From Microgenomates group bacterium ADurb.Bin219 (GTDB lineage: Bacteria > Patescibacteriota > Microgenomatia > UM-FILTER-40-11): DNA of 37,339 nucleotides. The stretch spans positions 1 to 37,339 of the forward strand of contig MWCH01000011.1 of the NCBI GenBank assembly GCA_002069945.1, given 5' to 3'. The notes beneath the pieces are model-generated. The model had not been told where the DNA came from. It saw nothing but the letters and a program-made list of their open reading frames with translations, and did not search any database. Positions 1 through 37,339 of the stretch are shown here, one piece after another. Made by a program: the position numbers and the translations under genes. Positions within the stretch are counted from its first letter, which is position 1; each line of letters opens with the position of its first letter.

Positions 1-5382
<5,382 letters not shown>

Positions 5383-5406
5383 GAAAAATTGTTTAATATC
5401 GGTTAA

Positions 5407-6099
5407 ATGAATCTTTCGTCATTTGGGAAAATCAGAGTTTTCTTTTTGGGTCTTGTTGGGTTGGCTCTTTTGGGCTCTGTTGCCAGCGCTATTTTTTATT
5501 ATCGGAAATACCAATCATCTTTAAAATCCCAGAAAGCTTTGACCGAAATAGAGGAGATTGTCAGAAAAGTTTCCCGCTTGATGGAATTACCGGTCGGGGA
5601 AACCCCGACTTTGGCAACGGTAAGCGACAAAAGACAATTACAAAATCAAAACTTTTTTCAAAAAGCGGAAAACGGGGATCGGATTTTGGTTTATTCTCAG
5701 GCTAAAAGAGCAATTCTTTACAGGCCGTCAATTGATAAGATTATTGATTTGGCACCGATAACGCCCTTGGAGGAAGTAGCCGGAGAGGCGACACAATCGG
5801 GAGTGGAATCTTCTAAGGTGGCTAAAATAGCTATTTACAACGGCTCGGGCGTTGCCGGCTTGGCTTCTTTGGCGGAGGAAAAACTTAAGCAAAATAACTA
5901 TTTGGTCAGCCGGATTGATGTAACGATCAAAGAATTTACCCAAAGCCAATATAGCGAAGTTTTGGTTATTGATTTGAAGGGGAACCAGCAAAGTATATGC
6001 AAGGAAATTGTCAAGGTTTTGTCCGGGAGAATTACTTCTCTTCCGGCCGGAGAAAAAGCTCCTGCTGCCGATATCCTGGTTATTTTAGGCAAACAATAG
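5407..6099 (+). CDS. Membrane-anchored LytR_C-domain protein
   Basis: A 230-residue protein with one N-terminal membrane helix (about 9-32) and an extracytoplasmic remainder. Residues about 138-228 match the LytR cell-envelope C-terminal domain (LytR_C) pattern: a short beta strand, then NGSGVAGLA, then an amphipathic helix and a final strand ending VILGK. The catalytic LCP domain that often accompanies LytR_C is absent, as in stand-alone LytR_C proteins of other bacteria. The role is probably in envelope assembly or polymer attachment. It follows the M23 peptidase by 24 bases and is likely co-transcribed with it. No clear Shine-Dalgarno site is seen. Confidence 0.75.
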   Translation: MNLSSFGKIRVFFLGLVGLALLGSVASAIFYYRKYQSSLKSQKALTEIEEIVRKVSRLMELPVGETPTLATVSDKRQLQNQNFFQKAENGDRILVYSQAKRAILYRPSIDKIIDLAPITPLEEVAGEATQSGVESSKVAKIAIYNGSGVAGLASLAEEKLKQNNYLVSRIDVTIKEFTQSQYSEVLVIDLKGNQQSICKEIVKVLSGRITSLPAGEKAPAADILVILGKQ

Positions 6100-6274
6100 G
6101 ATTCGGAGAAGTTTTATTTTCAGGCTCAATTTTAATTAGGATTTAATAGTTTTTACAAGTTCTTACATGTTAGATTACAAGTATTTAATTATATTTAACA
6201 ATAAGTGGATTAGAGAATTAAGGGTAAAAGCGCTAATTGGTTTACAACGATTTCCCTATTTTGTAAAAATTTAG

Positions 6275-6280
6275 TATAAT
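6275..6280 (+). promoter_or_regulatory. -10 element of tRNA-Tyr
   Basis: A perfect TATAAT lies 8 bases upstream of the tRNA 5' end, so transcription would start at or just before the mature end. No convincing -35 box is seen at 16-18 bp spacing. Confidence 0.55.
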
Positions 6281-6288
6281 TTTCCCTA

Positions 6289-6373
6289 GTCGGGATGGCG
6301 GAGCGGTCAAACGCACCAGTCTGTAAAACTGTTGCCCGAAAGGGCTACGGAGGTTCGAATCCTCCTCCCGGCA
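6289..6373 (+). tRNA. tRNA-Tyr (GUA), long variable arm
   Basis: A 7-bp acceptor stem (one G-U pair), D arm, anticodon loop CTGTAAA with anticodon GTA, a long variable arm GCCC-GAAA-GGGC as expected for bacterial class II tRNA-Tyr, T stem GGAGG/CCTCC with loop TTCGAAT, and discriminator A. The CCA end is not encoded. Confidence 0.95.
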
Positions 6374-6422
6374 CTGCGTTTAACCGGCAGATTGACGCAT
6401 TCTACTCGCCACCGTATTAACA

Positions 6423-8132
6423 ATGAATTTTCTTGGAAAATGGACTTCAAAAACCCTGATTCTTTCTATTTTTCTAATTGGTTTTTTGGCTTACACTCCA
6501 ATTTTAAGAAACAATTTTGTCTGGGACGACGAGGAACAAGTCGTTAACAATTCCTATATCAGAAGTTTTACCAATTTACCGCATATCTTTAAAGGCAGCA
6601 CCTTTGCCAGTGGAGGAGCAGGTTTAACCGGCTGGTATTACAAGCCGCTGATGAGCTTATGGTTTATGTTAAACTACCGGTTGTGGGGTTTAAATCCCGC
6701 TGGTTTTCATCTTAGCCAATTAGTTCTTCACTTGGTAAATTGTGCTTTAATCTTTATCCTTTTTCAAAAATTATTTAAAGAATTTGGGGATCAGAAAGCA
6801 AAGCTGGTCGGTTTTTGTCTGGCAATTGTTTTTGCCGTCCATCCGGCCAATGCGGAAAGTGTTGCCTATATTTCCGCGTCCCAGGAGCTTCTTTATACCT
6901 TTTTTCTTTTACTTACTTTTTTGTTTTCTCTGGCTTCCGAGAAGATCTTGGTTATTATTTTTAGCGGAGTATTCTTTTTTTTAGCCTTATTGTCAAAAGA
7001 ATCGGCGATTGTCGGCTTGCCGATTATTGTTTTATATTTTTGGCAAGCGGGAAAAAAGAAAAAGAGTCTTTGGTTGGCCTTAACTCTCTTTTCCTCCTTT
7101 TTGATTTATTTTTATTTAAGAACTTTTGTGGCTAAAATTCCTCTGGCCAAACCGGAGCTTTCGCCAATCGCCGCCGCTTCTTTTCCCCAACGTCTTTTGA
7201 CCGTTCCTTATCTTCTTTTTTCCTATCTAAGATTAATTTTTTTTCCTTTAAATCTGTTTATTGCCCAACACCAGGTTGTTAGGGAGGTAGGGGAGATCAG
7301 GTTTGTTGGGGCTTTGATAGGAGTTGTTCTGTTTCTTTTTATGATGGTTAGGCAACTTGGGAGGTTTACGAGTAATTTGGGGAGATTTTTCTTTTTTTGG
7401 TTTTTGGTTTCTCTCGGCTTGGTTTTGAATCTTTTTCCGTTGGACATGACTTTGGCCGAGCGCTGGCTTTATTGGCCGATATTGGGAATATTGGGGATGT
7501 TGGGGATTCTATTGGCCCAGGGGAGAGATAAGAAAGAGAGCAGCGAGAAATCGGTGAATTCGCTGTTGGCTTTCGGAGCGATAGTTCTTCTTTTGGCCGG
7601 CCGGACTTTTTTAAGAACTCTCGATTGGCATGACGGATTAACTTTATACAGCCGGGATTTAAAACTCAATCCTGACGCCTTTGATTTGCAAAATAATTAC
7701 GGGGTGGAATTGGTCAGAAAGGGAAAGACGGAAGAAGCCGCTTCTCATTTTGAACGGTCAATCGCGCTTTCTCCCGGCTGGTGGACCAATTATTCCAATT
7801 TGGGAGTCGTTTACCAAAGAAGGGGCGATTTGGCCAAAGCAAGGGAGCTTTACCAAAAAGCAATTGCCAACGGCGACTATTATTTAGCCTATGAGAATTT
7901 GGCCAGTTTGCTTTTGAAAACGGAAAAGCCGGAGCAAACAATTACTTTTTTGGATCCGGCCTTAAAAAAGTTTCCTTTTAATCAATTTTTAAGAAAAGTT
8001 TTGATTATTGCTTTAACCAGGAAAGCCGACTTCGTCCTGGCTGAGAAAGAGGCAGATTGGCTTTACCGCCTTTCTCCGACCGAGGAGAACCGCTTGCTTT
8101 ACGAGATGGTTCTTAAGAAGCAGAAGTTATAA
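6423..8132 (+). CDS. Multi-spanning membrane protein with C-terminal TPRs (TMTC / GT-C glycosyltransferase-like)
   Basis: 569 residues. The first about 400 form roughly ten membrane segments. An acidic motif in the first outside loop (VWDDEE, about residue 34-39) is followed by a conserved-looking WYYKPL...FHLSQLVLHLVN region and HPANAESVAYI. This pattern is typical of TMTC/DUF1736-like and dolichyl-phosphate-mannose mannosyltransferase-like (GT-C) proteins, where the loop-1 acidic pair binds the lipid-linked sugar donor. Residues about 415-525 hold tetratricopeptide repeats. The likely role is transfer of sugars to exported proteins, which fits a genome with a Thr-rich collagen-like protein nearby; that link is inference. 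The ATG lies 49 bases after tRNA-Tyr and may be transcribed from the tRNA promoter. No Shine-Dalgarno site is seen. Confidence 0.72.
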   Translation: MNFLGKWTSKTLILSIFLIGFLAYTPILRNNFVWDDEEQVVNNSYIRSFTNLPHIFKGSTFASGGAGLTGWYYKPLMSLWFMLNYRLWGLNPAGFHLSQLVLHLVNCALIFILFQKLFKEFGDQKAKLVGFCLAIVFAVHPANAESVAYISASQELLYTFFLLLTFLFSLASEKILVIIFSGVFFFLALLSKESAIVGLPIIVLYFWQAGKKKKSLWLALTLFSSFLIYFYLRTFVAKIPLAKPELSPIAAASFPQRLLTVPYLLFSYLRLIFFPLNLFIAQHQVVREVGEIRFVGALIGVVLFLFMMVRQLGRFTSNLGRFFFFWFLVSLGLVLNLFPLDMTLAERWLYWPILGILGMLGILLAQGRDKKESSEKSVNSLLAFGAIVLLLAGRTFLRTLDWHDGLTLYSRDLKLNPDAFDLQNNYGVELVRKGKTEEAASHFERSIALSPGWWTNYSNLGVVYQRRGDLAKARELYQKAIANGDYYLAYENLASLLLKTEKPEQTITFLDPALKKFPFNQFLRKVLIIALTRKADFVLAEKEADWLYRLSPTEENRLLYEMVLKKQKL

Positions 8133-8150
8133 GGTTTTGATCGGAAAGGG

Positions 8151-8222
8151 AGCCGAGACCGGGATTTGAACCCGGAACCTACTGTTTACAAAACAGTTGC
8201 TCTACCGTTGAGCTATCTCGGC
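8151..8222 (-). tRNA. tRNA-Thr (UGU)
   Basis: Acceptor stem GCCGAGA/TCTCGGC, D stem GCTC/GAGC with a short 7-nt loop, anticodon stem ACTGT/ACAGT with loop TTTGTAA (anticodon TGT), and T arm CCGGG-TTCAAAT-CCCGG. The discriminator is T and CCA is not encoded. It is convergent with the TMTC-like gene, ending 18 bases after that gene's stop. Confidence 0.94.
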
Positions 8223-8231
8223 AACAGCCAA

Positions 8232-8260
8232 ATTATAGCGGAAAAAAGGAATTGAGGCAA
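8232..8260 (-). promoter_or_regulatory. Promoter of tRNA-Thr
   Basis: On the minus strand TTGCCT (8260-8255) and TATAAT (8237-8232) are separated by 17 bp, placing the start a few bases before the tRNA 5' end at 8222. Confidence 0.7.
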
Positions 8261-8557
8261 ACCGAAGAACTCGCAATCAAGGAATAAAAATCCCGCCTAA
8301 GGGTCCGTTTTAAAATGAGTTTCCCCGGATTGCTCCAGGTGGGTGGGCGGTTGAAGCCTCTCCTGAGTATTTTCGAAGGATAATCTTCAAACTTGCCCTC
8401 CCTAAAGTTTTGAACTTGTAGAGGAAAAACCTTTAAAACTTTTCCAATAGGCAGGACTGATTTAATTCTGAAGAAGAAGGATCTACTTGTCAAGTAGCTA
8501 ATGCGTGAAAAAAGATTATAAGCTTTAATAATGATATTTGATACTAAGGCTCAAATA
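8261..8557 (-). other. Gene-free interval, possible structured RNA
   Basis: I see no credible protein gene here; the 86-codon frame at 8233-8493 starts with TTG, has no ribosome site and odd composition. On the minus strand there is a TATAAT at 8520-8515, a perfect 7-bp palindromic arm pair CTACTTG/CAAGTAG (8483-8497), a pair AAAGTTTT/AAAACTTT around 8404-8441, and a C- and G-rich core (about 8295-8400). A 9-bp stem GATATTTGA/TCAAATATC (8533-8559) straddles the end of the M50 gene. I could not match it to RNase P, tmRNA, SRP or 6S RNA by eye. Confidence 0.35.
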
Positions 8558-9202
8558 TCAGACGATAGGGGTTTCCGGCAACAGAAGTTTAAAGATAAGA
8601 TTGGCGAGAGGGTCAATAATCGCTCCTACGAGCGAATTGCCGAAAAAAGGGAAAATGATGAGCATTAAAAAAATCAGTTGATACCGGGAAAGAAAATCTT
8701 CTACCTCAAGAGCCAAATCAGTCGGCAAAAAGCCAACCAAAACTTTGCCCCCGTCAAGCGGATGAATCGGCAGAAGATTAAAAAGACCCCAGTAGACATT
8801 AAGAGAAATGATTGGAGTTAAGAAAACCGAAGCAAGAAGCGAAAATTGGGAAGTATGAAAAGAGAGACGAAGGACAAAAGAAGAGATTGTTGCCAGTAAA
8901 AAATTGGCGGCCGGGCCGGAAAGGGAAATTAAACCGGAATCACGGCGCGGGTCACGTAAATTGTAGGAATCGACCGGAACGGGTTTGCCCCAGCCGAAAT
9001 GAAAAAAGAAAAGCATCAAAGTTCCCAGAGGGTCAATATGGGCTAAGGGGTTTAAGGTTAGGCGGCCGGAAAGCTTTGCCGTCGGATCGCCCAGCCGATC
9101 GGCCATCCAGGCGTGGGCAGCTTCATGAACGGCCAAGGAGATACCGAAGGCTAAAAGCCAATAGAATAAGGCTAGCGGGCTGGAAATTAGCTGACTGAGC
9201 AT
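8558..9202 (-). CDS. Site-2 protease family membrane metallopeptidase (M50)
   Basis: 214 residues with about five to six membrane helices. The zinc motif HEAAH is at residues 26-30 within the first core helix, and the second conserved motif is NLLPIHPLDGG (143-152), in which D150 is the third predicted zinc ligand. SGPAANF (95-101) is also typical of the compact prokaryotic S2P-like family, which lacks PDZ domains. The expected role is intramembrane cleavage of a membrane-anchored substrate such as a regulatory factor or signal-peptide remnant; the substrate is not evident. The ATG has no Shine-Dalgarno site. It is divergent from rpmB. Confidence 0.9.
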   Translation of the reverse strand: MLSQLISSPLALFYWLLAFGISLAVHEAAHAWMADRLGDPTAKLSGRLTLNPLAHIDPLGTLMLFFFHFGWGKPVPVDSYNLRDPRRDSGLISLSGPAANFLLATISSFVLRLSFHTSQFSLLASVFLTPIISLNVYWGLFNLLPIHPLDGGKVLVGFLPTDLALEVEDFLSRYQLIFLMLIIFPFFGNSLVGAIIDPLANLIFKLLLPETPIV

Positions 9203-9313
9203 TTTTATATTAATTTAATTATTTTAATTATCCCAATTGACCTAATTAGATGAGAAAAAAATCTGATTTGTCTAGAAATAATTAGAGCAATTGGAATAGT
9301 TGGTCATTTCGTA

Positions 9314-9342
9314 TTGTAATTTTATCATTCTTTTGCTAGAAT
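9314..9342 (+). promoter_or_regulatory. rpmB promoter with extended -10
   Basis: TTGTAA (9314-9319), 17 bp, TAGAAT (9337-9342), preceded by TG to give TGCTAGAAT. The rpmB ATG is only 10 nt after the -10, so the transcript should have an almost null leader. Confidence 0.7.
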
Positions 9343-9352
9343 TCATAGTACT

Positions 9353-9673
9353 ATGGCAAGAAAATGTGATCTTTGCGGCAAGGGCCGGACAGTCGGAAAA
9401 TCCAGGGCTCATAAATATGGCGGAAAATGGGCCATGCGCGCCCAGGAGAAACCCCGTCTTTGGAATCCTAATTTGCAAAGTTATACTTTAAATGGAAAAA
9501 AAGTGAAACTTTGCACCCGCTGTATCAAAAAAATTAAGTTTGAATTAAAGAAAGCCAAAAAAGCAGCCGAGGCTTTGCCGAAAGAGACCAAAGTGTTGGA
9601 AAAGAAAGATTTGGCCGTCAAAAAAGACAAACCGGTAAAAAAATCTTCAAAAAAGGCCGGAAAATCTAAATAA
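9353..9673 (+). CDS. rpmB: Ribosomal protein bL28 with lysine-rich tail
   Basis: The first about 65 residues are bL28, including the early KCDLCG and the GGKWAMRAQEKPRLWNPN region. Zinc-type cysteine pairs C5/C8 and C54/C57 show the Cys-containing (C+) form. The rest (about 66-106) is a Lys/Ala-rich extension, like the tail on S20 in this window. It is predicted to be translated from a leaderless or nearly leaderless mRNA. Its stop overlaps the start of the deacetylase (TAATG), coupling the two genes. Confidence 0.95.
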   Translation: MARKCDLCGKGRTVGKSRAHKYGGKWAMRAQEKPRLWNPNLQSYTLNGKKVKLCTRCIKKIKFELKKAKKAAEALPKETKVLEKKDLAVKKDKPVKKSSKKAGKSK

Positions 9674-10461
9674 TGGCCGAAAGAGTTTCCCGACGCGATT
9701 TCTGCCTTCAATTGGTTAAAGCCGGAGCTTCGGTTTTAGTCCCGCCATTATTGTCTCCCGGTCTTCTTAAGCCAAAAGAAATTTCAATTCAAAATCAGCC
9801 TGTTTATTATCGTTTGCCTTCCGAAAAATATCAGCCGGATGAAATTGCTTTGACTTTGGATGATTGTTTTAGGCCGGATAAGCTTTCGGTAATTTTGGAT
9901 ATTATTGAAAAGGAAAAAGTTCCCTTAACGATTTTTCCGGCCGGAAGAGTTTTTAAAGCCCTTCCTGTTAAAATTGAAGATAAAAGTTATTCATTTAAAG
10001 AACAACTGATTAGGGCGGCGGAATTGGGCTGTTTTTTCGGAAATCATACTCTTCACCATCAAAATTTGAATAAATTGGGAGTAGACGACGTTAAAGAGGA
10101 AGTCATTTGTGGTTACGATGTTCTTTGGGAGAATTTACCCAGATCTTGCGGGAAACAAATCTTACCGGTTTTCCGTCCGCCGGGCGGCTATTTTAATGAT
10201 TCAGTTAAGGAAGCAATAAAAGATAATCCCTTCGTTAAGGCAATTGTTTTATGGAATTGCGATTCCGAGGGAGGCCGTTATCCTTCGGACGGTCGGGAAG
10301 AGGAAAAAATGAAAGAGAGCCTGATTAAACAAATTAAACACTCCAAAAATCGGATCATTCTTCTTCATACCATCAGCAATGACGTGCGGATTTTTCCTTG
10401 GTTGGTCGATTATTTAAGAAATTCTTCATTTCGGTTAACCGATTTAAGCCGTTTGGCTTAA
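9673..10461 (+). CDS. Polysaccharide deacetylase (NodB fold) with Tat-like N-terminus
   Basis: 262 residues. The NodB motifs are present: LTLDDC with D63/D64 (motif 1), H125-TLH-H129 (motif 2), FRPPGGY 167-173 (motif 3), WNCD 194-197 (motif 4) and LLH 230-232 (motif 5). A metal-dependent deacetylase acting on N-acetylated cell-wall sugars is likely. The N-terminus SRRDFCLQL followed by a hydrophobic stretch resembles a twin-arginine signal, suggesting export in folded form or as an anchored protein; whether this organism has Tat is not visible. The start overlaps the rpmB stop. Its last four bases overlap the end of fmt on the other strand. Confidence 0.88.
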   Translation: MAERVSRRDFCLQLVKAGASVLVPPLLSPGLLKPKEISIQNQPVYYRLPSEKYQPDEIALTLDDCFRPDKLSVILDIIEKEKVPLTIFPAGRVFKALPVKIEDKSYSFKEQLIRAAELGCFFGNHTLHHQNLNKLGVDDVKEEVICGYDVLWENLPRSCGKQILPVFRPPGGYFNDSVKEAIKDNPFVKAIVLWNCDSEGGRYPSDGREEEKMKESLIKQIKHSKNRIILLHTISNDVRIFPWLVDYLRNSSFRLTDLSRLA

Positions 10462-11345
10462 ATCTTTTTTTCTTTAATAATTTCCGAACCGGGGTATCCT
10501 TGGAGAAATTGTTTCCAGGCGACCGGGGATTTTCCTTCAAGTTGGACCAAATCCAAAATCAATTTGTCATTTTCCAAGTGGGCTTTTAAGATTTTTAATC
10601 TCTTTTTTGTCGCCGGTTGACGATCGGGGAATAATTTTATTTCCGTCCAAGCTCCCGGCTCCGGAAAGGCGGCGCGGATAAGGCGATCAATTTCCCGGGG
10701 ATTTTTTTCCCAATTGATCCAACAATTTTCGGTAGTTAATTTTTTCGTCATCGTCGGTTCGCCAATTTGGGGGCTAAGAACAACTTTTTTGGCTAAATAA
10801 TCGCCAATAATCTTCTCGGTTTCTTGAGCCGCTTTTTCAATCAGTTTTTCGTAAAGAGAGTCGGTATTTTCCGTAAAATCCAAAGGAATAGACAATTGGG
10901 AAATAATCATACCCTGGTCTATTTTTTCGTTAATGAGGTAATAAGTTATCCAGGCTTCCTTGTCACCATTAAGGATTGTTTTTTGGACCGGCGCCGGTCC
11001 GCGGTTTTGCGGCAGTTTGGAAAAATGAAGGTTAATAATCCCCTTGGAAAAAAGATTAATGATTTCCCGAGGAATAATTTTATTAAAATCTAAAATAAGA
11101 CCAAGAGTATCTTTAAAAAAGTTTAGTTGAAAGCCGGAAGATGGATTTTGAAGTTCGAAAATAGAAGTGAGAAAGGGAATTTTCATTTTTTTAGCGGCAG
11201 TAACAACCGGATTTTCGGTCAGAATCTGTTTTCGGCCGATTGGTTTGGCTGGTTCGGAAACAACAAGGTCAATTTTCAGGCCTCTTTGAGTGGCCAAATC
11301 CAAGAATTTGGCCGATCTGGATGAGGTGCCAAAAAAAATAATCAT
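10458..11345 (-). CDS. fmt: Methionyl-tRNA formyltransferase
   Basis: 295 residues, near the usual length of about 310. The formyltransferase core shows N105, H107 and D143 in the typical spacing (INLHFSKLP, then RGPAPVQ, then KIDQGMI), matching the catalytic Asn-His-Asp triad. A C-terminal tRNA-binding domain (about 205-295) is present, though divergent. It formylates Met-tRNAfMet using 10-formyl-THF and lies directly downstream of def, whose product removes that formyl group. The 70-base gap to def has no clear promoter, so the pair is probably one transcript. Confidence 0.92.
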   Translation of the reverse strand: MIIFFGTSSRSAKFLDLATQRGLKIDLVVSEPAKPIGRKQILTENPVVTAAKKMKIPFLTSIFELQNPSSGFQLNFFKDTLGLILDFNKIIPREIINLFSKGIINLHFSKLPQNRGPAPVQKTILNGDKEAWITYYLINEKIDQGMIISQLSIPLDFTENTDSLYEKLIEKAAQETEKIIGDYLAKKVVLSPQIGEPTMTKKLTTENCWINWEKNPREIDRLIRAAFPEPGAWTEIKLFPDRQPATKKRLKILKAHLENDKLILDLVQLEGKSPVAWKQFLQGYPGSEIIKEKKI

Positions 11346-11415
11346 TTTAAATATTTAGCTATGTTGTTATATCGATATTCCGTAATAAATAAGTAAGTTG
11401 ACAAGATAAAAGATG

Positions 11416-11955
11416 CTAAACTTTTATTTCTTCCAGTCTTTCGTTGCCTTGGGAATCTTTTTTCATTTCAAATAATTTTCCCTTTTGTTGCAAGACTCGA
11501 TCGGTGAACAAGATCCCTTCCAAGTGGTCATATTCGTGCTGGCAGATGATTCCGGCAAAGCCCCGGAAGCGCCGGACTAAAGTTTTACCCGTTAGTGTTT
11601 GATAGCGGATTTTAATTACCTGGTGGCGTTTGACCAGTCCCCAAACATCGGGGACAGATAAACAACCTTCCAATTGAGGCGAAGAAGAGGCACCGGTAAT
11701 CAATCTTTTTGAGCGCCAGATTATTTCCGGATTGATAAAAGTCAAAAATCTCCGGCTCTTTTCCGACCAGGCGATAAATATTTTTAAAGGAGTTCCGACT
11801 TGAATCGCCGAAAGACCGACTCCTTTAGTTCCTTCTTTTTTAGTGGCCGTTTCCTCCATTTGGCGCACTAAATTTAAAATCTCCTGGCTAATTTTTTCAA
11901 CTTTTTTTGATTTTTCCCTCAATATTGGATCGGGAACGGTAATGACCTTAAGCAT
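11416..11955 (-). CDS. def: Peptide deformylase
   Basis: 179 residues with all three motifs: GVGLSAIQ (45-52), EGCLS (96-100, metal ligand C98) and QHEYDHLEG (139-147, ligands H140 and H144, catalytic E141). It removes the N-formyl group from nascent proteins. It forms a likely unit with fmt downstream. An extended -10 ends 7 nt before the ATG, so the mRNA is predicted leaderless. Confidence 0.97.
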   Translation of the reverse strand: MLKVITVPDPILREKSKKVEKISQEILNLVRQMEETATKKEGTKGVGLSAIQVGTPLKIFIAWSEKSRRFLTFINPEIIWRSKRLITGASSSPQLEGCLSVPDVWGLVKRHQVIKIRYQTLTGKTLVRRFRGFAGIICQHEYDHLEGILFTDRVLQQKGKLFEMKKDSQGNERLEEIKV

Positions 11956-11962
11956 AATTATG

Positions 11963-11971
11963 ATTATAACA
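11963..11971 (-). promoter_or_regulatory. def extended -10 promoter
   Basis: TGTTATAAT on the minus strand ends 7 nt before the def ATG. No good -35 is seen; the spacer runs into the terminator hairpin of the preceding gene. Confidence 0.6.
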
Positions 11972-11981
11972 TCAAAAGAAA

Positions 11982-12012
11982 TGCGCCGAGTCGGCTAAGC
12001 CTTCTCGGCGCA
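11982..12012 (-). terminator. Intrinsic terminator after the 12020-12265 gene
   Basis: A perfect 9-bp stem TGCGCCGAG/CTCGGCGCA with a 13-nt loop, followed on the minus strand by TTTCTTTT. It starts 7 bases after the small gene's stop and separates it from def. Confidence 0.75.
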
Positions 12013-12019
12013 AAAAGAG

Positions 12020-12265
12020 CTACAACACGATTGGGAGGCCGTTATCAAGATGGGGAGGAGTCCTTCTTCTTTTTCTACCGGGGGCTGGTTTCCTGGTTAC
12101 TTTATACATCCTGTTTAAAAACCTTCGCCGTTTTTCTTCGTTAGTGAAGGTAATCAGGGCACCAATCTGCGCATAACTAAATCCCTGTTGCTGACAGAAT
12201 ACAGCTTCGTTGCGATTGGTCAAACAGATTGCCGGATAGCCGTTAACCAGGATTTTTTTGGCCAC
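12020..12265 (-). CDS. Small basic protein of unknown function
   Basis: 81 residues, GTG start. The start is supported by the purine-rich GGGAGAG a few bases upstream. The N-terminal two thirds contain a Cys pair (C14, C24) and a region that could be helix-turn-helix-like (FSYAQIGALITF, about 29-40). The C-terminus is strongly basic (KPAPGRKRRRTPPH). I do not recognise a family; DNA or RNA binding is possible from charge alone. It has its own promoter, a roughly 94-nt leader with a boxA-like sequence, and its own terminator, so it is a monocistronic unit of the same style as the small genes at 24-29 kb. Confidence 0.65.
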   Translation of the reverse strand: MAKKILVNGYPAICLTNRNEAVFCQQQGFSYAQIGALITFTNEEKRRRFLNRMYKVTRKPAPGRKRRRTPPHLDNGLPIVL

Positions 12266-12302
12266 TTTCTCTCCCTTTCTTTTTTGATTTGGTTCTCGTC
12301 GT

Positions 12303-12319
12303 GTTGTTGTTAAAGTACC
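12303..12319 (-). promoter_or_regulatory. boxA-like element in small-gene leader
   Basis: The minus strand reads GGTACTTTAACAACAAC, one base from the core CTCTTTAACA of rRNA boxA antitermination sites. It lies in the leader between the predicted start (about 12359) and the GTG at 12265. Confidence 0.35.
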
Positions 12320-12365
12320 TCTCGGCCGGGATAGAAGCGATAATCTAATCGGACGAATGAAAGTT

Positions 12366-12394
12366 ATTTTACCACGGATTTTATTTTTTGGGAA
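12366..12394 (-). promoter_or_regulatory. Probable promoter of the 12020-12265 gene
   Basis: TTCCCA (12394-12389), 17 bp, TAAAAT (12371-12366) on the minus strand. The -35 is weak. The site overlaps the end of the frameshifted small gene upstream. Confidence 0.4.
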
Positions 12395-12395
12395 G

Positions 12396-12595
12396 CTATT
12401 TTTCTTCCTGAAGGGATTGGGTCATCTTTTTGAAGTAAGAAACGACTTGCCTCAATTCTTTCGGAGTCAGGTCGTTCCAAATCGAAAAAGCGTCATCAAC
12501 AAAGCCGGCAATATCCTGAGCGTTTGGGTTTTTCGGCAAAGGAGGTTTTTTATAAAATCATCAACAGGGGTTGGTTTATTTGTTTCTTTACTCAT
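12396..12595 (-). pseudogene. Small gene requiring a -1 frameshift at A AAA AAC
   Basis: ATG at 12595, 10 bases after the stop of the upstream nuclease-like gene. The zero frame encodes a start MSKETNKPTPVDDFIKN and then loses sense, stopping at 12467. Shifting -1 at the heptamer A AAA AAC (12551-12545), which sits exactly in zero-frame slippery phase, continues into PPLPKNPNAQDIAGFVDD and on to DLTPKELRQVVSYFKKM, ending with TAG at 12396. The joined product is 66 residues, acidic then helical, and clearly protein-like across the junction. Either this is programmed -1 frameshifting or one A is missing from an A7 run, by mutation or by sequencing error. The family is unknown. It probably acts with the upstream protein. 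Confidence 0.6.
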
Positions 12596-12605
12596 CTTTA
12601 TCTTT

Positions 12606-13544
12606 TTAGGCCGGAACTTTTACCCTAAACCTTGCCGGAATATACGGCTGTTCCGGTTGGGAATTTGCTGTCTCAAAAGACCGGCCAAATTTTTCCGCTT
12701 CTTCTTTTTTGGGGAAAAGTATTCGACGGTAGTATTCAGCCACGCGGCTATCGTTTAAGTCAAGGGGTGGAGCGCCGACAACGACCAGCCAGCGGCCGTC
12801 GCTAAGTTTTTTGATTTCCGGCTCGCCTAGGTATTTATTTGACTTGACCTGAATTTTAATTTCTTTACCCCTGGGATGAATGAAATAGTCAATGTGACCT
12901 TTGGTGTCCCGATGAGGGGAAGAAAATTCCGGGTTTAAACCGGCCTGAAGGCTTAAATTGAAAAATATCAATTCGGCCAAGGCTCCCTGGCTGAATTCTT
13001 CCAGGTGACCCTCAACCGATTGTTTTAATCTTTCAAATTTTTCCCGGTAAGTTGACGATTGGATAACCTTTTTCTCAAATTCCCTTAATTGAGGGTTATC
13101 TTTTTGTTTTTGACCAGGGTGTTTCGCTTCGTTTAACAGAGAAAGATAAAGTCCGGCAAAATTACCGGCTTCGCTTGGATTCAATTCGGAAGCCGACAAA
13201 GGAACGCAAACCCTTATTCGGTATTGCTCAAGGCAATTATAAAGAAAATTCAAGGCATTTTCCGGATCACCCGTTTTGATAATTTCAACCCCTTGTCCGA
13301 CAATTTTTTTAATTGCTCTTGAGCCGGAGTCGGCAAGGTGTTCCCGATTGCTCTCGGTTTTTTTTCTTGCGTAAGCCAGACTTGCAGCCGCCAATTCCGC
13401 GAATTGATTTATTAATTGGGGAGCTTCGGGTATTTTCGGAGATTCAATCGTTTTTACGGCCTTGGGAATTATTTGTAGGCCGCCGCCTTCGGTATAAACA
13501 GGGAAACTGACAATTTCATTTTGCCCATTGGAAGATTCGCTCAT
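12606..13544 (-). CDS. Candidate PD-(D/E)XK-type nuclease-fold protein
   Basis: 312 residues, no family recognised with certainty. The N-terminal half is helical and charged. Residues about 187-240 show a pattern like the PD-(D/E)XK core: an acidic residue in a helix (ALAELIFF), then GHIDYFI, then a strand KEIKIQVKSNK in which QVK would be the (D/E)XK variant. It is followed 10 bases later by the frameshifted 66-residue gene, so the two look like a small operon. It has a consensus promoter with ATG 6 nt after the -10, predicting a leaderless mRNA. A defence or restriction-like role would fit but is inference only. Confidence 0.6.
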   Translation of the reverse strand: MSESSNGQNEIVSFPVYTEGGGLQIIPKAVKTIESPKIPEAPQLINQFAELAAASLAYARKKTESNREHLADSGSRAIKKIVGQGVEIIKTGDPENALNFLYNCLEQYRIRVCVPLSASELNPSEAGNFAGLYLSLLNEAKHPGQKQKDNPQLREFEKKVIQSSTYREKFERLKQSVEGHLEEFSQGALAELIFFNLSLQAGLNPEFSSPHRDTKGHIDYFIHPRGKEIKIQVKSNKYLGEPEIKKLSDGRWLVVVGAPPLDLNDSRVAEYYRRILFPKKEEAEKFGRSFETANSQPEQPYIPARFRVKVPA

Positions 13545-13550
13545 TGTTTA

Positions 13551-13580
13551 AAGATAACCGTTTATTGTTTTCTTTGTCAA
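13551..13580 (-). promoter_or_regulatory. Promoter of the nuclease-like gene
   Basis: TTGACA (13580-13575), 18 bp, TATCTT (13556-13551) on the minus strand. The ATG at 13544 is 6 nt after the -10. Confidence 0.65.
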
Positions 13581-13595
13581 TTCTCTAAAAACTTT

Positions 13596-14618
13596 TTAAA
13601 GAATCAGATTTAATTTATAGCCGCAAAAGCGGCAGCTTCCGTCTTTATTGGTGTCAATTTTTTCTACTTGCCAGCCGTCCCTTTTAATGACATTTTTTTT
13701 ACATTTCGGGCAAATAGTATTTGATTGGTTATAGCCGCTGGCCGCCGCCCAAATATAAATGTGGTTTAGCCCGGCTTTTTGGCCGATAACGGCCGCTTTT
13801 TCCAATTGCTGGATTGAAGTGGCGGGAATTTTTTTAAACTCCGGATCGGGCGCCAGAGCCGGATCAAATTGAGACAAGTGCCAGGGGGTATCCGGGCCCA
13901 AATTATTTTTAATCCAGGTGGTCATTTTTGCCAGTTCGTTAGCGTTATCATTAATATCGGGGATTAATAGAGTGGTAATTTCCAAAAATATGCCTTTTTT
14001 CTTGGCGTAGGCAGCCATCTCGGGAATTTCTCCAAAAAAGGCGCCCTGTTTTTGATAAGTTTTTTCGGAAAAACCTTTAAAATCAATATTGGCAGCATCA
14101 ATTAAGCCGGCCAACTTATCAATTGTTGCCTTTGTCCAGGAGCCGTTGGTAACAAAAACCGTAAAAAGCCCTTTTTTCTTTGCCAACTTGGCGATATCAA
14201 GGACATATTCAAGCCAAATTACCGGCTCGTTAAAAGTAAAAGCAATCCCCGGACAATGGTTTTTCAAAGTAAGGTCAATAATCTCTTGGGGAGGAATAGA
14301 TTGGAAAGGGAAAGTAAGGTGGTCGGTTTTCTGGCTTTCAAACCAGTTTAAACATTGCCGGCAGCGGAAGTTGCAGCCGAAAGAGCCGGAAGAAGCAATC
14401 AAAGAACCGGGCTTGAAATGGTAAAACGGTTTTTTCTCTATCGGATCAATTTGGAAACCGGCAATCCGTCCGTAAAGAAGAGAAAACAGCCGGCCTTTTT
14501 GATTAATCCGTGTTCCGCAGTAGCCGATTTTTCCGTCGGCGATAAAGCATTTTTTTTGACAAACGCCACACCGGACTTTTTTTCCGGCCAGCTTTCGGTA
14601 AAGAAGCGCCTCCCGCAT
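13596..14618 (-). CDS. amrS: AmmeMemoRadiSam-system radical SAM enzyme
   Basis: 340 residues. The N-terminal Cys-rich segment (CGVCQKKC, then GYCG) precedes the radical SAM motif CNFRCRQC (C82, C86, C89) that holds the 4Fe-4S cluster. The linker DPIEKKPFYHFKPGS is characteristic of AmrS. A C-terminal zinc-ribbon-like pair (CPKC and CRFC) completes the usual architecture. AmrS works with AMMECR1 and Memo proteins, neither of which is in this window; its substrate is not established. It starts 15 bases after the O-antigen-ligase-like gene on the same strand and is probably co-transcribed with it. Confidence 0.88.
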   Translation of the reverse strand: MREALLYRKLAGKKVRCGVCQKKCFIADGKIGYCGTRINQKGRLFSLLYGRIAGFQIDPIEKKPFYHFKPGSLIASSGSFGCNFRCRQCLNWFESQKTDHLTFPFQSIPPQEIIDLTLKNHCPGIAFTFNEPVIWLEYVLDIAKLAKKKGLFTVFVTNGSWTKATIDKLAGLIDAANIDFKGFSEKTYQKQGAFFGEIPEMAAYAKKKGIFLEITTLLIPDINDNANELAKMTTWIKNNLGPDTPWHLSQFDPALAPDPEFKKIPATSIQQLEKAAVIGQKAGLNHIYIWAAASGYNQSNTICPKCKKNVIKRDGWQVEKIDTNKDGSCRFCGYKLNLIL

Positions 14619-14633
14619 AATTTCAAATTATTC

Positions 14634-16805
14634 TTAGTTGCCGATAATTTCCCGTAAAAGTTCCCGGCTCGGTCCGTCTTTGGGATCAAGGTATTTGAGA
14701 AGATACTCCAGTTCTTCTTTGGCCTTATCCAACCGGCCGGCTTTCTGGTAGTAAGAAGCCAAAGCATAACGGGCTTCTTTATAGTTTGGTTTAAGCTCTA
14801 TGGCCTTAAGAAAGCTGGCGATTGCCAGATCGGTTTTATCGCTAATGCCGTAAATTGTTCCCAGGTTATAGACCAGTTTTGCGTCTGTCGGGGCCAGTTT
14901 TATGGCTTGTTGAAAAGAATTAATGACCAAGGGCAAATAGTCTTTATTGATTTGAGCCAAAACATAAAGGATTTTTATTCTGCCTTTATGAAAGTTGAGA
15001 TTACCGGGACTGGTTTTAAGGGCCGTGTCCGATTGGGAGATGGCGATTTGCAATAAATTCGCGGCGCCGGAAGCATCTTTTTGTTTGAAGTAAGCAAGGG
15101 CGAGATTGGAGGCGGATTCGGCAATTTCGTTGCGGTAAACCGGTTCGTCTTTTTTTAAATCTATTGCCTTGATTAATTCTGGATAAGCCAAATCATAGCG
15201 GCCGGCCTTATTCAATTTTTCACCCTTAGCGTAATGGGCGTCGGCTGACCAGAATTTAAAAATTAAAAATAAAAAGTAAAAAGTAAAAAAGGCAAGAAAC
15301 AAAAGAGAAGTTTTTTGGATGGAGTTAAAAGGCGAGAAAGAGAATTTGGAAGTAGGTCGGGAAGACGGGGGCGAGATAGGTGTTTCTTCGGAAGATAAAA
15401 CCACGCAAAAAGCGGGGATTAAAAAGAAAAACAAGGCGACGGGAACAACGGAAAAGCCAAAAAAGTTGGTGATCAGGATAGAACACCAACCGGAAAAAAG
15501 GGCCAGAATTATTATCTCGTTATCTCGGAATCTTATTGTCTCGCCGGCTTCTTTTTTCCCGAGGAAATGGGGTAGCGAGCGAGCGGTTTGTCTAAGACTA
15601 AAAATGACAAACGAGCCGATAAAAATTAAGTAGGTTCCTAAACCAACTATTCCCGTCGTGGCCAGAAAATTAAGGTATTCGTTATGAGCTTTGTTATATA
15701 AGAAATCCCATTCGGAAACCAAATTGTGCTCTACCGGCCGGAAGTTATAATAGGAATAGGCGAACGTTTCTACTCCGGAGCCGAAGATCGGGTAATGCTT
15801 CCAGATTGCCAAAGCACCTTTCCAGACAATTTTTCTGATTTCTCCGGTTGGCGATCCGGCGTCCGGAATGACGGCCGGACTGTTTTTTTCTACCTGGTTA
15901 TTGTTTTGAGTTTGAACGGAAGCTTTCAAACTAAATTTCTTAAAAAAATCGTTTAACTGGGGGAAAGAATCAAAACCGACTTGTTTAAAAATAATTAAAA
16001 AACCGAGGTTAAAAAGCAGGAAATAAGGCCAATAATTTTTTTTCAAGTCCAATTTGTTTTTAAGATGATTTTTACCAAGCAGCAACCAGAAAAGCAAAAG
16101 ACCGGCTCCCAGGCCGAGAACACCCGATTGGGAACGGGTATAAAAAAAACAAAGGCAAAATAAAAAGTAAACGGCACCGGAAAAAACCATTTTGATTTTT
16201 CTGTTACTAGCGGGATCGTTGGTTGACCGGAAAAAAAATGCCAGACAAAGAGGGATTAAAACCGCCAAATAGGCAGCCAGCCAATTCGGTTGGCCCAGTG
16301 AAGAAAAAACCCGCGTCCGAACGTCCTGAATCCAATATTTGGCGTCAATTCCGAAATGTTCCGCGATACCGTAGGCGGCTACCGGAATAGCGGTGGCCAA
16401 GATAACCAATATTGTTTTAAAAGTGGCCCGGTAATCCAGATTGGAAACAAAGGCCCAAAATAAAAACAGATAGCAAAAAGTAGAAAGCAGGCCGCCGTGG
16501 AAACGGGAATAATAGCCCCAAAAACTGGTATGACGATCGATAGAGAAAAGTGTGGATATAAGCTGGGAAGCGAGAAAAAGAAAAAGGGGAATATCAAAAG
16601 GAGTTTTTTTGAAAATAATTTTTTTGTTGACGATCATCCGGCCGATCCAGGCACCAAGGATAATTATAGTTAGGCCGTAGACGGTCAACATCTTGTTAAA
16701 TTCAAAAAGTTCGTAATTCCAGGGAGTCAAGATTAAAGGAACAATAATGAAAAGAAAATAAAAAGAAAAGCGGATAATTTTTAGAAGTAATTTATCAATT
16801 TCCAT
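14634..16805 (-). CDS. O-antigen-ligase-like (Wzy_C) membrane protein with C-terminal TPRs
   Basis: 723 residues from the ATG at 16805; a TTG one codon earlier is not needed. About twelve membrane helices fill residues 1-500. A large outside loop has the Wzy_C-type region FGSGVETFAYSYYNFRP, then HNEYLNFLATTGIVGLG (roughly 340-395). Residues about 515-715 are a run of tetratricopeptide repeats facing the opposite side. The family joins sugar polymers to lipid or protein acceptors; WaaL-, Wzy- and PglL-like members cannot be told apart by eye. The mRNA is predicted leaderless. The gene is back-to-back with mreB, whose promoter region it shares. Confidence 0.82.
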   Translation of the reverse strand: MEIDKLLLKIIRFSFYFLFIIVPLILTPWNYELFEFNKMLTVYGLTIIILGAWIGRMIVNKKIIFKKTPFDIPLFLFLASQLISTLFSIDRHTSFWGYYSRFHGGLLSTFCYLFLFWAFVSNLDYRATFKTILVILATAIPVAAYGIAEHFGIDAKYWIQDVRTRVFSSLGQPNWLAAYLAVLIPLCLAFFFRSTNDPASNRKIKMVFSGAVYFLFCLCFFYTRSQSGVLGLGAGLLLFWLLLGKNHLKNKLDLKKNYWPYFLLFNLGFLIIFKQVGFDSFPQLNDFFKKFSLKASVQTQNNNQVEKNSPAVIPDAGSPTGEIRKIVWKGALAIWKHYPIFGSGVETFAYSYYNFRPVEHNLVSEWDFLYNKAHNEYLNFLATTGIVGLGTYLIFIGSFVIFSLRQTARSLPHFLGKKEAGETIRFRDNEIIILALFSGWCSILITNFFGFSVVPVALFFFLIPAFCVVLSSEETPISPPSSRPTSKFSFSPFNSIQKTSLLFLAFFTFYFLFLIFKFWSADAHYAKGEKLNKAGRYDLAYPELIKAIDLKKDEPVYRNEIAESASNLALAYFKQKDASGAANLLQIAISQSDTALKTSPGNLNFHKGRIKILYVLAQINKDYLPLVINSFQQAIKLAPTDAKLVYNLGTIYGISDKTDLAIASFLKAIELKPNYKEARYALASYYQKAGRLDKAKEELEYLLKYLDPKDGPSRELLREIIGN

Positions 16806-16812
16806 CAAAAAA

Positions 16813-16821
16813 ATTATAACA
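16813..16821 (-). promoter_or_regulatory. Extended -10 of the O-antigen-ligase-like gene
   Basis: TGTTATAAT on the minus strand ends 7 nt before the ATG at 16805. It is identical in sequence and spacing to the def element. Confidence 0.62.
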
Positions 16822-16836
16822 GAAAGAATTTGGTTA

Positions 16837-16845
16837 TGTTAGAAT
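16837..16845 (+). promoter_or_regulatory. mreB extended -10 promoter
   Basis: TGTTAGAAT ends 6 nt before the mreB ATG, predicting a leaderless operon transcript. The two divergent -10 elements are only 15 bp apart, so occupation by RNA polymerase may be mutually exclusive. Confidence 0.62.
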
Positions 16846-16851
16846 ATTTTT

Positions 16852-17904
16852 ATGCTGGATAGCCTGATTAATTTTTTTGCTTACGATTTGGGAATTGATT
16901 TGGGAACGGCCAACACCCGGATTTTTATTAAGGATAAAGGAGTGGTTATCCGTGAGCCTTCGGTGGTTGCCCGCCATAAAAAAAGCAAGGAAATTGTCGC
17001 TTTCGGAACCGAGGCCAGAAAAATGATCGGCCGGACGCCGGCCAATTTGGAAGTTGTCCGGCCCTTGAAAGACGGGGTTATTGCCGATTTTGACGCCACT
17101 TCGGCGATGCTTACTTACTACATTAGAAAGGTTCACGAAACCGGCCGTTTTATTCCCCGGTTGCCCAAACCGAGAGTGGTTATCAGTATCCCTTCCGGAG
17201 CGACCGAAGTAGAAAGAAAAGCGGTTCAGGATGCAGCCTTAACCGCCGGTGCCAGAAAAGCTTATTTGGTAGAAAAACCGATGGCGGCGGCGATAGGCGC
17301 CAATTTGGACGTTTTGAATTCGGCCGGAATTTTAGTCGTGGATATTGGCGGCGGGACAACGGATCTGGCTTTAATTTCCCTGGGCGGAATTGTCCAGGGA
17401 AAATCTTTAAGGCAATCCGGCGACCGGATGAACGAAGTATTGGCCAATTTTTTAAGGTTAAAATATTCATTATTGGTGGGTGAAGTGACGGCCGAGGAAA
17501 CGAAGATGGAAATCGGTTCTGCCTATTTGGCGGGTAAAAGCGAAGAAAAGAAAATGGTGGTCCGTGGCCGAAGTTTGGAAAACGGGATGCCGGTTTCTTT
17601 AAAGATTGAAGCCGGAGAGGTTCGCGAGGCCTTGTCGCCGATTATTAATCAGATTGTGATGGCGATTGCCAATCTGATTGAGGAAACGCCGCCGGAACTT
17701 TTGGGAGATATTACCCAAACCGGAATTTGTCTTTGCGGCGGCGGGGCAAAATTAACCGGGTTGGATCGTTTTATTTTTGAAACCACCAAAATTTCTGCCT
17801 GGGTAGCCGAGAAACCGGAAGATTGTGTGGTGAAGGGCTGCGGTAAATTGTTGGAAAACGAGAGATTGCTAAAAAAAGTTAAGGTAACCGGTGGCCTGAA
17901 GTGA
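16852..17904 (+). CDS. mreB: Rod-shape-determining protein MreB
   Basis: 350 residues, full length. The actin-fold nucleotide sites are intact: phosphate-1 DLGTANT (about 17-23), phosphate-2 DIGGGTTDLALIS (about 164-176) and the adenosine motif LCGGGAKLTG (about 298-307). The N-terminus (LINFFAYDLG) could be the amphipathic membrane-binding helix. MreB filaments guide lateral cell-wall synthesis with MreC, MreD and PBP2, all encoded next. First gene of the operon. Confidence 0.97.
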   Translation: MLDSLINFFAYDLGIDLGTANTRIFIKDKGVVIREPSVVARHKKSKEIVAFGTEARKMIGRTPANLEVVRPLKDGVIADFDATSAMLTYYIRKVHETGRFIPRLPKPRVVISIPSGATEVERKAVQDAALTAGARKAYLVEKPMAAAIGANLDVLNSAGILVVDIGGGTTDLALISLGGIVQGKSLRQSGDRMNEVLANFLRLKYSLLVGEVTAEETKMEIGSAYLAGKSEEKKMVVRGRSLENGMPVSLKIEAGEVREALSPIINQIVMAIANLIEETPPELLGDITQTGICLCGGGAKLTGLDRFIFETTKISAWVAEKPEDCVVKGCGKLLENERLLKKVKVTGGLK

Positions 17905-17916
17905 TAATTTAAGGAT

Positions 17917-18696
17917 ATGTTTTTGGAAAAAAAAGCAAAAAACAGAAAAATATTTTTTCTCCTGTCGCTGTTGGCGATTTTAATTATCTTGTTTGATCAT
18001 TTTCGGACTTTTTCTACGGTTAAGGGTTTTCTGGAAAGAAGTCTGGTTATCCCCGTCAGATCTTTTTTAAGAGGAGGACCACAGGCTGGTTCGGTTTCCC
18101 AAAACGGTGATTTTTCCGGCGATTGCCGGGATAAGGATCAAGAAATTTTAAAATTAGCGGCCGAGATTGCCAGTCTTAAAGAAGAAAATCTGGCGAGCCG
18201 CAAACTTTTGGGAGCACCCTTGCCCCCGAATTGGCAATATTTGCCGGCCAGGGTAATAGGCGGCCTTAATCAGGAAATAATTATTGATAAAGGGAGCAAT
18301 CAGGGAATTATTTTGGAGATGCCGGCTGTGGCGGAGGGCATTTTTTTTGGCCGGGTCAACAATGTCAGCGAAAACATGGCCAGAATAAGCCCGGTTTATT
18401 CTTCGGATTTCCGTCAGGTAGTCAAGATTATTTCAAAAGAAAGCGGGGGAATGTCGGGTAAGGGCCTTTTGTCCGGCCGGGGCTGGCAAAAAATGACAAT
18501 AGAAGAAATTTTGGCGGAAAACGAAATTAAAGAAGGCGATTTGGTTGTTTTTTCTTTATGGGAAGGCGATTTGCCGATCGGCCGGATTACGAGAGTAAAT
18601 TATCAAAAAGGTGATGTTTTTAAATCAGCCGAAGTTGAGTCCGAATTGGTTCCGGACAATTTGCAGACAATTTTTTTAATTACCGGAAAAATTTAA
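17917..18696 (+). CDS. mreC: Rod-shape-determining protein MreC
   Basis: 259 residues: one N-terminal membrane helix (about 12-30), a coiled coil (about 75-100, LAAEIASLKEENLASRKLL) and the two beta-barrel domains typical of MreC, including IIIDKGSNQGI and a second barrel around EGDLVVFS. It links cytoplasmic MreB filaments to PBP2 outside. It begins 12 bases after mreB. Confidence 0.93.
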   Translation: MFLEKKAKNRKIFFLLSLLAILIILFDHFRTFSTVKGFLERSLVIPVRSFLRGGPQAGSVSQNGDFSGDCRDKDQEILKLAAEIASLKEENLASRKLLGAPLPPNWQYLPARVIGGLNQEIIIDKGSNQGIILEMPAVAEGIFFGRVNNVSENMARISPVYSSDFRQVVKIISKESGGMSGKGLLSGRGWQKMTIEEILAENEIKEGDLVVFSLWEGDLPIGRITRVNYQKGDVFKSAEVESELVPDNLQTIFLITGKI

Positions 18697-18706
18697 TTTA
18701 AGCAAA

Positions 18707-18901
18707 ATGGAATTTGTTTTAGTTTTTACGGCCGGATTAATTTACGATTTTTTTTTCGTCGGCCGATTGGGAACTTCTTCTTTAAAATTGCTGGGGCTTG
18801 TTTTTTTATTGGAAATAATCGGGGGTAATTTTCGGTTTTGGCAAAAGGACAAAAATAACCCACCTCTTACTCGAGACAGTTTATTTATCAAGCGCCAATG
18901 A
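18707..18901 (+). CDS. mreD: Miniature MreD-like membrane protein
   Basis: Only 64 residues versus about 160 for usual MreD. The segment GLIYDFFFVGRLGTSSLKLL fits the conserved MreD pattern of G-hydrophobic-D followed by GxxxL. About two membrane helices remain (2-16 and 25-42). The position between mreC and PBP2 and the ATGA overlap with mrdA support the call. It may be a reduced MreD or a remnant. Confidence 0.65.
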   Translation: MEFVLVFTAGLIYDFFFVGRLGTSSLKLLGLVFLLEIIGGNFRFWQKDKNNPPLTRDSLFIKRQ

Positions 18902-20553
18902 AAAATAATTTGAGAGAGAAGCAATGGCTGTTAAATCTTTTTTTGGCTTTGGCGGCGATAATTTTTATTGCCCGGTTGTTTCAATTGCAGGTTATCAAAG
19001 GGAAAGACTACCAAAATTTAGCTGACAACAATCGGATTAGAAAAATTAAAATTGGCGGGCCAAGAGGAATAATATTTGATCGTCACGGAGAAATTTTGGC
19101 TAAAAATAGACCGGTTTTTAAATTGACTTCCGCTTCGGGACAATTGGGCGAAGAAAAAATAATTTCTTACGAAGAAGCGCTTGAGCTTCAGGCCAGCGGA
19201 AAAGAAGGAAGCCTTTTTTTGGATTACGGAAGAGATTATCCTCAGGCAGAGGTTTTTGGCCACGCCATCGGTTACTTGGGCGAGGTTAATCAGAAAGAAA
19301 TCGGGGAAAATCCTTGTTTACCGGGAAAAAAATATTGCTTTCGGCCGGGAATGATGGTCGGAAAGACCGGCATAGAACAATTTTATGATCAGCAGTTGCA
19401 GGGAGAGGAAGGCGGAGAGTTGATTGAAGTTAATACCGTCGGCAAAACCATTCGTCGGATTGGCCGGGTAGATCCTGTTTCCGGAAAAAATCTGGTTTTG
19501 GCTCTTGATGCGGATTTGCAAAGAATTGCCAATTCCCAAATGAACGGAAAAAAGGGAGCGGTTGTCGCTTCCAATCCCGAAACGGGCGAAATTTTGGTTT
19601 TATATTCTTCTCCTTCTTTTAACCCCAATCTGTTTTTTTCCTCTTCCGGAGACGCAATCAGCCGCTTGGTCAACGATCGGGAAAATCAGCCTCTTTTTAA
19701 CCGGGCAATCGCCGGTCTTTATCCGCCCGGCTCAACTTTTAAAATTGTGACATCGGTGGCGGGGCTGGAGGAGAAGAAAATCACCAAAAATACCCTAATC
19801 AACGATCCGGGAGTAATTTATGTCGGTTCTTATAAATATGCCAATTGGTATTTTACCGGTTATGGTCGGACCGAGGGAGAAATTAATTTGATTAAGGCGA
19901 TAAAACGGTCAACCGATACTTATTTTTACAAGCTCGGCGAGATGGTCGGGATTGAAAAATTAAATCTCTGGACGGAAAAGTTTGGTTTGGGAAAAACTTT
20001 TGGAATTGATTTGCCGGGCGAAGTCGCCGGGCTGATTCCTTCGCCAAGGTGGAAAGAAAAAGTCAAAGGCGAATCCTGGTTTTTGGGTAATACTTATCAT
20101 TATTCCATCGGCCAGGGTGATTTGGCCTTGACTCCTTTAGGAGTCAACCAAATAACTTCGGCGGTTGCCAACGCTGGAAAAATTTGCCGGCCGAGGATGT
20201 TAAAAACGGATAACGAAGACAAAGACCCCGATTGTTTGGAAGTTGGTATTAAGAAAGAAACCTTGGCCGTAATTAAAGAGGGAATGATTGAGGCTTGCTC
20301 AAGCGGCGGAACCGCCTTTCCTTTTTTTGAGTGGAACGAGAAAAATAAGAATAATCAGATTGCCTGTAAAACCGGAACGGCAGAGTATGTCGGTTCTGAA
20401 GGGAAAATCCAGACTCACGCCTGGTTTTCCGCTTTTGCCGGAGATGGGGGAAGGGGAAAGATTGCCGTTACGGTTTTGGTTGAGGCAGGCGGAGAAGGTT
20501 CTTCTGTGGCTGCCCCAATAGCGAAAGAGATATTAACAGAACACTTTAAATAA
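18898..20553 (+). CDS. mrdA: Penicillin-binding protein 2 (transpeptidase)
   Basis: 551 residues. One N-terminal membrane helix (about 12-28), a dimerisation/pedestal domain starting with RGIIFDRHG, then the transpeptidase domain. Catalytic motifs: S279-TFK-282, S338-TD-340 (the SxD form common in PBP2 rather than SxN) and K491-TGT-494. It cross-links peptidoglycan during elongation with the Mre proteins. Translation is coupled to mreD by ATGA. Confidence 0.96.
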   Translation: MKNNLREKQWLLNLFLALAAIIFIARLFQLQVIKGKDYQNLADNNRIRKIKIGGPRGIIFDRHGEILAKNRPVFKLTSASGQLGEEKIISYEEALELQASGKEGSLFLDYGRDYPQAEVFGHAIGYLGEVNQKEIGENPCLPGKKYCFRPGMMVGKTGIEQFYDQQLQGEEGGELIEVNTVGKTIRRIGRVDPVSGKNLVLALDADLQRIANSQMNGKKGAVVASNPETGEILVLYSSPSFNPNLFFSSSGDAISRLVNDRENQPLFNRAIAGLYPPGSTFKIVTSVAGLEEKKITKNTLINDPGVIYVGSYKYANWYFTGYGRTEGEINLIKAIKRSTDTYFYKLGEMVGIEKLNLWTEKFGLGKTFGIDLPGEVAGLIPSPRWKEKVKGESWFLGNTYHYSIGQGDLALTPLGVNQITSAVANAGKICRPRMLKTDNEDKDPDCLEVGIKKETLAVIKEGMIEACSSGGTAFPFFEWNEKNKNNQIACKTGTAEYVGSEGKIQTHAWFSAFAGDGGRGKIAVTVLVEAGGEGSSVAAPIAKEILTEHFK

Positions 20554-20556
20554 TTG

Positions 20557-21723
20557 ATGATTGAATTAGAAAAAGAAAAAAAATATTGGCTGGCGTTTAA
20601 TGTTTGTCAGGGTATCGGTCCTTTAAGGTTTAAGCTTTTATTGGATTATTTCGGATCGGCGGAAAAAGCCTATCGGGCAAAAGAAAGTGAATTGTTGAAA
20701 ATCGGTTTGGGAGAAAAACTGGTGGCAAAATTTGAAAACTGCAGACATAATTTTGACATAGATTCGTATTTGCTTCGGGTTTTAAAGTTAGGAATAACGC
20801 CTTTGACCTTAGAGGATAAAAATTACCCGGAACTATTAAAACAAATCCAGAATCCGCCGCCGGTTATTTATGTTAAAAGTATCTCTGGAAGTACCGGTAC
20901 CTCAGATATCGGGGAAATACTTAATCAAAAAGCGGTGGCGGTTGTGGGAACAAGATTACCGACAATTTACGGTAAAAAAGTGACGGAAATTATTGTTGAA
21001 GGATTGGTCGCCAGGGGAATAGTTATTGTTTCCGGATTGGCGCGCGGAATTGACGCGATTGCTCATCGTCAAACTTTGGTTAACCAAGGGTTGACGATTG
21101 CGGTTTTGGGTTGCGGGTTGGACAGAATGTATCCGCCCGAACATAATCAGCTGGCCCAGGAGATTATTAAAAGCGGTGGCGCGTTGGTTTCCGAGTTTCC
21201 TTTGGAAACAGAGGCGGCTCCGGGAAATTTTCCGGCCAGAAACAGAATTATCAGCGGTTTGGCATTGGGAGTAGTGGTGACCGAAGCGGCGAAAGATTCC
21301 GGATCTTTGATTACGGCTTCTCAGGCGGCGGAACAAGGCCGGGAAGTTTTTGCGGTTCCCGGGCCGATTACTTCAGCGATGTCTAAAGGAACGGCGGAGT
21401 TAATTAAAAAAGGAGCAAAATTGGTAACGGGAGTGGAAGATATTTTGGAGGAATTGAATATCAGAAACAGAGATAGAGTAAGAGTCCTTCGGCCAGCTCA
21501 GGATAAAATAAGAGACAGAAACAGGGCGGCGGCGACGGTAGAGACAACGGACGACGAAAAAAAAGTTTTGGTGGTTTTAAAAGATGAGGATTTGGAAATT
21601 GACCAAATAATCAGAAAATCCGGCCTTGACAGCGCTAAGGTCGGAGGATTACTTTCAATTATGGAAATAAAAGGGTTAATAAGAAGTTATAATGGAGTGT
21701 ATTCTTTAGGATTGATTAATTAA
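20557..21723 (+). CDS. dprA: DNA-processing protein DprA
   Basis: 388 residues from the ATG at 20557 (a TTG lies one codon earlier). N-terminal helical SAM-like region, then the Rossmann-like DprA core (about 110-295) with VVGTR, SGLARGIDAIAH, ARNRIISGLA, DSGSLITA and VPGPI. The C-terminal winged-helix (about 325-385, EDLEIDQIIRKSGL) is kept. DprA loads RecA on incoming single-stranded DNA, so natural transformation is plausible. It follows mrdA by three bases and is followed by topA, as dprA-topA are in many bacteria. Confidence 0.95.
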   Translation: MIELEKEKKYWLAFNVCQGIGPLRFKLLLDYFGSAEKAYRAKESELLKIGLGEKLVAKFENCRHNFDIDSYLLRVLKLGITPLTLEDKNYPELLKQIQNPPPVIYVKSISGSTGTSDIGEILNQKAVAVVGTRLPTIYGKKVTEIIVEGLVARGIVIVSGLARGIDAIAHRQTLVNQGLTIAVLGCGLDRMYPPEHNQLAQEIIKSGGALVSEFPLETEAAPGNFPARNRIISGLALGVVVTEAAKDSGSLITASQAAEQGREVFAVPGPITSAMSKGTAELIKKGAKLVTGVEDILEELNIRNRDRVRVLRPAQDKIRDRNRAAATVETTDDEKKVLVVLKDEDLEIDQIIRKSGLDSAKVGGLLSIMEIKGLIRSYNGVYSLGLIN

Positions 21724-21773
21724 CGGATTGAAAAATTAAAAGATTAAAGAATTAGATCTTTCTAAAAATCTCG

Positions 21774-21802
21774 TTAATTTTCTAAATTAATTAATAGATA
21801 AT
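21774..21802 (+). promoter_or_regulatory. Possible topA promoter
   Basis: TTAATT (21774-21779), 17 bp, GATAAT (21797-21802), with the ATG 10 nt downstream. Weak, but its spacing matches the other predicted short-leader promoters in the window. Confidence 0.35.
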
Positions 21803-21812
21803 TGTTTAAAGA

Positions 21813-23819
21813 ATGAATTTAATAATTGTAGAATCTCCCACCAAATCAAAAACTCTTTCCAAATTTTTAGGCGAGGGTTATAAAATTCTGGCTTCAATGG
21901 GCCATATTCGCGATTTGCCGGAAAGAAAATTCGGCGTTGATACCAAGGCCGATTTCGTTCCCGATTATGTTATTTCCAAAGGAAAAGAAGAGAAAGTGAA
22001 GGAAATTCAGGAAGCGGCGAAAAAAGCGGACAAAATTTATTTGGCGACCGATCCGGATCGGGAAGGAGAAGCGATTGCGTATCACCTTTCGGCGATAATG
22101 CAGGGCCAAAAATCAAAAGGCAAAAGTCAAAAGTACGAAAGGATTACCTTTCATGAAATTACCAAACAAGCGATTGAGGAGGCTTTAAAAAAGCCCGGAT
22201 CAATCAATATGGATTTGGTTAATGCCCAACAGGCGAGAAGAATTCTGGACCGGATCGTCGGCTATAAACTTTCTCCTTTATTGTGGTACAAAATCCGCAA
22301 GGGGTTATCTGCCGGCCGGGTGCAAACCGTAGCTGTCCGCTTGATTGTAGAAAGAGAAAGGGAAATTGAAAAATTCGTCCCCAAGGAATATTGGCAGATT
22401 TTTGCGCAATTAAGAAAATTTCTTGGCGGCAAGATGCCCGATTCGCCGGTTTTTACGGCCATCTTAACCAAAAAAAACGGGAATAAAATTGAAATTGAAA
22501 ATCAGATCCAGGCGGAAGAGATAGTTGAAGAATTGAAAAAAGCGGATTATGAAGTTGGTGAGGTAGAGAAAAAAGAATCCCGCCGTTCTCCACCGGCGCC
22601 TTTTACGACCTCAACTTTGCAACAAACGGCCTCTAATCGTTTGGGTTGGTCGGCCAAAAAAACAATGCAGGTTGCCCAGGGCCTTTATGAACAGGGCTTG
22701 ATTACTTATCACCGGACCGATTCTACCAATTTAGCCTTAGAAGCAATTAATTTTTGCCGCGAATTTATCAAAAAAGAATTCGGGGAAAATTATTTGCCGG
22801 AAAGTCCGCGTGTTTATAAAACCAAAGCCAAAGTCGCCCAGGAAGCTCATGAAGCCATCAGGCCGACAAATTTGGAAATGGGGAAGGAAATGGGAGGAGG
22901 GGATGGCGAAAGGTTATTTGAATTGATTTGGAAAAGATTTGTCGCTTGCCAAATGAAAGAAGCCTTGGTTGAAGAAACGATAATCGATATTAATGCGGTT
23001 GGCCAGCAGAATATTTTTGTTTTGGAAGCACGGGGCGAGGCGGAAAAATTTAACGGCTGGAAAATTCTTTACGACAAAGCAAAAAATAACGAAGAAATTG
23101 AAAATAATGGCAACAAGGAAGGGGAAGAGCCTTTGGAATTATTGCCGCCGCTTTTAAAAGGTGACGCTTTGGAATTGGAGAAAATTGATCCCCAACAGAA
23201 ATTTACCCAGCCGCCGGCCAGATTTAACGAGGCTTCTTTAATTAAAGCTTTGGAGGATTTGGGAATCGGCCGGCCTTCAACCTACGCGCCCACCATCAGC
23301 ACCATTTTGGACCGGATGTATGTTGAAAAAAAGGAAAAGAATTTTTTCCCGACCAACTTGGGTTTTGCGGTTAACGACTTCTTACTGGAATATTTTCCGG
23401 ATATTTTTGATTATCAATTCACCGCCAATTTGGAAGACGATTTGGACGAGATTGCCAACGGCCAAAAACAGTGGGTGCCGGTTATCCGTGAGTTTTTTGA
23501 CCCGTTCAATAAAAAATTAAACAGCGTCAGTAAGGTGGCGGAAAGAGTGGCCGTGGAAACGGAAACTACCGGAGAAACCTGTCCGACTTGTAAGGAAGGC
23601 CAGGTTGTTATCCGCGTCGGCCGGTTTGGAAAATTTTTATCCTGTTCCCGATTTCCCAAATGCAAATACACCGCTCCCTATATTCCCAAAACCGGATTTA
23701 AGTGTCCGAAATGCGGCGGGGATGTTGTTCATAAGAAAACCAAAAAAGGCAAAGGTTTTTACGGTTGCAGTAATTATCCCAAGTGCGATTGGGCTTCCTG
23801 GAGGAAACCGACAAAATGA
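21813..23819 (+). CDS. topA: DNA topoisomerase I
   Basis: 668 residues. TOPRIM domain with ATDPDREGEAIA, catalytic Y299 in ITYHRTDSTN, and the central clam-shell domains. Two C-terminal zinc ribbons follow: one with CPTC and a CSRFPKC pair, one with CPKC and a CSNYPKC pair. It relaxes negatively supercoiled DNA by type IA strand passage. It overlaps the following small gene by ATGA. Confidence 0.97.
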   Translation: MNLIIVESPTKSKTLSKFLGEGYKILASMGHIRDLPERKFGVDTKADFVPDYVISKGKEEKVKEIQEAAKKADKIYLATDPDREGEAIAYHLSAIMQGQKSKGKSQKYERITFHEITKQAIEEALKKPGSINMDLVNAQQARRILDRIVGYKLSPLLWYKIRKGLSAGRVQTVAVRLIVEREREIEKFVPKEYWQIFAQLRKFLGGKMPDSPVFTAILTKKNGNKIEIENQIQAEEIVEELKKADYEVGEVEKKESRRSPPAPFTTSTLQQTASNRLGWSAKKTMQVAQGLYEQGLITYHRTDSTNLALEAINFCREFIKKEFGENYLPESPRVYKTKAKVAQEAHEAIRPTNLEMGKEMGGGDGERLFELIWKRFVACQMKEALVEETIIDINAVGQQNIFVLEARGEAEKFNGWKILYDKAKNNEEIENNGNKEGEEPLELLPPLLKGDALELEKIDPQQKFTQPPARFNEASLIKALEDLGIGRPSTYAPTISTILDRMYVEKKEKNFFPTNLGFAVNDFLLEYFPDIFDYQFTANLEDDLDEIANGQKQWVPVIREFFDPFNKKLNSVSKVAERVAVETETTGETCPTCKEGQVVIRVGRFGKFLSCSRFPKCKYTAPYIPKTGFKCPKCGGDVVHKKTKKGKGFYGCSNYPKCDWASWRKPTK

Positions 23820-24028
23820 AGAACGAATCTGAAAAACCCGGAATAAAAATAGCAGGAGACAAAATAACTCCCGAAAAAGCGGAAGAAATAAATAGATTAG
23901 GATATGATGTTATCGTTAAAGATGGTAATTTAATAACAATAGTTCCATCTCAAAGCGGAAAGGAAAGAGATAAGGGAAGATCAGGGGATAATATTATTCC
24001 TTTTCCGGTAAAGAAAGAGAAAAAGTAA
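23816..24028 (+). CDS. Small protein of unknown function translationally coupled to topA
   Basis: 70 residues from the ATG that overlaps the topA stop (ATGA); GGAGGAAA about 8 bases upstream, inside topA, is a strong ribosome site. The middle (about 14-50) has a helix-strand pattern (KITPEKAEEINRLGYDVIV, then DGNLITIVP). The tail is charged and ends FPVKKEKK. No family recognised. Confidence 0.65.
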   Translation: MKNESEKPGIKIAGDKITPEKAEEINRLGYDVIVKDGNLITIVPSQSGKERDKGRSGDNIIPFPVKKEKK

Positions 24029-24086
24029 AGCCAGCAGCGGGAGGGTATGAAATTTATCGGTTATTAGTAAATATTCCAATTGCCTC

Positions 24087-24143
24087 GTGCGACCATGCAA
24101 TGTTACTACTACAGAGCTCTCTGTAGCAAAAGCACGGTCGCAC
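24087..24143. repeat. Nested perfect palindromes between convergent genes
   Basis: Outer arms GTGCGACC (24087-24094) and GGTCGCAC (24136-24143) enclose an inner perfect hairpin CTACAGAG/CTCTGTAG (24109-24126) with a 2-nt loop. It lies between the plus-strand gene ending at 24028 and the minus-strand gene ending at 24159. It may be a bidirectional end signal or a structured RNA 3' end; no T run follows on either strand. Confidence 0.6.
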
Positions 24144-24158
24144 AGCGTCCTATTTAGT

Positions 24159-24497
24159 TTACTTAGACCGGAGTGACGAAGCGGGATACCATCCCGCTTG
24201 TCCCGAGTCCAGAAGGACTCGGTAGCACCCGTTGCCGGAAAAGGTTCCGGCATTATTGGGGGCTATTCTTCCTAATCCGTTCTGTGGGACTTCATTCCCA
24301 CAGGTAATGTAATGGCCTGTGGGATCATTGAATTCCCAGAGCCATCCGATGAGGCTGTGGCATTCGGGGTTCCAGTACCCCGGGCCGACGACCTGAACTC
24401 GGTCTCCTTGGCGGTATTCGCTGGTCAGCCCGACCAGCCCGGGAACAAAGAAGATCGCCAGAATTACTAACAAAACGATCAAGGCGAAATATTTCAT
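24159..24497 (-). CDS. Small secreted or membrane-anchored SH3-like protein
   Basis: 112 residues. An N-terminal hydrophobic helix (3-24) acts as signal or anchor. The rest begins YRQGDRVQVVGPGYW and ends GQAGWYPASSLRSK, a pattern like a bacterial SH3-type barrel. Four Cys residues (two near the middle, one near C67, one near C92) could form disulfides outside. AAAGGAG lies 6-7 bases before the ATG. The coding sequence contains six perfect short hairpins of 6-9 bp, listed in the findings. The gene has a long leader with a 12-bp hairpin. Exact family unknown. Confidence 0.7.
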   Translation of the reverse strand: MKYFALIVLLVILAIFFVPGLVGLTSEYRQGDRVQVVGPGYWNPECHSLIGWLWEFNDPTGHYITCGNEVPQNGLGRIAPNNAGTFSGNGCYRVLLDSGQAGWYPASSLRSK

Positions 24498-24520
24498 TTT
24501 TTTCTCCTTTTCGGGTGTTT

Positions 24521-24566
24521 AGTCTTGCACTTCCAAGCTCAAAAATGGGCCTGAAAGTGCAAGACT
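24521..24566 (-). promoter_or_regulatory. Leader hairpin upstream of the SH3-like gene
   Basis: A perfect 12-bp stem AGTCTTGCACTT/AAGTGCAAGACT with a 22-nt loop, ending about 10 bases before the Shine-Dalgarno site. It could control ribosome access or RNA stability. No T run follows, so it is not a simple terminator. Confidence 0.6.
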
Positions 24567-24577
24567 ATCGCTGCTGG

Positions 24578-24590
24578 CTTGTCAAAGAGC
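24578..24590 (-). promoter_or_regulatory. boxA-like element
   Basis: The minus strand reads GCTCTTTGACAAG in the leader, close to rRNA boxA antitermination sites (GCTCTTTAACA). Confidence 0.4.
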
Positions 24591-24644
24591 TTTAGATTTT
24601 AAGCCTGTTTGGCGCTAATGCCCAACATCTTAAACCTATAGTAT

Positions 24645-24650
24645 ATTATA
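24645..24650 (-). promoter_or_regulatory. -10 element of the SH3-like gene
   Basis: TATAAT on the minus strand, about 150 nt before the ATG. The -35 is not clear; TTGAAG at 24664-24659 is too close to pair with it but could serve a second -10 further down. Confidence 0.45.
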
Positions 24651-24680
24651 GCATAATACTTCAATTTTTTTTATTTGGCA

Positions 24681-24719
24681 ATAAAAAACCCGCCTTAAGA
24701 ACAAATGCTTTAAAGCGGG
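24681..24719 (-). terminator. Intrinsic terminator of the 25967-24833 small-gene operon
   Basis: On the minus strand, stem CCCGCTTTAA/TTAAGGCGGG (10 bp with one mismatch) followed by TTTTTT. It lies about 115 bases after the last gene of the operon. Confidence 0.8.
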
Positions 24720-24753
24720 CTTGTAGGGTTAACTAAGAAAGGAAAAGGGAAAG

Positions 24754-24822
24754 AGTGCCCCCAGTGAATCAGGTAAAAGGGGCACTTCTGCCTACCTTAT
24801 TTAACGCACTCACACGGAGTGC
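24754..24822 (-). repeat. Two hairpins in the operon 3' untranslated region
   Basis: AGTGCCCC/GGGGCACT (24754-24786, 17-nt loop) and GCACTC/GAGTGC (24806-24822, 5-nt loop). With the terminator they make a three-hairpin tail. The stretch 24498-24832 holds no gene, only these elements and the leader and promoter of the SH3-like gene. Confidence 0.55.
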
Positions 24823-24832
24823 AATTATAATT

Positions 24833-24985
24833 TCACCGTCGGGGGTGGCATTTCGCCAAATGTTCTTGAAAATGTTTCGGGCAAAAATGTCTGTTACAAC
24901 AGAAAGAAGTTGCCTTCTCCCGACATTTTTCGCCCGAACAGGGTATCCTTGGGTGTTTCATCTTAGTTTGGAGTTCTTTGCCCAT
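24833..24985 (-). CDS. 50-residue zinc-finger protein
   Basis: The start is the ATG at 24985, set by AAGGAG 7 bases upstream; an upstream TTG in the same frame is unlikely. Residues 16-47 are C16-x4-C21-x7-CC-x2-H-x-C35-x2-H38-x3-H42-x3-CH, a B-box or AN1-like cross-brace spacing able to bind one or two zinc ions. It overlaps the end of the preceding membrane-protein gene by 23 bases, so its ribosome site lies inside that gene. The function is unknown; mini-fingers of this type usually mediate protein contacts. A 16-bp hairpin lies within the coding sequence. Confidence 0.7.
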   Translation of the reverse strand: MGKELQTKMKHPRIPCSGEKCREKATSFCCNRHFCPKHFQEHLAKCHPRR

Positions 24986-25382
24986 CTTTTTCTCCTTCTT
25001 TTTCGCCGTTTCTGGCAACACGACAAATTAAATAAAAATATGCCGCATTTATCCCTAAGCCGATAAGGCAGAATAAATTCAGTCTAAGGGCTCCGGGTAA
25101 AAGGCAGAAGAAGAAAAAATACCCAATATAGAGCACTAGCGTAAGAAGCCACTTTCTCTCTATCGGGCGGTTACCGGATATCTGTTCCCAAACATAATCT
25201 GAAGTCTGTCGACAACGGGGTCTGTTTGGCAGGTAGCCGGCTGTTGTGATCAAAAGCCCGCTCAGTATCAAAACAAACGGGACCAACAGCTTTTGATTGA
25301 AAAAGAAAGTTGGTGGTCCGGCAAAGGCCAGAGCAAAACCGAAAATCATCAGGAGCTTTTCTATCAATGTCGGCTGTCTCAT
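24963..25382 (-). CDS. Small membrane protein, unknown
   Basis: 139 residues with about four membrane helices (about 8-24, 31-48, 82-100, 105-122), a basic loop NRPRCRQ between the pairs, and a charged C-terminus (GEKEGEKD). AAAGGAG overlaps the stop of the upstream gene, giving tight coupling. Third gene of the small-gene operon. No family recognised. Confidence 0.65.
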   Translation of the reverse strand: MRQPTLIEKLLMIFGFALAFAGPPTFFFNQKLLVPFVLILSGLLITTAGYLPNRPRCRQTSDYVWEQISGNRPIERKWLLTLVLYIGYFFFFCLLPGALRLNLFCLIGLGINAAYFYLICRVARNGEKEGEKDGQRTPN

Positions 25383-25392
25383 TTTTCTCCTT

Positions 25393-25680
25393 TTACCGAA
25401 TTATCTTTCTGAGCGAACCGAGGAACAGAGGAGCGAGGATTGCCGAGAGAAATGCTGCCGGAATCGGGGATATTCTTCCTTGAAATCCGGCAACAATGAT
25501 CGGGAAAACCGGATACGAAAGGAAAAGCAACCCGAAAGTCTGGCTGATTGTTGGCTCAATCCGATTGTCGAGCATTTCTGCCAAACCAAAGCAAGCGATT
25601 GCTCCGAATATCAATTCCGGCCACGACTTTGACTCGAAAAAACTCCACAGGCAATAGCCGGAAATAAAAAGTCCAGTCAT
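25393..25680 (-). CDS. Small membrane protein; true start probably lost by a 1-base shift
   Basis: 95 residues from the ATG at 25680, about three membrane helices (12-34, 45-65, 72-90). The only Shine-Dalgarno site (AAAGGAG) precedes a different ATG at 25702, whose frame runs only 48 residues. If the A5 run right after that ATG (25699-25695) were A4, the SD-led start would read MKTTVTVMTG and join this frame, giving 102 residues. The stop overlaps the SD of the next gene, which supports this frame. Either a frameshift (real or sequencing) or reinitiation at the inner ATG. Confidence 0.6.
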   Translation of the reverse strand: MTGLFISGYCLWSFFESKSWPELIFGAIACFGLAEMLDNRIEPTISQTFGLLFLSYPVFPIIVAGFQGRISPIPAAFLSAILAPLFLGSLRKIIR

Positions 25681-25715
25681 AACAGTAACGGTCGTTTTTC
25701 ATTGTTTTCTCCTTT

Positions 25716-25967
25716 TTAGTCTTCATGCTCGGGAAGGCATTTGAGACAAACAACTTTCCCGCAAACGCAACAAACGATCACTTCCTTGTTTTGGCTTTCC
25801 TTTTTCCTACACATCGAACAAATCCTTGGCTTATCCCTTGGCTCTTTCTTAGGGCCAAAAGAATGGCCTTCAGAGTGAGCCAGACAAAGGGGCCGCCCGC
25901 AGCATTTGCAAACGCTGAAAACAGGTGCCCCACACTTAGCGCAAACTTTTACTTCGGAAGACGTCAT
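25716..25967 (-). CDS. Double zinc-finger mini-protein
   Basis: 83 residues, 14 Cys. Two similar modules: C9-xx-C12, then CKCCGRPLC with H31/H35; and C50-xx-C53, then CCVCGKVVCLKC with H81. The module pattern CxxC-x(7-12)-CxC(C)G-x4-C-x2-(C/H) resembles B-box or treble-clef fingers and the 50-residue protein downstream. AAAGGA precedes the ATG. First gene of an operon that continues with two membrane proteins and the 50-residue finger. Function unknown. Confidence 0.7.
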   Translation of the reverse strand: MTSSEVKVCAKCGAPVFSVCKCCGRPLCLAHSEGHSFGPKKEPRDKPRICSMCRKKESQNKEVIVCCVCGKVVCLKCLPEHED

Positions 25968-26041
25968 CTTTTTTTTCCTTTCTTTTTTTAAGGTGCTGAC
26001 CTTTTGCCGCTTTTGGCGAAGGTCTTTATAGCTCTCTTTTG

Positions 26042-26069
26042 ATTTTATCAGTTTAATTGATCAAACCAA
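26042..26069 (-). promoter_or_regulatory. Promoter of the small zinc-finger/membrane operon
   Basis: TTGGTT (26069-26064), 16 bp, TAAAAT (26047-26042) on the minus strand. The leader of about 65 nt contains a hairpin GACCTT/AAGGTC before the Shine-Dalgarno site. Confidence 0.5.
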
Positions 26070-26077
26070 GAGAGAAC

Positions 26078-26171
26078 TGCGCAATCTTTACGAAAACAAG
26101 AAAAAGAAGAAAGAGTTAAGGCTGCTTTTGCCTTTTTATTCTTCCTCTCCTTGTTAGTACAAGATTGCGCA
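26078..26171. repeat. 11-bp inverted repeat around a terminator-like hairpin
   Basis: Perfect arms TGCGCAATCTT (26078-26088) and AAGATTGCGCA (26161-26171), 72 bases apart. Between them is AAGGC/GCCTT (26118-26134) with U-rich sequence on both strands. One arm lies just upstream of the -35 of the next operon and the other just after the 26182 gene, so it may be both an end signal and a regulatory structure. Confidence 0.6.
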
Positions 26172-26181
26172 TTTTCTCGTA

Positions 26182-26715
26182 TCAACGGGTGGGTGAAGAT
26201 GAGTAAGTCAAATGGGCAACGGCGGGTTCTTTTGCTTCGTCCACAGAGGCCTGTTTTACCACAGCCTCGTCCATCATAGAACGGCCGACGTTAATGAGCA
26301 ATTCAAAAACTATTGTCTGACCGACGGCAATCGCAATACAGATTACGTCGTTCCAGTGTTCAGGGCAACCTTGAAAAGTTGCCCAAGCATCGACGATATA
26401 AAGTCCAATAAGAAAAACAAAAGTAAGTGAGTCGATGAATCTCTCGACCTTGACTTCCTTGAATTCAAAACCCCATTGGCGAGCAATATTGTTAGCTCGC
26501 GGGGCGACGGTGGAGAGAATAATAAACCAACCTGCATATTCAAGTAGGTTGACTATTCCTCCGACTGAGAGTGATAGCCAATCGACGATTCCATTGCCTA
26601 CGAACCTTGCGGTTGTGTAGGCTTGGAAGGCGAAAGAAACAAGAGCCCCTACTTGTAATACAATTCCCATTTTGTGTAAAACCCACGGATGTCCGCTCAT
26701 ATGAACCGACAACAT
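26182..26715 (-). CDS. Four-helix membrane protein of unknown function
   Basis: 177 residues. The start is set by AGGAGG 4 bases before the ATG. Membrane helices at about 17-38, 44-72, 98-115 and 122-145; a charged loop (GFEFKEVKVERF) lies between helices 2 and 3 and the tail is Ser/Ala-rich. No family recognised. It is a single-gene unit with a strong promoter, a short leader carrying a boxA-like site and a downstream hairpin. Confidence 0.65.
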   Translation of the reverse strand: MLSVHMSGHPWVLHKMGIVLQVGALVSFAFQAYTTARFVGNGIVDWLSLSVGGIVNLLEYAGWFIILSTVAPRANNIARQWGFEFKEVKVERFIDSLTFVFLIGLYIVDAWATFQGCPEHWNDVICIAIAVGQTIVFELLINVGRSMMDEAVVKQASVDEAKEPAVAHLTYSSSPTR

Positions 26716-26734
26716 CTCTTCCTCCTGTGTACGA

Positions 26735-26748
26735 GATTTTAAAGAGCG
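26735..26748 (-). promoter_or_regulatory. boxA-like element
   Basis: The minus strand reads CGCTCTTTAAAATC, matching the boxA core GCTCTTTAA, just after the predicted transcription start. Confidence 0.45.
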
Positions 26749-26757
26749 ATACGCAAC

Positions 26758-26786
26758 TATATAGCAAAAAAAGAGAATAAAATCAA
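26758..26786 (-). promoter_or_regulatory. Promoter of the 26182-26715 gene
   Basis: TTGATT (26786-26781), 17 bp, TATATA (26763-26758) on the minus strand; leader about 36 nt. Confidence 0.65.
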
Positions 26787-26888
26787 GCAGTTATAGGATA
26801 AATAAGTTCAAAAACGACTGAAATCAAATTATTTATGCTAGAGGATATCTGCAATTTTATTAAAAGACAAAATATTTATCCAAAGTTA

Positions 26889-26917
26889 TTTACAAGGAAT
26901 AGTAATTGAAGTAGATT
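26889..26917 (+). promoter_or_regulatory. Promoter of the 26925 deacetylase
   Basis: TTTACA (26889-26894), 17 bp, TAGATT (26912-26917). The ATG is 7 nt after the -10, again predicting a leaderless mRNA. Confidence 0.55.
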
Positions 26918-26924
26918 AAAAATA

Positions 26925-27881
26925 ATGAAATTTCTATTATTTCTCAAAAAGGGATTCGAGAATTTTTTTCAATGGTTCTTAATTCTTTTGGTAATTGTTT
27001 TGTTTTTGGCGGTTTTGGCCTATTTAATTGCCGCCTTAAATTTACCTTTTCGCGAAGAAACGACTGTCGTTACAAAAGGGAATTTGGTCAGGCTCAATCC
27101 GACTCCGACAATTTTTCCTCCGGCAAGCCCGGTTCCGACGCAAACGCCAACGCCGGTGCCGACTCTTACCCCAAAAGAAATTTTAAAGCGGATGAATGAA
27201 AAATACGGTCAATGCCGGTTTGTGCCGATTTTGATGTATCATCATCTTTTAGCCAACGATGAAGCCAAGGCCAAAGGAGCTCAAAACCTGAATGTTACTC
27301 CCGAAATTTTTGAAAGCCAGGTCAATTATTTTATCAATAAGGGCTACCAGACGATTTTTTTGGACGAATTGATGGACGGACTTAAAGGTAACCGCCAATT
27401 GCCGGCCAAGCCGCTGATAATTACTTTTGACGATTCCTATAAAGAGCTTTATTATGTTTTGTTTCCCTTGATGAAGATTAAGAATTTCAAGGCAACGGTT
27501 TTTGTGATTTCCCAATTTTTGGACGGTGAAAATTATTTAAGCTGGTCCCAATTAAAAGAAATGGCGAGTAGTAATTTATTGGAAGTCGGCGGCCACGGCT
27601 TAAATCATTTGGTTTTAAGCGAAAAGAGCGGGGAGGAATTTATTCGCAACCAGATTGTTTCCAGCCAAAAAATTATTAACGAAAGGTCTGGTCGGCCGGT
27701 AAAAGTTTTTGCCTATCCTTACGGAGCCTATAATGCGACGGCGGAAAAAGTTTTGCGGGAAGCGGGTTTTACGGCGGCGGTCAGAAGCAGCGGCGGAGTA
27801 AATCCGGTTTGCGCCGGTCTTCCTTACGAAATTCCCCGGATCAGAATCGGGAATGCGGCTTTAAGCCACTTCGGTTTGTGA
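26925..27881 (+). CDS. Membrane-anchored polysaccharide deacetylase
   Basis: 318 residues: N-terminal membrane helix (about 14-38), Pro/Thr-rich spacer (about 58-90, PTPTIFPPASP and similar), then a NodB domain. Motifs: ILMYHH (about 104-109), ITFDDSY (motif 1, metal-binding Asp pair), GGHGLNH (motif 2, H-x3-H) and FAYPYGAYN (motif 3). Likely deacetylates peptidoglycan or a surface sugar polymer outside the cell. It is the only plus-strand gene in the 24-29 kb block and, unlike its small neighbours, has no leader or Shine-Dalgarno site. Confidence 0.88.
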   Translation: MKFLLFLKKGFENFFQWFLILLVIVLFLAVLAYLIAALNLPFREETTVVTKGNLVRLNPTPTIFPPASPVPTQTPTPVPTLTPKEILKRMNEKYGQCRFVPILMYHHLLANDEAKAKGAQNLNVTPEIFESQVNYFINKGYQTIFLDELMDGLKGNRQLPAKPLIITFDDSYKELYYVLFPLMKIKNFKATVFVISQFLDGENYLSWSQLKEMASSNLLEVGGHGLNHLVLSEKSGEEFIRNQIVSSQKIINERSGRPVKVFAYPYGAYNATAEKVLREAGFTAAVRSSGGVNPVCAGLPYEIPRIRIGNAALSHFGL

Positions 27882-27978
27882 AAGATTGAAAAATAAGAGA
27901 AAAATCCGAGAGAGATGGAGTTGCGGTTTTAAACCTTAAGTCTCAGCAATAATTGAGTTTAAAGTTTAAAGCCGGAAA

Positions 27979-28079
27979 TGCGGGGGAAGGGAGTTGAACC
28001 CTTATCTCGGCAAGGGAAAGAGAGAGCGCCCAAGCTCTCGTACTTTATTGCCAAGGTTCTGCCTTTGAACTACCCCCGC
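27979..28079 (-). tRNA. tRNA-Gly (probably CCC) with a ~31-nt insertion in the anticodon loop
   Basis: Acceptor GCGGGGG/CCCCCGC, U8-A9, D arm GTTC-AAAGGCA-GAAC, and T arm AAGGG-TTCAACT-CCCTT are Gly-like; discriminator A. Anticodon stem TTGGC/GCCGA encloses 38 nt rather than 7. The last seven (TTCCCTT) form a loop with U33 and anticodon CCC at 28016-28014, leaving about 31 nt inserted before it, with an internal hairpin GAGAGC/GCTCTC. The insertion would sit at 31/32 or 32/33, not the usual 37/38, and position 37 would be U, which is odd. The 5' end lies four bases after the stop of the 28084 gene, so the two are one transcript. Confidence 0.6.
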
Positions 28080-28083
28080 GATT

Positions 28084-28359
28084 CTATCTGGCGTTAGCAA
28101 CCTCAGCTACTGCTCCAAAGAGATCTCCCGGATCCTCTCGTGTTTGGATAAGATCAGTGAGGGCGTAAAGTCTTAAAAGACCATGCTTTCCTTCACGCAT
28201 CCAGCAGGAATGTTCTCCTTCTTTAGGGTGAGGGTCTTCTGCGGAAACAACGTCTCTTGTTAGCAAGAGATCCCTTTCGGGATCAAGCCCGAAGAGGCGG
28301 CTGAGGCCTTTTCTTGGGGTGTTTTTGATCAGAACAAGACGAACGTTCTTTTTTTTCAA
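28084..28359 (-). CDS. Small protein of unknown function, co-transcribed with tRNA-Gly
   Basis: 91 residues from a TTG at 28359, chosen because AAAGGAG lies 7 bases upstream; an in-frame TTG at 28389 precedes the ribosome site and is rejected. The N-terminus is basic (KKKNVRLVLIKNTPRKGLSRLFG), the middle has GEHSCWMREG and the end is Ala-rich. No family recognised. Two adjacent perfect hairpins lie inside the coding sequence (TCTCTTG/CAAGAGA and GATCCC/GGGATC, 28253-28284). Strong promoter and boxA-like leader. Confidence 0.6.
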   Translation of the reverse strand: MKKKNVRLVLIKNTPRKGLSRLFGLDPERDLLLTRDVVSAEDPHPKEGEHSCWMREGKHGLLRLYALTDLIQTREDPGDLFGAVAEVANAR

Positions 28360-28380
28360 TTTACCGCTCCTTTCTCTCTC

Positions 28381-28395
28381 GGATTTCAAAGAACA
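28381..28395 (-). promoter_or_regulatory. boxA-like element
   Basis: The minus strand reads TGTTCTTTGAAATCC, nearly the TGTTCTTTGAAAAC form of Gram-positive rRNA boxA. It is followed at once by CCGAGAGAGA. Confidence 0.5.
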
Positions 28396-28410
28396 AGAAG
28401 AACTGGCTAA

Positions 28411-28438
28411 ATTATATAGGATATAAAAAATTTGTCAA
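28411..28438 (-). promoter_or_regulatory. Consensus promoter for the 28084 gene and tRNA-Gly
   Basis: TTGACA (28438-28433), 16 bp, TATAAT (28416-28411): both hexamers are perfect. It is the strongest promoter I see in the window. Confidence 0.8.
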
Positions 28439-28489
28439 GAAAGCTTATCGAAGTTTGGAAGTTTATTTGATACAACCGAGAGAGAGCAG

Positions 28490-28546
28490 CCTGCGGCTCA
28501 CTTAGCTTATGGGGGAAAATCCCCAAATAGCCTAAGGAGCCGCAGG
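28490..28546. repeat. Long rod-like hairpin
   Basis: Outer 10-bp stem CCTGCGGCTC/GAGCCGCAGG, then CTTAG/CTAAG, then GGGG/CCCC at the tip. No T run follows. It lies at the 3' end of the DksA/zinc-ribbon/tRNA-like unit. Confidence 0.65.
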
Positions 28547-28555
28547 GGACGATCA

Positions 28556-28603
28556 ATCCGCTAACCGTTTCTACCCACCATTGGGTAGAATAAGCTAGCG
28601 GAT
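28556..28603. repeat. Second rod-like hairpin next to the tRNA-like element
   Basis: ATCCGCTA/TAGCGGAT (8 bp), a symmetric 7x7 internal loop, then CTACCCA/TGGGTAG with loop CCAT. It ends 2 bases from the tRNA-like element. Confidence 0.65.
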
Positions 28604-28605
28604 AG

Positions 28606-28676
28606 GGCGCGGAGAAGGTTTTGAACCTTCAAGCACCGACAGAGTCGGTGGCCCTACCGATTTGGGTTTTCCGCGC
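28606..28676 (-). tRNA. Atypical tRNA-like element (cloverleaf with TCT in the anticodon position)
   Basis: 71 nt. Acceptor GCGCGGA/TCCGCGC (7 bp), D arm with ATCGGTA loop and CCC/GGG stem, and T arm GAAGG-TTCAAAA-CCTTC are tRNA-like. The anticodon arm CACCG-ACTCTGT-CGGTG would give TCT (Arg), but position 33 is C instead of the near-universal U, position 8 is A instead of U, base 26 is missing and the variable loop is only 3 nt. The anticodon arm can also zip to 7 bp with a TCT triloop. It starts 24 bases after the zinc-ribbon gene. It could be a degenerate tRNA or a tRNA-mimic. Confidence 0.45.
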
Positions 28677-28700
28677 AAATAAACAGGAAGGAGACGGAGT

Positions 28701-28850
28701 TTACTTTCTTTGCCTAGGGCAAAAGTTCCTAGACTCAGAGGGCTGCTGGAAGTGACCCGGTCTTGGGTTGCACCGATTGCAAACACCGTGGCGCAGCCGC
28801 GCACCGCATCGTTGGCACTTGTCCAGCCTTTCTCTTCCTTTTGTAAGCAT
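28701..28850 (-). CDS. 49-residue zinc-ribbon protein
   Basis: ATG at 28850 with GAGGGAG 5 bases upstream. C12-xx-C15 and C24-xx-C27 (KCQRCG, then VCNRC) form a four-cysteine ribbon; the rest is basic. It begins 19 bases after the DksA/TraR-like gene and is followed by the tRNA-like element. Longer overlapping frames here have no ribosome site. Function unknown. Confidence 0.6.
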   Translation of the reverse strand: MLTKGRERLDKCQRCGARLRHGVCNRCNPRPGHFQQPSESRNFCPRQRK

Positions 28851-28869
28851 TTGTCTCCCTCGTGTTTGG

Positions 28870-29283
28870 TTAGATTGAACAACCGTAGGCCGGGCTGACT
28901 TCCGGCTTGCGGTGACTTGACCCAGAATGGGGTTCTTTCTGGGGGATAATTCTCTTCTTCTGGTTCTGGTCGCGGCGGTCCTGACACTTGGCGCAGCGGG
29001 TTGTGGTCGGCATTGCCTTTCGTCTTTCTTCGGGAATCGGCTTCTCACAATCTTCGCAGGTATTTCTACCCTTGCCTTCTCGCAGGGCTCTCTCCGCATC
29101 GTCTAATTCCATGAGGCACGTCTCAATTATCTTGATTTGCGCCTCAATTTCGGAGCATGAGACGCAAGCGGTGGGGTCTGGATCATGGGACAACTCGTGC
29201 ATCTCCTTGAGCTGGCTCGTCAATTGCTTCAGCCTTAACTCAAGTTCCGAGCGTCTTTTCTTAATCGCGGCCATGTCACACAC
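28870..29283 (-). CDS. DksA/TraR-family zinc-finger protein
   Basis: 137 residues from GTG at 29283 (AAAGGAGG 9 bases upstream; an ATG three codons on is possible). Helical coiled-coil region (5-70) with an extra Cys pair (C40/C43), then the C4 finger C76-xx-C79 (TCEDCEKPIPEER) and C97-xx-C100 (TRCAKCQ), the hallmark of the family. Members bind RNA polymerase through the secondary channel and adjust promoters. The usual acidic coiled-coil tip is not clearly present, so polymerase control is unproven. It heads a unit with the zinc-ribbon gene and tRNA-like element, and has a leader of about 190 nt. Confidence 0.85.
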   Translation of the reverse strand: MCDMAAIKKRRSELELRLKQLTSQLKEMHELSHDPDPTACVSCSEIEAQIKIIETCLMELDDAERALREGKGRNTCEDCEKPIPEERRKAMPTTTRCAKCQDRRDQNQKKRIIPQKEPHSGSSHRKPEVSPAYGCSI

Positions 29284-29475
29284 GACAGATCCTCCTTTGA
29301 GATTTTTGTTGGTTGCCTTGGATTGAGTCCAACCTATTCCAACTCGACCACCCCCCTTCTGGATTGAATTTTGCGTTGTTTACTCTCTCTCGGTTGTTAA
29401 AGAACAAAAAATAGGTTTTGATTGTCCTCTCTGCTTATAGTCAGGAAATTAAAACCTATAGGATTTACTGTTTGT
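29284..29475 (-). promoter_or_regulatory. Long structured leader of the DksA/TraR-like gene
   Basis: Predicted start near 29469. The leader holds a pair ATAGGTTTT/AAAACCTAT, the boxA-like site with CCGAGAGAGA, a hairpin TTGGA/TCCAA inside GGTTG/CAACC (about 29310-29333) and then the AAAGGAGG site. Together with the promoter and the upstream part of nrdD it accounts for the 313 bases without a protein gene. Confidence 0.45.
29392..29406 (-). promoter_or_regulatory. boxA-like element
   Basis: The minus strand reads TGTTCTTTAACAACC, matching rRNA boxA TGCTCTTTAACA at all but one base. CCGAGAGAGA follows immediately (29393-29384). Confidence 0.55.
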
Positions 29476-29504
29476 ATTTTACCGTTAGAAAAAATAAAAG
29501 TCAA
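29476..29504 (-). promoter_or_regulatory. Promoter of the DksA/TraR-like unit
   Basis: TTGACT (29504-29499), 17 bp, TAAAAT (29481-29476) on the minus strand. Confidence 0.6.
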
Positions 29505-29596
29505 GGACTTAGTTTTACGCCTTTTTGCCACTTGAAATAGTTCGCAGAAATTAATTAAACTTTTTGAAGGTCCGGCGTTTTGCCGGCGGCAGGCAA

Positions 29597-31375
29597 ATGA
29601 AAAAAAATCTTGAAGTCATTTCTTTGGTTGACGATTATTTAAAGCAAAACGGCTGGAAATCAAAGGCGACTTCCAATTCCAATTATTCACTTTCAGGATT
29701 GATTTCCCATACTTCGGGAGCAGTAATTGCCAACTATGCCCTGAATAATCTCTATTCTTCGGAGGCCAAAAAAGCCCACGAAGAAGGGATTATTCATATT
29801 CACGATTTGGTTCATGCCTTGGTCGGTTATTGCGCCGGTTGGTCTTTGCAAAAATTATTGTTAAACGGTTTCGGCGGGGTTGAAGGCCAAATTGAGACCA
29901 AGCCGGCGGTTCATTTTTCCGCGGCGATCCAACACGTTGTCTATTTTTTAAAAACAATGTACCAGGAGTGGGCGGGCGCCCAGGCTTTTTCCTCCTTTGA
30001 TACTTTATTGGCGCCTTTTGTTTATTACGATAATTTGACTTACAAAAAGGTTTTCCAGGAAATTCAAAAATTGGTTTATTCCTTAAATTTGCCTTCGCGC
30101 TGGGGTTTTGAGATGACTTTTTCCAATTTGACCTTTGATTGGGTTATTTCCAACGATTTGGCACAGCAGAATGTCATTATCGGCGGCAAATTGATGAAAA
30201 AGAAATATAAAGATTTTCAAAAAGAAGCCGATATGATTAACCGAGCGTTTTTGGAAGTAATGCTGAAAGGCGACAAAAACGGCCGGCCTTTTACTTTTCC
30301 GATTCCGACCTACAATATCACTCCGGAATTTTTTCAAACCAACGGCGCGAATCAGGAGCTTTTATTTAAGGTGACGGCTAAGTATGGATTGCCGTATTTT
30401 CAAAACTATATCGGCAGCGGTTTGGAGCCTTCTTCCATTAGGGCGATGTGTTGCCGGCTGAATATGGATTTAAATCAATTGATGCAACAGCCGGGCAATC
30501 TTTGGGCCAAAGGCGATTCCACCGGCTCGGTCGGCGTCGTGACCATCAACTTAAACCGTCTGGCGTGGATAGCAAAAAAGAGCAAGAGCAAGAGTGAATT
30601 TTTTAAACTTTTGGAAAAGTATTTGCAGATTGCCAAAGAGACTTTAGAGGTTAAGAGAAACGTGGTTGAGAAAAGCATGGTTGACGGTTTGATGCCTTAT
30701 TCCAAGTTTTACCTGGGCAGTGTTAAAAATCATTTTTCCACCATCGGAGTTTGCGGCGGGAACGAAGCCTCTTTTAATTTGTTGGGTAAAGATCTGACAA
30801 CTCCGGAAGGCCAGCAATTTATGACGGAAGTATTAGATTTTATAAAAAAACAGCTGGTTAAATTTCAAAAAGAAACAAAACATCTTTATAATCTTGAGGC
30901 AACGCCGGCCGAATCAACCGCTTACCGTTTTGCTCTTTTGGACCAAAAAAAATGTCCCGGAATTAAATTGGCGGGAACCAAAACCAATCCCTATTTGACC
31001 AACTCCACCCAATTGCCGGTTGATTTTACCGAGGATTTATGGCAGGCTTTATCGTTGCAGAACGATTTGCAGTCGGCTTATACCGGCGGGACGATTTTTC
31101 ATTCTTTTTTGGGGGAGGAAATTGAAGACTGGCGGAGTGCCAGAGCCTTGGTTAAAAAAGTCGCCGAAACAACCAAGATTCCTTATTTTACGGTGACGCC
31201 GACTTTCTCTGTTTGTAAAAATTGCGGCCGCTTAAAAGGCAAGGTGGAAAAATGTCCGAAATGCGGCAAGCAGACGGAAATTTATTCCCGGATTGTCGGC
31301 TACTTAAGGCCCTTAAGCCGTTGGAATCCGGGTAAGGCGGAGGAGTTTAAACAGAGGAAGACGTTTGCGGTATAG
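29597..31375 (+). CDS. nrdD: Anaerobic ribonucleoside-triphosphate reductase, no ATP cone
   Basis: 592 residues from the ATG at 29597; a TTG 33 bases earlier gives an unconvincing N-terminus. Catalytic Cys region RAMCCRLN (C285/C286), a C-terminal four-Cys zinc site (CKNC and CPKC) and the glycyl-radical loop RIVGYLRP with G568 near the C-terminus are all present. It reduces NTPs to dNTPs using a glycyl radical made by NrdG, which is not in this window. The N-terminal ATP-cone of about 90 residues found in most NrdD is absent, so the usual dATP overall-activity control is probably lost. It heads the deoxynucleotide operon. Confidence 0.95.
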   Translation: MKKNLEVISLVDDYLKQNGWKSKATSNSNYSLSGLISHTSGAVIANYALNNLYSSEAKKAHEEGIIHIHDLVHALVGYCAGWSLQKLLLNGFGGVEGQIETKPAVHFSAAIQHVVYFLKTMYQEWAGAQAFSSFDTLLAPFVYYDNLTYKKVFQEIQKLVYSLNLPSRWGFEMTFSNLTFDWVISNDLAQQNVIIGGKLMKKKYKDFQKEADMINRAFLEVMLKGDKNGRPFTFPIPTYNITPEFFQTNGANQELLFKVTAKYGLPYFQNYIGSGLEPSSIRAMCCRLNMDLNQLMQQPGNLWAKGDSTGSVGVVTINLNRLAWIAKKSKSKSEFFKLLEKYLQIAKETLEVKRNVVEKSMVDGLMPYSKFYLGSVKNHFSTIGVCGGNEASFNLLGKDLTTPEGQQFMTEVLDFIKKQLVKFQKETKHLYNLEATPAESTAYRFALLDQKKCPGIKLAGTKTNPYLTNSTQLPVDFTEDLWQALSLQNDLQSAYTGGTIFHSFLGEEIEDWRSARALVKKVAETTKIPYFTVTPTFSVCKNCGRLKGKVEKCPKCGKQTEIYSRIVGYLRPLSRWNPGKAEEFKQRKTFAV

Positions 31376-31450
31376 AGCAAGAGAGGTTAGAGGTTAGAGC
31401 AAGAGTGGATTACCTTTACTCTTTTACTCTGTCCTCTTTCACTCTAACGA

Positions 31451-31876
31451 ATGATTAACCTCAATTTTAAAAAATTAAAAGAAGACGCGGTTTTGCCGGC
31501 TTATGCCCATTCTGATGATGCCGGATTTGATTTGTTTTCCCTTGAAGATTATTCGTTAAGGCCGGGGGAAAGGCATCTTTTTTTAACCGGCTTGTCTTCG
31601 GAAATTCCTTCCGGGTATTTTGTCGTTATCAAACCCAAAAGCGGTTTGGCGGCAAAAGCGGGAATTGATGTTTTGGCCGGAGTCATTGACGCCGGTTACC
31701 GTGGCGAATGGGGAGTGATTTTAATAAATTTCGGGAACGAAGAATATCAATTTAAAAAGGGAGACAAAATCGCCCAGGGAATTTTACTGAAGACGGAAAA
31801 CGGTCGGATAATTGAATCTGATAAAATAAGCGATTCGGAAAGGCAAAATGGCGGATTCGGCAGCACCGGAAGGTAA
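31451..31876 (+). CDS. dut: dUTP diphosphatase
   Basis: 141 residues, trimeric dUTPase type. Motifs in order: DDAGFDLFS, PKSGLAAKAGI, GVIDAGYRGEWG and the C-terminal GGFGSTGR arm that closes over the substrate. It converts dUTP to dUMP, the ThyX substrate, and lies directly before thyX. The 75-base gap from nrdD holds GTTAGAG/CTCTAAC and AAGAGT/ACTCTT hairpin arms. Confidence 0.96.
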   Translation: MINLNFKKLKEDAVLPAYAHSDDAGFDLFSLEDYSLRPGERHLFLTGLSSEIPSGYFVVIKPKSGLAAKAGIDVLAGVIDAGYRGEWGVILINFGNEEYQFKKGDKIAQGILLKTENGRIIESDKISDSERQNGGFGSTGR

Positions 31877-31926
31877 AACCTCCTGCCTTAATTAATTAAT
31901 TTCTCCTGCCCGGAAAGGACTTAAAA

Positions 31927-33573
31927 ATGGCCAGATCGGAAATAGCGGCCAATCAAGGTTCAGACGTAATTTCAGTCAGAGATTATTTGGAACGCTACTT
32001 ATCTTTAAGTTCGCGTTTGGAAAAGCCACCGGAAGTAAGATTGCAGTTAATCTCGCAAGCACCTTTGGGCAATCCAGCTGTTGGGGCGGTAGATATTGCC
32101 GCTACTTCCGCCTTTCAATGTTATTCTCCCGGAATTTCGGTTATGAGGCCCAGGGAAGAAGAAAAAGCTCTTGCTACCGCGACAGGGACTTTAGAAGGAG
32201 GCCACCACACAACCCGATTACATACCAACTATACCTTTAAGCTGATAGGGGTAACCCGCAGCGCCGTTCACGATTTTTTTCATTACACTCCTTTTTATAA
32301 CACTACCCAGCAAAGCCAGCGGTATGTTGAAGCCAAGGCCGGCAACTATCAGGTGCCTGGAGGGCTTTCGGAACAACAAAGAAGACTTTTTGTTGATTCG
32401 GCAAATTTTGCCAATGAGCAATATTTTACTTTATTGGAAAATCTGCATCCGGTTGTTGAAGCTCGTTTGAGAAAAATGTATCCGGCCGGCGGCGAGGTGG
32501 CGGGAAAAAGATTGTCCGAAAAAGGGATTAAAATTTGCCAGGAAGTTGCCCGCTATGTCCTGCCTATCGGTCAACTGACAAACTTTGATCATACTTTAAG
32601 CGAACTCCAGCTTTTGAGAATCTTTCGGGCCAGTCAAATGGCTCATTTTACGGATGAAGCCCGTTACGTGGTTGGGCAAATGATTAACCAAGTCGCCAAA
32701 GTCGACCCATCGATTTTAACCGATTTGCGAAAGCCACCGGTGCCAAAAGAAACTATCGGAAGAGGCGAAGAGAGAGAAGAAAAATATTTAACCGATCAAG
32801 CAAGCGAGTTTGATATCAATCTGGAGGGTAAACTTTCAAAAATGGAAGCACCGGCAGATATTAGAAAAGTTTTAATTCGAGCCGGAAGAAATATTTTAGG
32901 AATACCTTCTTCACAAATTTCGGATAAGGAAGTTTTAGCCTTAATGATGGATCCTAAAAATAATTCCTGGCTGGCGGATGTTTATGAAACCGGAATGTTT
33001 GACCCTTTGACCAGTTGTTTAAGAGAGGTTTCTTTGACTTATCAAACAAAACTTTCCCATACGGCCGATTCTCAAAGACAAAGGCACCGCCGGACTTCCG
33101 GTGCCACTCCGCCGATAACTTCTCTCTATCGCAACGGCTCAGCCGATTATGTGACACCAATGGTTATTCGCGAAGATAGCCGGCTTGCGGAGATATACCA
33201 ACAGGCGATGAAAAAAATATACGATAATGTAAGTGCGGCAATTGAGGCGGGTATTCCCCGGCAAGAAAGTCTTTTACTTCTTCCCAACGCTCAAACCATC
33301 AGAGTCACCGAACAGGGAGATTTGTTGGATTGGTTTCATCGTTGGAAACAAAGGTTATGTCTAACAGCCCAGGAGGAGATATTTTTCATCTCTCTTGATC
33401 AAGTTGACCAGTTGGCAGAGATTTTGCCGGAGGCCGGAGAAATGCTTTTGGCACCTTGCGGGTTGAGACAAAAAGCGGAGATAAAACCCCGTTGTCCGGA
33501 AGGAAGCCGCTGGTGCGGCCAACCGGTTTATAATTTGGGGATTAATGATTATAAAGATAGCCGGCTGGTTTAA
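31927..33573 (+). CDS. thyX: Double-length flavin-dependent thymidylate synthase (ThyX)
   Basis: 548 residues, about twice a usual ThyX, with two ThyX-like halves (about 40-260 and 300-520). The first half keeps YNTTQQSQRY, corresponding to the substrate-loop part of the signature, but has FHY (118-120) in place of RHR. The second half keeps R386-H-R388 but lacks the NExSxRY part. The C-terminal region LLLPNAQTIRV, then WFHRWKQRLCLTAQEEI, is typical. It methylates dUMP to dTMP with methylene-THF and FAD/NAD(P)H. Long ThyX proteins are known elsewhere (for example chlamydiae). A Shine-Dalgarno AAAGGA lies 9 bases before the ATG. Confidence 0.85.
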   Translation: MARSEIAANQGSDVISVRDYLERYLSLSSRLEKPPEVRLQLISQAPLGNPAVGAVDIAATSAFQCYSPGISVMRPREEEKALATATGTLEGGHHTTRLHTNYTFKLIGVTRSAVHDFFHYTPFYNTTQQSQRYVEAKAGNYQVPGGLSEQQRRLFVDSANFANEQYFTLLENLHPVVEARLRKMYPAGGEVAGKRLSEKGIKICQEVARYVLPIGQLTNFDHTLSELQLLRIFRASQMAHFTDEARYVVGQMINQVAKVDPSILTDLRKPPVPKETIGRGEEREEKYLTDQASEFDINLEGKLSKMEAPADIRKVLIRAGRNILGIPSSQISDKEVLALMMDPKNNSWLADVYETGMFDPLTSCLREVSLTYQTKLSHTADSQRQRHRRTSGATPPITSLYRNGSADYVTPMVIREDSRLAEIYQQAMKKIYDNVSAAIEAGIPRQESLLLLPNAQTIRVTEQGDLLDWFHRWKQRLCLTAQEEIFFISLDQVDQLAEILPEAGEMLLAPCGLRQKAEIKPRCPEGSRWCGQPVYNLGINDYKDSRLV

Positions 33574-33584
33574 TAATTAATTTT

Positions 33585-34262
33585 ATGGGTGGTTTATATT
33601 ATGCAATTGAAGGAATCTCCTGCTGCGGCAAATCCACTTTAATTAACCTTTTGAAACCAAGGATTGGAAGAGCTTATCCACAATTGGAAACCGTTTATAC
33701 CAAAGAACCCGGAGGAGCGCCCGTCAGCGACGAAATCAGAAAACTGGTTTTACACTTTCCCTTGGACAAAGGCGAGATGGAGCCCTTGACCGATGCTTTT
33801 CTTTTTGCCGCTTCCCGGGCGGAAGCTTTACGCAAGGTTATTAAGCCGGCTTTGGATAGGGGGGCATTGGTAATTTCCGACAGGAGCCGCGAGTCCAGTT
33901 TTGCCTATCAGGGCTATGGCCGCGGATTGGGTTTAAAAATTGTCAAAGACATTAATTATTATGCTGTTGGTGATATTGTTCCCAACAGGGTAATTTTATT
34001 AAGAATCAGCCCGGAAACCTGTTTGGCCAGAAGAGCCGGCCGGTCCGAAGGCAATGACCGTTTTGACGATAAAGATCTTGATTTTTTTAGAAAAGTGGCG
34101 GACGGATATGATTCATTGGCGAAAATGGACCCTGCCCGTTATTGGGTTTTTAACGGCGAGATGGCTCAAGAGCCCTTGGCGGAGATGGTCTGGTCTCGGA
34201 TGAGGAAAGAAATAGAAGGCCGGCTAATTGTTGAAGGTCAAATCCGCCGCGAAAGAGGTTAA
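33585..34262 (+). CDS. tmk: Thymidylate kinase
   Basis: 225 residues. P-loop EGISCCGKST (9-18), KEPGGAPVSDEIR for the substrate loop, DRSRESSFAYQGYGRGL as the DR(Y/S)xxSSxAYQ signature, and a LID region RRAGRSEGNDRFDD. It phosphorylates dTMP to dTDP. It starts 11 bases after thyX in the same operon. A second thymidylate-kinase domain follows in the next gene, so one of the two may prefer another nucleotide. Confidence 0.92.
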   Translation: MGGLYYAIEGISCCGKSTLINLLKPRIGRAYPQLETVYTKEPGGAPVSDEIRKLVLHFPLDKGEMEPLTDAFLFAASRAEALRKVIKPALDRGALVISDRSRESSFAYQGYGRGLGLKIVKDINYYAVGDIVPNRVILLRISPETCLARRAGRSEGNDRFDDKDLDFFRKVADGYDSLAKMDPARYWVFNGEMAQEPLAEMVWSRMRKEIEGRLIVEGQIRRERG

Positions 34263-34286
34263 GTGGTAAAATAGGGACAAAGATCG

Positions 34287-36311
34287 ATGAAAGTTTTAGT
34301 TATCAGCCCGGAAAAAAAAGACCGTTCAAGCAGACAAAGAAGATTGCTGATTGTTCGGGCCTTGGAGGATTTAAAAATCAAATTATTGAATCCCTTGCCC
34401 GGACGTCCGCCGAAAAAACTCCGACCCTTGATGCTTTTTCCGAAAATTTCTTACGGAAAAGAAACCGCGCTTTTAGATAAGGCGGAGGTGGTTATTGCCG
34501 ATTTGACGGTAGCGGATTACAAAACGGATTTCTTGGTCTCTCAGGCTTTAGCCGAAGGCAAACCGGTTTTGGGGTTATTCGGAAGGGAAATAAACCGCGA
34601 AAAGATTTCTTCCTGGAACAAAGCGGAGTTTTTTTATTTTGATTATTTTGAGAAACAAAATATCAATTCCGTTTTGCGCCGTTTTTTTAGATTTCTCAAA
34701 CAGCTTAAGCAAAGGCGGGGAAAATTAATTGTTTTGGAAGGTTTAGATGGAGCCGGAAAAGCAACCCAGGCAAAATTGCTTTTGGATTATTTGCAAAATA
34801 GCGGCAGTCGTACAAAATATATTGAATTTCCGCGTTACTATTCCTCTTTCCACGGCGGAGTTATCGGCCGTTATTTAAAAGGAGAATTCGGCGGTTTAAA
34901 AGAAATCAATCCCTATTTGGCTTCCTTGACCTATGCGCTTGACCGCTTGACGGCCAGAGAAGAAATGGAAGATTGGTTAAGAAACGGCAATTTGGTTATT
35001 GCCAACCGCTATACCAGCAGCAGTTTGGCTTTTCAATCGGTCGGCATTAAGCCGGAAGATAAAGAAAATTTTTGGGATTGGCTTTTGGAGATGGAATACA
35101 AAGTTCACAAGTTACCCAGAGAAGATTTGGTCATCTTGCTTAATTTACCGCCGGAATTTAGTTTGAAAAAAGGAAAACAGAAAAAAAACACGTCCGACGA
35201 TCCGGAATATTTAAAAGAGGTTGCCGAAACCTATTTATCATTGGCCGGGAAATTCGGCCATTGGCGAAAAATTGATTGTTGTTTAAGAAACGGTAAATTG
35301 CGGTCGGTCAAGCAAATTCACGAAGAAATTGTTAAAATCTTAAAAGAGAAAAATATAATTTCTTTAAAAGACAATAAAAGAAAGACGAAAACAGTCAAGA
35401 TGAATAGGCTAATTGAATGTGTTCCCAATTTTTCCGAAGGAAAGGACAAAAATATTATTGCCCAAATTTTTTTGCCGGCAAAGAATGTTCCCGGGGTAAC
35501 TCTTTTGGATGTTGAATCCGATCCGGATCATAACCGTTGTTTGGGAACTTTGGTGGGCGAGCCGGAGGCGGTTTTGGCGGTTGTTTACGAGATGATTAAA
35601 ATTGCGACCGGCTTAATTGATATGGAAAAACACCACGGCGAACATCCGCGGATCGGAGCAACCGACGTTGTTCCCTTTGTGCCGGTGGCAAATATGTCTT
35701 TGGAAGATTGTGTTTTACTGGCCAAAAAACTGGGGGAAAAAGTTGGTCGGGAATTAAAAATTCCGGTTTATCTTTATGAGGCGGCGGCAACCAAACCGGA
35801 GAGGGTAAAATTGGAGGATGTCCGCCGGGGAGAATACGAGGGCTTAAAAAAAGTAATTGAATCCGATCCCGAACGCAAACCGGATTTCGGTCCGGCCAAA
35901 ATGCATCCGACCGCCGGAGCGATGGTAACCGGCGCCAGAAAATTTTTAATTGCTTACAACGTTAATTTGGAGACAAAAGACGTCAGTATCGCCAAAGAGA
36001 TTGCCAAATTGGTTAGAGAAAGCGGCGGCGGTTTTCCCGCGGTTAAAGCTTTGGGTTTTGAAATTGCCGAAAAGGGATACATTCAGATTTCTATGAATCT
36101 TTGCGATTTTGAAAAAACCAACATGGACACGGTTTTTAAAAAAATTAAGCAGGAAGCAGGCAAAAGAGGCGTTAAGGTTTTAAGCTCGGAAATTTACGGT
36201 TTATTGCCGGCGGCCGCGCTTAAAGGAATTAATTTGGAAGAATTGCAGTTGGTTGATTTTAAAAAGGAACAGGTCTTGGAGAGCAGAATAGAAAATGAAA
36301 CTGGCAGATAA
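34287..36311 (+). CDS. Fusion: deoxyribosyltransferase-like domain, second thymidylate kinase, glutamate formimidoyltransferase
   Basis: 674 residues in one frame. Residues 1-140 resemble nucleoside 2-deoxyribosyltransferase-like folds (KAEVVIADLTVAD, then SQALAEGKPVLGLF). Residues 145-355 are a thymidylate kinase with P-loop E151-GLDGAGKAT-160 (Ala replaces the usual Ser/Thr after Lys) and NRYTSSSLAFQ. After a Lys-rich linker, residues 372-674 are a full glutamate formimidoyltransferase: IECVPNFSEG, then KHHGEHPRIGATDVVPFVP with H449/H450/H453 near the folate site. It moves the formimino group from formiminoglutamate to THF. Residue 372 is a Met (ATG at 35400), so a separate product by internal initiation is possible, but no stop or strong ribosome site separates the parts. 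Confidence 0.82.
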   Translation: MKVLVISPEKKDRSSRQRRLLIVRALEDLKIKLLNPLPGRPPKKLRPLMLFPKISYGKETALLDKAEVVIADLTVADYKTDFLVSQALAEGKPVLGLFGREINREKISSWNKAEFFYFDYFEKQNINSVLRRFFRFLKQLKQRRGKLIVLEGLDGAGKATQAKLLLDYLQNSGSRTKYIEFPRYYSSFHGGVIGRYLKGEFGGLKEINPYLASLTYALDRLTAREEMEDWLRNGNLVIANRYTSSSLAFQSVGIKPEDKENFWDWLLEMEYKVHKLPREDLVILLNLPPEFSLKKGKQKKNTSDDPEYLKEVAETYLSLAGKFGHWRKIDCCLRNGKLRSVKQIHEEIVKILKEKNIISLKDNKRKTKTVKMNRLIECVPNFSEGKDKNIIAQIFLPAKNVPGVTLLDVESDPDHNRCLGTLVGEPEAVLAVVYEMIKIATGLIDMEKHHGEHPRIGATDVVPFVPVANMSLEDCVLLAKKLGEKVGRELKIPVYLYEAAATKPERVKLEDVRRGEYEGLKKVIESDPERKPDFGPAKMHPTAGAMVTGARKFLIAYNVNLETKDVSIAKEIAKLVRESGGGFPAVKALGFEIAEKGYIQISMNLCDFEKTNMDTVFKKIKQEAGKRGVKVLSSEIYGLLPAAALKGINLEELQLVDFKKEQVLESRIENETGR

Positions 36312-36843
36312 AAAAGTAAAAGATTTTCTTTCCGATTTGGCGGCCAAAACTCCGACTCCCGGCGGCGGGTCGGCAGCTGCTTTAGCCGGCGCCATGGCAG
36401 CGGCTTTGGTAGCGATGGTGGCGGAGTTTACTTTGGGAAAAGAAAAATATCAATCTAAAGAAAAGGATTTTCAGGAGATTTTAAATAAAGCAAAAAAGTT
36501 GCAACGGGAATTGACGGATTTGATTGATGAAGACTCTCAAGCTTATGAAGAAGTAGCCAAAAACAAAAATTCGGCCGGGGCAATTAAAAAAGCGGCCGAA
36601 ATACCCTTACAAACAGCCGAGAAATCGCTTTTGGTTTTGCAAATGGCCAAATTTGCTCATAAATATGGCAATCATAAACTAACTTCCGATTCTTTCGGCG
36701 CTGTTTATCTGGCGAAGACGGCGATTAGCATTGCTTTGGAAAACGTCAAGATCAATTTACCCTATTTGGTCGAAGAAAAGAGAAGAGAAAAAATGGCCGC
36801 TTCGGTTGAAAAAATAACCAAATTAACAAAAGAAGTAATTTGA
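36295..36843 (+). CDS. Formimidoyl-THF cyclodeaminase
   Basis: 182 residues, the FTCD_C/FchA family. The signature TPTPGGGSAAALAGAMAAAL (19-38) is intact and the rest is helical. It converts 5-formimino-THF to 5,10-methenyl-THF and ammonia, the step after the formimidoyltransferase encoded by the overlapping upstream gene (17-base overlap). In animals both activities are one FTCD protein; here they are split and the transferase is joined to a kinase instead. FolD, needed to reach methylene-THF for ThyX, is not in the window. Confidence 0.9.
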   Translation: MKLADKKVKDFLSDLAAKTPTPGGGSAAALAGAMAAALVAMVAEFTLGKEKYQSKEKDFQEILNKAKKLQRELTDLIDEDSQAYEEVAKNKNSAGAIKKAAEIPLQTAEKSLLVLQMAKFAHKYGNHKLTSDSFGAVYLAKTAISIALENVKINLPYLVEEKRREKMAASVEKITKLTKEVI

Positions 36844-36854
36844 AGCTATAAAAA

Positions 36855-37199
36855 TTATTTTTCTTTGGGATTGGCCTTTTTGGCTTTAGCAACCGTTTGG
36901 GAAGATTTTTTTGCAGGAGTTTTCTTAACAGATTTTTTAATTGGTTTTTCTTCTTTAACTTCCTTTTTGTTCGCCAGTTTTGCCAATCTTGATTTTAATC
37001 TGGCGGCTTTATTTTTGTGGATCACGTTAATTTTTGCCGCTTTGTCCAACAATTTAACTGCCAAACTAAGATTGGCTCCGGTCGGATTACGACGCGCTTT
37101 TATAAGGGCTTCCTTGTATTTTTCCCTGACCGCGCTATTTAAGCTGCCTTTTTTCTTGGAACTTCTTAAGGCTTTTTTTGATGATTTAAGAATAGGCAT
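36855..37199 (-). CDS. rpsT: Ribosomal protein bS20 with lysine-rich tail
   Basis: 114 residues. The first about 80 are bS20 (MPILKSSKKALRSSKKK, KARRNP, LDKAAKINVIHKNKAARLKSRL); the final about 35 are Lys/Ala/Pro/Thr-rich like the tail of bL28 in this window. It is convergent with the cyclodeaminase gene, 11 bases apart. No Shine-Dalgarno site; leader of about 25 nt. Confidence 0.94.
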   Translation of the reverse strand: MPILKSSKKALRSSKKKGSLNSAVREKYKEALIKARRNPTGANLSLAVKLLDKAAKINVIHKNKAARLKSRLAKLANKKEVKEEKPIKKSVKKTPAKKSSQTVAKAKKANPKEK

Positions 37200-37230
37200 A
37201 TATTTTGAAATTCGATATTAGATATTAGAG

Positions 37231-37259
37231 ATTATAAAGAGAGAGAAGGAAAAAAACAA
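37231..37259 (-). promoter_or_regulatory. rpsT promoter
   Basis: TTGTTT (37259-37254), 17 bp, TATAAT (37236-37231) on the minus strand. Confidence 0.65.
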
Positions 37260-37339
37260 GAAGGTGTATCCGTTGCATACTTGTTGGACTTTTTAAGATA
37301 ATCTACAACCGCTTTCATTGGTTCTTGGTTGTTTAGGGC
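37232..37339 (-). CDS. Probable 3' end of an upstream gene
   Basis: A minus-strand frame open from the window edge ends with TAA at 37234-37232 inside the rpsT -10. The residues include NNQEPMKAVVDYLKKSNKYAT, which look protein-like and helical, but 35 codons are too few to name it or to be sure. Confidence 0.3.
   Translation of the reverse strand, partial: ALNNQEPMKAVVDYLKKSNKYATDTPSCFFPSLSL

Follow-up and report, generated by a model that had tools for sequence, protein, structure and literature searches.

An open reading frame of 112 codons on the minus strand of the 37,339-nucleotide stretch analysed here (the window) is built as a string of short-loop hairpins beyond what its coding content and composition account for, and it is headed by a leader with a boxA like that preceding the rRNA genes of the same genome. 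Our best explanation is that antitermination of the rRNA type has been co-opted by mRNAs and here lets a hairpin-armoured message be transcribed; taken as a whole, with 24159-24497 transcribed as a unit of one gene that encodes a small protein, exported or anchored in the membrane, we give this explanation an even chance of being right. The first-pass annotation of the locus had recognised the hairpins and overlooked the leader with its rRNA-type boxA and 21-bp stem-loop. From upstream to downstream, the elements of the locus are:

24683-24719, minus strand: terminator-like stem-loop with a T-run, seen by eye and absent from the consensus scan
24653-24681, minus strand: putative sigma-70-like promoter TTGCCA-17-TATTAT (10/12, a consensus match only)
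24650-24645, minus strand: additional TATAAT
24579-24590, minus strand: boxA GCTCTTTGACAA, meeting the consensus GYTCTTTRACAA
24520-24567, minus strand: leader stem-loop between boxA and Shine-Dalgarno, 21 pairs with one 1x1 mismatch (leader z -6.4)
24504-24509, minus strand: Shine-Dalgarno AAGGAG, 6 nt before the ATG
24159-24497, minus strand: open reading frame, 112 codons (112 aa), with all six hairpins inside
24420-24438, minus strand: hairpin, 7 bp, loop 5, GCTGGTC/GACCAGC
24365-24382, minus strand: hairpin, 6 bp, loop 6, CGGGGT/ACCCCG
24282-24303, minus strand: hairpin, 8 bp, loop 6, CTGTGGGA/TCCCACAG
24233-24252, minus strand: hairpin, 8 bp, loop 4, TGCCGGAA/TTCCGGCA
24203-24222, minus strand: hairpin, 8 bp, loop 4, CCGAGTCC/GGACTCGG
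24179-24199, minus strand: hairpin, 9 bp, loop 3, AAGCGGGAT/ATCCCGCTT
24087-24143, minus strand: large stem-loop GTGCGACC...GGTCGCAC directly past the stop codon, without a T-run

All six hairpins claimed in the first-pass annotation have arms that are exact reverse complements at their coordinates; the stem given there as GCCGGAA/TTCCGGC (24234-24251) is present but one pair longer, at 8 bp (24233-24252). The 339 bases were compared with 500 dinucleotide shuffles and with 600 versions in which the gene's synonymous codons had been permuted. Six stems had 6 bp or more, against a mean of 0.48 and a maximum of three in the dinucleotide shuffles and a mean of 0.92 and a maximum of five in the codon permutations, which gave a mean of 0.38 (maximum three) stems of 7 bp or more, where five were observed, and of about 0.10-0.11 (maximum two) stems of 8 bp or more, where there were four. 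The minimum free energy (MFE) of the coding RNA, -144.9 kcal/mol, was more stable than that of all 600 codon permutations (-116.1 +/- 5.8 kcal/mol, z = -5.0), and z was -6.0 when codons were drawn from genome usage and -3.8 when drawn from the gene's own usage. The density had been described as unexpected in a normal ORF, and this holds, since both stems and MFE lie outside shuffled and codon-permuted expectation; the further suggestion that the mRNA itself is selected to be structured gains partial support from an MFE outside the codon-shuffled range.

The excess is mainly one of short loops: among the loop classes tested, the gene has six stems with loops of 3-8 nt, two with loops of 9-14 nt and none with loops of 20-65 nt. 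The first 59 nt of the ORF contain no perfect short hairpins. In a scan of the whole genome (892,032 bases) 24159-24497 was the densest hairpin stretch, and by codon permutation it and C12:1-957 are the two most stem-enriched of 814 ORFs, the latter being a minus-strand ORF cut by the contig end and the only other one with a comparable hairpin string. The codon-permutation null is itself too low for stems, as ORFs genome-wide carry about 1.3 times the permuted number at every loop size, a ratio also found in one related genome. This bias is far below the 6- to 40-fold excess seen here and thus does not explain it, and the flatness of the ratio across loop sizes makes a general mutation bias toward short-loop palindromes unlikely. 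As for a similar excess in other small genes, it was found in C12:1-957 by hairpin count and in the ORF at 26715-26182 by MFE only, and not in small genes generally.

The encoded 112-aa protein has a strongly hydrophobic N-terminus of the signal or transmembrane type, and its C-terminal '...GCYRVLLDSGQAGWYPASSLRSK' is SH3-like as judged by eye only. It had no match in Pfam, PHROG or PDB, and among 137 related genomes no homologue appeared apart from two weak hits (E about 0.001), of which one has four stops within the match; searches of genome_contigs, viral contigs and phages for homologues were likewise negative. Its structure model was of low confidence (pLDDT 53), and a structure-based search was dropped because the prediction was too uncertain. 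Rfam covariance models at gathering and relaxed thresholds gave nothing credible at the locus. Elsewhere in the window, an Rfam match over 101 bases marks a tRNA at 27979-28079 that ARAGORN missed, which may reflect an unusual insertion, and 846-2864 encodes a collagen-like protein of 672 aa with G-x-T repeats, its coding DNA being GC-rich and structured.

The leader, about 150 nt from the putative promoter to the ORF, and the message together amount to about 570 nt of RNA with strong folding, in which the boxA is only slightly more unpaired than its surroundings (0.49 versus 0.41). The terminator-like element at 24719-24683 may set the unit apart from the upstream minus-strand genes, and the stem-loop at 24087-24143 is probably the 3' end structure of the gene. 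The boxA and stem-loop leader is well supported, and its two elements point to transcription antitermination; we infer a functional link between this leader and the coding hairpins.

BoxA, to which NusB and NusE bind in the leaders of rRNA, acts there together with NusB and S10 to render RNA polymerase processive, and antitermination through boxA was long seen as reserved for rRNA and lambdoid phages. In this genome, which encodes NusB and Rho, the rRNA boxA is GTTCTTTGACAA, found 118 nt before the 16S gene (C6:18336-19906) and 92 nt before the 23S gene (C6:27511-30634). The two rRNA genes lie about 7.6 kb apart with an opposite-strand ORF between them, each with its own boxA (C6:18218-30634; L009:18218-19906, L049:7419-10634). 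The gammaproteobacterial consensus is GYTCTTTAANA (PMC5725501). We searched with a strict motif, GYTCTTTRACAA, which covers the rRNA boxA of this genome; the motif itself was taken from rRNA and the literature, and the set of sites was gathered after the discovery of boxA in these leaders. The 96 kb of intergenic DNA contain eight strict matches against a mean of 0.075 for shuffled motifs, whereas ORFs contain one against a mean of 0.42. Two of the eight precede rRNA and six precede protein genes: C11:24580 (the hairpin gene), C11:29395, C2:78032, C6:22101 and C7:48013 each stand ahead of an ORF with a Shine-Dalgarno, at distances of 37-141 nt, C2:78032 leading a lipoprotein-like NMT1-family protein, and C7:44819 lies ahead of a group of small ORFs. 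Among the looser matches are C12:1081, C11:26737, C11:28384, C3:57496 and C3:70472, and several of the loose sites may be due to chance; the boxA of C12:1-957, GCTCTTTTAAA, is such a loose match. Three further units with boxA or boxA-like elements lie in the window:

26182-26747, minus strand: ORF of a 177-aa membrane protein (26182-26715) with the boxA-like GCTCTTTAAAA at 26747-26737; coding MFE z -5.3
28084-28394, minus strand: boxA-like GTTCTTTGAAA (28394-28384) and its short ORF
28870-29405, minus strand: boxA GTTCTTTAACAA (29405-29394) and a DksA/TraR zinc-finger ORF

The ORF at 26182-26715 has unusually stable coding RNA, yet few perfect short hairpins. Downstream of the boxA-led DksA/TraR-like ORF (28870-29283, minus strand), 28440-28870 contains several perfect stems of 7-9 bp and is possibly a structured 3' region or a non-coding RNA. 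The boxA-like GTTCTTTGAAA also occurs at C8:27787 (L053:7787), with a TATAAT box on one side and a tRNA cluster on the other.

Across this genome the median coding MFE z was -1.43 in 12 boxA-led ORFs and -0.47 in 108 controls (p 0.003), a shift driven by three ORFs (C12:1081, -7.5; C11:26737, -5.3; C11:24580, -4.4 in this smaller run), most boxA-led ORFs being only mildly structured. Both of the top hairpin-enriched ORFs among the 814 have a boxA-type leader, for which the chance is about 2e-4 if 12 of 814 are boxA-led. In relatives, boxA-led ORFs were as structured as controls (median z -0.41 versus -0.45). A general rule of strong structure in boxA-led ORFs was rejected, the effect being confined to a few genes here and absent from relatives; the boxA leader is accordingly the more widespread feature, of which hairpin-string coding is a special case with two examples. 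The proposed link from boxA to hairpin-rich coding is based on two or three genes. A hydrophobic N-terminus was found in 13 of 22 boxA-led proteins, compared with about 32% of ORFs (p 0.008).

The combination of boxA and a long stem-loop recurs. A genome scan for stem-loops with 18 or more pairs gave 24 entries over both strands, 19 of them intergenic with strands counted separately, and four of these 19 (C11:24520, C12:1017, C2:78067 and C3:57410) are placed between a boxA and an ORF, 22-48 nt past the boxA (Fisher about 2e-6, with approximate background counts). The four stems are unrelated in sequence and alike in size and shape, with 19-23 pairs and one or two 1x1 mismatches, and their leaders fold with z of -6.4, -4.8, -6.4 and -7.1, respectively. 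Among relatives of the same class, L079, L086, L092 and L094 have an intergenic boxA followed by a strong leader stem-loop (leader z -5.1, -5.3, -6.2 and -9.3), and in L100 the stem-loop that comes after the boxA, GCCACCTCC/GGAGGTGGC, has a 3' arm similar to a Shine-Dalgarno. With nine strict matches this genome has the most among 39, the 38 relatives having zero to four each. In 126 relatives the spacing of boxA and Shine-Dalgarno was only about two-fold enriched over a reversed control, many matches not being intergenic. A search of the literature, mostly non-subscription papers, for either boxA or antitermination in combination with the names of candidate phyla returned nothing relevant.

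The closest known systems share some of these features. The boxA of the hairpin gene shares its core with that of the 16S and 23S genes here and, as in the boxA leaders of bacterial rRNA operons (NusB-NusE/S10), stands in a leader ahead of a structured RNA; it differs in heading a single protein-coding mRNA and in being separated from the Shine-Dalgarno by a long stem-loop. E. coli lpp reportedly has a hairpin-rich, stable mRNA, and like the hairpin gene it encodes a small exported protein from a structured message; it was rejected as a precedent for the density, having two stems of 6 bp or more and a z of -1.05 by the same measures. The few mRNA targets of boxA described from gammaproteobacteria include suhB and CKO_00699 (a ParE-like toxin) (Baniulyte et al. 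2017; PMC5725501), and in these two, as in the hairpin gene, boxA lies in the 5' UTR of a protein-coding gene. That study, which searched within 50 bp of the start codon, found few targets per species (PMC5725501), whereas this genome has six strict and several loose non-rRNA boxA sites, several with long stem-loops. No Nus factor was recognised among the boxA-led proteins examined in this genome. BoxA also occurs upstream of CRISPR arrays according to Stringer et al., as cited in PMC7862264, and in Legionella its addition before a synthetic CRISPR array raised precursor-crRNA about 10-fold along the length of the array (PMC7862264). Such an array resembles the hairpin gene in being a non-rRNA transcript of serial elements, but its repeats are identical and non-coding, whereas the stems of the hairpin gene differ in sequence and lie within an ORF. 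It is on this parallel that we propose the same role for the hairpin-gene boxA.

It is possible, though in our judgement rather unlikely, that the coding hairpins were selected for themselves, for mRNA stability or translation pacing, and that the boxA has a separate role such as suhB-like autoregulatory repression. In E. coli the boxA of suhB indeed represses translation, with no antitermination (PMC5725501), and a coding MFE z of about -5 together with relatives whose boxA-led ORFs are not hairpin-rich would fit such a separation, but the presence of a boxA-type leader on both hairpin-string ORFs of the genome would not. The hairpins could instead be functionless products of mutation, left in a fast-evolving gene by template switching or by the correction of quasi-palindromes, in keeping with perfect Watson-Crick stems, short loops, the orphan status of 24159-24497 and the excess of small inverted repeats that has reportedly been seen in prokaryotes. 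We consider this improbable, since the ORFs of the genome show no short-loop bias (a ratio of about 1.3 at loops of 3-8 and of 40-50) and a mutational process would therefore need to act on two genes only.

The Shine-Dalgarno is good, the frame of 112 codons is open and begins with a hydrophobic, signal-like N-terminus of typical kind, the first 59 nt are free of perfect short hairpins and Rfam gives no match; the locus is therefore very unlikely to be mainly a structured non-coding or dual-function RNA in which the ORF is secondary, even though an rRNA-like leader, strong folding over about 570 nt and the failure to find a homologous protein would suit that view. Finally, the finding was picked by eye out of a larger scan, and clustering by chance would be expected at some rate when much sequence is searched; yet four stems of 8 bp or more, where 0.11 would be expected, correspond to about 6e-6 per gene and 0.005 over 814 ORFs, and a second, independent ORF has the same hairpin property and the same type of leader, so that chance is a most unlikely explanation.

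The predicted transcript has the architecture of a structured RNA: downstream of the putative promoter come, in order, the boxA, the 21-bp stem-loop, the Shine-Dalgarno, the hairpin-string ORF and a closing 3' stem-loop. If rRNA-type antitermination has been co-opted as we propose, NusB and S10 (NusE) would bind the boxA of the nascent leader and turn RNA polymerase into the processive, Rho-resistant form usual on rRNA, and the converted polymerase could then copy a message whose hairpins would otherwise lead to pausing or termination. The leader and coding hairpins may in turn shield the finished message, for an exported protein, from nucleases, and we infer from sequence that the hairpins were selected for such RNA stability.

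More tentatively, the rRNA antitermination signal may have become, across an entire class of bacteria with small genomes, a regulatory mRNA module of boxA, a long sequence-variable stem-loop and a Shine-Dalgarno that serves lineage-specific, mostly exported proteins, and in this species may permit hairpin-armoured coding that is otherwise poorly transcribed. If so, the many boxA-led protein genes, several with a common stem-loop leader, would give the Nus complex a broader part in regulating mRNAs in a poorly studied lineage, and would offer a testable reason for a coding sequence to tolerate, or even need, a string of strong hairpins.
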